Source of the DNA: Fragilaria crotonensis
Taxonomy: Eukaryota; Bacillariophyta; Fragilariophyceae; Fragilariales; Fragilariaceae
Direction: 5' to 3'
Assembly: GCA_022925895.1 (NCBI GenBank)
Contig: JAKSYS010000222.1
Coordinates: 20,561 to 84,560, forward strand
DNA: 64,000 nucleotides
Positions 1-64,000 of the stretch are shown piece after piece. Position numbers and translations under genes: made by a program. Every line of letters starts with the position of its first letter. The stretch's first letter is position 1. The notes under the pieces were generated by a model, which did no database searches, was not told where the DNA came from, and worked only from the letters and a program-made list of their open reading frames with translations.

Positions 1-91
1 CTTCATCATCAAAGTTATTATTGCTATTGAGCTCCAGTGAGCTGGACAATCCCAGTCGCAGTGGCTTGGTAGATTGTATGTTTTCGGACAT
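1..91 (-). CDS. 5' end of an unknown gene running off the left edge
   Basis: An ATG at 91 on the minus strand, in a good eukaryotic context (gttgaccATGtc), opens a frame that stays open to the window edge. The 30 visible residues begin MSENIQSTKPLRLGLSSS and continue with a Ser/Asn/Asp-rich stretch. No domain can be recognised and no signal peptide is evident. The case rests on the open frame, the start context and its position just before a 600-bp mobile-element insertion; 30 codons open by chance is not rare. It could equally be an internal exon or a chance frame. Confidence 0.35.
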   Translation of the reverse strand, partial: MSENIQSTKPLRLGLSSSLELNSNNNFDDE

Positions 92-279
92 GGTCAACAG
101 ACGTGATCTTATGTGATATGGTAGCAGAAGCAGCAGCTTAGAATCGACCAAGGAAGCAGCTTCAGTGGTAAATAAACAAGCTACTTGGAGTGCAGAATTA
201 GGATGTGTGTCATATGCGACACCAGGAGTTGTATCTTTTACTTCCGGTAGAATTTGGGGGTTCGCTGTAAGGTGGGGAG

Positions 280-885
280 TATCGTTGTGTTTGTTTAATT
301 GCTGTTTAAAACACCCTGTTTTAAACAGCTGTTTAAAACAACTTTTTTTTTTCCAAAAAACAATTTGTTTAATTGAAATCTAGGTTAGGGTTAAGGTTTT
401 ACGGTTATGATACGGTTTTTTCATCGACAAGTCTCATTGCTCATCACATAACTATACTGTTTACAGGTTGAAACAGCATCAAAATGCATAACATCAGTTA
501 AGTGATGCATGTGAGACAATTCAATTCATTTTGATTCAAGAATGGTGAGATGAAAGGATGTTATCAGTGGACACTTAGGGGATCCATACCATTCAGTTGG
601 TGGGATACCTGCATGCAACAAGGCAGAGTATTGTCAGGCATAAGTGCAATTATAAGTTCATGCTGATTAGTCCTTAGGGCTCCTTTCTATCTTGGTTATC
701 CTTGTTGTCTTGTTCTCAAGCCAATGAACCGTATTGATTGGTGGTCTACTCCGAGTACTGGACTACTTGGAGTACTGTAGTACTTACTACTGTGAACTGT
801 TGCTGTTTTAAACAAAGTTGTTTTAAACAGTTTTAAACTGTTTAAAACAAATTCAAAATCTGAATTTGTTTAAAACACAACGATA
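280..885. mobile_element. MITE with 8-bp target-site duplication, TGTTTAAAACA-rich
   Basis: The 10-bp terminal inverted repeats are perfect: TATCGTTGTG at 280-289 and CACAACGATA at 876-885. The same 8-mer, GTGGGGAG, lies directly outside each end (272-279 and 886-893) and is read as the target-site duplication. The interior has no coding frame, and both subterminal parts are packed with the palindrome-like motif TGTTTAAAACA (301-340 and 803-878). An 8-bp duplication fits hAT-type elements, but the termini are not the usual CAGGG, so the superfamily is open. Size (606 bp) and lack of coding fit a non-autonomous element. Confidence 0.75.
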
Positions 886-893
886 GTGGGGAG

Positions 894-1695
894 TCACTTC
901 ACTCTCGTACTGGGAGCCGGTGTACGACGTATGATATCGCTGTCCCCTAATCCCTAATCGAGCCGGCCATCACCTGCACTCATGTACGGGAGTAGTGACT
1001 TCAACTTACTACTGGTACGGTAAAATGCATTTCTATCCTCAGAGGAGCAGCCAGAGATTCGTAGGGAACAAGGCGATATGCTGTAATTTTGATTTTTGAT
1101 TTCCACCATGTACTCGTATACTCGTATATTATGGAGTCGATACATTTTGGAAAGCTCGATCAATACTTCGCCAAGATGTACCGGTGTGGATGTACTGTGC
1201 CACTGTGCCTATTATGATAGATGAGTTTCTGTACAGTATGTACTGTACAGGAGAGCTTTGAAGAGTGCCGAAAGTGGGATCGACTTCGGTAGTAGCAATA
1301 TAGTACTGCAGTGCGGGTTTTCAAATTTAACCGAAACGACATCTCTAAAAAAAATCATCCTAATAACACAACAATTAGATTATTGTATTGTTAGCATATA
1401 TTCATTATTCATCCCAGTACAGACACCGTGATTTAAAAACTACACACACTTAAAGCTCAATCGGCACGATTGGGGCTCCCAGTTGAACCACAAATTGCCC
1501 GCATTTGAAGTTCACAGTCGTCGAGAGTGAGAAGTGCAAATGCTGGTCATACGGCAATCATCTTTGAAACAAATTGTCAAAAATGAAAGAAGAATGAAGT
1601 ATATTTGGGCAAACTGCAAAAACCACTAGTAGTAATAAAGTGTTGACGCACTCCGACACTTGAAGTGTATGCCACATGATAGGGAGCATGGCTGT
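894..1695. other. Intergenic region downstream of the kinesin
   Basis: No supported gene. The short frames on the minus strand (954-1342) have no domain, no good start context and biased composition from repeated TACTGTAC-like words. The kinesin 3' UTR and polyadenylation region should lie in 1350-1695. Confidence 0.5.
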
Positions 1696-4600
1696 CTAGT
1701 CAACACGACGTGAACTTGACCTCCGCGATGACGGTTGGTCCTCGCCGACTGTTTTCTTCCTCCGCCGACGTTCTTCATCACCACGTCGGTCGCGTTCTTC
1801 GCGGACTGCCTCCAAGTCGACCTCACTACTTCTGTGGCGGCGGTGACTACTGCTGTGCCGCTTTCGTTCTTCACTGCTGTTCACGTCTAGTAGTACGTCT
1901 TCCACAGGTTCCGCTTCTTGACTTGCGCGACGTGGAGGAGCACCATCAACATCGGGCTCGACAGGTCGACTTTTACGGCGACGCCCTTCTCCACGAACAG
2001 CATCGGTGCTATCCTCGCCACCGCTGGCGCGAGTTGAACTCTTATGCCGACGACGTTCCCCAGAACCTTCTCCCCTGTCGTCGCTAACGCCGACGTGGCG
2101 GCTGCTCTTGTGTCGCCGCAGCTTTCCAACATCGCCAACATCTTCCCCACCGCTAGAATGACGACTACTCCTGTGCCGACGTTCGCTCTCAGCTACTCCC
2201 CCTTCATTGTCGACCGCAGCACCATGGCTGTGCTTGTGACGATGTTCACGATGGCTGCGGTGACGTCGACCATCGTCTGCCCCACCGTGCGCACGACTGC
2301 TACGCCTTCGGGATTTCGAATCAGAGCCAAATTCGCCGCTATCGGCAAGGCTGGCATTCGCGCGACGTCTCACCTCTTTTTCGAATTCGGCACTATCGGA
2401 AAGGCGCGTTGCTTCGATACCAGCCTCACCGTTTCCATTGTGGCGACTGCTACTGTTTCGTCGTGATTCGCCGCCGCTATCACCATACAGATGGCGACTG
2501 CTGCTGCGGCTGTACTCGAGAGGCAAAATTCCTCCTTCATCATTGCTTGTTCGCTTATGGCTTCGCGAACGTCGTTCACCGTCGTCCGCTTCATTGGACC
2601 GCCTACTTGATTTGCTTTTGTGCCGACGCTCGTCCTCAACACGCTCTGGACGCGGCGGTCGACGCGATGGGGACTTGCTTGATCGTCGACTCTTCTTCTT
2701 TTTCTCGTCGTGGCGTCTTCCACTAGAGTGCGAATCCTTCTTCCTGGACGAATCCGCTGACAAAGCTATAGGTGTCACCGTCTCGTCCTCCTGGTGTGAC
2801 TCCCTGTTTCCAGAGGATTGAATCACTTCCTTGCCAATGCCAATGCCATCACCATCACTGCCTGCAACGTGAAGCGGAGTAGCAGGCTGGACATCCTCTT
2901 CCAAATCGGGGACGAAATGAGGGCTTTTGTACTCGCCGGACTTACCTCCTGTCACCGTGAAAGGATCAACATCCGTGGCACCGGATAGTGGCTCGTCGCT
3001 CGTACTTTCCTGTCGCCCCTCTTGCCCAGCGAAACGGCTTTCTCGAGCACTTCTGAACGAATCTTTCTCGGCACGGGCAATGTCCGAGATCGGGACTTCG
3101 TAATCGTGATCCCCATTTTCATAATCTCCAGAGTCATCAAAGTTTTCCTCACCACCGTCTAATCCAAGACTTGCATTCGCAGCGGCCAGAGCAGCAACTG
3201 TCTCACCCATAAGCTTTTCGAAATCGTCATCGTGGACGGCATCCTGCGACTCGTCGGCAACCTGGTCGTTTTCAGCTTCGCTCAATTTCCTTTCGGTAAG
3301 TCCACGGGCGCGTCCAGCGCCTTGCGCAGACCCGATACTCAATCTCGTTTCAGGACCGTGGCTTGATCGCCATTCGTCAAAGTCGTTGTCAAATAAACTG
3401 CGTTCCTCCCCGTCAACGCTGTTGTCACTGTGCGGAGTCTCCTCTTCGGAGTCTTCGTCGATGGTGCTGCTCGCAGCAACTGCACTGCTTTCAGGCTTTC
3501 GGTTATCGTCATGGGGCGTCTTCAAGACTGCCGCATCCGCCGCAATCTCATCGTCCGTCAAGCCCCAACGAAGGCCAAGCTCGTCGTATCCCTCGCCTTC
3601 ATCAAGGCGCTCGAACGACTCATGTGCCGATGAAAGGACTGGGGTTGTTGGATTTCGACGTGAAGACAGGTTCTGGGAAAGGAGGTCATCGTCTAACATG
3701 AAGCGTCGACCTGCTCGGCTTGCAGGTTTTGGTGCATCGTTCTGGTTCATGAACCTGCTTGTGTCTGGCCGCGTGGTCGTGCCCACGGGCATAAAACGAC
3801 TGATCGGGGACTTGGGTGCGACACTTCTCTGGAGCACGACGTTGCTTGACGGCGAGGGATTGTTTGGTGCGGGTCGGGTCGGAACAGAATGGTCTTCAAC
3901 CAAGGAAGGACGATCGCCGGAAATGAAAGTAGTTTTGGACGCTTCTTCGTCGCCTTCGCCGGCATATATGACTCCATGTGTCATGTCTACAGCTTGCAAA
4001 GAGATCGGTTCGTCGGAACGTACAGCAGCCGACACCGCATCGGACCTTGCTTGGCCATCTTCTGGCATTCTTGAGTCTCTACGCGCCATGTCAACATCAC
4101 GTGAAGAGTGTGGTTCGTCCGATGTTTCAACGTTCGAGGACTCATCGGAGCTTTCTGCTCCGAAGTCATTGTCAAACGGAAAATTAAAGGCAGGAAATGT
4201 TGGTGCTTCCTCTGCTGCCTCGTCGCCGCCCATATTCCTTGACTCGTGAGCCTCCTCGTTTCGAAACCCATCGTCTGCGACTTCCATCGGAGGCTTGGCT
4301 GCTTGGTCCAAAGGCGGGAATGCTTGTTCCCAGATTGTATCATCACCTGCCGCATCATATTCTTTACGAACATTAAAGCCCCCTGCTTCTTCTTCATTAA
4401 AGTCATCGTCGTCCGTGTCTTCCTCGTCAAACGCATAGTCATCACTGTCTTCCTCGCTAAAGTCGTCGCCATCAGTGTCACTTCCTTGCTCTGAGTCCTC
4501 CAGGTCGAACAAGTCCTCTTCGTGCCAGTTTTCATTAAATTGAGCCATGGCGTCCTTCTTTATAAAGTTCTCTTCGTTCCACAAGGCTTCCGCAACAATA

Positions 4601-7600
4601 GGTTGATCGATTCCGCCTCTTTTAACACCAGCGTCAGGTGGCTCGGCAAGACTTTCAAGGGGCTGCTGGTAAGGTTCGAATTCAAAATCCAATGCGGCGT
4701 CATTCGTATCAATACGATCTGATACATCCTCACGGCTATTCCCAGAAACGGCATCGTCACCATCGACGTCGCTGCCTGGGCTTCCGTCAGTTTCCTGAAG
4801 CGATGCATTATCGAAAGGCGCTTCGTCGCCGGTTCCAGGGGGGCTTTTGCTTTTCAAAAGCACATGCGACGGTGAACCTGCTTGGACTGGTTCGATTGCG
4901 CGAGAGGGCGACGCCAGAGGTTCGTCGCTGTCGTGCAAATCGAGATGTCGAATTTGAACTTGATAATCAGGAATGTCGCTCGCTTCGACATTTCTAGGCA
5001 ACATGGTTTCATCGACCTCGGTGTCATTTTTCGAGGACGAGCTATCACGCGCATCATCTGTTTGGATACTGGCGCTGCTTGTTGCAATATGATCTGTTTG
5101 CGCCTCACCGTCAATCCTGTCTGGTTGCTGATCGAGCAGAACAGGAACACCAACTTCGAAGACGTGGACATCGTCAGTCTGCGCCTCTACGTCGCAAGTC
5201 TCAATTTGTAGGTCGAGCTTCACCTGTGCATCACTATCATTGATTTGAACGGCATCCGTTTGAATGATTGCATCATTGCATTCAGGCTCGCCTTGGTCAA
5301 TTATCACAGGGATACCAACCTCGAATATCTGAACTTCCTGCGTTTGAGCACCACTATCCGCCGTGATCACTTCCTCGTCGGTCTGTGTCTCAATGTCTCG
5401 AGTTTCCACTGCGACACTAGAGGGGTTGAATGCGATGGATCGGTTGCCTGATGTCAACCCTTCCGAAACGAAGCCAGCTGAACGGATCGCACCAACATTC
5501 CGTGACTCTGACATAGGTTTTGACGATTCCTCTTGTACCGCCAGAGAACTACCGAATTGGCTCAGAGCATTGAGAACATTTAACTTCTTGACGGTCATTT
5601 TCAACCTGTCAGAAGGTCGGCGTTTTGGTCTCTTTGGGTTCTCAACAGCGTTTTCTTGAACACCCGAATCTGGGAAAACGACGTCCGGCGAAAAGACATC
5701 ATCGTCAACGGAATTGTCGCTCTCGCTGCTCCTAGAGAGCACAACGTCGGGCCCCGAACTTTCAGGCAATGTGGGGAATTCCATGTCCGGTTCTTGCTCA
5801 CCGATCGATCGACGTTGTGGCGGTGCGTCGAAGTCTTGCGCACGATCGCCTCCGGCAGATGTAATAACAATTCTTGAAGCTAGCGGTTTGTCGCCGACAC
5901 TCTTTTCTCCAAACTGCCATAGTGGCACCGTCATGCCCCCGACAACCCGGTGAAGGCTGTCTATCTCATCTCGCAGCTTCTTTTCATTTTCTGCGCAATC
6001 AATGACGAGCCTTCGATTGCTATTCTGAAGCTCAACGAGCTGTTCTTCCAAGTACATCACGTGCAACTCACGATTAGCCATCTTCTCGTTGTGCGTTTTG
6101 TTTATGAGATTCAGCTCGTTCATCTTCCAGGCAATGGCGGTAAGACTGGCGGTCTTCTTTTCCACCTGCTGACGCAAAGAATTAGCCTCTTGAGCCAAAC
6201 GCTTCTTCCCAAGACCTCCAGATTTGTTCGTCAGTGCATCAACAACAGCTTTCTCCTCGTTCAGAGCCATTTGAAGATCTATACACCTCTCAGACATTTC
6301 CAAAAGCTCCTTTTCCACGTCTTTCTCACGCATGGCAGTGAGTATGCCAGCTGGTGTCTTCAGCATCCTCTGTCGTCTAGTCACCAAGACACCAGTTGAT
6401 TGAACAGGAGCTATTGAATGAGCGATCGATATTGCATCATTGCTAATGTACGTCTTCTCATCGTGGTGTTGCGTTCCCGCTCCCGCGTCTGCTCCTGCCG
6501 CGAGTGCACCATCTTCTTCCTCACTTTCCTCAGCTTTCAATTCTCCAAGCATACTCTGTTCTTCTCCTTTGGCAGCCATTGGTACGTCAGGCCCGGGGAG
6601 GCGTAGAGGGCCAGCAACTCGTGAGATACTATGAGCACAATACGTATCAAACGTTTCGTCGTCGTCGTCGTCATCCTCAGTGTCTTCTCTGGCTAGTTCA
6701 GCTTCGGCAGCTGCTGCTCGTTGCGCTGCACTGGCAGAACGCATCAATGCATCCTTTGAAGGTAAGTAAGAATTCGATGCTCTGTCACTGTCTACCTCGT
6801 AATCTTCTAGAAGACCACTTTCAACCAGGAGACGATCGATGTCATACAATTCGCTGAGATCAGGAGCATTAGGAACTTTCTTGGTAACTTCAGAAGTAAT
6901 GGCAGCGATCGAACCAGCACCATGGGACGCCTTGTCTTTCAACACATTACGATAGAATCGCCGAAATTGGCGCAAGAACACGATCGCCTCATTCTCACGG
7001 AATTGAGACGTTCTAAGATTATGTTCGACCTCCAGTTTTCGCAGACTCAATGCTTGCACTTCATTCTTTGCATTTACGAGCTCTTCAACATTGCGCTTCT
7101 TGTCCAACGTTAAGTTTTCATTCTGAGTCCTGAGGACAGCAACCTCAGACTGGAGTTCGGCCAATTGCCCTTCCACATCGAGTCGCTGTCGTGACAAGAT
7201 ATCAATCTCCTCTTTGAGACCTTCCACTTCATCTTGAAGCTGAACACGCTCGTCGGCGAAGATACGAACTTCCTCAGTACCAGTTTTTCCCTGCTCAGAT
7301 GGATGCTTGACAATTGAAACTTTGAAGCTAACTGGGGGGTCATGTTTTTTGCCCAGGTATGAAATAGTATCCCAAAGAGGTCCAATTCCTGTGGACTCTC
7401 CGTCTTTCATTCGAAGGCATTCACTAGCTAACGCTCGAACCAACGCCATCGCATCCTCGTACTGCGTCTTCGTTTCTTTGATCTGTTTACGGTAATACTC
7501 CGAAGTCTCTTCCTCAATGTTTGGCACCGGCTCATTGTAGATGCGTCGACAACGCTGTCCAAAATTGATAGACGAAATCGTTTCACCAATATTGTACGAC

Positions 7601-8924
7601 GAGGGAGACGCTGTCAAGATGAGCGTGGTAAGACAGTTCCCTCCAAATGCCGGTCTGATCAATCTCGACAGTTTTGATTGACGAGCGATTTCATCCAATG
7701 GAACATCCTTTTCCCCGTCTTGGTGTGCCAATTGGGCCCGAATCATTTTATTCAGCGCTGAGAGTGATTTGTTGATCATGAGAGCTTCCGAATGTACAGC
7801 GGACACGTTTGCAGCCATACTCGATCGTTTGTTTGCCTCTTTCGAACCCAACTCCGAGCCAGCCAAATCGACCATGTGCAAAACGCTCTTTTTGACTCTT
7901 CCCGTTAGCATATCTCTTTGTTCGAGTCGAAGCACAAATACAGCATGACTTCTGGAAGACTCGGTATTCATTTCAGTTGACGACATTGTGCGACACGCAT
8001 TACCTCGCGTCAAAAGCGCACATACGTCGGCCTCGTCGAAACAACACAATTCGGATGCACCCTTTATTCGCACCGAGACACGAGACCCGGCTGCCTTGTC
8101 TGCTTCTTCATCTTCTTCGATAGTGATGGATCCACTCGACCCCTGAGGATTTAATAAATCTAAAATCTTTTCAAGATATATCTCAACGTATGAGACTCGA
8201 ATCGTAAATTCAGTCGTTGGCTTAACTTTCTTCATCAAGGCAAATAGTGAGGAAACTGTGCGGTATATCATTCCCTCTGATTCTGAATCTCCCAACTCCT
8301 TTTCACTCGAAACTTCAAATTTTCCAGACGAGTTTCCACTTTCCCTGGCTAATTCATCATTGGCAGCAACAGCAGCAGCCCCTGTGGGACTTGACAAGCT
8401 CGTTGGCGTATCAAATTTTAACAAACGCGACGATTTGTGCATGACACCGTGCGCTCCCCATTTGGCACCCAGCATCGTATGAGTCTTTCCCGTCCCAGTT
8501 TGCCCATACGCTATGCATGTGCAATTGAACCCTTCCAAAATTGATATCGGAATGTCAGCAACAGCATGCTCAAAGACTTCTTCCTGTGTGGCATACTCTT
8601 CAAACACCTGTGTCAATCATGGCAAACAAAGGGGGTAATAAAGCATGTTTGTTCGTGACGTCATGAGTGAGTAAACAATTTAAACAAAAAATCGTCATCT
8701 ACTGCCCCACATATTGCCCTACGTACATGATCGAACGTAAAATCATACTCCCCCTCGAGCGGCGAATCGACCGTGATGAGAGTTGGGTCTTCGTGCAATT
8801 CAATGCAATTCTTGGACCGCCGCGACTGTTCCAACTTGTTGATCGGTCGCAGTCGTAAGAAGACCCGCATGTCATCCCGAAACTCTTCCTCTTCTGAGCT
8901 GTATTCAGATCCAGACACGGACAT
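1696..8924 (-). CDS. Kinesin-like motor protein, giant, two exons
   Basis: Exon 1 is 8924-8727 (66 codons). The intron is 8726-8608 (GTACGTAG...CACAG, phase 0). Exon 2 is 8607-1696, giving 2,369 aa. Splicing restores the kinesin motif FDHVFEEYATQEEVFE. Motor domain, about aa 15-420: P-loop GQTGTGKTHTM (about 98), switch I NTESSRSH (about 278), switch II VDLAGSE (about 312), closing helix INFGQRCRRIYN. So it should be an ATP-driven microtubule motor with an N-terminal head. Coiled coils at about 515-600 and 822-950 suggest dimerisation. The rest is acidic and low-complexity, with a QTD-motif array at about 1130-1250, ending in an Arg/Ser/His/Lys-rich tail (about 2000-2369). Odd: about 60 extra residues, Ser/Ala/Glu-rich, sit between the P-loop and the usual G-[IM]-[IY]-R segment. 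The subfamily cannot be named safely by eye. Confidence 0.93.
8608..8726 (-). other. Intron of the kinesin gene (119 bp)
   Basis: Donor GTACGTAG at 8726 and acceptor CACAG ending at 8608 on the minus strand. Both flanking frames join in phase 0 and rebuild a conserved beta-strand of the motor domain, which is strong support for the splice. Confidence 0.9.
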
Positions 8925-9446
8925 GGTGGAGACGATGGAAATATAACAGTGTATGTATATATGCAGAAGGGATTCCCTCTGCTACCAGAGACCTGCGATC
9001 TCTAAAATTTGGTCATTCCACGAGCCACTCCTTTTAGTCACGGTGCGATTATGCTGTGAGCTGGTGTCACCCTGTATTTAACAAAGATGTGTTTTTTCTC
9101 CATGAATTTCCAATAAATGATTGAAGTACTCTGAAGAGAAAAGAGCTTAAGCACATATTCCGGAAACTTCCTCTACTGTACTTGTCTACTATCGTACTAC
9201 ATTGCAGAACTACACGTTCCGTATTCAGGACGTTGTGCATATCGATTCATTGTTTAAGCTCGTATGAATCATTTTCTAAACGTGAAACTTCATTCGCCGT
9301 TTCGCAGAATTTTCATTATTTCGCCGCACCTATCCGATTTCGCGATACACGATACTACAGTACTTTAGCACAATACAGTACATGACTGATCTTGCTTTGA
9401 CCGTCATATAAATGTTGTGCAAGACCTGCGTAGCTCACGATGAAAT

Positions 9447-10337
9447 ATGGTGCACGTCAATGCTGTCGACACTACAGATTTGTCCTACTCAGAACTGATT
9501 CAAGCAGTTGAATGGAATGATTTGGCTGAAGTTCGCGAGTTGCTGGATCACGACAAGGTGGTGTTGTCCGATGCCGATACGAGTCAAGCCCTCATACGGG
9601 CAATTACGTTGGACCGTGTGGCCATGTTTCGAGAAGTATTGACACATGACAATGTGAATGTCAATGCCATTGATCATGATGGCTTCACACCTTTCAATTG
9701 GGCAAGTCTCATGGGTCACGTGAACTATGTTCGCGAGATGGCAAATCACGACAGGATGAATGTCAATGCTCTAGACAAATTTGGCTTTACAGCACTTATC
9801 TGGGCAAGTTTCGAGGGCCTTTGTGATGTTGTTCGTGAATTACTAAATCATGAGAAAGTCGACATTAATGCCATCGACGAGGATTGCGCCACTGCCCTCA
9901 TGCGTGCAAGCGAAGAAGGCCATTTGAATGTGGTTCGGGAGCTGTTGAAAGAGCCCACGATATGTTTAAATGCAAAAGATAATGCTGGTCAGACTGCATG
10001 TTACATGGCGAGCCTCAACGGCCATTGGAACATTGTTTGGGAGTTGTTACATCATGACGAAGTGGATGTGAATGTTCAAGGATCACTTGGATGCACAGCA
10101 CTCATGTGGGCGATCCTTCAAGGTAATTTGGAAGCGGTGTGTAAGTTGTTGAAACACGACAAGGTGGATACAAGCGTAAAGAATAAAGCTGGCTCGACAG
10201 CTCTTGATCTTGCTCGCAATTGTGATTTGGTCGCCATCGTGGAATGCCTAGAGGAGCACGCCAAGGTTTGTTTACGACGCCGTGAGGCGGAAGAGAGCAG
10301 CAAACGAAATGAAGCCAGGTGGAAGGAAGACGTTTAA
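9447..10337 (+). CDS. Ankyrin-repeat protein
   Basis: A 296-aa intact frame made almost wholly of ankyrin repeats of about 34 residues with the diatom-style signature VVRELLNHEKVDINAIDED...TALMRAS. About seven repeats run from residue 10 to 270, followed by a short charged tail (RRREAEESSKRNEARWKEDV). No other domain, signal peptide or membrane segment is seen, so it is probably an intracellular protein-binding scaffold; the partner is unknown. ATG at 9447 is the first in-frame start. The 3' part of this gene was copied to 12762-13145 in a tandem duplication, and related ankyrin sequence occurs at 18496-19542 and 40271-41032, so the family is expanded locally. Confidence 0.85.
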   Translation: MVHVNAVDTTDLSYSELIQAVEWNDLAEVRELLDHDKVVLSDADTSQALIRAITLDRVAMFREVLTHDNVNVNAIDHDGFTPFNWASLMGHVNYVREMANHDRMNVNALDKFGFTALIWASFEGLCDVVRELLNHEKVDINAIDEDCATALMRASEEGHLNVVRELLKEPTICLNAKDNAGQTACYMASLNGHWNIVWELLHHDEVDVNVQGSLGCTALMWAILQGNLEAVCKLLKHDKVDTSVKNKAGSTALDLARNCDLVAIVECLEEHAKVCLRRREAEESSKRNEARWKEDV

Positions 10338-10871
10338 TCCAATCTACTCCGTACTCAGCAATTGAAGTGTATCTGTGGACCTCAGATGCGAGGATCTGTA
10401 GCCGATAGTGAGGGAATTGTGCACTGCAGAACCAAGAGCAGTGATGTATAACAGTATTACCAATCGCCAAGTAGCACACGCGTTTGGCCTGGATTTTCGA
10501 CATCTAATGGCCTACATCGAAAGGCCTAGCAACGTAACACCCGGGAAGCCAATAGGAATAGGCTTCTATTAGCAATAGAGAACTTAACAGCTAAGCGTGC
10601 CTGATACTATGTGATGCGAGGCCTGAGTTAAGTGACGACTGATACTATGTGATCCGAGGCCTGGCTTGAGTGACGCCTGTTGCTTTGTGATATGCGACCT
10701 GAGTTGAGTGACGTTGTCAACAACATTCACAAGGAAGATGTACTCTACCGGTAGGTCTAGTGCGTTGACAAGAACATTCACAAGCAACGGGTTAGTTGCC
10801 AAAAAATGCTGGACAAACTTTGTGGCCGACCTCTCCTCACAACTTCAGTTTCTTGACAGCTTTACCCTAAG

Positions 10872-11970
10872 ATGCTTTCCTCCGTCGCTCGCTCCCTTCC
10901 TCGTGTCGTAGTTCGTCGAGAACTACAATCGTTGTCGAAGGTAAGATCTACTCATAAGATGTAGGAAACTTGGGAAAAATGTACGATGGTTCTTCAAGTT
11001 GTTGAAACAAGTAGTTCCTCACCAACCTTGACTTCATCAACCTAAGTTCGCTGGAGAGTCGTTTCATTCTTCTGCGATTCCACCAACTCAAGTAACTGCA
11101 TCAAGTCAAGGGACGTTCACTGATTGGACCAAGAACAAGAACGCTTCCTCGAATGTTCACATTCGTTCATTCTTTTCAGGTGCAAAGGAATCCAGTGTGC
11201 CTTCTATTTCTGAAACCGAAGTGAAAGGCCTTTTCGGTCTTTGGAATGACGCCCTCGCAACGCTCAATCCAGAGACTGTTGCCAAACGTTACGCCACGAA
11301 AGCAATCCTCCTTCCAACTGTTTCTGACACTCCGCGCACAAGCTTCGATTTGATTCACTCGTACTTTGTGGATTTCTTGAAGAAGAAGCCGCAAGGCGTC
11401 ATTCTCGAAAGCAACGTGCTCCAAGGCGATGATTGGGCTCTGGATGCTGGCATATACGAGTTCACCCTCGGAGCGACCGGTGATACGGTCAAGGCCCGTT
11501 ACACGTACATGTACACGTATGAAGACAACGAATGGAAAATCTCGCACCATCATTCGTCTGTCATGCCGGAAGGCATCCCTTCGGCCCAGCCCATTACAGA
11601 CGAAGAAGTGAAGGGACTATTCCACCTCTGGAATGATGCGTTGGCTACTTTGGATTCAGACGTTGTTGCGAAGCGATACTCGAAGACTCCTGTGCTTCTT
11701 CCGACAGTTTCTGACATTCCTCGTACGGACTACAACCTCATCAAATCCTATTTCGACGATTTCTTGAAGAAAAAGCCGCAGGGTGAAATCCTCGAGAGCC
11801 ATGTTCTTCGTGGTTTCAATTGGGCTCAGGATGCAGGTATCTATGAATTTACTCTTGGTGCAACTGGGGACAAAGTGAAGGCTCGTTACACCTTTGTTTA
11901 TGTCTTTGAAGATGGAGAATGGAAGATTTCTCATCACCATTCTTCTGTCATGCCAGAAGCCAAAAGCTAA
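10872..11970 (+). CDS. Tandem NTF2-like (SnoaL / CaMKII-association type) protein, probably mitochondrial
   Basis: Exon 2 encodes two near-identical NTF2-like domains in tandem, about 125 residues each. Each starts with EVKGLF.LWNDALATL and ends with EWKISHHHSSVMPE, typical of the SgcJ/EcaC and CaMKII-association-like group. No ATG opens exon 2; the frame could begin only at GTG 11197. An upstream exon fits: ATG at 10872 gives MLSSVARSLPRVVVRRELQ, an Arg/Ser-rich amphipathic sequence like a mitochondrial presequence, ending at 10940 before donor GTAAGA. The acceptor is uncertain. TTTTCAG ending at 11179 is the best-looking site but breaks the frame; AAAG ending at 11187 keeps it (phase 0). 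Function is not established; such folds bind small ligands or mediate oligomerisation. A decayed copy lies at 13150-13650. Confidence 0.75.
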
Positions 11971-12317
11971 TAAGATATCCCACGGACGATTGGGTTCGCG
12001 GAGCGTGACATGTTTTCGTAGTATTCGAACTCCCTACAGTATTGTACAGGAGCACTCAGTGTATTGCCGAATCCCAGTAAATGAGTATCTAATTTCCTCA
12101 TTTTACTAAAGAATTGATGGATTTCCTATGCTTGCTGAATGTATGTGCAAATGACGTTACAGAAAACGGTGCTAGTACCCTGGTACTGTACAATGTACTG
12201 GGTACAGCCGAATGGTGGCAGGTGGCAGCATAAGTTCACCAGCAAATGCTCCAGCACGAAGCGGAAAAGGGCGGCAATCGGCAATACAGAAGATTATATC
12301 TTCGAAAGAAACTTGTG

Positions 12318-12827
12318 ATGATCCCCATGAGATTGCTACTTCTGGCTTCATTGGCTGTATCAGCCCAATCTCAATATCCATCATGCTCAATATGTGGCGA
12401 TGGAAAGACAGTAGGAGCACCGGATGTCATCTTTTCTTTCTCACAACAACCTGACGTTCCTTGTGGTCTTTTGGAAATTGCTGGTAATCTTGGTCAGATT
12501 ACGCAAGAACAATGCGCCTTCCTACCAGGACTTGTTGCCGTTGATTGTTCTTGCCAAGAAGCCTCTGACCCTCCCGCCGTGGCGTCACCAACCGCAGCAC
12601 CAATTGCACCTGCGACAGCCAAACCAATACCAGATGCTAGCAGCGCTCCGGTATCAGATGCTACCGATGCTCCAGTATCTTATCCCACCGGTGCCCCCGT
12701 GCCAGATCCTACAAAGCCTCCGGCATCGAATGCCAAAACTCAAGTTCCACTGACGGATGTCTCAATGGCCATTGGGATATTGTTTGGGAGTTATGTAATC
12801 GTGACGACAAGGTGGATACAGATTTAG
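12318..12827 (+). CDS. Truncated, chimeric copy of the secreted Cys-rich protein
   Basis: A 169-aa frame from ATG at 12318 (MIPMRLLLLASLAVSAQS, a signal peptide). It matches the first about 145 residues of the gene at 14465: the CSICGDGKTVGAPD motif, the spacing of six further Cys, and an Ala/Pro/Thr linker with PVPDPT units. After PLTDV the similarity ends at about 12760. The last about 20 residues (AIGILFGSYVIVTTRWIQI) come from ankyrin-gene DNA read in the wrong frame. The ORF is therefore a by-product of a tandem-duplication junction and lacks the polyampholyte domain. The new hydrophobic tail could act as a membrane or GPI-like anchor if the gene is expressed, but this is speculation. 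It may be a pseudogene. Confidence 0.6.
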   Translation: MIPMRLLLLASLAVSAQSQYPSCSICGDGKTVGAPDVIFSFSQQPDVPCGLLEIAGNLGQITQEQCAFLPGLVAVDCSCQEASDPPAVASPTAAPIAPATAKPIPDASSAPVSDATDAPVSYPTGAPVPDPTKPPASNAKTQVPLTDVSMAIGILFGSYVIVTTRWIQI

Positions 12828-13145
12828 AGAATCAAGCTGGCTTGAGAGCACCGTATGTAGCTCGCAATTGTGAAATGTTCGATAAGGGGAAATGTCTGGA
12901 CGGAAACGCCTAGGTGTGTCTGCAACAGCCGCGGGGACGAACAGAGTACTCGTACCAGACGAAAAGGATCTGCTCACCAGCGAAAGTGGAAAAGTGGATA
13001 AAGGAGCCTCGGGTGCAAGGATATAAGTGCCCGATACTGTAGTTAAGTGGAGGAGAACGCTGCAACCTGCGAAACCAAGAACTTCAATGCATAATTGTTT
13101 TACCAATAGGCAAGTAAAGCACGGCTTTGGCCTCGATTATGGACA
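12762..13145 (+). pseudogene. Ankyrin-gene 3' fragment from tandem duplication
   Basis: The DNA matches 10012-10500, the 3' end and downstream flank of the ankyrin gene. Shared blocks include ggccattgg..attgtttggga, gacaaggtggataca, gctcgcaattgtga and, past the stop codon, accaat.g.caagta. Internal repeats are deleted and the frame is broken. It marks the left end of the second copy of a duplicated segment. Confidence 0.8.
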
Positions 13146-13149
13146 TCAA

Positions 13150-13650
13150 CACGCTACGGTTTGATTCACTGGTTCTTATTGGAGGAATTGAAGAAGAACA
13201 AGCATCATCATTGAAAGCAACTCGTTTTCCAAAGCGATATGTACGAAGTGCTCACTCGGAGCCACCGGTACTAAGGACGAGTGCTGTAACATGTTCTCCA
13301 GTACGCTCGTAACGACAGCGACTATGGAAAATCATTCTTCTGATATGCAGGGAGACATCCCCTATGCCCAGGCTATTACAGACGACTACGTGAAAGGACA
13401 ACTGGAAGGAAGCAAAGACTCCAGTGCTTCTTCCTACTGCATGTGATATTCCTCGTATACTAATGTTGACCTATCATCAAATCATGGTTCGACGATTTCT
13501 GGAAGAAAAAGTCGCAGGGTGCTATTCTTGAGAGCCATGTTCTTTCGTGGCTTCACAATTGGGCCCAGGATGCAGGCATCTATGAATTTATTCCTGGCGC
13601 AACTGGGGACAGGGTTGAAGGCTCGTAAAAATGCCTTTCTTTACTCCTTT
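13150..13650 (+). pseudogene. Decayed copy of the NTF2-like gene
   Basis: This stretch aligns by eye with 11340-11900 of the intact gene. Shared blocks include tttgattcact, catcattcttctg/catcattcgtctg, ggcatc..ccc.atgcccaggc, attacagacgac, tttcgacgatttct, and gccatgttctt.cgtgg. Exon 1 and the first half of domain 1 are missing, and indels and stop codons break both domains. No long frame remains. It lies between the ankyrin remnant and the full Cys-rich gene, the same order as the intact trio upstream. Confidence 0.8.
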
Positions 13651-14464
13651 GAAGATATCGGGAGAGTAGATGATTTGTGGCGATGCCAGATTCTGTTTTC
13701 GCTGGTGGTAAGAATTTCCCATAGGCCTCAGAGAATTCAGTTCTCTACAGTTCCAATTCGCACGGGCGTGCTTGCAAGATTGACGTGTCTGCGCACCTTC
13801 CCAGGCGTGTCTCATACGATATGCCTGCGTGACCGTAAGTGGTATAATACCATAGTACCAAAAAAATTGGATTGCAGATTGCAGTTTACACTACCTGGTA
13901 GTATACTACAAGTACTACACTTCAGGTGATGTATCGGACTATGATGTATGCGGATGCTCGTTCTTGTTATGTCACAGATACACATCATGTGTATAGTGTA
14001 CCTCTTGTTTTCGCTCGTATGACTCTAGGCGGGAGGGTCGGTGGTTCAAACCTCGATCCTTTGTTTTGAATTCAAGTCTTGTCAACTCGTTATGCACATA
14101 GGGGAAGGCCGCTCAGTGGGAAGGAATTTGGAGGGGTTACTTCGAATCTTTAGCATACTCTGTGCTGGAATAGAATTTGAATTCAAGAATGAAATTATAC
14201 ATACATTATAAAATACATAAGAGGCGATCGTGCAATTCTCCTATAGTGACACGATCGGAAACATGTGTGGTACACGTCATGTATAGTGGAGCAATGGACT
14301 GCTTAATGTATGATGTATTCCCACTACACACAAAGGGTGCGCTTACTCGGAAGTTCGCGGAAAAAAGCTTCCTTCAATTACATTGCGGCACAAGCTAAAC
14401 AAAAACGCAAGCATAAAGCGGAAAGGGCGGCAATATTACAAGCAATCTTTGAGAGAATCTTGTG
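13651..14464. other. Non-coding stretch between pseudogene and Cys-rich gene
   Basis: No supported gene. The last 60 bp (about 14405-14464) resemble the 5' flank of the chimeric copy at 12250-12317 (aaagggcggcaat and related words), so the promoter-proximal region was part of the duplicated segment. A GGTTCAAACC word near 14040 resembles a tRNA B box but has no matching T-stem or A box. Confidence 0.5.
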
Positions 14465-17143
14465 ATGCCTCCCATGAGATTGCTACTTCTTGCTTCGTTG
14501 GCTGTATCAGTCCAATCTCAATCTCAACCTTGCTCAGTATGCGGTGATGGAAAGACGGTAGGAGCGCCGGATGCCATCTTTTCTTTCCCACAACAACCTG
14601 ACGTCCCATGTGGTCTTTTGGAACTCGCTGGTAGTCTTGGTCAGATTCCACAAGAACAATGTGGCTTCCTCCCACGTCTTGTTGCCGAGGACTGCTCTTG
14701 CCAAGGACCCTCTGAGCCTCCTGCCGTGGCAACTCCAACCGCAGCGCCAATTCCCCCTCCGACTGCTAAACCAGTACCAGATCCGACATCACCACCAGTT
14801 CCAGATCCTACCAGCGCTCCTGTTCCTGATCCTACCGATGCCCCCGTGCCAGATCCTACCAGCGCTCCTGTTCCAGATCCAACCGAGCCTCCTGCATCGA
14901 GTGCCGGAACTCCAGTTCCTCTGACGGATGCTCCTGTTGTACCTCTGTCGGACGCTCCAGTGACATCGGCTCCTATACCAGTACCGACTACGTTTCCTTC
15001 CCAAACTGCGCCAATTTCAGCTCCACCACAGGAGCCATTTACCGAGGCTCCTGTATCGACTGATGCTCCCGTAATTTTGGAATCTCCGGTATTAGAACCA
15101 AGTTTGGGTGACCTTCCAACGATCGCGCCAATGATTGTGATTGAGGAACCTCCGACATCTGCTCCTCTGCTTGTGATTGAGGAACCTCCGACAGTGGTCC
15201 CAGTTCAAGTTGTTACACCAACTTTTGCACCAGCAGCTGTCACGATTCCCACCAAACCATCGCCAGTGTACAGTGGTGATGATGACGATGGTGACGACGA
15301 TGCTGGTGACAAGCCAGCACCATCACCTGTCAAGACACCTACCAAACATTCTCCAGTGTCCAGTGGTGATGATGACGATGATGGTGAGGTACCTGCACCA
15401 GCACCAGTTCCAAGCAAACCAGCTCCAACTAAAGAAGATGCGGGTAAGGGCAAGGGTGTTGTAGACAAAAAGCCCAAGGGCAAAAAGGATAAAAAGGCAA
15501 AGAAAGAAGACGACAAGAAGGGTCCGAAGGTAAAGAAGGGAGATGATGACGACGACGATGGCAAAGGAAAGGGCAAGGGCTCGGACGGAAAGAAGGGAGA
15601 TGATGATGACGATGATGGCAAAGGAAAGGGCAAGGGCTCCGATGGAAAGAAGGGAGATGATGACGATGATGGCAAAGGAAAGGGCAAGGGTTCTGATGGA
15701 AAGAAGGGAGATGATGACGATGATGGCAAAGGAAAGGGCAAGGGCTCGGATGGAAAGAAGGGAGATGATGACGACGATGATGGCAAAGGAAAGGGCAAGG
15801 GCTCCGATGGAAAGAAGGGAGATGATGATGACGACGATGGCAAAGGTAAGGGCAAGGGCTCGGATGGAAAGAAGGGAGATGATGATGACGACGATGCAGG
15901 TAAGGGCAAGGGCTCCGATGGAAAGAAGGGAGATGATGACGACGATGATGGCAAAGGAAAGGGCAAGGGCTCTGATGGAAAGAAGGGAGATGATGATGAC
16001 GACGATGATGGCAAAGGAAAGGGCAAGGGCTCGGACGGAAAGAAGGGAGATGACGACGACAACGATGGAAAAGGAAAGGGCAAGGGATCCGATGGAAAGA
16101 AGGGAGATGATGACGACGATGATGGCAAAGGAAAGGGCAAGGGCTCGGACGGAAAGAAGGGAGATGATGACGACGATGATGGCAAAGGAAAGGGCAAGGG
16201 CTCGGACGGAAAGAAGGGAGATGACGACGACGACGATGGAAAAGGAAAGGGCAAGGGATCCGATGGAAAGAAGGGAGATGATGACGACGATGATGGCAAA
16301 GGAAAGGGCAAGGGCTCGGACGGAAAGAAGGGAGATGATGACGACGATGATGGCAAAGGAAAGGGCAAGGGCTCTGATGGAAAGAAGGGTGGTGATGATG
16401 ACGATGATGGCAAAGGAAAGGGCAAGGGCTCCGATGGAAAGAAGGGAGATGATGACGACGATGATGGCAAAGGAAAGGGCAAGGGCTCGGACGGAAAGAA
16501 GGGAGATGATGACGACGATGATGGCAAAGGAAAGGGCAAGGGCTCTGATGGAAAGAAGGGTGGTGATGATGACGATGATGGCAAAGGAAAGGGCAAGGGC
16601 TCTGATGGAAAGAAGGGTGGTGATGATGACGATGATGGCAAAGGAAAGGGCAAGGGCTCTGATGGAAAGAAGGGTGGTGATGATGACGATGATGGCAAAG
16701 GAAAGGGCAAGGGCTCTGATGGAAAGAAGGGTGGTGATGATGATGATGATGGCAAAGGTAAGGGCAAGGGCTCTGATGGAAAGAAGGGTGGTGATGATGA
16801 CGATGATGGCAAAGGAAAGGGCAAGGGCTCTGATGGAAAGAAGGGAGATGATGACGACGATGATGGCAAAGGAAAGGGCAAGGGCTCGGACGGAAAGAAG
16901 GGTGGTGATGACGACGATGATGGAAAAGGAAAGGGCAAGGGCTCCGATGGAAAGAAGGGTGGTGATGATGACGATGATTCCGGCAAGGGCAAGGGCTCAG
17001 CCGAAGGAAAGGGCGTCGGCCCTAAAGGAAAGAAGGGCGATGATGACGATGGCGACGAAGGAAAGGGCAAAGGAAAGGGCTCTGAAACAAACATTGGCGA
17101 TGACGATGATGACGATGACTACAAATTAAAAACCGGCGAGTAA
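14465..17143 (+). CDS. Secreted Cys-rich protein with a long Lys/Asp polyampholyte repeat domain
   Basis: 892 aa from ATG 14465 (a second in-frame ATG at 14474 could be used). Order: signal peptide (MPPMRLLLLASLAVSVQSQS); a small Cys domain (CSVCGDGKTVGAPD ... PCGLLELAG ... EQCGFLP ... DCSCQ), about residues 20-80; a Pro/Thr/Ala linker with PVPDPT units; an acidic Ser/Asp section; a Lys-rich bridge; then about 25 copies of GKGKGKGSDGKKGDDDDDD, ending in a short acidic tail (YKLKTGE). The Cys module with a Pro-rich linker is typical of diatom extracellular proteins. Alternating Lys-rich and Asp-rich blocks resemble polyampholytes thought to interact with silica, Ca2+ or polyanionic wall polymers. 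A wall or mineral role is inference. No membrane anchor is seen. Confidence 0.85.
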   Translation: MPPMRLLLLASLAVSVQSQSQPCSVCGDGKTVGAPDAIFSFPQQPDVPCGLLELAGSLGQIPQEQCGFLPRLVAEDCSCQGPSEPPAVATPTAAPIPPPTAKPVPDPTSPPVPDPTSAPVPDPTDAPVPDPTSAPVPDPTEPPASSAGTPVPLTDAPVVPLSDAPVTSAPIPVPTTFPSQTAPISAPPQEPFTEAPVSTDAPVILESPVLEPSLGDLPTIAPMIVIEEPPTSAPLLVIEEPPTVVPVQVVTPTFAPAAVTIPTKPSPVYSGDDDDGDDDAGDKPAPSPVKTPTKHSPVSSGDDDDDGEVPAPAPVPSKPAPTKEDAGKGKGVVDKKPKGKKDKKAKKEDDKKGPKVKKGDDDDDDGKGKGKGSDGKKGDDDDDDGKGKGKGSDGKKGDDDDDGKGKGKGSDGKKGDDDDDGKGKGKGSDGKKGDDDDDDGKGKGKGSDGKKGDDDDDDGKGKGKGSDGKKGDDDDDDAGKGKGSDGKKGDDDDDDGKGKGKGSDGKKGDDDDDDDGKGKGKGSDGKKGDDDDNDGKGKGKGSDGKKGDDDDDDGKGKGKGSDGKKGDDDDDDGKGKGKGSDGKKGDDDDDDGKGKGKGSDGKKGDDDDDDGKGKGKGSDGKKGDDDDDDGKGKGKGSDGKKGGDDDDDGKGKGKGSDGKKGDDDDDDGKGKGKGSDGKKGDDDDDDGKGKGKGSDGKKGGDDDDDGKGKGKGSDGKKGGDDDDDGKGKGKGSDGKKGGDDDDDGKGKGKGSDGKKGGDDDDDGKGKGKGSDGKKGGDDDDDGKGKGKGSDGKKGDDDDDDGKGKGKGSDGKKGGDDDDDGKGKGKGSDGKKGGDDDDDSGKGKGSAEGKGVGPKGKKGDDDDGDEGKGKGKGSETNIGDDDDDDDYKLKTGE
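15532..16980 (+). repeat. Coding minisatellite, 57-bp period (54-60 bp), about 25 units
   Basis: The period is 57 bp (19 codons), with 54- and 60-bp variants that always differ by whole GAT/GAC codons, and one unit lacking six bases in the GKGK part (about 15895-15905). Unit subtypes (GGAGATGAT versus GGTGGTGAT junctions, TCG/TCC/TCT serine codons) occur in runs, as expected from recent unequal exchange. Because every indel is a multiple of three, the reading frame is kept throughout. Long open frames on the other strand and in the second plus frame are artefacts of this repeat. Confidence 0.95.
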
Positions 17144-17379
17144 GATTGTGCGGATTCTTCACTATGATATGCATGGGAAATAGAGGGTGAGCTCCAGTCA
17201 CCAAAAAAGAAGATATCTATCGACGCCAAGATGCTTTGTGGCTTCGGCTGTGTTTTGCTCGATAGTTTGTTACAATAAAAGATATGTCGATTTCGCTTTC
17301 GCTTCAAAGCAATGATTATTAATTTCCGCTTATTTTTGCATTGTTTGACTCACATTGTGGAAACAACGTTGATCGAACT

Positions 17380-17619
17380 ATGCGACATGTACTCCTACGG
17401 TATTCCTTGCTTGGCTTAGCTTTGACTTGCTATGCTATTGAGTGCCTTGTCGGGCCAGTCATGGGTCCAACTACGATCATGCTTGTGATTGTTTCTACCA
17501 CCCTTGCAGTCATGCGGGTTCACGAGAAGAAAGCAGGAGGCATGAAAGTCAAATTCGATTCGATACTCAATGATTTCCAGGTTCATGGCCGCGTGTGCAT
17601 GCATGCAAAGGACAGATAG
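17380..17619 (+). CDS. Possible small hydrophobic protein
   Basis: A 79-aa frame from ATG 17380 with two hydrophobic stretches (about residues 4-22 and 28-45) and a basic tail, which could be a signal peptide plus one membrane helix. Nothing in it can be recognised, it has no visible repeat or motif, and a minus-strand frame of similar length overlaps it (17416-17781). It may be chance. Confidence 0.2.
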   Translation: MRHVLLRYSLLGLALTCYAIECLVGPVMGPTTIMLVIVSTTLAVMRVHEKKAGGMKVKFDSILNDFQVHGRVCMHAKDR

Positions 17620-18495
17620 GTACATGTTAACAAGTTCCCCAACGAATGAAGCTCCTTGCGTTGCGTCAACATTTAAACAGTGTTTGAAAGAATTTGAAAC
17701 CATCTTTGTTGAATCTTTTAATGAGAGACATCCAATATCCCGAATATCCATGCGGTTATTGTCCATGTAGTAGGGATGCATATGATATAGCGTCTATGGC
17801 GTACGACATAGTTCGAGTTTGCACCAGAAAGTACTTCCTGCTTTCCCCCCATGCGCCAGAGCGAGGAAGGAACGCGTGTGCATTCGTTTTTTACAATGCC
17901 ATTTTTGATAGGGTTGTTGTTGCCACTGGAATGAAGCAATCCTACAACACTTTCAGTGGAATATTCAATGTTTGTAGTACGTGCAATTTGTTGTGACCTG
18001 CGGCCTTTATTGTCTGATACCAGAAGGAGCAGGAGCGGTCGATTGTTTCAATTAGACACTATCAGTTGATGATGGCTTGGCATGTGGAGTGTGGAATGCA
18101 AGAGATGAGGGATGCGAGTGAAGGTCTTCTTGTCTAGGAGTTATTATCGTCCACTGCATGTGTGTATGAATATATGTGTTCGTACCGGTAGTCTAGTTCC
18201 TAAATCCGTATGTCACTCTATAATTTTTTAAACTTGCAGTACAACTGTACTTGTACAAACTGCCAACTTACCGGTAGGGTTACATCCCGTATGCATACAG
18301 TACATACTACATACCCTTTACGGTGATTTACGGTTATGTTTTAACGGATCGCATAGGAAGTTGGGCGAATCCCGATCTGTCCAGACGCGCGCGGCGCCAG
18401 TTTTGTCGGCACATACCACCGGGCACTGGGCACCGGGTATGCCAACAGCCCTAACTATCACATTCCATTTCTTCCTCCATTATTATCTTCTCACC
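17620..18495. other. Intergenic region
   Basis: No supported gene. The segment 18180-18310 is rich in short self-complementary words of the GTACAGTAC type that recur in most intergenic stretches of this window. Confidence 0.5.
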
Positions 18496-19542
18496 ATGTC
18501 GCTTGTTGCGCAGCCACGCTCCAATTATGCACAACTACTTGCCGACGACGAGTTGCACAAGCATGCCGCGAATGGCAATGTCACCAAGGTGAAGGAGGCA
18601 TTGCAACAGGGTGCCAATATCAGTAGCACAGATGCTGGTGGGAACACCGCACTCATCGCGGCCGTGTGTTGTGGATACTTGCATGGTGGTGATGATGGTG
18701 GAAGAGTCCAAAGAAGGTCAAAATCAAAGGAATAGTTGAACATTGTTCGGGAGTTGTTGAAACACAATGAAGTAAATTTGTGAATTCAAAAAGATGAATG
18801 TGGTATCAGAGCCATTGACTGGGCCTGCGAATGCGAAAATTTAGATTGTCTTCGTGAGATTTTGAAACACCCCAAACTGGATGTAAATGCCCAAGAACAA
18901 GAAAAAAGAAGATGGTATGACAACTCTCATGGCAGCATGTATCGGTGGATATACCAATGTTGTCATTGAGTTATTGAAACATGACATGATTGATGTGAAT
19001 GCAGTCGATAAAAATGGCGACACGGCGCTGATCATGGCATGTGCATCAATTACAATAATGATGTTGATATGGACGTGATCCATGAATTGTTGGTAAAACG
19101 AAATGGTGGATGTTGACATCAAGAACCATCTTGGTCGTACACCCCTCATGGCGTCAAGCGCCAAGGGCAGTTTGGATCTGGTTGACAATCTTGTGGAACG
19201 TATGTGTTACTATTGATGTGAGATGCCCACGATGTTCATGGTCGCACAGCCTTTTACCTCGCAAGTCATGGGGGTCATTGGGATGTTGCGGAAGCCTTGC
19301 TATATCAGGACATTGATGCGAATGTTCAAGGTCCACTAGGCTACACAGCTCTTCTCTGGGCGATTCTTCATGGCAAGTTGGACGCTGTTTCCATGTTGTT
19401 GAAACATGACATAGTTGATATCAGTGTCAAGAAGAAAGCAGGATCAACACCTCTTGATATTGCCCGCATCTGTGAACTACATGATATTGCGCAAAGTTTG
19501 AAAAACATATCAGCTCATGACGTGAACATGTCCACGACTTGA
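18496..19542 (+). pseudogene. Ankyrin-repeat gene broken by frameshifts and stops
   Basis: It opens with a good ATG (tcaccATGtc) and an intact first repeat (HKHAANGNVTKVKEALQQGANI...NTALIAAV). It then loses frame near 18680, resumes in another frame at about 18730-18890 (with an internal TGA in the LKHNEVNL segment), shifts again at 18895-19075 (TTLMAACIGGYTNVVIELLKHD), again through 19100-19290, and ends with a clean stretch (VQGPLGYTALLWAILHGKLDAV) to the stop at 19542. At least four breaks in about 1 kb, without intron-like GT-AG pairs that would repair them, make it a pseudogene. Related to the intact gene at 9447. Confidence 0.8.
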
Positions 19543-20060
19543 GAAAGAGGATGGTCAACAAAGAGGAATCGTGTAAAAAGCCACGATGGCACAATTCACA
19601 ATCATTCAAACGCCTTGAACAACCGTAAATCATGTGGTCTCATAACACCCAGTCGTAGACGATTGCTCTATAGCTTACTGTGTGTTTCAATGCAGGTGCT
19701 CTAGAGATGTGAAATCTTCCCTCCTTGCATCAAAAGAGGCAGTGTACCTGGACGTCACAACCTATTCCTGTCTAAAGAATTCCATAACAACGCGAGGCGT
19801 TGTAACGAGAGACAGCGTCGAGAAGAATCACACATGGTTCAAGCCAGAGTAACCCAATAACGAGAATCTTCAGGATTACGATTGCAGGGTGTATTTAGGC
19901 AGGCTGGTGAGAATGTTGGCTAATACTACCAGAAGGATGACAAATTGCTTTTCAAATGCGATTGTCTGTCCAGCTGATCACACTTGTTGTGAAATGGGCA
20001 ATAAATCACCTCCTTCTCGACCACAAACTCCCTACGGCTTCGACACTGCTTCACCGCCAT
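19543..20060. other. Intergenic region downstream of the pseudouridine synthase
   Basis: No supported gene. It should contain the 3' UTR of the minus-strand gene at 20061. Confidence 0.4.
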
Positions 20061-21776
20061 TCATACTTGCGTGTAATTGAACTTTTTTCCTTCGGCTGCT
20101 AGAAATGATTCAAATTTCGGTGGGACGGGAATCGATACACGGACCATGGATCCCTGCTCTTCTTCTTCTTCACCTTCCTGTTCTTCGTGCAACAGACTAT
20201 CATCGGCTCTCATGTCCGACAATGGATGACGGAATGCGACACTGGTGGCACACAAGAATAGTCCTCGACCCCACCGTTTCTTCTCCCTTTCATCTAAAAC
20301 ACCCCCATAGGTTGTATCACCCACAATGGGACAATGGTACATCCATGCCATTTGACGACGTAATTGATGATGTCGACCAGTTTTGGGTTTCAATTCCACA
20401 ACTGTGAGAGTTTGATTCTGTGCCTTGATGGAGGATTGGTACTGTACGACACGCCAGAGCGTAATTGCAACTTTATCATCCAATACATTCTCGGCAACAC
20501 ACCAACAATGAGTACTGTTGGGATCTACATCAATTCCCATGGCATGTGCTTCCTTGGAGGAAACGATGGATGATGATGTCGATGATGATTCCATTGGCAC
20601 CTCCAACTTGCCATTCAGAATTGCAGTATACGTTTTCTTCACTTGACGATCTTCAAATTGTCGTGACATGCTGACAGACGCACGTTTGGTTTTGGCAACA
20701 ATCAAAAGTCCAGATGTTGGTTTATCGAGTCGATGACAAAGTTCGGGTCGATCCAATCGATCCGACAGAGTCATGGGTGGTGGAGTAATGACGTAGGGCA
20801 ATGCGAATTTAATCGTATTGCGTCCTGCACCATCACGACGAGAGTTTTGTGATTGTTGACCTTTTTGTTCATCACCAGGATTCATGGCATCGTACACGAG
20901 AACACCTGGTGGCTTGTTGACAATGGCAATGTAATCATCTTCATAGACAATTGGTAAATCAAAGGATGGCTTGGCAATGTCGGAAATGTATTCGGAATAA
21001 CTCCCATGACTGCGTCGGATCTGTTTGCAAAGTATGTCTCCTGGATAGACTCGATCTCCGACAAGTCCTCGACGATATTTGAGATTCATGTTTTGGAATG
21101 GTTCAGAAGATGGTAATAAAGTATCATCATCATCCATGACACTGTCATGATTTTCATGACGATGGATTAGAATGGAACCTTTACGACATGCTTTTCGAGC
21201 TCTGGACAAGGATGGGTATTCCTCGGGTTGCAAGAGACAAAGTGCCGCAGGAAGAGTTACATTCTCGGATGTTAGTTTCAATCGTTCAATATCTTCAATC
21301 CCAAACACCGTATCAATATCAAAGTAGGTATTTGGTTGTGTCGCGTAGTAATCAACAATGACATGACCATCTTGCAGTCCTGATGGATCTGTTGGTGGAT
21401 CTGTATCTGTATCTGGAGAGTCCACTATTGCATTATTCGTACTACCAGTGCAACTACTACTTTCTTCACCACTTGTTGCATCACTGCTCCAATGCGAATG
21501 GAGACTGGATGATGTCGCATGATATGCACGACTACCGGTAGCAGTGGTAAATGTACCTGTATTGGTAACGCTTGTGCTGAATAATAATGAGCGCTCATGG
21601 ACACGTATTATTCTTGGTAATAGTGGCACACGAATACCCTTGGCGGAGATGAAACTCATGCGATTACAATAGTTCCTGGCAGTGGCCAGGGCATTGACAT
21701 TCTTCACAACGACAATCATGATCAATAACAACAACCACCATTTCATGGAACATGTACACAATTGTAACACAAACAT
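20061..21776 (-). CDS. RluA-family RNA pseudouridine synthase
   Basis: 571 aa. The catalytic motif LCHRLDKPTSGLL lies at about residue 340; the Asp of HRLD is the catalytic residue of the family, which isomerises uridine to pseudouridine in rRNA or tRNA. The closing motif KTGRHHQLRRQ is at about 465. The segment around 155-210 (ERLKL...LSRARKACRKGSILI) looks like an S4 RNA-binding fold, followed by the catalytic-domain opening PIVYEDDYIAIVNKPPGVLVY. The N-terminus (MFVLQLCTCSMKWWLLLLIMIVVVKNVNA) is strongly hydrophobic; if the second Met is used it is a clean signal peptide, so entry to the secretory route, and in diatoms possibly the plastid, is plausible, though no ASAF-type motif follows. 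Acidic insertions near the C-terminus (EEQEGEEEEEQ) are unusual. Single exon. Confidence 0.9.
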   Translation of the reverse strand: MFVLQLCTCSMKWWLLLLIMIVVVKNVNALATARNYCNRMSFISAKGIRVPLLPRIIRVHERSLLFSTSVTNTGTFTTATGSRAYHATSSSLHSHWSSDATSGEESSSCTGSTNNAIVDSPDTDTDPPTDPSGLQDGHVIVDYYATQPNTYFDIDTVFGIEDIERLKLTSENVTLPAALCLLQPEEYPSLSRARKACRKGSILIHRHENHDSVMDDDDTLLPSSEPFQNMNLKYRRGLVGDRVYPGDILCKQIRRSHGSYSEYISDIAKPSFDLPIVYEDDYIAIVNKPPGVLVYDAMNPGDEQKGQQSQNSRRDGAGRNTIKFALPYVITPPPMTLSDRLDRPELCHRLDKPTSGLLIVAKTKRASVSMSRQFEDRQVKKTYTAILNGKLEVPMESSSTSSSIVSSKEAHAMGIDVDPNSTHCWCVAENVLDDKVAITLWRVVQYQSSIKAQNQTLTVVELKPKTGRHHQLRRQMAWMYHCPIVGDTTYGGVLDEREKKRWGRGLFLCATSVAFRHPLSDMRADDSLLHEEQEGEEEEEQGSMVRVSIPVPPKFESFLAAEGKKFNYTQV

Positions 21777-22480
21777 GAAACATCAACGTTTCAACATGCG
21801 AATTGAACTGGAACCGTCCTTCCTGAACATCGTGAGAAATGAGAAATGAAGGGCTGTGGGCGGACACATCGGATTTCGTACCGGTACAACTGGTAATGTA
21901 ATTTGTTCTCATGTACCAGTACCATGTACAGTAGCCTCGGTTATGGAATTCAAGTACTTGTGTACTCCAGTACTCGTACGGCGCTACCGTTGGTACCCGT
22001 GCTAATCATGATCCTTGTCATCCTGGTACTCAAACAGACATATGTTCGTAGATGAATAGGTATGATACAAGCAGTCCCTTTAGAAATAGTATGCATACAG
22101 TACAGTCGTCGTCTGTATAGGAGACACGAGACACGTCAGTCACAAATCTGAAGCAGACCTGCGATCGACCTTTGACACATCATTGAGAAATTGACTGTGT
22201 GACAACACACTGACATACTCACCTCCGCTTGATTCCGAACACGAACCTTTGACGTTGACGACCCACAACGTTACGAATTACTCCATTGTTACGCTTCGAC
22301 TAGATTGACGAAAGGTGTTTACAGTTGACAACGTTCACGTCCACAGTACACAACACAGTATCTACTTCATATCGTCGTTCTTGATTGTGTTTATTATCCT
22401 CAATCTCCTTGTACTTGCTACTAGCACCCATCTGCCATCAGCCTTCGCCTTATCTTAACCCATCTCATCAAATCACCACC
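21777..22480. other. Divergent intergenic region between pseudouridine synthase and PDZ-like gene
   Basis: Holds both divergent promoters. 21890-22100 is rich in GTAC/CCAGTAC words. 22150-22250 resembles 27005-27095 beyond the next genes. No motif can be assigned as TATA with confidence. Confidence 0.5.
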
Positions 22481-23287
22481 ATGAAGTTCACTTCTCTCCA
22501 AGCGCGTCTTGCAATGCTCATCGCCATGATTGCATGTCATGTCACTGTAACTTATGGATTCGCCCCTGGCGCATTATCATCGTCATTGACTGCCAAAACG
22601 TATATGCCACAAACACAAACAACAGCAACGACTACTACATTCCTAAACATGGTGGACAATGACAAGGAAGAATTCATGAAATTTGCACGTCAATCTCGAT
22701 CGGCTGGATCGAATGATCGTGTCGTCGAATTGGTCCGTCCCCTTGGAATTGTCTTGGCCGATGATGGTCAGGGCAATGTTTACGTGCAAACTGTTGCACC
22801 ACGAGGTAATGCCGCACGAACGGGTATGGTACGTGTGGTTTATCTGTCTTTTACACAAATAGTTGACTCTGTCATGCGAGTATTCGTTTTTGTGTATCAC
22901 TGGGTAGATACTGCACACTAGACTCGTCTATCAACTCTGAAAACACCCGGTCTCACACCCTTGCTACTCTCATCTCCATTCATCATGAATTCAAAACAAA
23001 AACGCATCAACAACAACATTAATCAGGTCAAGGAGGGTGACATTGTGACCATGTGCAGTGCCACCTTTGGGAATGAAATGTGGTCGACTCGTGGGGTGGG
23101 CCTCACTCGTGTCTTGGCGGCCATTCGGGTCCGTGCCGGATCGACGGTCAAGTTGGCCCTGGAAAGTCCCGGTGAGGGGAAACGCAAGGCTGCCCTCACT
23201 GCCAAACAAGTCAAGGAGGCCAACGAGGCACGCATGGCCGCGCAGGCCAAGAAAGATCGACTCTTGTCGGAATTGGAGAGGGGATGA
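22481..23287 (+). CDS. PDZ-like domain protein with plastid-type presequence
   Basis: Exon 1 is 22481-22828 (116 codons, ending GGTATG). The intron is 22829-23026 (GTACGTGT...AATCAG, phase 0, 198 bp). Exon 2 is 23027-23287. Product 202 aa. The start (MKFTSLQARLAMLIAMIACHVTVTYG|FAPG) is a signal peptide followed by a Phe-containing transit-like junction, as in diatom plastid-targeted proteins. The mature part has a PDZ-like fold split by the intron: RPLGIVLADDGQGNVYVQTVAPRGNAARTGM joined to VKEGDIVTMCSATFGNEMWSTRGVGLTRVLAAI. PDZ domains bind C-terminal tails and often serve proteases or assembly factors; here there is no protease domain, so it may be an adaptor. The C-terminus is a short charged helix. 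Confidence 0.82.
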
Positions 23288-24672
23288 ACAGAAATTGAAG
23301 GGCAAGTTCTTTGGTCTTTTTTGAAATGTTGATCCAGCAACACAACAATACTACTAGTTCGACGACCTAATAACAGTTCAAATTACTGCCCAATATGCTT
23401 TTGACTTTCATATCACTGTCGACATCTCTGTATTCTCAGTTTCAAGCGTGTTGGACTGACATCTTAAACGCAACGTTGGGCGTCAGGTGCACAATCACGT
23501 GCGACAATATTTTCAGTTACTGATAGAATGGTTTATCACTCGGATGACCTCGAACGAATTTGTGATCTTTCGTTTCGTGCAGCGTTTGCGTACGCCGGAC
23601 TCTACATGCTGACGTCAAGTTCGTCAAGTGCTTTCTTGACTCGGAGTCTAATCTTGGATTCGAAAGCGCAGCATGCAGCGTACTGAGCCGCTTTGAACCA
23701 ATAATTTACCGCACGATCCGACTAAGGATATCTGTTTCACGCGGCCTCCAGCTTCATTTCCGTTGCGTTAAGAATTCTTTTCAATGTTCTCGTTTATGCC
23801 GAAAATGAATCATTCTTGTACTGGACTAAGTATTCATTGAGTTATCAAACATTCTGAAGGCCTCGCTTCGGCACTTTTTGGTTCAATGCGGAGCATTAAA
23901 AAATAAACGTACATTAAGTAAAATCAATAGGTGGGCGCGTAGTTTTTTTTCACACGTTTACATGTATTCTCGCCAAACAAATTTCTACTGCTACGCTCTT
24001 GGCAACGTGTATGTTCATATTGTAACTGTGACAGCACCAGATTTCATGGATTACCAAACTAATCACGTAGATTTCATGGCGCGGTACGAGAGTTCAGGCG
24101 CAGCTAAAAATGTCGCAAGCATTGACAAATATTAAGCGCCTTGAGGTAGCATATAAAGTGAGGCCCGGCTCAACGTGGGAAAAATTCAAACTCCAAACAA
24201 TTCTCCCAATCAAAAACTCAGTGCAATGCACTGTAAGACAGATCACTCAAGCTTGCTTTTAACCAAGTAGAGTAATTCTTCATCATGAGAAAATGAACAA
24301 GTTCTCCATACAAAAAATGCTCGAATATGACTTTTTACCAAATGTTTGCGTAGGAACCAAAAAAATTACCACTTGATTGGTTCAAAGCGAATTATTGGTT
24401 CAAAGCGGTTTTTAACTGGTACAGTACTGCATACATATCATACATAGATCACGCAATCATGCATGAGCAAAAACACATCTTGTTGTAAACATCTCTTCAT
24501 CGCTGTTGCCTAAAAGGCATAATTACAAGTATCATCAAGCAGGTCTCCTAGAGTCCTAGAGAGCGAGAGAGAAGGTCGTTGCATTACCCCGTTTCCTCAT
24601 TTGGTCTGCAAACCTACAGTTCTCTAACCTCCTTGCGTACCCACTTCCCTAAAGCTATGCTGAATGTTCACT
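23288..24672. other. Long intergenic region
   Basis: No supported gene; one 85-codon frame (23878-24135) lacks an ATG in good context and any motif. 23418-23510 is similar to 27286-27370, and 24450-24531 is repeated at 26418-26499. Confidence 0.5.
24450..24531 (+). repeat. 82-bp dispersed direct repeat, copy 1
   Basis: The segment from acgcaatcatgcatgagc through tgttgcctaaaaggc to attacaagt recurs at 26418-26499 with only a few changes. The two copies flank the MDR oxidoreductase gene about 2 kb apart in the same orientation. Confidence 0.85.
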
Positions 24673-25854
24673 TTAGTCATCTGCAATCTTGATAACCACC
24701 TTGCCATGAGCATGTATAGACTGTTGTAATCGAAAGGCTTTACGGACCCCCTCCTCAGTAAAGTCAAAAGGCGAGGATGGATCAAGCACCGGTTGGAGCT
24801 TCCCGTCCGTTACATCTTGGAACAATCCCGCAAAGTCTCCCTCCTCGAGCTTGAGTGCTGCCGGAACGACCCAGAGTGGCAAACGTGGATTGAGACGCGT
24901 CCACAGCATGCGTCCGATCACCCACGTCATCACTCGAGTCATATCCAGAAAAGAATGTATCTCAATATCGTTTTCGACGCCCGGCAATAGCGAAACGTAC
25001 GTACCGCCTCTTCGAATGGCGGTTCCAGGACCTACGACTCCGCCCTTGCTCCAATTGGGTCCGTCCACTAAGTCAATAACCACATCCAATTGCTGTGATG
25101 ATGATGATGACGACGACGAGGATGCATCGCAAAACGTGGGATCTTCCCACCAGTTGTGTGTACGGTAGTCGATGACTCGATCCGCGCCTAGCTGGAGGCA
25201 CAAGTCGCATTGGGTGGAAACCGTTGCGACAAAGGAAGCCCCTCCAAGAGGTTTGGCATATTGTAGGAGAGACGTTCCCACACCGCCGCTCCCCCCAATG
25301 ACCAAAACACGGTCTCCGGCCTTGACATATTCTCGAATAATTCGCTTCGCAGCCATGCTCGAGGCGGGGAGTCCACAAGATAAAACTGAAGGAATTGACG
25401 AGGGACAGTGTTCGGTCAAGCTCGTCTTGACGAGCCGATACTCGGCCACGCCTCCTACCGGACCCGGTTCCTCAAATCGGGACACCACATAGTTTCCCGG
25501 CTGAAACTTGGAGTTGTGCGATTTCACTACGACTCCGCTCGCATCGCTGCCCACGACGTAGGGGTGGCCAGATTTTGGGAGCTGGGCATAGTCGCAGCTG
25601 CCCTTAAGGACTCGCACGTCTCCCGGAGCCAGAGCACACGCCAGGACACGAATCAGGAGGTGATCGTGATCACATTCCTCAAGAGTCGGAACGGGCCAAT
25701 CTGTAACCACAAACACCTGGTCCTCAATGCTTCCAAATCCACGCGAAATGGCCGCCTTCATGGTGGTAGGAATGCTGCCGCTGACAAGACGTGCTGCAAC
25801 TGTCTCGTTCGATACTTTCGTCGCTGTGCTCATTGTTTCGTCTGTGAACCTCAC
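24673..25854 (-). CDS. MDR-superfamily (zinc-independent quinone-oxidoreductase-like) dehydrogenase
   Basis: 393 aa, single exon. N-terminal GroES-like half: MKAAISRGFGSIEDQVFVV, LLIRVLACALAPGDVRVLKG, HPYVVGSDASGVVV. Rossmann half: RVLVIGGSGGVGTSLLQYAK, the NAD(P)H-binding glycine motif of the family, at about 185-205. The Cys and His ligands of the structural and catalytic zinc of classical alcohol dehydrogenases are absent, so it belongs with the quinone-reductase or reticulon-4-interacting-protein-like branch; substrate unknown, NADPH preferred in relatives. A poly-Ser stretch (about residues 247-255, 9 Ser) interrupts the loop before QQLDVVIDLVDG. The start may be the Met at residue 1 or residue 8; no targeting peptide is clear. 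Confidence 0.9.
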   Translation of the reverse strand: MRFTDETMSTATKVSNETVAARLVSGSIPTTMKAAISRGFGSIEDQVFVVTDWPVPTLEECDHDHLLIRVLACALAPGDVRVLKGSCDYAQLPKSGHPYVVGSDASGVVVKSHNSKFQPGNYVVSRFEEPGPVGGVAEYRLVKTSLTEHCPSSIPSVLSCGLPASSMAAKRIIREYVKAGDRVLVIGGSGGVGTSLLQYAKPLGGASFVATVSTQCDLCLQLGADRVIDYRTHNWWEDPTFCDASSSSSSSSSQQLDVVIDLVDGPNWSKGGVVGPGTAIRRGGTYVSLLPGVENDIEIHSFLDMTRVMTWVIGRMLWTRLNPRLPLWVVPAALKLEEGDFAGLFQDVTDGKLQPVLDPSSPFDFTEEGVRKAFRLQQSIHAHGKVVIKIADD

Positions 25855-26041
25855 CTTGCATGCTTCTACTGAACAAATGAGCTCTTAATCTCTGTTTTAT
25901 GAGCTTCTCGTTTCGTTCTTCGCACTTGTACTGTATCTTTCTGTAAGCAACTACATTTTGATCGTTCCAAGCACTATATTTGTAGATGCGCGCTTTTGGG
26001 TGTCAGGTTTGTGTTCGCATTATGGCTGGATGCAAATTCTT
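25855..26041. other. 5' flank of the MDR gene
   Basis: Short upstream region of the minus-strand MDR gene; no feature seen. Confidence 0.3.
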
Positions 26042-26399
26042 GTCTTTTTAAGGCGATCTGGCCGGCGCGCCTACGAGCGCCTAAAACTCGCAAATTTAGG
26101 CGCTTTGTCGAAGTCTAATTTAGGCGCTGGGGTTAGGGGTTAGGGTTACAGTACAGTGTCACAGTGCCAGTACTAAAATCAAGACAAAGGCGGATCACCA
26201 CAGTACTACTGTACAACTTATGTATCGTCGTACTGGTACCGGCTACTGTTTATAGTTGTACTGTCTACTGTATATAAATATATATACAGTATTTTTATCT
26301 CTATTCTCGTTTAATTTCTTAGGCGCTTTGTCGAAGTCGAACTTTAGGCCCGATCATGCTCATTTTTTAGGCGCCCGCCTTAAAAAATCACCCCTGAGC
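26042..26399. mobile_element. Probable decayed hAT-type MITE
   Basis: The right end (26379-26399) reads, on the minus strand, CAGGGGTGATTTTTTAAGGCG, which has the CAGGG start of hAT elements. The left side carries an inverted copy of its inner part (TTTTTAAGGCG at 26045-26055), followed by GCGCGCCTACGAGCGCC. The interior repeats TTAGGCGCTTTGTCGAAGTC twice (26092 and 26321). No target duplication is visible, and the left terminus outside TTTTTAAGGCG has diverged. No coding. Confidence 0.45.
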
Positions 26400-27470
26400 A
26401 TACCGCATAAATAAACCACGCAATCATGCATGAGCAAAAACATATCTTGTTGTAAACATCTCTTCATCGGTGTTGCCTAAAAGGCCTGATTACAAGTGTC
26501 GACTTGATGACTTTACAATCTGGCATTCTCAACATAAGTTTTGGCGATCGCTAATCAAAACGTGGACTACTTCACATGGTTTCTGGTCGCAAGCACGTAT
26601 CATGAAGCCGAAGTCATCCCACAACCTCCTATTGTACTGGCGCAATTTATGCCATGAGTGTCTTGCCGAACAGGATACCACACAGTTCTTCACTGCTGGT
26701 GAACTTGATTTATCCAACCTGCCTTCTGACACTGCGTGTGCAATCTTGTAAAGGTTGGTTTGCTCAGCGATTGGTTATTCAAGGCGTCCACGTATCATTC
26801 TATGACTAAATCCAACCAAAATTGTTCCACCTTCGCGACATCAGAAACAACAATAGGAATACACTCGATTATCCGCGCAAACTATTCTTGATGGAGGCAT
26901 TTCATGTTGCTTGCCAGAAATGGGCAGCCACATTTGTCAGTGACAGAGATCGTGGGAGTATAGCTTGAATCATGAGGTGGATGTAGCGATAGGCGACACG
27001 CCAGTCCCGAATCGGAAGCAGACCTGCCTTTGACCTATGACACATCAAAGACAATTACCCTGCCATTCTCACCTCTGCTTGATCCCAAATACGAATAAAA
27101 TTTCAGAGGCACAAAGTATAACAAGTTTCATAAATAGTAGCGCGTATCAGAGGTGTTGACCCCCCAAACACGATCACCGTCAACACTGGCACAATAACAA
27201 CCACACAGCGCCCCCTTCATCTTGTCATGGTTGATCTTAATCCCAACGACCTCCTCCGAATTCTCTATCTACTTCCTAAATGATCTGTCGACATCTCTGC
27301 ATTCTCTGTTTCAAGAATATTTGAGTGACGTTCGAAACGCAACGAACGTAAGGTGTACATTATGTTTGACGACAACTACATGAACACATAAAATCATCGC
27401 TATTCTGTTATATAGCACGCAATTGTGGTTCGTACATAAGTAGACGGCCACATATGGCAATCGTTCCATT
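26400..27470. other. Intergenic region with repeat copies
   Basis: 26418-26499 is copy 2 of the repeat at 24450. 27005-27095 resembles 22150-22250 and 27286-27370 resembles 23418-23510, the upstream and downstream flanks of the PDZ-like gene, in the same order but without that gene. The 93-codon frame from 26470 lacks an ATG start and any motif. Confidence 0.55.
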
Positions 27471-29533
27471 TTATAATGTATGTTGGCAGCACGGTGTGCT
27501 ACCTTCTGGTACGCCATCGCTGTCACCATGGTCGAGAGTAACAGAGCCATACGATGTCGCGTTCGACGACTCACTACCAGTTGACGGCTGGTCTGGATGA
27601 TGAGGACAGCACGAGTTGGTTTGCACTCCAGCTTCGGCTCTGACATCCTTGGAGGGCGGCATCTTTGCAGCAAAGACAGCATCCTTGGCATTAAACAGAA
27701 TGTGGCCGCCAACAATGCCCAAGATGATACACATAAAGAGAGGACCTGAATAAGTCATAACGACCAACATGGCAAAGTACCCAATGGTAAGTTGGAGGCC
27801 GTAAAACATGGCGGAAGCAGCTAATCGACGGTAGCCTGCTCCCATGGATGATATGACCATGCGTCGACGCATGATTACAGCCTCCAAAAAGACGCCGACG
27901 ACAAGTGAGCCAATGGCGGCTGCCACAAACTTGCCCTCGGTATTCAAGACCCATTCCGGAAAGAGGTAAATGACACACACCGTGTCCATCCAATGGAAAC
28001 CATCCATGTACATGGAAGTGCCACCGTAGCAAAATGGTTCTTTGGCAGAGTTGGTGGAATTGTAAACGACGGATGTCGAGGGGACACCGGGCACCGTAAA
28101 TTGCCAACTGCCCATGCATTTGGCGTTGTGGACACCATAAGGGCATTCTGCAACGGCCTGTGCTACATCGTGACCCGATGTTGACAATGCATTTGGGTCA
28201 AGGCAGTATAACGAGTATCCCGAAGTGACGTATGATTCGGCACGATCCGCATTCGGAATGTCGAGACAACTCATCCAACAAAAAAAGTTGGTAGAATTGT
28301 TACAGTCGCCTGGGCTTCCAACCATTTGCAGGCGGCGGCGCGAAGGTACAATCGGAAATGGCAGTTTTGAAAAGTTCGGAGGCGAGGCAGCACTGGCCGA
28401 TCCGCATCCAATTGAGATGGAATCGGAAGTGTCACCTTGTCCGTATACTCGCTTGGAGGAGAGTGTCATCGACTGCTTCATTTCACGAAACGTTTTTGGA
28501 GGAGATTCCTGAATGATGGCACTTTCAGGAACCAAGTGCACTGTATTGGAAGGAATAAGATCAGGAACAGAATATAGAGAAGCATTGACGTTGGATCCAT
28601 TTGGTGACACTTACTCATTCCGTACCACGCTCGTTCGTCGCCCTTTTGCATGGTCACAGCGTGCCGAGTTGCTCTAAGTGGTACAGGAGAATGCAGCCAA
28701 TGTTCCGCCCCAGCACCGAGCATGATGGCAATAGAGTTTGGTTGAAATATCGCTCTCGTGCTCACGCCGTCTTCATCCTTGAACCAGAACGATTCGTCTG
28801 CATCGTGGTCACCAGTCGTAGACTCTCGACAATTCAAGGCAGGAACGAATGCAAGAAAGAGTCCAGCATCAGAATGCCAGTCCAAAGACGATTGTTCATG
28901 TGCACTCTTCTTAGAATACACGTGGAAATGTTCAAGATGATTTCCAGCCTTGACGATGGATGCCACACGATCATACGAAAGACCCTTGGAATCGCGCAAT
29001 AGCACCGAGCTGTAGTTGTTGTTATTGTTGCTGCTGCCGCTGTCACGAATCAAACGGTCCAAAGCGTCGACAAAGGCATCTGCAGCAACCGCAACTTCAT
29101 CACGAATCTGCTCCATGGAAGTTGCCGTATCCAGGCCACAATATTGTGCAAGATTTGTAGGAAGAGGACGAGGCGTGTTTCCGGCAGTCGCGGTTGCCAC
29201 GGTGGTTCGTACCGTGCTTCCGTCGTCCAGTAGTGCAGTGTCCGAGTTATCAACCTGTAAGAGTTGATTTTCACATCGACAGAGCCCATCGAGAGCGGCA
29301 TGTCGAAACATATTGTTGAAGGATGATGATTCAATAGACAAGAGACCAGTTGTCTTGAGGATAGTGGCAAACTCCTCAGATCGCTGATTCGAAAGGAGGT
29401 CCTGCAAGCTAAAGGAAGGGACAATTCTCTCTCCCGCTTGCGGTGGCATTCCTTCAACAGTTGAGAAGCATATGCTTGCTGCAGTCACCAACAGCAGCTT
29501 AAACAACGAGGGTATCATTTTGGATTGGATCAA
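27471..29533 (-). CDS. Fusion: secreted 2OG-Fe(II)-oxygenase-like domain + Ctr copper transporter
   Basis: Exon 1 is 29533-28615, the intron 28614-28541 (GTAAGTGT...AATACAG, 74 bp, phase 1), exon 2 28540-27471; 662 aa. N-terminal signal peptide (MIPSLFKLLLVTAASICFSTVEG). Next comes an isopenicillin-N-synthase-like domain: LDWHSDAG (HxD iron ligands, about 217), distal His in GAEHWLHS (about 278), RATRHAV with the likely 2-oxoglutarate Arg (about 287), RAWYGM across the splice. Then a Cys-rich ectodomain with SMYMDGFHW, and three membrane helices of the Ctr/SLC31 type: FPEWVLNTEGKFVAAAIGSL, then MLVVM (the MxxxM copper filter, about 567), then GIVGG. The tail is cytosolic with CCPHH and CCQH. 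Topology agrees: both the signal peptide and the Ctr fold put the oxygenase domain outside the cytosol. Predicted role: Cu(I) import coupled to an extracellular iron or copper domain. Confidence 0.85.
28541..28614 (-). other. 74-bp intron joining oxygenase and Ctr parts
   Basis: The minus strand reads A|GTAAGTGTCACC at the donor and TTCCAATACAG|TGCAC at the acceptor, phase 1 on both sides. Without splicing, exon 1 reads about 44 codons into a hydrophobic tail and stops at 28478, and exon 2 has only a weak GTG or ATG start, so the splice is well supported but unproven. Confidence 0.8.
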
Positions 29534-31224
29534 TTTGTATTGAAGAGTAGAAAGTGTGCTTGAAGCAGAGGACGATTGAAAGAGCGCAAGTTGTTTTGTG
29601 CCTTTCTCGTGTCAAATTCATTAACAGCAGTGTTCGAAATCGTGCTGCTGCGTGCCTTTCTCCTGGTCATTTGAGTCCGATCAGTCCTCTGTGCAAGATA
29701 CAACAACAGCCACGAATTCAGTAGGCTATTTAATGCCATTCCACTATCGATTTCCTGCACATGTTGAAACGTCATGCGTCATCGACGTTGAAAACAATGC
29801 ATAAGTGGGAATGGATTCCTTAATACTGCACGCAATCCGATCCGTGAATTATGACCAATAAAAGGCCTCTCAAAAATTTCAGTGGGAATTCTCAGGAAGA
29901 GCTTCAAGTCGTGGGCTGTACGGCAAGGAATCCTGATCCGATTCTACAGTACTACAAGAACAAGTACTAGTACAAGAGTATATACCGCAAAGCACCACCC
30001 ACTTATGATGCCTAACTCCGACGACCATGCATTTGCTTGCCCCGTACGACCAGAGTAGAATCGATCGGATCCACCTGTCTGAAATCCACACCCAATAGAT
30101 CAGAATCATTCAAGCAGCACTCGGAGATGATGCTAAAATTTTCAATAATGCAAATCGCCCTGTTAAGAATCTACTGGAGTAGACACTAGTGCCACAGCCA
30201 ATTGAGTGATTTCATTTGCCCAACCACAGTCCAACAATGTACACCCTAAACTGCTTGGTAACAGCCCAACAACAGGAATGCCCAAGACGGCCAACACAAT
30301 CATCAACTCTTGACGGATAACCACTGCTGTCTCAACGAGCACTTGTGGGACGATCAGGAGTAGGATCTACATCAAATCAGATTTGTTACAGGCTTCAACC
30401 CAGATAACTCTAAACGAACGTGTGACGACCATGTTTTGTGATCTTCTCAATCAAGCCATGCCCTGCGCAAGGATATCAAAGTTCCAAAGGATACTAAAGT
30501 CTCCTCATCAAATGAATCACAATGGGTGCAAGTCTAGCATCCAAGCATGCTCTATTGAAGCACCAAATCATGCTGTTACCCTCAGTTGATTCCAATCCTC
30601 AAAGATGTTACAAATGACACAAAGGAATTTGTAACATTCAAAATGTGCCGTTACAACCTAGCTGTGCTGCTTCAAGGAGCAATCTGATTCCAGAACCATT
30701 TGCTCTCAAGACAGCATGTAATGTTCATGATGTATATCGGGAAAGAAGCCATGCACCATCTCACGGATAGAATCCAAGCAACCTCTGGTATTCAAGGTCG
30801 ACAAACTCTGCAAGAAGCTTTAGTATGGCTTTTCAGTGTAGTGACAATGCAATGAACGGGAGCGGCAGCGGAAGACACCAACAGTGACGTCCACTAGCTC
30901 GGTCACAGGAAGAGTCGACATCCACTCGGCCGATAGAGAAAACACACCCTTCTTATGCAGCGGTGACAGCTGGATCCGATAATGTTTCTGGAATTCCAGA
31001 ATCGGAACCTTGGCCTAGAGATGTCATACATGATGAGCATAGCCTGAAAAGTGTGCACAGGTTCAAGCATTGACATCCATTTTGCAGGTTGAAAGAGCTC
31101 TACCACAAAGCAAACCTGAGAGAGGCATCTCAACATCAAGAAAAACAGCACAGACCAACACCTGCAGATATCACAAGCAGAATTGGCCAAGATGTTTCAA
31201 ATGAGCAATACTGGATAATGACAT
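29534..31224. other. Long decayed intergenic region
   Basis: No supported gene. From about 30100 the DNA has coding-like codon texture (many short in-frame stretches) but frequent stops in every frame, consistent with an old retroelement or gene relic leading into the segment at 31225. Confidence 0.4.
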
Positions 31225-31690
31225 GTGTTAGATCTTTGCCAACTATCACCCAGTGGAATTGATAGAGGACATTCGACCATACCATTCCCGGCAACATATG
31301 CTAGAGGAAGGGATCAATTGGAATTCGAATTAGAAATGCTCCACGTAGCATCAGCACTTATGTTCGCAGGATACAAGGCTCTCAACAAGCAATTTGTCCT
31401 GTCAGATCAAAGGGCTTTTTTCTTCGATTTTGATACTGACACAATGTTCGGTAACTCAACACCAGCTCTCACAACTCCAACTCTGAGGATATTAAAGTCA
31501 AAAAATGTTTAGCAGGTCAGTCAATCCATTTCAGACCGAAAAATTGTCAGCAGGAAAACTGTAACGCATTCAGAAGAGGAGATCAACTCTAGGCACAAGG
31601 AGACATGCATGAGCATGTGGAGCAATTGGATAAGACATCATACAAGCTCGTTCCTCAGCGGAACACAAGGTACAGAAATGTCACTTTCCA
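31225..31690 (+). pseudogene. Relic of a retroelement endonuclease domain
   Basis: The translation from about 31229 contains FPATYARGRDQLEFELEML, then ALNKQFVLSDQRAFFFDFDT and MFGNSTP, followed after a short gap by LRILKSKNV. The pattern [SD]DxR-x3-[VF]D[FI]D-x5-[LF]FG followed by R.L.S.. matches the C-terminal end of the endonuclease/exonuclease/phosphatase domain of non-LTR elements seen in stramenopiles. The frame stops at 31512 and the similarity fades afterwards. It may derive from the same family as the LINE at 54342; this is inference. Confidence 0.35.
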
Positions 31691-32084
31691 GCTTGGTCAG
31701 TAGCATGTGCAAAAGTGAGAACAAAAAATGTTGTGTCAACAAAAATGTGCATCCATGATGCGAATGTACAGGAGGGAATGTTGTCATTGAGCAATACGCA
31801 CCGAGATACATGCCCAAGCCATAAGGCAATTCCCTGTCTTTACTCTGCTTCGTGGATGCCAGTCATGGCAGTGACCAGCATGCTGCATGCAGCTAACAGA
31901 CTGGGATTCTTATCTTTTGCAACAGGGTGCCTATGGCGATGTGGCACAGCACGCAACATAATACGGTTGAAGCTAGTACCTTCGGATGTGAATTTAGTTC
32001 TATTTTTGCAATACAACCTCTGTATGTTCAGGGCACCCATCGAGGGCATAGGAGTGAAGCGCATGAGGGATTCTCGGACAAGGC

Positions 32085-32325
32085 AGTGTTACTTTGTTGG
32101 GACCGAGCAAATCCTACCAAAGTACTTGTGGCTGGACAGTAAATATATGAATACTGTGTGATTGATGGCAGTGTTACTTCGAGGGTCCGAGCAAATCCTA
32201 CCGTACGTGTGGACTATATATATATGAAAGCTGTGTGATTGATGGCAATGTTTACTGTACTTCGAGGGGGCCGAGCAAATCCTACCATAAGTTTCGACAG
32301 TAAATATATGAATACTGTGTGATTG
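32085..32325 (+). repeat. Three-unit tandem repeat, about 75-bp period
   Basis: Three units each contain GAGCAAATCCTACC and end in (A/T)TATATGAA..CTGTGTGATTG, starting near 32103, 32190 and 32270. Unit lengths differ slightly (about 70-88 bp). Not coding. Confidence 0.8.
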
Positions 32326-32889
32326 CTTTTTCCCGTGGTGTCCTATTCATGTATATGTCAACAATTACCAGTGATCTATTAAAGGGGAAATTGCTATTCC
32401 ACCTGTTTTTTCACAACAACTTTAAATTTTCTTTCTTGTGACACATGTTTTCTATGTAGACAACAGGTGTTTTTACAAAGATAACAGGTGTTTGCATAGT
32501 TTAACAGGTACAATACCCAGCCATATCCCCTTTGTTATGTTGTATGTTGCTAAGTTAGCAATGCGGTGGTCACCCAACTGGTCTGAAAGCACACTCTATT
32601 ATCAAGCAACCTTTTTGTGATCATTGATCGAGCAGTAAGTCTTTTGACCATGGGATAACAATCATCCCATGTACTTACTCGATATTGTAAAAATCACTAT
32701 TCCAGTTGTGATGGTAATTGGCTGTTATTGTAATAAGTTTTTCTAGTCATGGAGCAATTTACAGCAAAAACGAAGGCAAAAGGATCAAGGTGAATATTAT
32801 AGGCATGTGTTACGTGTAGCTACTGCCAACTGGTGGTGCAAGTGAGTACGTCATCGATCGGTTTCAGAACAAATCCAATGTAGGACTAC

Positions 32890-33340
32890 CAAGGGTGGCA
32901 TCATAAGGTTTAAATACGAAAGGTTTATTCAGGTTTAAATACTAAACCTTGATTTTGTTATTAGACGCACGGTTTTAAGGTTTAAAAACAGAAGACATTG
33001 TACAGTAGTCAGTACGTCAGTACTCAATGGTGACTCCTATTTCTAGCATTGCTGTTCGTTGAGCAAAGCAAGACAATGGCTACTAGCCATTGTGGATTGT
33101 GATGCAGTCCCTATGGTGCATCCCTGTGTGGATTCACATATTGCAGTGTTGCTATCATCATTGAAGTGCCAGCTAAAGTCCCCAAGCTTGTGTCCAGTGC
33201 ACAAGATACTGAGTACTAGCTTGTAGTGGAGTACTACAAATGACTCTTATTAGGTTTATTAATAAAATGTTTAATTATGGTTTAAATACTTAAACCTTAT
33301 TTGAGACAGAGAAGAAATTAGGTTTAGCATGCCACCCTCG
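32890..33340. mobile_element. hAT-type MITE (451 bp) with perfect 8-bp target duplication
   Basis: The terminal inverted repeats are CAAGGGTGGCAT at 32890-32901 and ATGCCACCCTCG at 33329-33340 (one mismatch in 12). The 8-mer AGGACTAC lies immediately outside both ends (32882-32889 and 33341-33348), the length made by hAT transposases; CA-rGGG-TGGC is a typical hAT terminus. The subterminal regions repeat AGGTTTAAATAC in both orientations. No coding frame, so it is non-autonomous. Confidence 0.88.
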
Positions 33341-33919
33341 AGGACTACTAACTTCGTAACTTCCCCTATGTTTTATCATGTCAACTACCGGTATACTGCG
33401 ATCGATTCGACAGTACAGTTCTATCGTCGGTTCTTTCGCCCATCGATAACGCAGCCTTTGCCGTCTCCGAGCGATTACCCTTTTTCATATCTATATCCAT
33501 GTGTTTTGTTATAGTCATTTCCTTAATATCGTTAGTTCACGATGGCAGCGTTTACAAGTTATCTGAAAACTGGTTTTGGCTGAAGTCTTGGAAAAAAAAT
33601 CTCTCGGGGTATCATGTTTTATTACCATAACACATAGAGCTTACGAAATGAGTCGTAACTCCATGAAGCCAGTCTTGTGTACCCGTCGTTTCTGCGTATT
33701 ATTCACAATAAACAAACTCGAGAGGAAAGATTCGAGGCCGACTTGCTCACATGGTGTTATTCGATGAAGCGACTAGTAAGGACGCGGTAATGCGGCAGCA
33801 GGTTTCTGGCTTACTGCTCATTATGTAAATGCAGTCTTTTCTCGTCAGAGAAACCAAAGATCGTCTCCGAGAAAAGCTCCTCCGCTTCTTTAAATTGTGC
33901 ACCAAGAGGTCAGCAGAAC
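33341..33919. other. 5' flank of the ZZ-domain gene
   Basis: No supported gene; contains the promoter of the gene at 33920. No clear TATA box. Confidence 0.4.
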
Positions 33920-35617
33920 ATGCCAGCATTCGTTATTGCCTCCGAAGAAACGGGCTTCAAGGCGACGGGAGTGTCCGTTACAGTTCCCGACTACGATGTG
34001 TGTCGCCTCTCTTACTACTTAAAGTGCGGGACGGTCAGCTGCGGGGTCGATATCATCGTTGACGAGCTTGTCGATTTCAAGAATGCTCATAAACTTCCAG
34101 AAGCACGTCAAGATTCGATCTTCAGGCTTGCGTACGAGGACTATGACCTGGAGAAGCTAGCCAATGTCACCATCTTTCTTGATGATGAGAACGAACTCCT
34201 CCCCAAAGGCACAAGCAATGAGTTCTACGAAGTCTCGACAGTGTCAAACATTCTAGCGATTCAGGAAGATGCCATCCTTGGTGGTCAGCATACGCAGATT
34301 CGCAAGATCATGGTTTGTGACAAAGACTGGCTCGAGAAGTTCTACGTCAAGCCCTTACAGAATAACTCTGGCCGTTTGAGTCGTATTCTTTCGGGTAGGA
34401 CAGCCACGTCTGGAGTGGCGACCCTCGGCGTGCTCCTCGGCGCGCTCCTCGTCGGCGCCATGCTGAAAGATGACGATGACAAAAGTAGTGATCACTGCGA
34501 TCACTGCAAAGGAGGTTCTGGTCAATGCGCCTGCAAAAGCGGCTGCGCCGTCAAGTCTTCCACCAAGTGCAGTGCATCCAGAAATCACTGTTCACATTGC
34601 AAGGGCCTGGATGGCATATGCTGCTGCAACGAAGGCTGCCCAGCCAAGGCCGAGAGCTTGTGCAAGGTCGTGCATTCCGGAATCACATGTGATTCCTGCC
34701 ATTCTCGATCCATCGAAGGCGCCCGATACAAGTGCAACACGTGCCCAAACTACGACCTCTGCGAGAAGTGCTACAACAGCGGCGCGCACAACAAGACCCA
34801 TGCGTTCGAAAGGTACGCCAGAGTCGGGTCCACTGCGTGCTTTCTACTCCCGCGCGAGGAACCCGCCACGCACAAACACTGCTCGCATTGCAGTGGAGCA
34901 GAAGGAAAGTGCATGTGCACCCAAGGATGCACTGCCAATGCCGAGACCAAGTGCATTGTGGTACATGATGCCACGTGCCGTTCTTGCCAGCAGATCGGCA
35001 TTCGAGGACCTTGCTACAAGTGTGACGAGTGCTGGGATATTCATCTCTGCCAAAAGTGCTACGATGCTGATGAGCACGTCCTTACGCATTCCTTCCAGCG
35101 GATTGCTCGCGTTGGATCACGACCCATTTCCATGGTTCCTCGCTCTGGTCCGGAAGTTTCCAAGGCGAAACCTAGCCCTCCCGAAGCGAAGCCAAGTTTT
35201 TCGCCGCCAAGGGATGACGTTCCGATTGCGAAAGCTGTCCGCGTCGAAGTCAGTTCCTTCGAGAAAGGACAGTTGGTTACTCTGATGAACATGTCTTCAA
35301 ACCCAGACATGAATGGCACCAGCGCCGTGGTTCTCAATGTCGTTGGAGACCGCGTCATCGTTGAAGTTCCTAGTCTCTCCAAGAAGAAGATTACTGTCCG
35401 GCCCGAAAATCTGCAGCTTTCATACACGCCTTTCGCAGTGGGAAGTTTGGTCGAGCTCAAGGATCTTGCCAAAGCGGAAATGAATGGCTTATTGGCTGTC
35501 GTGGTGGAGGCTGGTGCTGGCTCCGATTACCGCCTTCAAGTGAAACTTTTGGACGATCAGAACCGTATCCTCCGCATCAAGCCTGACAACCTTAAGATCG
35601 TCGAAGATTTTTTCTGA
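33920..35617 (+). CDS. Membrane-anchored protein with two ZZ zinc fingers and SH3-like repeats
   Basis: 565 aa, single exon, ATG at 33920. Order: a globular N-terminal region of about 160 aa that I cannot name; one membrane helix TSGVATLGVLLGALLVGAML (about 163-183); a module HCDHCKG.GQCACKSGC, repeated as HCSHCKG.DGICCCNEGC; ZZ finger 1 (ITCDSCHSRSIEGARYKC..C..YDLCEKCY, about 253-290); a third HCSHCSG.EGKCMCTQGC module; ZZ finger 2 (ATCRSCQQIGIRGPCYKC..C..IHLCQKCY, about 350-390); and two tandem repeats of about 55 aa (F..G..V.L......MNG..AVV......K...RP.NL) like the SH3-type repeats of stramenopile proteins. ZZ fingers bind short peptides such as N-degrons or histone tails. The Cys-X2-Cys module before each finger may be a further metal site. 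Function unknown; intracellular membrane adaptor is likely. Confidence 0.85.
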   Translation: MPAFVIASEETGFKATGVSVTVPDYDVCRLSYYLKCGTVSCGVDIIVDELVDFKNAHKLPEARQDSIFRLAYEDYDLEKLANVTIFLDDENELLPKGTSNEFYEVSTVSNILAIQEDAILGGQHTQIRKIMVCDKDWLEKFYVKPLQNNSGRLSRILSGRTATSGVATLGVLLGALLVGAMLKDDDDKSSDHCDHCKGGSGQCACKSGCAVKSSTKCSASRNHCSHCKGLDGICCCNEGCPAKAESLCKVVHSGITCDSCHSRSIEGARYKCNTCPNYDLCEKCYNSGAHNKTHAFERYARVGSTACFLLPREEPATHKHCSHCSGAEGKCMCTQGCTANAETKCIVVHDATCRSCQQIGIRGPCYKCDECWDIHLCQKCYDADEHVLTHSFQRIARVGSRPISMVPRSGPEVSKAKPSPPEAKPSFSPPRDDVPIAKAVRVEVSSFEKGQLVTLMNMSSNPDMNGTSAVVLNVVGDRVIVEVPSLSKKKITVRPENLQLSYTPFAVGSLVELKDLAKAEMNGLLAVVVEAGAGSDYRLQVKLLDDQNRILRIKPDNLKIVEDFF

Positions 35618-37139
35618 GATTATAACCAACAAGCCCAAAACCAATCTTCGTCTGCACACTTTCACAATAATAAGCCCATTCACCGGAGTGTTGTCTTGAC
35701 ATGACATTCTTCTTGACAATGGCTTTCATTCTTCTATATATGAGTGAAAAGAACGACGCCGCTGTGCTGTAAGAAGAAGAGCATCAATGGCTGAATCTCA
35801 TTTACATACACAATCTTTAGCGATCACAAACCTATTATTCTTTGATCTTCCATTCATTATATTGAATGGAAAGTGTCGTGAATGCCAAAACCTTGTTTGT
35901 CTCGTTCCATAAAAGTAACCACTGCATAAAATCTCTCTGTTGACAGTCGGCTCTTGCTGGTCCTTTTCCAACGCACCGTCATCGTCGTTCGACGCCGCGG
36001 TCGATCACTGCGGGAGATGCGCTTACATGAGACCGTGCTTATCAACTGTCAGTTCTGCTGCGACTTCAAAATTTGTGCCTTTTGAGGAAAGCGGGCTGAG
36101 GTGACAGTCTTCCTAATAGGCCTTCCGTGCCAATGAGGCAACGGCAATGGCCCAAGAGTAAGAACAGAGCGGTTTACGTGAATGAACCAGTTTATTGAAC
36201 GATAATGAGTGTAACGATACACTCACTTCTTTCCATTCGCCGAATATCTGCGGTCATCGTTCACGCCATCGTATGTCCGTGTCACGTTTATCCCGTGACT
36301 CCTCGTTTCTCCTCTTGCTCGCACGCTCAAGTCGCAAACATATCCTGCACGCATACCGTGGGATGTTTGCACATCATGTGTATTCATTGTTCACAGCGAA
36401 CATAAATGATACTCATACCCTGGAGATTCGGAAATCCTTCTCTGGAGTTAGGGATACCCGTATTTTACCGTTATTATTTTATTTAATCAATTACTTATCA
36501 TGCGTTGTTGAGTCATATTGGAGCGCATGCCGAAAAAGGCTGGCTCGCGCTCATGAGCTTTTCCAAAACCATAAAATGCATGAGAACTCTTCAATTCATG
36601 TATGTCAAAGAATGAACTCGTCGTCAACACAGCGCACTCATTGGTGTCTCTCAATTTTGGCAACGTTCTGGGTCTTCGGTTTTTGCTCCAGTACGTGCGG
36701 CGTGTTGCCTTGTTCTGGCAATGATTGTTACCTGATTCAAGACTTGACTTTCTGCACAGCGACATGGTCGACGGTGTACTTTTCGATCGAAGATGCATGC
36801 CGCAAGACTATGGCACGACCGGCTCTTGTACCAACTACGGACGAGTATTAGGAGCATAATCGACAAATTTCCGAACTGCAAAGCAAAATGAAAGTGCTCC
36901 CTGATGAAAACAAGCAAGTAGCCAACGAGTTACAATTGTCCAAGGACGAAACGAAAAATACAGGCGCCATGTCGTTGATGCCCAACATATTGTCAGGATC
37001 TCGCACACGCTTCCCCATCCTTTTCGTTGGGAGAGCTAGGCGTACAGAAATAAGCAACACCGTCAGAACCTATCTCTTCCTAAACTTCCGATTTGTTCTT
37101 CCTCGAACTCGACGTTATCCAGTGACTTACAAAATCTCA
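35618..37139. other. Intergenic and relic sequence
   Basis: No supported gene. The longest frame (36195-36851, plus strand) has no ATG in good context and no motif. The 3' half may be the decayed 5' part of the NB-ARC relic that follows. Confidence 0.4.
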
Positions 37140-37795
37140 AACCGAATTGGCAACCGATTGCAGACATGACTTCGTCAGTACCGAAGCTTCCAACCAGGTA
37201 CATCCATCGTCATCGTTTGATGAAACAACTCCTGAATTGGCTTATGCGACATGTATGACAGCCGAGGTGACTTGCAACACTATAATTCCATCTATCACAT
37301 CTCACCACGCTGACAACGCAGGAAATGGGAAGACAAGCTTGGCGGTTGCAGCCATTCTGACTTCAGACAGTTGAGAAACGTAAGCAATTCTGCGAACACA
37401 TAACCTGGATCCAACTTGTTCACTACCCACTAACCGAGAAAGAAGTGTGTAGGTTGTTCGAGGATGAGTGTCGACAGTCAACAGCAACGAAAGTAACAAA
37501 ATACCAGGATAACCAAGAAGCGGAGAATGCGACTGAAGATTGGAGCGCTAATGGTAATCAAGTAAATGGTTGCGATTCTCTAGCATCGAGCGTTTATAAT
37601 CTTGGCCATGTTCTGGGCATTATAGTAGACGCGCCATTTGTCTTGCGGAAAGTTGAAGCATTCAGCGAGGATCTCGCTAACGACATCGACGCGATTCTCC
37701 CCCAGCAAATTGCGATAGCTTACTGCAGCCTCTTCAACACGCAACATCGCATATCGTGCTTGTTTTCGCTTGATGAGACCCTCGCCGACAATTGA
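37140..37795 (+). pseudogene. NB-ARC-type ATPase relic
   Basis: Pieces in different frames match the order expected in stramenopile NB-ARC proteins: LPTRYIHRHRLMKQLL (linker preceding the ATPase), then NAGNGKTSLAVAAIL (Walker A, GxxGxGKTSLA-like, about 37315-37360), then after a frame change VEKRKQFCEHITWIQL followed by LTEKEVCRLFEDECRQ (about 37371-37480). Shifts between about 37200 and 37380 and the lack of the downstream RNBS and GLPL motifs show it is broken. The last 100 codons (to 37795) are open but unrecognisable. Confidence 0.55.
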
Positions 37796-38358
37796 GGCAC
37801 AAATAGCCATGCCTAGTGAGCCCGATGTACCAATGCGTTTGAAACGACACGACGAACTTCTTCGGCCACCGCCTGACTGTCGTCGCGCCGAACCATACTT
37901 GCATCAAAATGACTCAGATTTCTTCGGGGACCCTGTCGGCTAATTGCGTGACTATGGGCGTAAGAGCAGGATCCCTGAGAAACACATGGTAGTCCTTCGG
38001 TGGCGATGAAGGCTTTTTGGTCGACTTTGGAGCGGGAGTTTGCTCAGCTTCAGAAGGTGGGCGACGTGTCGTCTCGTTGCCTCAGCTGCCCCGAGTGTCT
38101 TGCATAAACGTTTCATTTCCTAAATGTTGGAACTTACCTCCAGCAGGTGTCGTTTAGTACATAAATATATATAGAAGTTTATAATGAACAACGCACATAA
38201 ACAGTGATCCACGCTCCAACTACAGCACCTAGTAACGTGACAATAATAGCCCAGAGAGTTAGGGTTAGGGCTCTGATGGGAGCAAGATGCAAGGTACTCG
38301 AGTTCAAGTGTTTCTGATGGTACTTGCATCCTTCTTATTTCACAAACACACCACGTGT
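37796..38358. other. Intergenic region
   Basis: No supported gene. A short interstitial telomere-like word (agTTAGGGTTAGGGc) lies at 38259-38273. The 3' UTR of the minus-strand unit at 38359 should lie here. Confidence 0.4.
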
Positions 38359-41032
38359 TCACACTTCATAATGAGCCTCATAACCACTCTTCACCCAAAT
38401 GGGCGTTCCGTTGTGACGACAAACAGGAACCATGTGTGCTTTCCAGTTTACATTCGCTCTGGCCTTTTCTGCGATGAATTTGAATGCATCTCCTGCTAGT
38501 GCTTGCATTTGACCTGAAGCTTCGATAGTTGACATGGTGCCACTCTCTATGAGAGCCTCACAGTGTGCCAAGACTGCATTCGATGCCTCTTCAACCGCAG
38601 AATCGAGAAAAGTCTTCATAATTTCGTATTGCTCAAGAAAGGGGAGGTTTGGGATTGGGAACGGAAGACCTTGAGAGGTGGCAACGGCTTTGATTGCCTG
38701 GAGGCATAGCTTCAGCCAAGGGGCAACCTTCACAATCCATCTTCGAGGCACCTCGATCTGAAAAGGTTCGTGCCCTGGCAAACCTGAGTGTGCACAGATG
38801 AAGACGACGCTGTATTTTTGCAGCACTTTGTCCCTGATCCACTTCTTTGGGGTGAACCGATCCTTCTTCTCAACCGAGATGGGATTCAACCAAACCAAGT
38901 TCGGGCACTCCTTGAACTGATTCGATGACAGTAGCGCCAATGCTGCCATTGACCGGTTCAATCCCTTGGTCAACCTCTGTAGCATCTGCTGCTGTTTCTG
39001 TAGCAGCTCATTAGTGTGTTCAACGCCAATGTGGACCACGTATAAATCAGATCTCACGAGGTGCAGTTGCCGGAGACATTCGTCCAACTTCGTCTGGAAC
39101 ATCGCCATGTCGGCTCGTTTTTGAACGTACCGATTGTACGTCTCAACAGGAATGCGTCGACATAGATCTTCGTCTCGGAGTTTGCTTGAGCACTCCTTGA
39201 TCAGGCATAAAAGTTGGCATCCGTTGTCATCACCAAGCTTGTCCACGATACAAGCTGTGCACAGCGCATGACCTTCGCTGCACCTCAAATCCGTACGATA
39301 TTCGTTGCAAATAAGACAGTAGGGGCCGCTGTCGACTGCACTCGCCGCCACGGGATGCTGAAGGCCTACATTGGTATTCAACAGGATTGAATCTCGAAGC
39401 TGACCGAGGAGTTCCTTCGTGCTCAACCTTTCTTCAGGGATGGGAGCCATGCACTGAATAGCAGCCTTACATGCAAGTTCAAGGGGAGTCCGGATTCCAG
39501 ATGATGGTGGGGATCGGCATCGTTCTTGAGCTTTTCACATCCATCGACAATCCGTTGATATGTGTGCTCGTCTTGGACGTACAGGTCAAACACGTCATGG
39601 AAATGAGAGTCCTTTATCGTCGATTGCCCTAGATTTAAGCGTCCCAAAATAAGTTCAGATAAGACAACGCCAATGGAATATACATCAAAGGCGGCGATGT
39701 AAGGGCATGGATGCCCTTTACCCTTCATCTTGACATACACCGGGCACATGTATCCAGGCGTTCCAAACGCAAGCCCGCCAGTTGTGCTCTGCAAAGTGAC
39801 TGTGTACGACCCCGATGTCGCCCTGAGTTGTCGTCTGGTACAAACTTGGCCAGGCCACAATCAATCAGTCGGGGTGAAATCATCCGCCAGACAAATGTTG
39901 GCACTCTTGATATCGCAATGAAAACATTCCAACCCTTGCCTGCAACCTTGCACCCGCCTGTGTGTAAGAAATGCACTGCTCTCACCAATTTGAACATGAT
40001 AGACAATCGAGTATCTGCAGACAGGCGGGCTCTGTTGCCATCATCAGTAAAGAAGCCAGCGAGGAGCCATTAGTGGCATATTCATACACCAAGCACTGCT
40101 GTGTGCTGTTGGCATTTAGACTGTAGCCAAACAAGACGATGATGTTGGGATGCCGGAAATTTTTGAGCGTCTGGTAATGGTGCATGAAATGCGCCGTAAG
40201 TAGATGTCCGAGTAGTGAAAAGGGATCATCGCTCCCTGTGAATAACGGATTCACTCCATAAAGAACTTACCAACAGTTCGTTCTGAAAAGTTTTCCGAAT
40301 TTCCTTAATAGCGGCCTCGTTGCAGTGAGTAGGACTAATCATTTTCACTGCAAATTTCTTCGGCAGATGACTATCTTCCGCCAAGAAAACGTCGCCAAAT
40401 GTCCCTGTTCCAAGTAAGTGGTTGGTGAGGCATTGCATGATGTACTCCAAGGAGAGTTCCACAGGATCAGCGGAGCTTGTATTCATCACGTGAAGAAGCT
40501 TGCTTCGGTCTTGTTCAATCATGGTGTCATCGCTTAAAGGGCTGTTCTCGTTTGGACGAGGGGGGTCGATTGTCACTTGATGTTCATCTCCGCTTCCTGT
40601 CGGCCTTCCACTGCTCTGATCTTCCTTCTCAAGACGACTCGTGTGTTCAATTAAGAGAAGTACAACATCATCGTGTTTATTCTGGAGAGCAATATCCAGA
40701 GCTGTAAATCCATTTGTAAATTGGAGATTCACATCCACCTGCTTGTGTTGGAGCAACTCGCGGACGACTTCCGCATGGCCCTCTTGACTCGCTATGTACA
40801 GGGCTGTTGCACCATCTATACATCGGAGATTTACATCCAAATTGTATTCCCCAAGCAATTCGCGAACAACTTCCACATGGCCGAATTGACTCGCAATGAA
40901 AAGGGCAGTTACACCATCATTATCATCTTGAGCATTCACATTGGCTCCCGCTTGTAACAGGTCACGAACCTCCTGGAGATTACCATAATCGGCAAAGAAA
41001 ATCAAACAGCGATCATGCTCACTCAACGGCAT
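38359..41032 (-). pseudogene. Ankyrin - protein kinase - RING-like gene, kinase domain frameshifted
   Basis: Exon 1 (41032-40271, intact) has three ankyrin repeats, then the kinase N-lobe LLGTGTFGDVFLAED..FAVKMI. The intron 40270-40171 (GTAAGTTC...TTACCAG, phase 0) leads to TLKNFRHPNIIVLFGYS. After that the C-lobe is broken: frame changes near 40060, 39930, 39890, 39820 and 39480 separate LSIMFKLVRAVHFLH, DIKSANICLADDF, RLIDCGLAKFVPD, FGTPGYMCP and MAPIPEERLSTKELLGQL. The catalytic HRD reads HCD and the APE-like motif reads MCPVY, so it would be a dead kinase even if the shifts were assembly errors. The 3' part (39450-38359) is one open frame of 363 codons: a RING-like cluster CLICNEYRTDLRCSEGHALCTAC at about 46, then a conserved globular domain (FICAHSGLPGHEPFQIEVPRRWI). 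That part could survive as a separate short gene. Confidence 0.75.
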
Positions 41033-41399
41033 AGCTTGAAGTTTAAGGACACAAGGTCAAGAGATGCAATGCATAAAAACCATCAAGAATGAATAAACGC
41101 CTTTTTTCGTGCGAATATGGAGTCCATGATTGAAATTGGTTTCAAGTTCGGCGAAGGAGTGTCTTGATTCGGGTTGCCCGATGTTTCAAGCGTGTATCAC
41201 TATCACTACGCTACTACCGTAGTGAAAATACCGGTACATTACTTGAGAACACGCCAAAAAAAAACCGAAGATCTTCTATTTTTACCGTGCTGCCGCTCTC
41301 CCCGAGGATTTGGTGACTCGAGACTCGAGACTCGACTCACTCCGTTTAAGTATGAACGATACGGTATAGAAATCGTACACCAGTAGTAACCCCTAGTCT

Positions 41400-41602
41400 T
41401 GATGTTGGGATGCCGGAACGTCTTGAGCGTCTGGTAATGGTGCATGAAATGCGCCGTAAGTAGATGTCAGAGTAGTGAAAAGGGATCATCGCTCCCTGTG
41501 TATAACGGATTCACTCCACAAAGCACTTACCAACAGTTCGTTCTGAAAAGTTTTCCGAATTTCCTTAATAGCGGCCTCGTTGCAGTGAGTAGGACTAATC
41601 AT
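41400..41602 (-). repeat. Duplicated exon-intron-exon fragment of the ankyrin-kinase gene
   Basis: 203 bp nearly identical to 40139-40343. It carries the end of exon 1 (EAAIKEIRKTFQNELL), the whole 100-bp intron with its splice sites, and the start of exon 2 (TLKTFRHPNI). Since the intron is kept, it arose by DNA duplication, not reverse transcription. It lies directly outside the left LTR of element A. Confidence 0.9.
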
Positions 41603-41688
41603 GAAATTAAAGTTGATTCACTTCGGTGAAAAAGTAAAATTATAAAGCTAAATCTATTCTTCAAACTCCGAACACAAGTAGTGGTTCG

Positions 41689-42121
41689 TGTGAGACCCTC
41701 CCTAGTACGACGGCTCCACATACATTGACTCACTTGGGAATCGAGTTAGTGCGAGGCCGTCAGGAAACAGAAGGGGAGGAACACGACAGCACAATGAATA
41801 AGAGCGCGGCGGTATCCGGCGAGGTACGTAGTAGTCGCGAAGGTACCGGCGATGGTGGTGTCGTGAGTTGTAGATGTGGACGAAGCAGCAACTGTACCTC
41901 TTCACCCTTACGATCGTAGACCGGCAAGAATGCAGTGGAGGTAATAGTTTAGGCTAAGTTAAAGTTGTGAGCAATGTCAAAAGACACTGCCTTAAACTAG
42001 TACAGTAGTCGGCTCGGCACTGCGAAGTAAGTCGGTAAAGCAGTAAACCCGAGTAGATGTAGTAACTGTGCGCAGTAGATGGTAGCACAGTGACGACAAT
42101 GATGAGATATGCACTGACACA
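41689..42121 (-). repeat. 3' LTR of element A (433 bp)
   Basis: On the minus strand it begins TGTGTCAGTGC directly after the polypurine tract AATGGGGGAG (42131-42122) and ends GAGGGTCTCACA, the TG...CA rule. A 20-nt hairpin (41971-41990) lies before CACAACTTTAAC. Confidence 0.88.
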
Positions 42122-42229
42122 CTCCCCCATTGTGAGCATAGTAAGCTTGCAATGAGCAACAGAAGTGTATCTTGAAGAGTATGGGACATCAGGGGGCCGA
42201 AGGCGTCCATGGGGCGCCATAGTGACCCA

Positions 42230-43387
42230 TCAAGCGGCGGACATGGCGGTGATGGAGTGTGGAACCGGGGACTTGGTCAACGAATCTGCGGAGTTCACGA
42301 CGCCAGGGATATGGGAGAGGACAATCTCGTTGGCAGCTTTCCATTCTTGGAGGGCAAAGTGTTGAATGTCGATATGGCGAGCACGCGGCGTTGGACGACT
42401 CGCGTTTACCATCAGGATGGCCGCAGCGTTATCCTCGAACAACGTAGTCGGACCAATCTGAGGGTACCCAAGTTCCGAAAGGATCGACCGAAGGTACTTG
42501 GCAATCTTGGCGGCGTGGACAGCAGCGAGGAGTTCGGCTTCGGTGGAGCTGGTGGAAACCGTTGACTGAATCTTGGACTTGTAAGCCAAAGGTCCGCCGC
42601 AGAACATAAACACAAGCCCAGTGATCGAGCGGCGCGTGACAAGGTCCGTTGCATGCGCGGCGTCGACATATCCAGCTAGCTCGACCGAGGAATGTGGTTG
42701 CGGGAAGTCAGGAAGAGTCGGATCGGGAGTGAGAATCTGAAAATCACCATGTGGAAGCGTCGATAAAAGCACGGATCGCCAGTAGAGTAAACCCCAATTT
42801 TTCGTCATGCGTAGGTACCGAGCGACACGACGTAACGCGTTGTAGTGCACTTTCGCCGGATGATCGGAGAATCGCGCGAGCGTCGTGACCGCGTACCCGA
42901 TGTCCGGGCGAGCAACCACATAGGCATAAATTAATGCGCCCAAGACACTTCGATACGAAAACCCAGCAGCCGTTTCCAGATCACAATATTCGGGAGTTCC
43001 GTCACGAGGCGCAGTGGTGTAGTCGTCGAACATTTGTTGCGTCGTTGAAGCGGCGAGAGGCTCAATGGGCTTTGCATCCGTCTCGTGTGATCCGGAGGAC
43101 AACCAGCCGTAGTGCGCGAGCAGTTTGTCGATGTAGGATTCGCATGTGATTTTGATATATCGGTCATATATGCTGTTCGACGTCGACGCCATTGAAAGAA
43201 TCCAAAACGCCTTCGTCACGGAGGTCGATACCGTCTTCCGAGCAGATGACGCGCACAAGGTCTCTGATCGCGTCGGGGTCGACGCAACCGATGGCCAAAT
43301 CGTCGACTTGACGACAGATGAGCATGCGATGACCCTTGTATTCACCTTGGTAGAGGCTTCGCTCATGGGTTGTCGAAGTGAAACCAT
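42230..43387 (-). CDS. Element A: end of RT and RNase H
   Basis: The frame begins in the connection after the reverse transcriptase (ITCESYIDKLLAHYGWLS), runs through GYAVTTLARFSDHPAKVHYNALRRVARYL and YVDAAHATDLVTRRSITGL, and holds the RNase H core STSSTEAELLAAVHAAKIAKYLR and EDNAAAILMVNASRPTPRARHIDI with the acidic residues of the copia RNase H. It removes the RNA strand during cDNA synthesis. The first codons overlap the preceding frame; a one-base shift near 43165 separates them. Confidence 0.85.
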   Translation of the reverse strand: MVSLRQPMSEASTKVNTRVIACSSVVKSTIWPSVASTPTRSETLCASSARKTVSTSVTKAFWILSMASTSNSIYDRYIKITCESYIDKLLAHYGWLSSGSHETDAKPIEPLAASTTQQMFDDYTTAPRDGTPEYCDLETAAGFSYRSVLGALIYAYVVARPDIGYAVTTLARFSDHPAKVHYNALRRVARYLRMTKNWGLLYWRSVLLSTLPHGDFQILTPDPTLPDFPQPHSSVELAGYVDAAHATDLVTRRSITGLVFMFCGGPLAYKSKIQSTVSTSSTEAELLAAVHAAKIAKYLRSILSELGYPQIGPTTLFEDNAAAILMVNASRPTPRARHIDIQHFALQEWKAANEIVLSHIPGVVNSADSLTKSPVPHSITAMSAA

Positions 43388-44357
43388 GACGAGCGATGAC
43401 GGAATTTACAAACTTTTCCCAGAGCGCCCCAGATTCCGGATGACCTTGAAGGGCATGTTGGACAGGGAGCACCATGTCGCGAGATATGGCAACTTTGTAT
43501 CGGGCAAGATACCAATCGGCGTACTGATCGTCGATGACCACAAAAGTTGGTTGATTCGGTGGCGGTGAGTTCGCATATGCGTTCGTCGCGTCCACTTTCA
43601 GGCTGACATAACCCTCGTGGGCGCATAGAGCAAAGAAAAGGCGCATACAAGGTTGTTCAATGCAGCTAGAATATGTGTTAGCCAACTTGAGCTGCGGGGC
43701 TGCGCGAGGGGAACCGTCGCAGCAATTTCTTGCCTTCCGAGTGCCGTCGCCTTTGATGGCATAGTTCCAGTGCTGTCGGAGTGCGATGGCATCTCTGGGT
43801 GCGGCAACGGGGACGCCATACATTTCTTGTTTGGCCATCGAATCGAGCTGCTTGAACTCGGCATTCTGCCATTCCTTCCAGTTTGGGAGGCGTCGGAGCT
43901 TGCGTCGAGTGAAACTTCCGAGGCCTTGTTCTTCGGGAGTCCCATGCGTCGTCGTATTCAGAGAGCGAAGGAGCAACTGGGCATGGTCATCGTCAAAGTT
44001 GCTGTCGTCGTCACTGTTGAATACGATATCGTCGTCGTTTGGCGCTTCCGATTGCGGGAGGGAGGACAAGATGACGGAGACCGTACGCAATTGTTCCACA
44101 GATAGATGGATCGGCTGGTCGAGATGTCGATCGGCGACTGGAATATATCGGTCCGGGGCGAAAACAATCTTGAACGTTTGTTCGTCCGACGCGGCTGCAG
44201 CTCGGAGTGCATCCAAGATGGATGCCGCAGTGAACACAGCGACGTCATTGATGGACACAACAAAGGCGCCGATGTATTTGCGGCGAACATTCCTGATTCG
44301 CCAGGCCGTGGTATTTGCAACGACACCAGAAACATACCCTCGTCTTGAATGTGACAC
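43164..44357 (-). CDS. Element A: reverse transcriptase
   Basis: 397 codons. Copia RT landmarks: QHWNYAIKGDGTRKARNCCDG, LKVDATNAYANSPP (first catalytic Asp), VQHALQGHPESGALWEKF, and RQVDDLAIG as the catalytic VDD box with Gln where most copia elements have Tyr. The same Q-V-D-D occurs in element C, so it is a lineage trait. The upstream part (GYVSGVVANTTAWRIRNVRRKYIGAF) is the integrase-RT spacer. Frame shifts at about 44350-44520 and 43165 cut it off from its neighbours. Confidence 0.88.
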   Translation of the reverse strand: MSHSRRGYVSGVVANTTAWRIRNVRRKYIGAFVVSINDVAVFTAASILDALRAAAASDEQTFKIVFAPDRYIPVADRHLDQPIHLSVEQLRTVSVILSSLPQSEAPNDDDIVFNSDDDSNFDDDHAQLLLRSLNTTTHGTPEEQGLGSFTRRKLRRLPNWKEWQNAEFKQLDSMAKQEMYGVPVAAPRDAIALRQHWNYAIKGDGTRKARNCCDGSPRAAPQLKLANTYSSCIEQPCMRLFFALCAHEGYVSLKVDATNAYANSPPPNQPTFVVIDDQYADWYLARYKVAISRDMVLPVQHALQGHPESGALWEKFVNSVIARHGFTSTTHERSLYQGEYKGHRMLICRQVDDLAIGCVDPDAIRDLVRVICSEDGIDLRDEGVLDSFNGVDVEQHI

Positions 44358-44517
44358 TCCATGATCTCGAAGCCGAGGCAGGGATGCTCGCAGGTGATGG
44401 GCGAGGACAATTCGTCGAGGCGCTCGAAAGGATCGTCAGAGACTTCCAGATTGAGAAGAGGGAGATCCATGCGATCGGGGTCGATAACGCCATCATCAGC
44501 AAGGTTCCGGAGGAGTT

Positions 44518-47500
44518 TCACATTAGGGGCGGTTCATCCAGATCGTTCATCCCCTCGTCGAAACGTGCATGGGTGGCGGTCTTGACGGTCGAGCTGCCAA
44601 GGTCGAAGTAATACATGACCTTCAGGGAGCGCGAGTATCCGAGAAAAATACCGAGGCGGGAGTTTGGAACGACGCGACCGTATCGAGCAGCCGTTGGACG
44701 AACGTGGATGCGACATCCAAAAGTTTGACGCTTCGCAAGGTTTGGGAGCGGAGCACCACACATCTCGTACGGACTTGAAGGTCGATCGCCGTGGGGAACG
44801 AAGTTGTACAAGCGAATGTAGTGGTAGAACGCATACGGCCAGAAGTTGGGCTGGAGGTTTGCGCCGGAAAGCATGGTGCGAAGAGCATCTCCGATCGTCT
44901 GATGTGGACGCTCTCCAGGTCCATTCTGGTGCGACGAGTCTGGACCGGTCAGTTCCACGGCATATCCAAAGTTCGCAAACGTACGATGGATGTCGCGACA
45001 CTTTCCGAGCTCACCGCCTCCATCCATGCGGACATACTTGTCGGGACATTGTGGAGAGTTGCTGGCGAGCCAGCTGTTGATCCAATCGACGGGAGGTGCT
45101 TTCGTTGCAAAGGCGCGACCAAAGATTCGACCACTGAAGTGATCAGTCAGAAGGACATAGCACGTTTCGCCGTTACCAAAATCAATCGACAAACCTTGAT
45201 TGCACGCCGTTGCTCGCATCGTAGTTCCAATTCCTTTCGGTGCCTTGCGGAGTTTGGCAGCAAGGCATATGGGACATCCTTCAAGCTCAGTTGGGATCTG
45301 GAACTGCGGCATCCCTTTTATGAAACGATGCATTTCCGACAACCGGCGAAAGTTGATGTGCCCGAGACGTTGGTGCCATAGCATTCGCAGAGCCGAACGA
45401 CTCAACGAGCGCACGGCATACGCTTCCGTGGGGACCGCCGAGGAGAATTCCGGGAAGTGAACGTCGCCGTCCAAGATCGTTGGGCGTTGGGCAAGGAGAT
45501 CTTCTGAGTGATGGCCTTCATGGCTTGGGTGATCCATGTCGACCCTGGCGGGGACAACGAAATTGAGACCTGCCGGAGCCATGCCTTGTCCATAAACGTA
45601 AGGCCTTGCGTTGCCGTCAGGTGAGACGGGCAGCATGTCAGAATCCGAAACAGGTGGAGAATGACAGGCGTCGCAGGTCATGCCATCGATGGGATCAAGG
45701 ATCGTCGCAGCAGTGGCAGGAGCATGTTCGGTGCACAGTTTCCGAACGACTTGACCCGATGGTAGCGGTTCCAAATGAGCCTTCGATGTTGGAGCAATCA
45801 AGGTGAATGTGAGGCCGCCGCGGCTCGCCGTCGGCTGCAAGATGATGTAGATATCCTGTGAGCGGCGGAGGCGGTGCGGAAAGTGAATGTGTCCGGCTGT
45901 CTCGGTGAAGCTCGACATGTGATATCCATCAGTGCCGAGCTGCTTTGAAATAGCCGCGTGGGAAATGATGATTCCTGGAATCGTGGGAGTGTAGTATGTC
46001 CGAATGAATACGGACGATGGGCCTCCGGCATTTCCACGATTATCAACCGGCACACACAGGAAACCGACGCCAACAGGTTGATGCGCATGGTGGCCCGCAT
46101 CAAAGAGGCGGACGTTGGTGCAAGTGAGAGGGCGGTAAGCAAACAGGAGCTTGTGGTCGTTGGCGGTGCAAGCCATTGACCCATTGTCGGCATGAGCGAA
46201 CGAGAGTTGGCGTTCGCGGTCATACGTTTCAGCCAGGCGACGAAGCAGGATGGGATCTGGAGCGTCGTTGATGTGGATAGTCTCGGACGCGGGGAGTCCA
46301 GGGATCATATCGGCAACAGGGACGGTGACGGAGTTGGTGCTTGGTACGGCGAAGCATGCCTCGAAGTCGACCTCCTCGGCGGCGGTGACACAGAGGGAAT
46401 TCTGTTGGAAGCCGATTAAGTCGTCTTCGTCATCGTCGTCGACCTTTTCATCGATGGCAGGGACCTCAACATTGGCCGGCTCATGTTCCAGGATGCGACG
46501 CATGGTCCGGGTGGTGGAGGGCGTTGGGCGACCACGGGCATTGGCTGAGTTCAGGCGGCTGCGAAACTGCTTGTGCGAGTTCGCGATCTGAGCTTTGAGC
46601 TGGGGATTGCGTTGCGTCAAACCTTCGGCGACGATGTAGTCGACGAAGCGGTTGCAGTCTTCCAGTTCATGACCCGGCAATTGACAACCGAGACAAACAG
46701 AGGACGCATCTTGGTTCTGGGAAATGGCACGAACCATCAGGTTGATTTCTTCGTCGTCGAGGGTCGTTGCGGACACGGACGACGAGAAGTCAGGCGACGC
46801 GGTTTCGATGCGCCGAATGATGGACGTCGGTGTTCTTCCCGTCGATGCATGCTGCGAGGACGGTGGATCGCGGCCGATCTCGGATGCATACTCGACGAAT
46901 GTCGTCGCGAGTTGCGCCAACGAGAGTTTGAACGGGAGCGCGCCGTCATGGCCGGTGCGCTTATCACGTTCGACTAGGCGTCGGATCTCGGGACGCCATT
47001 CGGACGTCAGGTTGCGAACGGATAGGTCGAGGGCCTCCGATTCGGTGTACGTGCGAGTGGCTTGGCGCTCACGCACCATGAAGTCCTGAAGCCGGCGGAT
47101 ATACAGGCTGAAGGGTTCGGTGCGGCGCTGGCGAGGAATCTTGCTGGCGGTTGAGAAGACAGAATGGAGAAGGGGGTGGTGTAGGCGGAACAGCGAGTAC
47201 ACCACATGATAGCCCGCTTGAGGGGGACAACCTTCAACTGCACTCTGTTCTCTGGAACCAGTTGGAAAAACGGATTCCTGAGTGAGGGCAGTGTAGATCA
47301 ATCCCGACATAAACGAATCCTTCTCACGAACGGAGGCAGGTAGCCAAGTCCACCATTTTCCATGGATCGAATCTTCCTCTGCGGATTCGTATGGTGGACA
47401 CCAAACCCCCCATTGGAGACAAGTTGAGCAAAACAGCTTATACCAATGGACGAACGAATCGTTTTTCGAAGAGTCAAACTTTGGGATGCTTGCTTTGCAA

Positions 47501-48348
47501 AAATCCTTGAACTTCACGTCATCACACATGAATTGGCACATGTAGTCTTCAAAAGACTCGGCGCCGAAGGTCACTTCGGCCGAGAAGGGATGCATCCTGG
47601 TCGGTGTCCGTGTCAAGATTCCAGCGCGTGTCGTGTTCGTCGAGTTGAACAATGGGCGAACGGGTGCGCTATCCGGGGGAGTCTGGAAACGACCGGCAGT
47701 GATTGGTGGTCCATGGCCATCGGTGGGTTGGGTGTCAATTGGGTGTCCTCGAAAAGTCGGTGCGACTGCGACGGCGGGTCTTGTGGTCTCGCCGACGTTA
47801 ACACTTGGTCCGACGGGCGTCGCGTCATTCGTGGCGGGCTCCGTAGCGAGGGGGACATCGACAAGGATGGACGTGTCAATCACTGATGGCGGGCCCTGGC
47901 GAGAACGTCGAGAGCGGCTTCCATGAACGCTGTCGGATGCGGTAGAGGATCCGGGGGGTTTTGGAATGTTGATGTCCGGGATCAAAAAACGGATCAAGAC
48001 GGGGACATGGACCATGTCCGAGGGTTGAGAACGATCCTTGAGGCGCTGGATGATCAATCGTTGCAGCGCGGGCTTTCGCAACGATATGATGGAGTTGCGA
48101 TCGCGTGCATGGTACATACCAAAACCGGGATCGACCAATGTTTGCAATAAGTCCTCCGACAGCCAGGTTGTGTCTTGGAGTTGCTGGAGGACCGACTTGC
48201 GAATTTCATCGTGATAGGTTTCACGAAGGGACATGGTAAGAACGTCGAAGACTTCTGTGAGTGGGATTTCTGCCATTGGGCAGTCCACAATGTCGATGGT
48301 GATCACAAGACAGTCATCATCGTGTCGAATCTCCTCAGCGTTCACCAT
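44518..48348 (-). CDS. Element A: gag-protease-integrase polyprotein
   Basis: 1,276 aa in one frame. N-terminal domain shared with B2 and C (LVITIDIVDCPMAEIPLTEVFDVL); capsid-like part (about 270-500, DDVKFKDFCKASIPKFDSSK..FVHWYKLF); a CCHC knuckle CLGCQLPGHELEDC near residue 560; aspartic protease at AHADNGSMACT, where element C has DSGS and the usual motif is D-[ST]-G, so this copy may be inactive; integrase zinc site HQRLGHINF...CPICLAAK; and the catalytic triad in GLSIDF, RMDGGGE and GPGERPHQ. Gag and pol share one frame here, so no programmed shift is needed before integrase. Confidence 0.9.
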   Translation of the reverse strand: MVNAEEIRHDDDCLVITIDIVDCPMAEIPLTEVFDVLTMSLRETYHDEIRKSVLQQLQDTTWLSEDLLQTLVDPGFGMYHARDRNSIISLRKPALQRLIIQRLKDRSQPSDMVHVPVLIRFLIPDINIPKPPGSSTASDSVHGSRSRRSRQGPPSVIDTSILVDVPLATEPATNDATPVGPSVNVGETTRPAVAVAPTFRGHPIDTQPTDGHGPPITAGRFQTPPDSAPVRPLFNSTNTTRAGILTRTPTRMHPFSAEVTFGAESFEDYMCQFMCDDVKFKDFCKASIPKFDSSKNDSFVHWYKLFCSTCLQWGVWCPPYESAEEDSIHGKWWTWLPASVREKDSFMSGLIYTALTQESVFPTGSREQSAVEGCPPQAGYHVVYSLFRLHHPLLHSVFSTASKIPRQRRTEPFSLYIRRLQDFMVRERQATRTYTESEALDLSVRNLTSEWRPEIRRLVERDKRTGHDGALPFKLSLAQLATTFVEYASEIGRDPPSSQHASTGRTPTSIIRRIETASPDFSSSVSATTLDDEEINLMVRAISQNQDASSVCLGCQLPGHELEDCNRFVDYIVAEGLTQRNPQLKAQIANSHKQFRSRLNSANARGRPTPSTTRTMRRILEHEPANVEVPAIDEKVDDDDEDDLIGFQQNSLCVTAAEEVDFEACFAVPSTNSVTVPVADMIPGLPASETIHINDAPDPILLRRLAETYDRERQLSFAHADNGSMACTANDHKLLFAYRPLTCTNVRLFDAGHHAHQPVGVGFLCVPVDNRGNAGGPSSVFIRTYYTPTIPGIIISHAAISKQLGTDGYHMSSFTETAGHIHFPHRLRRSQDIYIILQPTASRGGLTFTLIAPTSKAHLEPLPSGQVVRKLCTEHAPATAATILDPIDGMTCDACHSPPVSDSDMLPVSPDGNARPYVYGQGMAPAGLNFVVPARVDMDHPSHEGHHSEDLLAQRPTILDGDVHFPEFSSAVPTEAYAVRSLSRSALRMLWHQRLGHINFRRLSEMHRFIKGMPQFQIPTELEGCPICLAAKLRKAPKGIGTTMRATACNQGLSIDFGNGETCYVLLTDHFSGRIFGRAFATKAPPVDWINSWLASNSPQCPDKYVRMDGGGELGKCRDIHRTFANFGYAVELTGPDSSHQNGPGERPHQTIGDALRTMLSGANLQPNFWPYAFYHYIRLYNFVPHGDRPSSPYEMCGAPLPNLAKRQTFGCRIHVRPTAARYGRVVPNSRLGIFLGYSRSLKVMYYFDLGSSTVKTATHARFDEGMNDLDEPPLM

Positions 48349-48501
48349 GATAGTATCGAGGTTCAGAAATATGCGGTCCCGGATGGATGGCCGAAGAGAA
48401 ATCTAACTCAGAGTGGCTACGTGGTTCTTAGTATCGTGTGACACAAAGAACACGAAAGAACGCAGACTTCGTCGGAGTTGACGCAGAATATAGTCGTAGA
48501 C

Positions 48502-48516
48502 TTTAGGCTCATAACC
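48502..48516 (-). promoter_or_regulatory. Primer-binding site of element A (tRNA-Met anticodon arm)
   Basis: The minus strand reads GGTTATGAGCCTAAA directly after the LTR end TCTCACA. It is complementary to an anticodon arm TT.GGCTCATAACC, anticodon CAT, i.e. tRNA-Met. Priming from inside a tRNA, rather than its 3' end, requires a half-tRNA as in Drosophila copia. Confidence 0.75.
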
Positions 48517-48875
48517 TGTGAGACCCTCCCTAGTACGACGGCTCCACATACATTGACTCACTTGGGAGTCGAGTTAGTGCGAGGCCGTCAGGAAACAGAA
48601 GGGGAGGAACACGACAGCACAATGAATAAGAGCGCGGCGGTATCCGGCGAGGTACGTAGTCGCGAAGGTACCGGCGATGGTGGTGTTGTGAGTTGTAGAT
48701 GTGGACGAAGCAGCAACTGTACCTCTTCACCCTTACGATCGTAGACCGGCAAAAATGCAGTGGAGGTAATAGTTTAGGCTAAGTTAAAGTTGTGAGCAAT
48801 GTCAAAAGACACTGCCTTAAACTAGTACAGTAGTCGGCTCGGCACTGCGAAGTAAGTCGGTAAAGCAGTAAACCC
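48517..48875 (-). repeat. 5' LTR of element A, truncated at its 5' end
   Basis: About 99% identical to 41689-42050. It lacks the equivalent of 42051-42121 and abuts LTR B1 at 48876 without a spacer. Confidence 0.88.
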
Positions 48876-49390
48876 TGTGAGACCCTCCCTATTTACGAGC
48901 GCTCACGCTCAGGGGTAGGAAGGAGGGAATGGGTGGTCCACAATCGTCCACGGTAAGTCACACGTAAACGCGGAAACAGTTAACAGAACGAAACGCAAAT
49001 ATCAGCGGCAATGGCGTTCTGTATACAATTACTCGATGGCGCTGTACGACGATGTGGTTACTGTAGTAGATACGTAGTTGTCAATACACCCTATTGCCTC
49101 TTCACCCTTACGATCATCGAGACCGGCAAGAATGCAGTTGAGGTATAAAAGGGTTATATTTGAAGTTGTGAGAACCGATGTGTGTGAAACACATCGGCAG
49201 TAGACTACCGGTAGACTAATCCGACTAGTGCCGGGGAGGTATCAGCATTCATGACAATACCCGTACGACAGTGATGGCGGTACAGTAACATCTCTGAATA
49301 ACTTGACCGTGTGCAGTAGGCAGTATGAACATCATAGCACGGTATTGGAGAGCGACATAGATATACCAACAATGCAGATGCACTGACACA
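48876..49390 (-). repeat. LTR B1 (515 bp, minus strand)
   Basis: The right end GCACTGACACA is followed by CTTCCCCATT (polypurine tract on the minus strand), so it is a 3' LTR of a minus-strand element; the left end is TGTGAGACCCTCCC. Its left about 290 bp are a near-perfect inverted copy of 50236-50525 (LTR B2). The two differ in the hairpin at 49175-49197 and beyond it. Confidence 0.85.
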
Positions 49391-50085
49391 CTTCCCCATT
49401 GTATGCACCGGAACAAGTGGAGCATCACAATGAGCAAACATGAGTGCATCATCATCAGAAAATAACAAGATGAAGGTCCATTGCTGTCCAAGGAGAAATA
49501 GAATGCACTGACACACTTGCAGAAATGTCACGGGTGTAGCTCTGTAACATTGAGAAACAGCACTGCACAACACTCTACCCTGGAAGACCGTGGGAGGGAG
49601 CAAGCAAGCAACCACCGAGCATTTGAGTTGTTGCTGTGCAGAATTTGGATATGCTTGCTTCTTGAGTGCATGGCCTTGAGGGTTGTGGAGAGTTAGGACG
49701 GCCAAGAAGAAGGCATTGCTTCTGTTCATGGGTTGCGACAACCACGTCGAAGGCGCACGGCTTGGTAGGATACCACAAGATTCGTCGATGGATCAAGGGA
49801 CGCAGCCGTCCACTCGGGAATTTCCGCAAACCGGCGCGAGCAAACTACACCAGGGTTACACTTGGAAGCCTTGTCGTTGCCATCGAAAACCAAGGAAGGC
49901 ATCAAACAAAGCAGGAGCCAAAATGAAACAGCAAGCCAACATGTGAACTGCTGCCTAATGGAAGTGGCAGGGCAGCTAAGCGCAGTGCGGAGTTTCCATT
50001 GCTGTCATCGCTGGGCGGTACAAAGCCACCAGAAATTGAGTACCAAGAAATTGAGTTCAGATGTCCAGCCTACTTGACTGCGCCA
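49391..50085. other. Non-coding remnant between LTRs B1 and B2
   Basis: The first about 60 bp (gtatgcacc..gagcatcacaatgagcaaac) resemble the 3' internal ends of elements A and C. A second GCACTGACACACTT word lies at 49503. No gag or pol coding remains; short frames have no motif. Probably the leftover of element B1 after deletion. Confidence 0.55.
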
Positions 50086-50525
50086 TGTCAGTGCATCACG
50101 GCAGTCTAATGCCAATGTGACTGTACAATACCGCGATACTACTATCCCTCCGTATCTACTGTACAATGTCTACCGCCACATGGACTACTTTAGCCTAGTC
50201 TAAGAACTGGAGTGCTTCACACACTCCGGTCACAACTTCAAATATAACCCTTTTATACCTCAACTGCATTCTTGCCGGTCTCGACGATCGTAAGGGTGAA
50301 GAGGCAATAGGGTGTATTGACAACTACGTATCTACTACAGGAACCACATCGCCGTACAGCGCCATCGAGTAATTGTATACAGAACGCCATTGCCGCTGAT
50401 ATTTGCGTTTCGTTCTGTCAACTGTTTCCGCGTTTGCGTGTGACTTACCGTGGACGATTGTGGACCACCCATTCCCTCCTTCCTACCCCTGAGCGTGAGC
50501 GCTCATAAATAGGGAGGGTCTCACA
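50086..50525 (+). repeat. LTR B2 (5' LTR, about 440 bp, plus strand)
   Basis: Starts at about TGTCAGTGCATC (50086) and ends TAGGGAGGGTCTCACA at 50525, followed by a primer site. Contains a 9-bp-stem hairpin (50206-50230), CACAACTTC, a TATAACCCTTTTATA stretch (50243-50257) and the shared core GCCGGTCTCGACGATCGTAAGG (50274-50295). Confidence 0.85.
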
Positions 50526-50540
50526 GGTTATGAGCCCAAG
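50526..50540 (+). promoter_or_regulatory. Primer-binding site of element B2
   Basis: GGTTATGAGCCCAAG directly after the LTR; the same anticodon-arm match to tRNA-Met as in elements A and C. Confidence 0.75.
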
Positions 50541-50596
50541 TACGCCCCGTACTTTCTTTCGTGGCTGACAAGGTAACCCTATCCAAGATACTAACC

Positions 50597-51730
50597 ATGT
50601 CAGCACCTTGGGAGTTGAACAACCAAGATGACTCTGTCATTCTGACAGTGGACGTTGCGGATTCCCCGATAGCAGAACTACGGCTCTCGGAAATCTACGA
50701 TGTGAAAACTTCCTCCATGAATGATGACTACATCGTTGTCCTTCACAATTATATTGCTCTACAGCTGAAAACTACTGTTGGACTTTGTGATCGGTCTATA
50801 ATTCATTTGCTGGGTTCCCGCTTTATCCCCTTACACTGCCGAGCAAACGGGGATATTGTCTCTCTTCGGAAGCCTGCTATGGAGCGTTTGATCCAACAGA
50901 CTTTGCAGAGCAGGCTCGATACTTGCAGTCCAGTCTCTGTTTCAATCCTCATCCAATTCAAGACTCCGGGTTTCAGGATCCCACGACGTTTGCATGAGTC
51001 CCTTTGCTTTCCGCCAAAGATTGGTGGAGTTGAAAGGGACAACAACGATGTGATCACTGCTTTACCAGCAGGTGTCAGGGAGGACTCCCAACACACCTTT
51101 CCTTGTCTGTTGCAGCATCTTGCAGGAAACAAACCTACTGTTGGTGGCATTCCATTGACCGACTCTACCATGGTCGACAGCTTTGTTACTTTGGAGCCGG
51201 TTCCTTGTCTTTTGTTCCGGATCTACCCCCCAGTGTACTACCCAGGCAACGTTATCGATTGTCCTACTGCATCTGAGGGTGACGCAGCACTTGACTCGGC
51301 CAGAACAGCCGACAATAGCCTCGACGTGACAGCAAACGAAGGAGAGACCGTCACACCACTGAACGACTTCATTGAAAGTGCAAATGATCACACCAGTGAA
51401 ACCGTGAAGTATCCCCCGGTTGATCGCGGACGCCTTCTTTTGGACACGTCAAGGCTGGCGCCATCTTCGACTTCTACTCGGGTTGTTGCAAATAATCCTA
51501 TTTGTGTGAGGACAACGAATAGTACTCTTCCAGGCATCACGACTCCCCAGGCTGGCATTGCATGCAATACAGACAACCGATTGGTCCGACGCAACGAGCA
51601 TGTTGTCAACACAAAGTTTGCTCCTCTTGCTTCAACCTGGCTGCCCATTCTCCTGAGGTATCAACCAGTTGACCGTGGACGCTGCCACCTTCTCCACCAG
51701 ACTGCCACCTTCTCCACCAGACTGTATTGA
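50597..51730 (+). CDS. Element B2: gag-like protein, N-terminal domain conserved
   Basis: 377 aa from ATG 50597, 70 bp after the LTR. Residues 10-150 match the N-terminal gag domain of A and C (DSVILTVDVADSPIAELRLSEIYDV, CRANGDIVSLRKPAMERLIQQTL, FKTPGFRIPRR). After about residue 150 the sequence diverges: it is Ser/Thr/Asn-rich with two PPVDRGR/QPVDRGR units. The capsid part and the CCHC knuckle are absent. It suggests a domain that is useful on its own, perhaps in a non-autonomous element mobilised by relatives; the product is otherwise unknown. Confidence 0.65.
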   Translation: MSAPWELNNQDDSVILTVDVADSPIAELRLSEIYDVKTSSMNDDYIVVLHNYIALQLKTTVGLCDRSIIHLLGSRFIPLHCRANGDIVSLRKPAMERLIQQTLQSRLDTCSPVSVSILIQFKTPGFRIPRRLHESLCFPPKIGGVERDNNDVITALPAGVREDSQHTFPCLLQHLAGNKPTVGGIPLTDSTMVDSFVTLEPVPCLLFRIYPPVYYPGNVIDCPTASEGDAALDSARTADNSLDVTANEGETVTPLNDFIESANDHTSETVKYPPVDRGRLLLDTSRLAPSSTSTRVVANNPICVRTTNSTLPGITTPQAGIACNTDNRLVRRNEHVVNTKFAPLASTWLPILLRYQPVDRGRCHLLHQTATFSTRLY

Positions 51731-52806
51731 TAAGGTCCGCGTTGGCGCATACCGGTCTTTATTGATAATGTTTGCGTGCCGGATTCTGGTTCGTTGCACT
51801 CGGGTTTGCTCATTCCGTTACATCTTCGACTGATGACGCTTTATGAGGGGTAGTCGGTGTGTATCCGTGCATGCAGTTTGTTCGACCCACCACCCCAACA
51901 TAAAGTCTTGTACTACACACTGTGCTCGATCAGCCAATGTCTTCATCCTGAGACATTTTTCGGGAAAGGACTACGGTGCACTTCTTATTCACTATGAGTA
52001 TCGGAACAATACCAGTCTGTATTGAGTGATCTGCACACGGGTGCGCCCGGAAGATTTAATCCAAACACAACTTTTGCTAAAGTGCGTGACTGTGTTGCCT
52101 TCACCTCTCCTGCAAGACCGCCACTCAAGCAAACATTGACGGCGGATTTCAGAGCAAATTCATGACTTGTCATTAGATGCTGTGAAGGACATCAATCACA
52201 ACGGTTTCAACAACGTCACGTGCTTTTACTTGCTATCGGGAGGTGTCCTTTTATTCCCATGGCCTTAACCCTCTACTGAACATGTGCACCGTTGTCGATT
52301 CTTTTCGTGAATCTCCTTGCATGATTTACTGTCGCAGTGCGCTTCAATTGGGGATGAGCGCTCAAATGCCCTACAATGATTGGATGCTGATGAACTGCTA
52401 GGACAAATTTCCTCTTGCCAAGTGGACGTCCAAACTCTGGGTCATTCTGATGCATCGGAGCACCGTGAAATGTTGACAGAACTCGGATTGCTTCTGTCCA
52501 ATTGAACCAGCTGGATTTGGTGACTTTGCAAATGTTGAGCACAAAATGGTTGAAGAACATATGGCTCCGCCAATGTGCTTGTGTTTTTACTGTGTTGTTG
52601 CTGTCTCACGGTCACAGCCCGAAATGAAACATTGCCCTGCAGCCTGTTGTTCCTTCGGAATTGGCACACTCTCCCACCTAGTACAGTCCTGGACGCATTG
52701 TTCCTTGAAGGACGACGCGATGCTACTTGTTTTTTTATGTATCCCTGCTCCCGCCCCTGTTCACTCATTGTCACCATTCCTCCCGCCGTTGCTGACAATG
52801 GGGGAG
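51731..52806 (+). mobile_element. Degenerate internal part of element B2
   Basis: No intact frame. A segment at about 51766-51800 (CVPDSGSLHSG) recalls a DSGS protease site. A polypurine tract AATGGGGGAG followed by TGTGATGATGCATG lies at 52797-52806/52807, where a 3' LTR would be expected, but the sequence after it does not match LTR B2. B2 is therefore a decayed or recombined copy. Confidence 0.5.
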
Positions 52807-52960
52807 TGTGATGATGCATGAAATAGCTTCCTACTACGCCGAATGTTGCCGGCAAGCACACACCTGCTTCTCTGGCCATCCAACACGCGTGCCAGATGAA
52901 TGACTTTGGAAGTCCGCTCGCCTGCGCATCGTTCTGACATTGTCTACTCTAGAGTTGATG

Positions 52961-53452
52961 GACAGTGACGAGGGTGCAAATCGGAGTCTCGGGTACACTG
53001 TAACCAGTCGCAGGACGACTAAGCATTCAAGTGTTACGGCGGTGTTCTTATCCTGGCTGTTGGAACCTTGTTGGAGGGTGAAACTTGTAGGAGAATGCAC
53101 CGACATACTGAATGCTATAGCTCAAGGCATTAATTCCGCAGCAGCTTTCACAAGCCACAGGCTGGAGGTTTCATCGCTCAAGATTGTGGATTGTGACAAA
53201 CAAAGAGTATCGTTTCACATCGCCTTGCCGGATGAAACGGATGTCGTTGTAGTCCATGTCACATGTCACAGGCCTCCATGTCTTGACCGCCTCTACTCGG
53301 TGCCGCCGGTGTATGATTGTATTGCCACCACGGCGACTTCTTTTGGGTTCCTGCTTCATGGCTGTGCCGGTGGCATGCAACCCCGCATTTCTCTCCAAAG
53401 TCTGCTCACCAGATTGCTTTCATGCTGCTGCAGCACCGTAAAAAGGGTCTAA
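52961..53452 (+). CDS. Unrecognised ORF between elements B2 and C
   Basis: 163 codons from ATG 52961. No recognised domain; a mix of hydrophobic and charged segments, Cys-rich near the end (LLSCCCSTVKRV). It lies downstream of the polypurine-like site of B2, outside or in place of a 3' LTR. It may be a decayed coding region of another mobile element or chance. Confidence 0.25.
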   Translation, partial: DSDEGANRSLGYTVTSRRTTKHSSVTAVFLSWLLEPCWRVKLVGECTDILNAIAQGINSAAAFTSHRLEVSSLKIVDCDKQRVSFHIALPDETDVVVVHVTCHRPPCLDRLYSVPPVYDCIATTATSFGFLLHGCAGGMQPRISLQSLLTRLLSCCCSTVKRV

Positions 53453-53737
53453 GTTTTACAATCACAATTCGCAATGATTAAGCCCACACGACTTGTGAAC
53501 AACGAATGCACTGGCATTCAGAAATCATCTAGTAGATGACAAGGATATGTGCACCACGCGACATGATCATGCAGTTGTCCGGATGAAGCAGCGCATCCCG
53601 TACTCTTCTTCCTAATTGCAAAGTCGATGAATCCTGGTTCGGTACCACCGAGCTGCATTCATCCGTCACAACTCCATCCCCTTCGGATCGAGTAGTACGG
53701 TGGGATTTTGAGCACAACTTCTCACTGGATAAACCCA

Positions 53738-54152
53738 TGCCGCGACAGGACTAGCGAGCGCGATTCGCACACGGGAGTAGCAACGTGAGTTCGTGCGAGT
53801 CACAAGGATTCACAAGACAAAACGGGTGAAACCACGATGGTGTAATCGGATGGAACTGCAATACCGTTCGGTCGGATCTCTCTTGTCTTGGAGTATGTCG
53901 CTAGTACCGTCGCTCTTGTTGTCTATATAGAAGCCTGAAGCCTCAGTACCCTTACGATCGTCGGAGACCGGCAAAGATGCAGATGAGGCAAATAAAGGCT
54001 ATAATAGAAGTTGTGCGGAGTACATAAGGTACTCCGATTAGACTAGCTAACCAACTGCCGGCACTTTAATACTGTCGTTGTCGCTAGTACAACGCAGCAT
54101 AGTATGCTCGGACGTTTCAGACATATAGTGTGATATGTAATGCAGTGACACA
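53738..54152 (-). repeat. 3' LTR of element C (415 bp)
   Basis: Left end TGCCGCGACAGG, right end CAGTGACACA next to CTCCCCCATT. Contains hairpin CGGAGTAC-ataag-GTACTCCG at 54016-54036, and TTCTATATAGAC (TATA-like on the minus strand) at 53922-53933. Confidence 0.88.
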
Positions 54153-54162
54153 CTCCCCCATT

Positions 54163-54318
54163 GTATGCATCCACAAAGGCAAACAATGAGTACACAGGAG
54201 TGCATTCACATATCGAGGATCGACAAGAACCGTAGGCGTTGTCATCGTGAAGGGACCAGGGCACGGCATAGTGTCCCATCATGCGGCGGACGTGGCGATA
54301 GTGAAGCGTTGACCCCAA
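54163..54318 (-). CDS. Element C: C-terminal end of the RNase H polyprotein, cut off by the LINE
   Basis: The minus-strand frame reads GSTLHYRHVRRMMGHYAVPWS and continues toward the polypurine tract with FAFVDAYNGGVCH. Together with the frame ending IPGIINPADALT on the far side of the LINE it forms the normal end of this polyprotein family, so the LINE split the gene at ADALT|KSLG. Confidence 0.75.
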
Positions 54319-54323
54319 AGATT

Positions 54324-54341
54324 TAGTGAGGGCATCCGCGG
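54324..54341. repeat. Target-site duplication of the LINE, left copy (18 bp)
   Basis: TAGTGAGGGCATCCGCGG; the identical 18-mer is at 57576-57593. Confidence 0.92.
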
Positions 54342-54344
54342 TTA

Positions 54345-54977
54345 TTGGAACTCATGCGGTACACGGTGAAGACGGTCTATGGCATATCCGAGAAATCATA
54401 CGGTGGCACACCAGTAGCACCATTGTTTGGCACGGGGCAAGGCAGTGGAGCATCACCAGCGGTTTGGCTCACCTTAGTGGTTTTGATGCTCAATACATTA
54501 GACCGCGTAATACCGGACCGCATCAGCTTTCGATCGGCGGATGGTTCAATCGCTCATAGTAGGTTAGTCGATGCATTTGTCGATGACACAGCTCTGGGAT
54601 TCACGGACGACGGATCTCGATCTTTCGAGGAACTAGTGACGACCCTAGAACAAATAGCACAAACATGGGAGAAAGTATTACATTTCTCCGGCGGCGCGTT
54701 GAATTTGAGCAAATGCTCGTGGTACGCAATGGTTTGGGACTGGCGGAAAGGCCGACCGCAGTTGCGCGAAATATTACCGACTGATAAGGAGGTTCAGTTG
54801 ACTCAAGGATCAGGTTCCATACCAGTGACTATAAAACGACAAGAACTGAATCAGTCCACCAGAATACTGGGAGTTCACCAAACCCGTTGGGAGACTTCAC
54901 GGATCATATTGAGTTCTCAAGACAAAAGCCGATCAACTTTCAAGATATCTAAAGTCTCCCCGACTGCAACCGTCTGA
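54345..54977 (+). CDS. LINE: reverse transcriptase, C-terminal half
   Basis: Begins inside the RT: GTGQGSGASPAVWL (the Q-G motif of block 4), then VDAFVDDTALGF with the catalytic DD, then QTWEKVLHFSGGALNLSKCSWYAM. The N-terminal RT blocks and any endonuclease are missing because of truncation. The frame is lost near 54920 at about RWETSRIILSS; the following piece starts at 55015 in another frame. Confidence 0.85.
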   Translation: MELMRYTVKTVYGISEKSYGGTPVAPLFGTGQGSGASPAVWLTLVVLMLNTLDRVIPDRISFRSADGSIAHSRLVDAFVDDTALGFTDDGSRSFEELVTTLEQIAQTWEKVLHFSGGALNLSKCSWYAMVWDWRKGRPQLREILPTDKEVQLTQGSGSIPVTIKRQELNQSTRILGVHQTRWETSRIILSSQDKSRSTFKISKVSPTATV

Positions 54978-55014
54978 TATCAGAGTTTTCCACAAAACTG
55001 TATACATCCCGGCA

Positions 55015-56172
55015 ATGAAGTATTCACTACCCGCACTGGCAGTTGACGAGGAAGAACTTGGGAAGATCCAGACAAAGATAATTCCGACCATCGTACAACG
55101 ACTCGGACTGAGCAGCAAATTGCCAACAGCAATACGTCACGGACCGATATCAATGGGGGGACTTGGACTCATGGATCTCCGAACGGAATGCGGGATTGAG
55201 ATGTTAAAAACGTTCCGTCACGCGGTTCATCGCAACACAGAAGTGGGAAAGCTTTTCATCCTTCAGGTACAAACATCGCAATTGGAGTCCGGTATTCCGA
55301 ACCCAATACTCGAGGAACCCAACCGTCCGATACCATACCTTACTCCAAACTGGGTGCTATCTATGCGACAGTTTATGTCGAATCATAAGAACATTACCAT
55401 TACACTCACCAACTCAAATGCTCCGACGCTTAACAGTCCAAGAGACAAGTTCATCATGTTCCTCGAGGCATTATCGGCATATACCACCGCTCAGCAAAGA
55501 GACATCAACCTTGTCCGAATGTATCTCCAAGTCTGTACCTTGTCCGACATGACTGATCCACAGAATCCACATCACATAACGCAGTGGGCCATACAGGCCA
55601 ACCGACCAGAAGGCTTCGAATCCCAATCATGTTGGCCACGTCAAAGCGATCCCAGCGCAACCCAACGTCGACTTTGGCGTCGGTACATCACGTCTCAATT
55701 TCTTCGCTACGGCAGGCTCTGGAAACGACCACCAAGAGCGACTCTCAAGGAGCTGAACTCTGATTGCAAACGGGACGAATCGGAGTCCTCGACAGAGGGA
55801 GTTGCAACTCTAATCAAACGACTTCCTCATGGTAAACGACGACTTCTCTCACATATTCAACAGACAGTAACTGACGACACATTATGGAAAGCATTGCGTG
55901 AGAAACAATCCATCACAGTGGCATCTGACGGGGGGCTAAAAGGAAATAAAGGTACGTTTGGGTGGCAAGTGCGATCATCGTCAGACGAGGTCCTAGCCGA
56001 AGGAGCGGGACCCGTTGATGGACCCTTCGACGTGGCAAATTCGACAAGGTGCGAATTGGGAGGCTACGCCTCTGCCCTCCTCTTTTTATCGCTTCTTCAC
56101 CGGGCGTGGGGTGTCGACATAGGTGCAAGCTACGATGGGTCACCGATAGCAAGACGGCAATCTCCAACGTGA
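55015..56172 (+). CDS. LINE: post-RT region and RNase H start
   Basis: 385 codons. The first 200 residues (ALAVDEEELGKIQTKIIPTIVQRLGL, then PISMGGLGLMDLRTECGI) are the conserved thumb/linker of this family. The RNase H core begins at ITVASDGGLKGNKGTFGWQVRS (first catalytic Asp) and continues to RCELGGYASALLFL (catalytic Glu). The frame then shifts near 56130 into the next piece, which overlaps it. Confidence 0.85.
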   Translation: MKYSLPALAVDEEELGKIQTKIIPTIVQRLGLSSKLPTAIRHGPISMGGLGLMDLRTECGIEMLKTFRHAVHRNTEVGKLFILQVQTSQLESGIPNPILEEPNRPIPYLTPNWVLSMRQFMSNHKNITITLTNSNAPTLNSPRDKFIMFLEALSAYTTAQQRDINLVRMYLQVCTLSDMTDPQNPHHITQWAIQANRPEGFESQSCWPRQSDPSATQRRLWRRYITSQFLRYGRLWKRPPRATLKELNSDCKRDESESSTEGVATLIKRLPHGKRRLLSHIQQTVTDDTLWKALREKQSITVASDGGLKGNKGTFGWQVRSSSDEVLAEGAGPVDGPFDVANSTRCELGGYASALLFLSLLHRAWGVDIGASYDGSPIARRQSPT

Positions 56173-57410
56173 CAAAACAACTACACCCAGAAGCAAATCG
56201 GAGCACTAAACAACCAGACAATGCCGACTATCTGGCGATCATAAAGGCCGGTAATAGGAGTATCCGAAGAATAGCAAAACCAGTGTGGATAAAAGGGCAT
56301 CAGACAGTACCAACGGCAGGCGCTATATCTACCCGCAGAACCCAGGACATAATTAGCAACAACCGCGCCGACTACCTTGCAACATGGTACCGCGATCAGT
56401 CAGGAAAGAGGCAAGCAAGGGAACGAACAGATCACGTTGACGAAGCACAGATCTCAATTTCAATTAACGGAAAACGGTTGGTAAGCCAAGTGGAGTCCTG
56501 CATACGATATCATATCAACGGTTATCATCTTCGACTATATATACAGGCAAAGAATAGGTGGAGCAACACCACGTGGGATAAACTGGATTTAGAGGGATTG
56601 GGAGCCTATCATACCAAGTTACCTGCAAACGCTCAAATTACGCATACGAAGTTCATGTTCGATCAATGGCACACAGGCGACAGAAGACATAAAGTTTCGG
56701 CGATCAAAGACAACACCCTGTTACTGTGTCCATGCTGCCGAGGAGAACTCGAAACGACAACTCACGTTCTCCAATGTAAAGCAAATCCCGAACGAACGAC
56801 CAGCATAAAAGCGTTCAGAACTACCATGGCAAAACAGGAGTACCATCCTGTCTTCCGAGTCCTAATGATCAGCGTGCTCGCTTGGCTCAACAAGGAGACT
56901 GACGTGATCGATCTAGCGGAATTTCCATCAAAATTTCGGCTAGGGTTACAACAGGCATTACAGGATCAGGACAAACTCGGGTGGGAACAGGCGATCAAAG
57001 GCTTCGTGAGTGTGGAATGGCGACACTTATTGACTTTAGGCATGGGGGATAACGAGAGCGAACCGGCGAGAGTGGGGATGCAAAGACTGCGGTTCGTGCT
57101 GAAGACTTTCAGTCAATTAGCATCATCATTGTGGACGGCGAGGAATCAAGCGCACGGGACAACAGAGGAAGGTATGAAGGCCATCAGACAGGAGGAGGTA
57201 GCTGAAATCAGCCGGATGTACCAACAACCAGAGCTGATATCGGCAACTGATCGTCACTACTGCGAGCAACCATTGAGTGCGATACTGAAGAAATCACCAG
57301 CGTCGCGCAGACGCTGGCTCAGATACATGAGAATGGCGAGGGCAAGGTTCACAAGGGACGGAAAAAGGCAAATGTTAATAACGTCATTCTTCAGGGTCAA
57401 TCACAGTTGA
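56130..57410 (+). CDS. LINE: RNase H end and CCHC-type C-terminus
   Basis: The open frame extends from 56049 but the homologous part starts near 56130: WVTDSKTAISNV (third RNase H Asp region), then RRIAKPVWIKGHQ. A zinc-knuckle-like CPCCRGELETTTHVLQC lies around 56735-56785, the C-X2-C-X8-H-X4-C arrangement usual at LINE C-termini. Stop at 57410, followed by a 150-bp 3' UTR with the tail. Confidence 0.82.
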   Translation, partial: LRWVTDSKTAISNVTKQLHPEANRSTKQPDNADYLAIIKAGNRSIRRIAKPVWIKGHQTVPTAGAISTRRTQDIISNNRADYLATWYRDQSGKRQARERTDHVDEAQISISINGKRLVSQVESCIRYHINGYHLRLYIQAKNRWSNTTWDKLDLEGLGAYHTKLPANAQITHTKFMFDQWHTGDRRHKVSAIKDNTLLLCPCCRGELETTTHVLQCKANPERTTSIKAFRTTMAKQEYHPVFRVLMISVLAWLNKETDVIDLAEFPSKFRLGLQQALQDQDKLGWEQAIKGFVSVEWRHLLTLGMGDNESEPARVGMQRLRFVLKTFSQLASSLWTARNQAHGTTEEGMKAIRQEEVAEISRMYQQPELISATDRHYCEQPLSAILKKSPASRRRWLRYMRMARARFTRDGKRQMLITSFFRVNHS

Positions 57411-57575
57411 GTCAGTCACGGACGGTAACGGGACTCAATTCACATGAGGGTTAGGTATTAGATAAGTTGCCGCGATTCCGCACCGCGGTCTCGCCACAAC
57501 GGGGTACACTCATCGGCCTTGACAAAAGACCGTTGGCGGTGACAACCCTATAATTAGGTTTGATTTATTTATTTA

Positions 57576-57593
57576 TAGTGAGGGCATCCGCGG
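57576..57593. repeat. Target-site duplication of the LINE, right copy
   Basis: TAGTGAGGGCATCCGCGG, identical to 54324-54341. Confidence 0.92.
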
Positions 57594-58443
57594 GGTTGAT
57601 AATACCGGGGATATGGCAAAGGATGATATCGCCATTCGACTTCCACTCTTGGATGGCAAAGTGCTGAATGTCGATGTGACGAGCTCGAGGAGTTGGGCGA
57701 CTGGCGTTGATCATAAGAATGGCGGCTTCATTGTCCTCGTATAAAACGGTTGGCCCGGATTGAGTGTAGTCGAGTTCATGTAAGATAGAACGGAGATACT
57801 TTGCAATCTTGGCGGCATGGACAGCAGCAATAAACTCAGCTTCGGTAGAACTGGTGGACACAGTCGACTGCACCTTCGATTTGTACGCAATGGGTCCGCC
57901 ACAGAGCATGAACACAAGACCAGTTATGGATCGTCGAGTCGTCAAATCGGTGGCGTGGGCGGCATCGACATATCCGGCGAGAGTGGTGGGCAAAAGCGGT
58001 TGCGGAAAACTTGGTAGGTCGGGGTCAGAGGTCAGAGCGACAAAAGTCCCCATAGGCAAAGAGAGGATGGGGGTCGGTCGCCAATATAGGAGACCCCAAT
58101 CTTTCGTCATTCGAAGATACCGAGCGAGACGTCGAAGAGAATCGAAATGAATCTTGTTTGGGTGATCTGAGAATCGTGCGAGCAAAGTGACAGCGAAACC
58201 AATATCGATACGGGCCACAACATAGATGTAGATAACAGCTCCGAGAACGCTTCGATATACAAATCCGGCGGCGGTCTCGAACTCTTGCAAAGTACTCGCG
58301 TCAGCATTAGCGTTAGCCTCGTAGTCTGAGAAGAGTTGCGGGATCGTCGAGAGCGAGAGGTTCAATAGGCTTCTCGCTGGATTCGTTTGATGCTGCGGAC
58401 GACCATCCGTAGTGTGTGAGGAATTTATCAATATAGGATTCAC
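57594..58443 (-). CDS. Element C: RNase H
   Basis: Homologous to the RNase H of element A: YVDAAHATDLTTRRSITGL, then CGGPIAYKSKVQSTVSTSS, then EAEFIAAVHAAKIAKYLRSIL, then EDNEAAILMINASRPTPRARHIDI and the end IPGIINPADALT, after which the LINE begins. The frame is shifted by one relative to the RT piece, near 58390. Confidence 0.85.
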
Positions 58444-60337
58444 ACGTTATCTGAATGTACTGTCGGGTCTGTTTTACGTCGATACCGTTAAACGAGCTAA
58501 GTACCCCTTCGTCGCGGAGATCAATCTTGTCTTCGGAGCAAATGATTGCCACTAGTTTGCGGATGGAATCGGCGTTAACGCAACCGATGGCAAGATCATC
58601 CACTTGTCGCGAAATGAGCATCTTGAATCCATCAAAACTGCCGGTGTAGATGCTACGTTCATGCGTCGTTGAAACGAATCCGTGTCGGGATAAGACTTTA
58701 TTGAGGAAACGTTCCCATAAGGAGCCGGATTCGGGATGGCCTTGTAGTGCGTGTTGAACTGGAAGCACATGGTCGCGAGAGATGTCTATTCCATAAGTTG
58801 TCGCGTACCAGTCGGCGTATTGTTCATCGATATAAACGAAGGTTGGTTGGTCCGGCGGAGGTGAGTTGGCGTAGGCGTTCGTAGCGTCAACTTTGATGAT
58901 GAGATATCCTTCGTTGGCGCACAGGGCAAAGAAGAGGCGCATAATCGGTTGCTCAATGCATGACGAGTATGTGTTGGCAAGTTTCAATTCGGGTGCTGCG
59001 CGAGGAGATCCGTCACAACAGTTGCGTGCCTTCCTTGTTCCGTCGGACTTGATCGAATAGTTCCAATGTTGTCGAAGGATGATGGCGCCGGGAGGCGGAT
59101 GAACCGGGGAGCCATACATTTCTTGTTTCGCCATGGAGTCGAGTTGTTTCGATTCCGCTTGGAGCCAGTCGTTCCAGTTGGAGAGTCGTTTGAGTTTACG
59201 ACGAGTGAATCCACCAAGCGCTTGCTCTTCCGTGGTCCCAAAAACAGTAGTATTAAGAGAACGCATCATGATGAGAATCTGGTCATGTGACATGGGCTCA
59301 TGAATGGTAGCGTACCCGGGCTCCGGTGCTGCTGGGATGGGGACAGGAAGAGGAGGGTCGAGAATGGTCGAACGCAGAGAGTTGATGACGGACAGCTGGT
59401 CAACTGAAAGATGGATAGGGTCGTCGCGTGGGCGATTGTGAACAGGAATGTAACGGTCGGGAGCAAACACGATGGTGACAGACGGGGCGTCGGAGGCGGC
59501 CACGGACATCAACGCGGTGACAATCGAATCGCAGGAAAAGACCGGGGTATCATTCACGGAAACGATGAAAGCACCAATATATTTGCGACGGACGTTGCGA
59601 ATACGAGCCGCCGTAGAACTGGCGACGATGCCGGAAACATATCCGCGTTTGCGGATGTGACAAGCCGTGATGTCAAAGCCAAGTGAGGGATGGTCACATT
59701 TAATGAGTTGAGTGACGGTGTCCAACCGATTGAAGGGATCATCGCTGACCTCGAGATTCAAAGGGGACAAAACAGGACGCTCGGCGGGAATGGAACCATC
59801 GAGAGAGAGGTGGCGGAGCGCGAGGACATCCGGCGGGGCATCCGTATGAAGGTCATTCATACCTTCATCAAAACGCGCATGAGTGGCAGTTTTGACGACG
59901 GCGCTGTGCAAGTCATAATAGTAGAGGACTTTCAGGGTACGGGAGTAGCCCAGAAAAATGCCGAGGCGCGAATTGGGAACGACACGACCATAGCGAGCCG
60001 TGGTAGGGCGTACATGGACACGGCATCCGAACGTACGAAGTTTGGATAAATCGGGGAGTTCACCGCCGCACATCTCATGGGGACTGGAAGGGCGTGAGCC
60101 GCGTGGGACAAAATTGTACAAGCGGACATAGTGATAAAAGGCATATGGCCAGAAAGCAGGACGGAGAGCCGCGCCAGATAACATAGCACGAAGTGCGTTC
60201 CCAATAGTTTGATGGGGGCGCTCTCCTGGGCCATTTTGGTGAGAGGAATCCGGACCAGTGAGCTGAACTTGGTATCCAAAATTGGCGAATGTCTCTCGAA
60301 TCTCGTGGCATTTACCGAGTTCACCCCCACCGTCCAT
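58313..60337 (-). CDS. Element C: integrase C-terminal half and reverse transcriptase
   Basis: 674 codons. Starts at the second integrase Asp (MDGGGELGKC), then GPGERPHQTIGNALRAML (catalytic Glu), then FVPRGSRPSSPHEMCG, then the spacer GYVSGIVASSTAARIRNV that is uninterrupted here, unlike in element A. RT: IIKVDATNAYANSPP, VQHALQGHPESGSLWERF and SRQVDDLAIG (Q-V-D-D again). It shows the true fusion of integrase and RT in this family, so the shifts in element A are lesions. Confidence 0.88.
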   Translation of the reverse strand: MDGGGELGKCHEIRETFANFGYQVQLTGPDSSHQNGPGERPHQTIGNALRAMLSGAALRPAFWPYAFYHYVRLYNFVPRGSRPSSPHEMCGGELPDLSKLRTFGCRVHVRPTTARYGRVVPNSRLGIFLGYSRTLKVLYYYDLHSAVVKTATHARFDEGMNDLHTDAPPDVLALRHLSLDGSIPAERPVLSPLNLEVSDDPFNRLDTVTQLIKCDHPSLGFDITACHIRKRGYVSGIVASSTAARIRNVRRKYIGAFIVSVNDTPVFSCDSIVTALMSVAASDAPSVTIVFAPDRYIPVHNRPRDDPIHLSVDQLSVINSLRSTILDPPLPVPIPAAPEPGYATIHEPMSHDQILIMMRSLNTTVFGTTEEQALGGFTRRKLKRLSNWNDWLQAESKQLDSMAKQEMYGSPVHPPPGAIILRQHWNYSIKSDGTRKARNCCDGSPRAAPELKLANTYSSCIEQPIMRLFFALCANEGYLIIKVDATNAYANSPPPDQPTFVYIDEQYADWYATTYGIDISRDHVLPVQHALQGHPESGSLWERFLNKVLSRHGFVSTTHERSIYTGSFDGFKMLISRQVDDLAIGCVNADSIRKLVAIICSEDKIDLRDEGVLSSFNGIDVKQTRQYIQITCESYIDKFLTHYGWSSAASNESSEKPIEPLALDDPATLLRLRG

Positions 60338-60387
60338 GCGAACATATTTGCCGAGACAAGCCGGGGTATTATTGGCGAGCCAGCGGT

Positions 60388-60904
60388 TTAACCAATCAAC
60401 AGGGGAGCTTTGGTTGCGAAAGCACGACCATAGATACGCCCACTGAAGTGATCAGTGAGCAGAACGTAGCACGTTTCACCATTGAGGCCCACGAGGTTAT
60501 CGAAGCGCAGAGTCGGAACTCTTCTGAACCATGAACGCGAAGTCAATAGAGAGCCCTTGGAGGCATTGCGTTGCAACCATGATAGATATAGAGCCACGAG
60601 GAGCTTTGCGGAGTTTGGCAGCAAGACAAACGGCGCAATTGTCGGTGATATCGGGCATGGGAAGCGCTGGCAGGCCGCGAGTATGACGATGAAGCTCGGA
60701 CAAACGTCGGAAGTTGAGGTGACCGAGACGTTGATGCCATAGCAAAGAGGGCAGGACGGCTGAGGCTGCCGACAAGGAGATCATGGGTGACGGAAGAGAA
60801 CTCGGGGTATCGATCCAGAGAATGAAGCAGAGACAGGGAAGCAACGGGCGTGGGGAACGTGAGGGACAACGGAGCAAGGGACGTGGTGGAGATGGCGCTC
60901 GCAA
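60388..60904 (-). pseudogene. Element C: integrase N-terminal part, disrupted
   Basis: The zinc-binding HQRLGHLNFRRLSELHRHTRGL...CAVCLAAKLRKAP lies in one frame down to GLSIDF. Then about 38 bp unrelated to element A (60497-60535, reading AFMVQKSSDSALR to a stop) separate it from GETCYVLLTDHFSGRIYGRAF in another frame. A further shift near 60390 precedes the Asp of RMDGGGE. So integrase is inactive in this copy. Confidence 0.75.
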
Positions 60905-62015
60905 CGTAGCGATCGGCGGAACGTGGAAGAGCTGCCGATTGTTCGGCGGTGGTTGGGATATACAACGCAGGTGTAAATGTCAATCCACCGCGGAGATGTG
61001 TGGGTTGCAGATGAACGAACGTATCGAATGTGAGGGCCGTAGGGTTTCGGTGCGGAAAGCGAATGAAACCGGTGTCGTTATCCGAACTCGTCATGCTGTA
61101 GCTCACAGCGGCCAGTTGTTTCGCGATCGCACAGTGGCTGATGATCACTCCGGGGATCGTCTCGGTGTGATAGGTGCGAACGAATAAGCAGCATGGTGTT
61201 GGTATGACTGCATCCGATGACGTCATGGGCGGCTGAGATGGCAAACGATAAGCAGGGACGCGGAGATACCCGACGCCGCTGGGGTGATGCAGGTGACTAC
61301 CAGCATCAAAGAGACGGATACGTGTTTGATGTGGTAAGAGGGGGCGGTATGCGTAGAGCAAAGTAGCATCACTGGTGGTACACGCCATGGAGCCACTGTC
61401 GGCGTGTGCATAAACGGCACGAGCCTCGGAATCATACGTGCCGACCAAGCGTCGGAGCAGAAAATCGTCATGGTCAAACGGTGCGTTCTCGAGGGAGAGA
61501 TCATCGAGTTGGAGGGACGGCGCGTTGACGGAATCAAACATCGGGGACTGCAGAGAGGGGATGAAACACGTACGTAGGTCGACGTCGGAGAAGCAGACCT
61601 CAAAATCCTCGTTATCAAGATCAATACGTGAACCACGGACAGCGTTAACTTGGTAGCCATGTTTAGACTCGAGGTCATCGTGTTCCTGTTCGGCAAGCAT
61701 GAGAACATTACTATCAACGGGGTCGATAGGAACATTGTCATGATCCGATGATGATATCAGACTACGAACGGCACTGGGACGTGGGCGCGCATCGCGACCG
61801 TTATTGATGCGACTGCGGAATTGGGAGTGCGCCGACGCAACCTGTGCACGCAATTGAGGATGACGTTGTGCCAAACTCTCGGCCACGATGTAGTCGACGA
61901 ATCGATTACAGTCTGTCAGAGTATGGCCGGGTTGCTGGCATCCCAGACAGACCGCAGAGTTCGCCTGATTCGTAGACATAGCATGTACGAGGAGGTTGAT
62001 CTCATTATCACCCAA
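60740..62015 (-). CDS. Element C: gag C-terminus and protease
   Basis: Knuckle CLGCQQPGHTLTDC just after the start, then an acidic linker, then the protease site AHADSGSMACTTSDATLLYAYRPL (DSG catalytic triplet intact, unlike DNG in element A) and RIRLFDAGSHLHHPSGVGYLRVP. The frame is separated from gag by a shift near 62020 and from integrase by one near 60740. In element A the same regions are in one frame, so these are lesions or sequence errors. Confidence 0.82.
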
Positions 62016-63673
62016 CGTGATGTCGGTACCGTGGAGGAATTCGTCCGTAGGGGGACGGTTTCGATGCGACGAATAGTTGGTGTAGAATTGGAGAACCGAT
62101 CACGCGCGTTTGATGGGGCAGAAGAAGTTGTCACATCACGTCCGATCTCAGTCGCATATTGCATGAAGGATGTGGCGAGTTGCGACATGGATAGGTGGAA
62201 CGGCAAAACACCTTCGTGACGACCGGTGCGGCGATCACGTTCGACGAGGCGGCGGAACTCAGAACGCCATTCGGTACTCAAGTTGCGCACGCTCAAATCC
62301 AAAGCTTCGGTCTCGGTATAATTTCGACCAGCAATGCGCTCTCGTGCCAAAAAGTCATGCAAGCGACGGAGATAGACACTGAAAGTCTCTGAACGTCGTT
62401 GTCGGGGTATTTCGGTGACGGTATAGATGACCGATTGTAGGCGTGGGTGGTGAAGACGAAGGAAGGAGTAAATGGCATCATATCCCGCGTTGGCGGAACA
62501 TCCTTGTATCGCACTATGCTCACGGCTATCGTTCGGGAATACCGTCTCAGCCGATAATACACCATAGAGGAGCGAAGACATGAATGCTTCTTGGTTTCGC
62601 ACCGATGCTGGGAGGAGGGTCCACCAAGAACCATGCACATTGTCTTCTTGTACCGACTCGTAAGGAGGGCACCAGATTCCCCATTGCAGACAAGTAGCAC
62701 AAAACAGTTTATACCAGTGTATGAAAGAGTCTTGGCGACTGGAATCAAAACGCTGGAATGCCGCTTTCCTGAAGTCTTTATAACGTACTTCCGACGACAT
62801 GAATTGTTGCATGTACTCCTCAAACGATTCTGATCCGTAACGGAGGATGGTCGTTGCAGATGTTGCAGTTCGACCGGATAGATTCGTCGTATGTGTTCGA
62901 GGTGTACCGGTGTTGCGATCTTGAAACAACGTGCGTTGTTCCGGGGAATCGTCATGCACACGAACATGTCGACGCTGAGGTTCACGACGATCGTTACTGT
63001 CTTGAGATCCGTCAGGTGCTAGTTGTACTGGCAATCCTCTGAAGTGTGTCCCAGCGGTGGGTGCCGGTGTTGGATTTTCAACGTTGACGTCAACGGGATC
63101 ATCAAGAAGAGGCGCAAGAGATCCTCCGAATTGTAGATCCGTGGCGATGCGGGCTTGAGGTGCGACGGTATCCGTCACTTCCTGAGAGCGGGTCTCTGAT
63201 AATCCGACCGCTGACTCATTTCCACTTGTACTCTCGACTCGTCCCCCAACCATGGATGGTACCGTGGTTGATCGGTTCTCCCGGTTTGGGAGGCCGGACT
63301 CTGGTACCATAAATCGGATGAGGATGGGGATCGATACGGGTTCCAACGCATTTGGGCGACTGCGTAAAGTCTGCCTGATCAGGCGTAGGAGCGCGGGTTT
63401 CCGGAGCGATAGGATATCTCCGTTCGCTCGGCGGTGGAACGTCGCGAATCCAGCGTCAAAAAGGGGCGATACCGATTGGTCCTCAAGCCATGTGGTATCC
63501 TCGAGTTGTTGCGTTATATACGCACGCAGAGTGTCGAGATAGTCGTCCTTTAGGAGGGATGATGTGACATCGTAGATCTCTGTGAGCGGTAATTCAGCAA
63601 TAGGACAATCGTCGATGTCCACCGTGAGAATAACGAAGTCGTCGTCGTGATTCGACTCCTCAAAGACCGACAT
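62015..63673 (-). CDS. Element C: gag
   Basis: Starts MSVFEESNHDDDFVILTVDIDDCPIAELPLTEIYDV, the N-terminal domain shared with elements A and B2. A Ser/Thr/Pro-rich variable stretch follows, then the capsid-like part (SSEVRYKDFRKAAFQRFDSSR, FIHWYKLFCATCLQWGIW) and the HDFLARERIAGRNYTETEALDLSVRNL segment conserved in A. The homologous frame ends near 62015 just before the CCHC knuckle; beyond that the frame (to 61916) is out of register. Confidence 0.88.
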
Positions 63674-63730
63674 GCTGATTATCTTCGTTAAGGATAGTTT
63701 GATCAGCCACTAGGATTAGTACTCGTTGTA

Positions 63731-63745
63731 CTTGGGCTCATAACC
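63731..63745 (-). promoter_or_regulatory. Primer-binding site of element C
   Basis: Minus strand GGTTATGAGCCCAAG directly inside the 5' LTR; same tRNA-Met anticodon-arm complement as in A and B2. Confidence 0.75.
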
Positions 63746-64000
63746 TGCCGCGACAGGACTAGCGAGCGCGATTCGCACACGGGAGTAGCAACGTGAGTTC
63801 GTGCGAGTCACAAGGATTCACAAGACAAAACGGGTGAAACCACGATGGTGTAATCGGATGGAACTGCAATACCGTTCGGTCGGATCTCTCTTGTCTTGGA
63901 GTATGTCGCTAGTATCGTCGCTCTTGTTGTCTATATAGAAGCCTGGAGCCTCAGTACCCTTACGATCGTCGGCGACCGGCAAAGATGCAGATGAGGCAAA
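63746..64000 (-). repeat. 5' LTR of element C, first 255 bp visible
   Basis: Matches 53738-53992 with about three differences and continues past the window edge. Confidence 0.9.

Follow-up and report, generated by a model that had tools for sequence, protein, structure and literature searches.

The minus strand of the window, by which we mean the whole 64,000-nucleotide stretch of DNA that was analysed, carries a two-exon gene whose product joins a Ctr/SLC31-type copper channel to a long N-terminal domain that resembles the 2OG-Fe(II) oxygenases. Its features, in the order of the protein, are:

28615..29518, minus strand: exon 1, residues 1-301, covering the signal-like segment and the greater part of the 2OG-oxygenase-like domain
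29450..29518, minus strand: signal-peptide-like hydrophobic segment, residues 1-23, from hydropathy, with a putative cleavage site
28922..28939, minus strand: HLEHFH, residues 194-199, invariant in 4/4 aligned rows
28868..28876, minus strand: H215-x-D217, proximal pair of a putative metal site, invariant in 5/5 rows and aligned to the HxD of 2OG oxygenases
28661..28663, minus strand: H286, putative distal metal ligand, invariant in 5/5 rows and aligned to the His of the HRV motif
28631..28633, minus strand: R296, putative 2OG-carboxylate Arg, invariant in 5/5 rows and aligned to the oxygenase Arg
28541..28614, minus strand: 74-bp phase-1 intron, GTAAGT...CAATACAG, across which matches to 5/5 other loci continue in a gapless alignment
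27471..28540, minus strand: exon 2, which codes for the last part of the N-domain, the Cys module, the Ctr channel and the cytosolic tail, up to the stop
28116..28406, minus strand: Cys module, residues 347-443, with five Cys common to the paralogs
28329..28337, minus strand: R370-R-L372, an R-x-L tripeptide whose R and L are invariant in 5/5 rows
27675..28013, minus strand: Ctr/SLC31 channel, residues 478-590, three predicted helices, from PF04145, a match to 6m97 and a low-confidence model
27990..28013, minus strand: Met motif MYMDGFHW, residues 478-485, before TM1, from hydropathy and motif
27756..27770, minus strand: MLVVM, residues 559-563 (MxxxM motif)
27705..27719, minus strand: GIVGG, residues 576-580 (GxxxG motif), 12 residues past MxxxM
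27597..27611, minus strand: CCPHH, residues 612-616, Cys/His cluster motif of the cytosolic tail

The ATG at 29518 opens exon 1, which runs for 904 nt to 28615. The intron (28614-28541) starts with a consensus GTAAGT donor and ends in CCAATACAG, the acceptor CAATACAG being rich in pyrimidines, and exon 2 begins at 28540 and reaches its stop at 27471. Splicing gives a product of 657 aa rather than the 662 aa first proposed. The open frame is weak evidence for this splice because 60 GT..AG pairs provide one when introns of 40-400 bp and donors 750-1045 nt from the ATG are considered, and the splice is settled instead by the match to relatives. A search of the organism's own assembly (62,107,879 bases in 881 contigs) with the 657-aa product identified five other loci with the N-domain (C108:80077, C467:14516, C273:29270, C578:9491, and C273:10360), at E 1.4e-19 to 1.9e-4 and 30-37% identity, of which the intact copies at C108 (663 aa) and C467 (535 aa) each consist of one open frame. 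BLAST matches to all five loci cross residue 302, the position of the intron, and the product aligns with its paralogs without a gap at the junction (ERAWYG-M-MHL versus ARVWYG-R-MVL). Together with the consensus donor, this alignment bears out the 74-bp phase-1 intron of the original prediction. The unspliced frame stops at 28478 and yields 346 aa with a hydrophobic C-terminus, which is what might be seen if two adjacent genes, or a join in the assembly, had been taken for one. Such an origin is barely credible, and we reject it because the paralog similarity runs across the junction at 5/5 loci. The C108 match extends to residue 425, and Cys columns in common continue as far as C434, over 120 residues past the start of exon 2. 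In that exon the paralog-similar region and the Ctr channel share a single uninterrupted frame; a two-gene split would therefore have to cut inside an exon. Exons 1 and 2 almost certainly belong to a single gene, as had been predicted over separate transcripts for the two exons. With the intron retained (28478-29518, minus strand), the 346-aa product would close, in the manner of a membrane anchor, with its hydrophobic stretch followed by a tail of basic residues; its best 19 residues score 2.26 on the Kyte-Doolittle scale, and a T-rich intron could produce such a stretch by chance.

The C-terminal part of the product is recognized by the Pfam Ctr model (PF04145) at E 4.1e-12, with 47.3 bits against a curated cut-off of 25.3. 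It also matches the CTR1 crystal structure chimera 6m97/6m98 at E 7.4e-7. MYMDGFHW supplies the MxM motif ahead of TM1, hydropathy supports three transmembrane helices, and exactly 12 residues separate MLVVM from GIVGG, giving the MxxxM-x12-GxxxG arrangement that two reviews present as the signature of all CTRs (PMC9502191, PMC3103425). A single-sequence model of the Ctr part places helices at 54-82, 88-117, and 120-145 in that order, at low confidence (pLDDT 53.8), and a Foldseek search with this low-confidence model returned no Ctr structure and no match at E 0.001 or better. The cytosolic tail carries two Cys/His clusters, CCPHH and a CCQH at the end of the protein. The channel had been proposed from MLVVM and GIVGG, and both the family model and the exact spacing now support it; judged from these features, the product very probably forms a functional Ctr channel. 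When PF04145 was used as a profile to search the organism's own assembly at E 0.001, with exons scored apart and in an assembly that may be incomplete, the window gene was the only match. At E 10, there were three matches among four scored candidates, two of them in the window gene and one chance-like. The latter, a would-be second Ctr at C133 (L012), was rejected as chance (E 2.13, 14.1 bits, below the cut-off, with no matching gene in its frames). The window gene is thus the only Ctr over the cut-off found in the assembly, and further Ctr genes may exist.

The N-terminal half of the protein is less familiar. It begins with a hydrophobic segment that by hydropathy resembles a signal peptide, as had been noted, and the C108 and C467 paralogs begin likewise. 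Four residues, H215, D217, H286, and R296, are invariant in 5/5 aligned loci and readable in the sixth. Near-copies make up three of the five other loci, which brings the independent sequences behind this conservation to about four. H215-x-D217 aligns with the HxD of 2OG oxygenases, H286 with the His of their HRV motif, and R296 with their Arg. The HxD...H iron triad (H215, D217, H286) is present at the level of sequence, not structure, and R296 lies 10 residues past H286, within the 9-10 residues that separate distal His and Arg in IPNS-type enzymes. Both this His-to-Arg order and the 10-residue step agree with the isopenicillin N synthase class. The HxD...H...R pattern originally put forward holds for H215/D217 and needs correction elsewhere: the distal His is H286, at the end of RATRH, the Arg is R296, in ERAWYG, and R282 is invariant too, yet unaligned with the Arg of the oxygenases. 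EHWLHS (H273, H276) was rejected as the source of the distal His, since the paralogs have NQFINP or NQIINP in its place.

Family libraries do not recognize this domain. Neither exon 1 nor the paralogs matched a relevant Pfam, NCBIfam, or PHROGs family up to E 5, a profile of the N-domain core retrieved no oxygenase from the PDB, and a PF03171 search of the organism's own genome found 13 places, the window gene not among them. The domain search that had been proposed for the whole product therefore recovered the Ctr channel and left the N-domain without a family-library match. We call the domain oxygenase-like rather than a member of the family because no PF03171 or related curated model detects it. 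A four-sequence family profile was aligned with hhalign to an oxygenase profile built from eight PF03171 proteins encoded in this genome, taken from ten fetched loci after leaving out L017 and L018, fragments that overlap or resemble L019 and L021. The score was 40.7 (E 5.6e-5), above all 60 column-shuffle controls (maximum 29.4, mean 13.9), above the reversed target (15.8), and above the same family profile set against a DOMON profile (13.2). The hhalign probability was 66%, falling to 34% with another column rule and rising to 86% in global mode. The window sequence alone scored 19.5 against the oxygenase profile, above all 40 shuffles (maximum 15.9), with the same residues aligned. Single paralogs did not beat their shuffles against this profile, the real score being reached in 4/40 for L3, 1/40 for L4, and 11/40 for L8. 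Structure modelling of exon 1 from its sequence alone was uninformative as to the double-stranded beta-helix and the meeting of the four residues in one site (mean pLDDT 33.8). The domain could instead be an unrelated, diatom-specific secreted domain that carries an HxD...H...R pattern by chance, which would sit well with the lack of a family-library or PDB match, with the moderate hhalign probability, and with the single paralogs that do not exceed their shuffles. We regard this as unlikely, since the family profile outscores all 60 shuffles and the columns that align are the four functional residues. The N-domain probably has the 2OG oxygenase fold, and the predicted secreted domain with kinship to 2OG-Fe(II) oxygenases ahead of the Ctr channel is upheld to that extent; that the domain is also catalytic is, from its residues, about an even proposition. 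In scans of five collections (three viral, two genome), no bacterial, archaeal, or viral relative was confirmed, all candidate stretches (88, 6, 2, 37, and 42 per list) failing tblastn confirmation.

The five other loci have no channel at their ends. They share with the window gene the N-domain, its four site residues, the R-x-L tripeptide, and the Cys module, in which C347, C389, C393, C414, and C434 are common to the window gene and the paralogs. What follows the module differs from copy to copy. At C108 (L003), the tail consists of a DOMON-like domain and a Lys-rich end; against a DOMON profile of four segments cut by eye from 3/6 fetched loci, this tail scored 29.9 in hhalign versus a shuffle maximum of 19.4 (n=60), at E 3.7e-4 and a probability of 36%. 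The same tail had no Pfam match and three weak genome matches, none at DOMON places, and it is accepted as DOMON-like only, from the hhalign comparison. In C467 a run of Gly leads to a hydrophobic C-terminus that may be a GPI signal, and the tails of the copies at C273 and C578 are rich in Lys and Pro. Because these ends are DOMON-like, GPI-like, or Lys-rich, the oxygenase-like module appears to be a secreted unit of which Ctr is one of several partners. The loci L007, L008, and L009 (C273 twice and C578) are near-copies with differing frame breaks, two of which share flanking frames resembling reverse transposons; the shared flanks suggest recent segmental copies, pseudogenes, or assembly errors.

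This distribution bears on what the N-domain is for. It had been proposed to deliver, sense, or reduce copper at the channel. That purpose, as put, lacks support: the module recurs with the same four residues at five loci without a Ctr channel, so that its basic role is not tied to copper import. In a noncatalytic version of the idea, copper would be caught by an N-domain rich in His (HLEHFH, HxD...H) and by the Cys module, and Cu(I) would be handed on to MYMDGFHW, much as Met-rich N-termini do in other Ctr proteins. The conserved His and Cys residues do lie directly before the Ctr Met motif, and Met or His motifs at CTR N-termini are described as capturing copper at the cell surface (PMC9502191). 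We nonetheless find such capture rather doubtful as the main role, as loci without a Ctr channel keep these residues and R296 as well, and a metal-capture role has no need of an Arg. In known members of the oxygenase class this Arg binds 2OG and not metal, and its retention at about 30% identity is the reason we infer that the N-domain retains catalysis, or at least binding of Fe(II) and 2OG.

The explanation that we prefer is a Ctr/SLC31 Cu(I) channel that bears a secreted, IPNS-type 2OG-Fe(II)-oxygenase-like N-domain followed by a short Cys module. The N-domain would face the outside or the secretory lumen, and the tether would hold an enzyme, with substrates that are secreted or on the surface, at the channel mouth. 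This picture of an importer for Cu(I) with an attached IPNS-type domain, probably catalytic and located in the lumen or outside the cell, has in our view roughly equal odds of being right or wrong, its mechanism being our inference. Enzyme action on a metal-binding ligand or polypeptide might further be coupled to the withdrawal of copper into the cytosol; this coupling of channel and N-domain activities is put forward tentatively. An abundance of 2OG outside cells is not known, which counts against an oxygenase working in the lumen or the extracellular space.

The R-x-L tripeptide suggests yet another arrangement. R370 and L372 are invariant in 5/5 rows and lie between the oxygenase-like domain and the Cys module, so a cut at this site in the secretory pathway could free the oxygenase-like part of a precursor and leave the channel and Cys module to act alone. 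RXL is a feature of diatom biosilica proteins, and in silaffins it is removed proteolytically with the pro-peptide (PMC5525289). The position, however, is different: the known sites described there lie about 30 residues past the signal peptide (PMC5525289), whereas the site in the window protein follows a 350-residue domain. An R-x-L is also short, and it occurs three times in the 657-aa protein. Release from a precursor is distinctly unlikely on these grounds, and the tethered domain is the preferred reading.

A bolder form of that reading grants diatoms a family of secreted IPNS-type oxygenases and lets the enzyme in the channel mouth oxidise either a ligand that binds copper or the Cys module of its own protein; copper would thereby be freed, reduced to Cu(I), and imported by the same polypeptide. 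In a related version, the family would supply the hydroxylases that act on silica-forming proteins in the lumen, while the channel would keep competing copper off the iron site. We consider these proposals very unlikely as they stand. Most copper in natural waters is ligand-bound Cu(II), whereas Ctr channels move Cu(I), and release and reduction at the diatom surface are poorly understood (PMC9502191). If a channel had an enzyme-like domain built into it, it would offer a direct handle on this surface release and reduction. Silaffins, for their part, bear hydroxylated Lys and Pro (PMC3806462), and, independently of the channel question, a secreted oxygenase-like diatom family provides named candidates for lumenal hydroxylation.

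The two halves of the protein can each be set beside a known system. Ordinary Ctr members have short Met-rich N-termini. The window protein shares with the Ctr/COPT/SLC31 family (PF04145) the MxM before TM1, the MxxxM-x12-GxxxG, three predicted helices, and the Cys/His cytosolic tail, and differs in an ectodomain of about 450 residues that includes the oxygenase-like part. Known IPNS-type 2OG oxygenases are mostly cytosolic. With that class (PF03171) the N-domain shares the HxD...H...x9...R order and a column-by-column alignment, and it differs in lying below PF03171 detection, in being secreted, and in its fusion to a membrane channel. There is a parallel in another alga: the Chlamydomonas CTR1 and CTR2 proteins, reportedly described by Page et al. 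in 2009, are said to have a Cys-Met motif and a long Cys-containing extracellular part on a Ctr channel, and no oxygenase-like domain is known in them. Kong and Price are said to have studied diatom CTRs in 2018. Passages on the Ctr N-terminus in two reviews give Met/His motifs only (PMC3103425, PMC9502191). The literature covered on Ctr-oxygenase fusions and algal CTRs, which includes few subscription papers, contains no description of a Ctr channel joined to an oxygenase domain.

Domain scans covered 19/28 long open frames of the window. The scanned neighbours encode a kinesin, ankyrin proteins, a pseudouridine synthase, a zinc-type dehydrogenase, a ZZ protein, and copia-like elements, with no copper-linked neighbour among these 19. 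The copia-like elements account for several long frames at 42230-63709, in which RVT_2, gag_pre-integrase, and SH3_retrovirus domains occur. At 14453-17143, five overlapping frames of 530-896 aa on both strands lie in or beside a strong GC skew and are perhaps a repeat; the one frame scanned there had no Pfam match. Elsewhere in the organism's own genome, the silicic acid transporter family gave nineteen matches, the best at E 4.0e-193, which mark the organism as a diatom. Fused silicic acid transporters are known in araphid diatoms, and the open frames at C97:29749-33762 (1456 aa) and C771:21664-24330 (1008 aa), with three and two silicic acid transporter matches, respectively, are fused multi-unit transporters of this kind.
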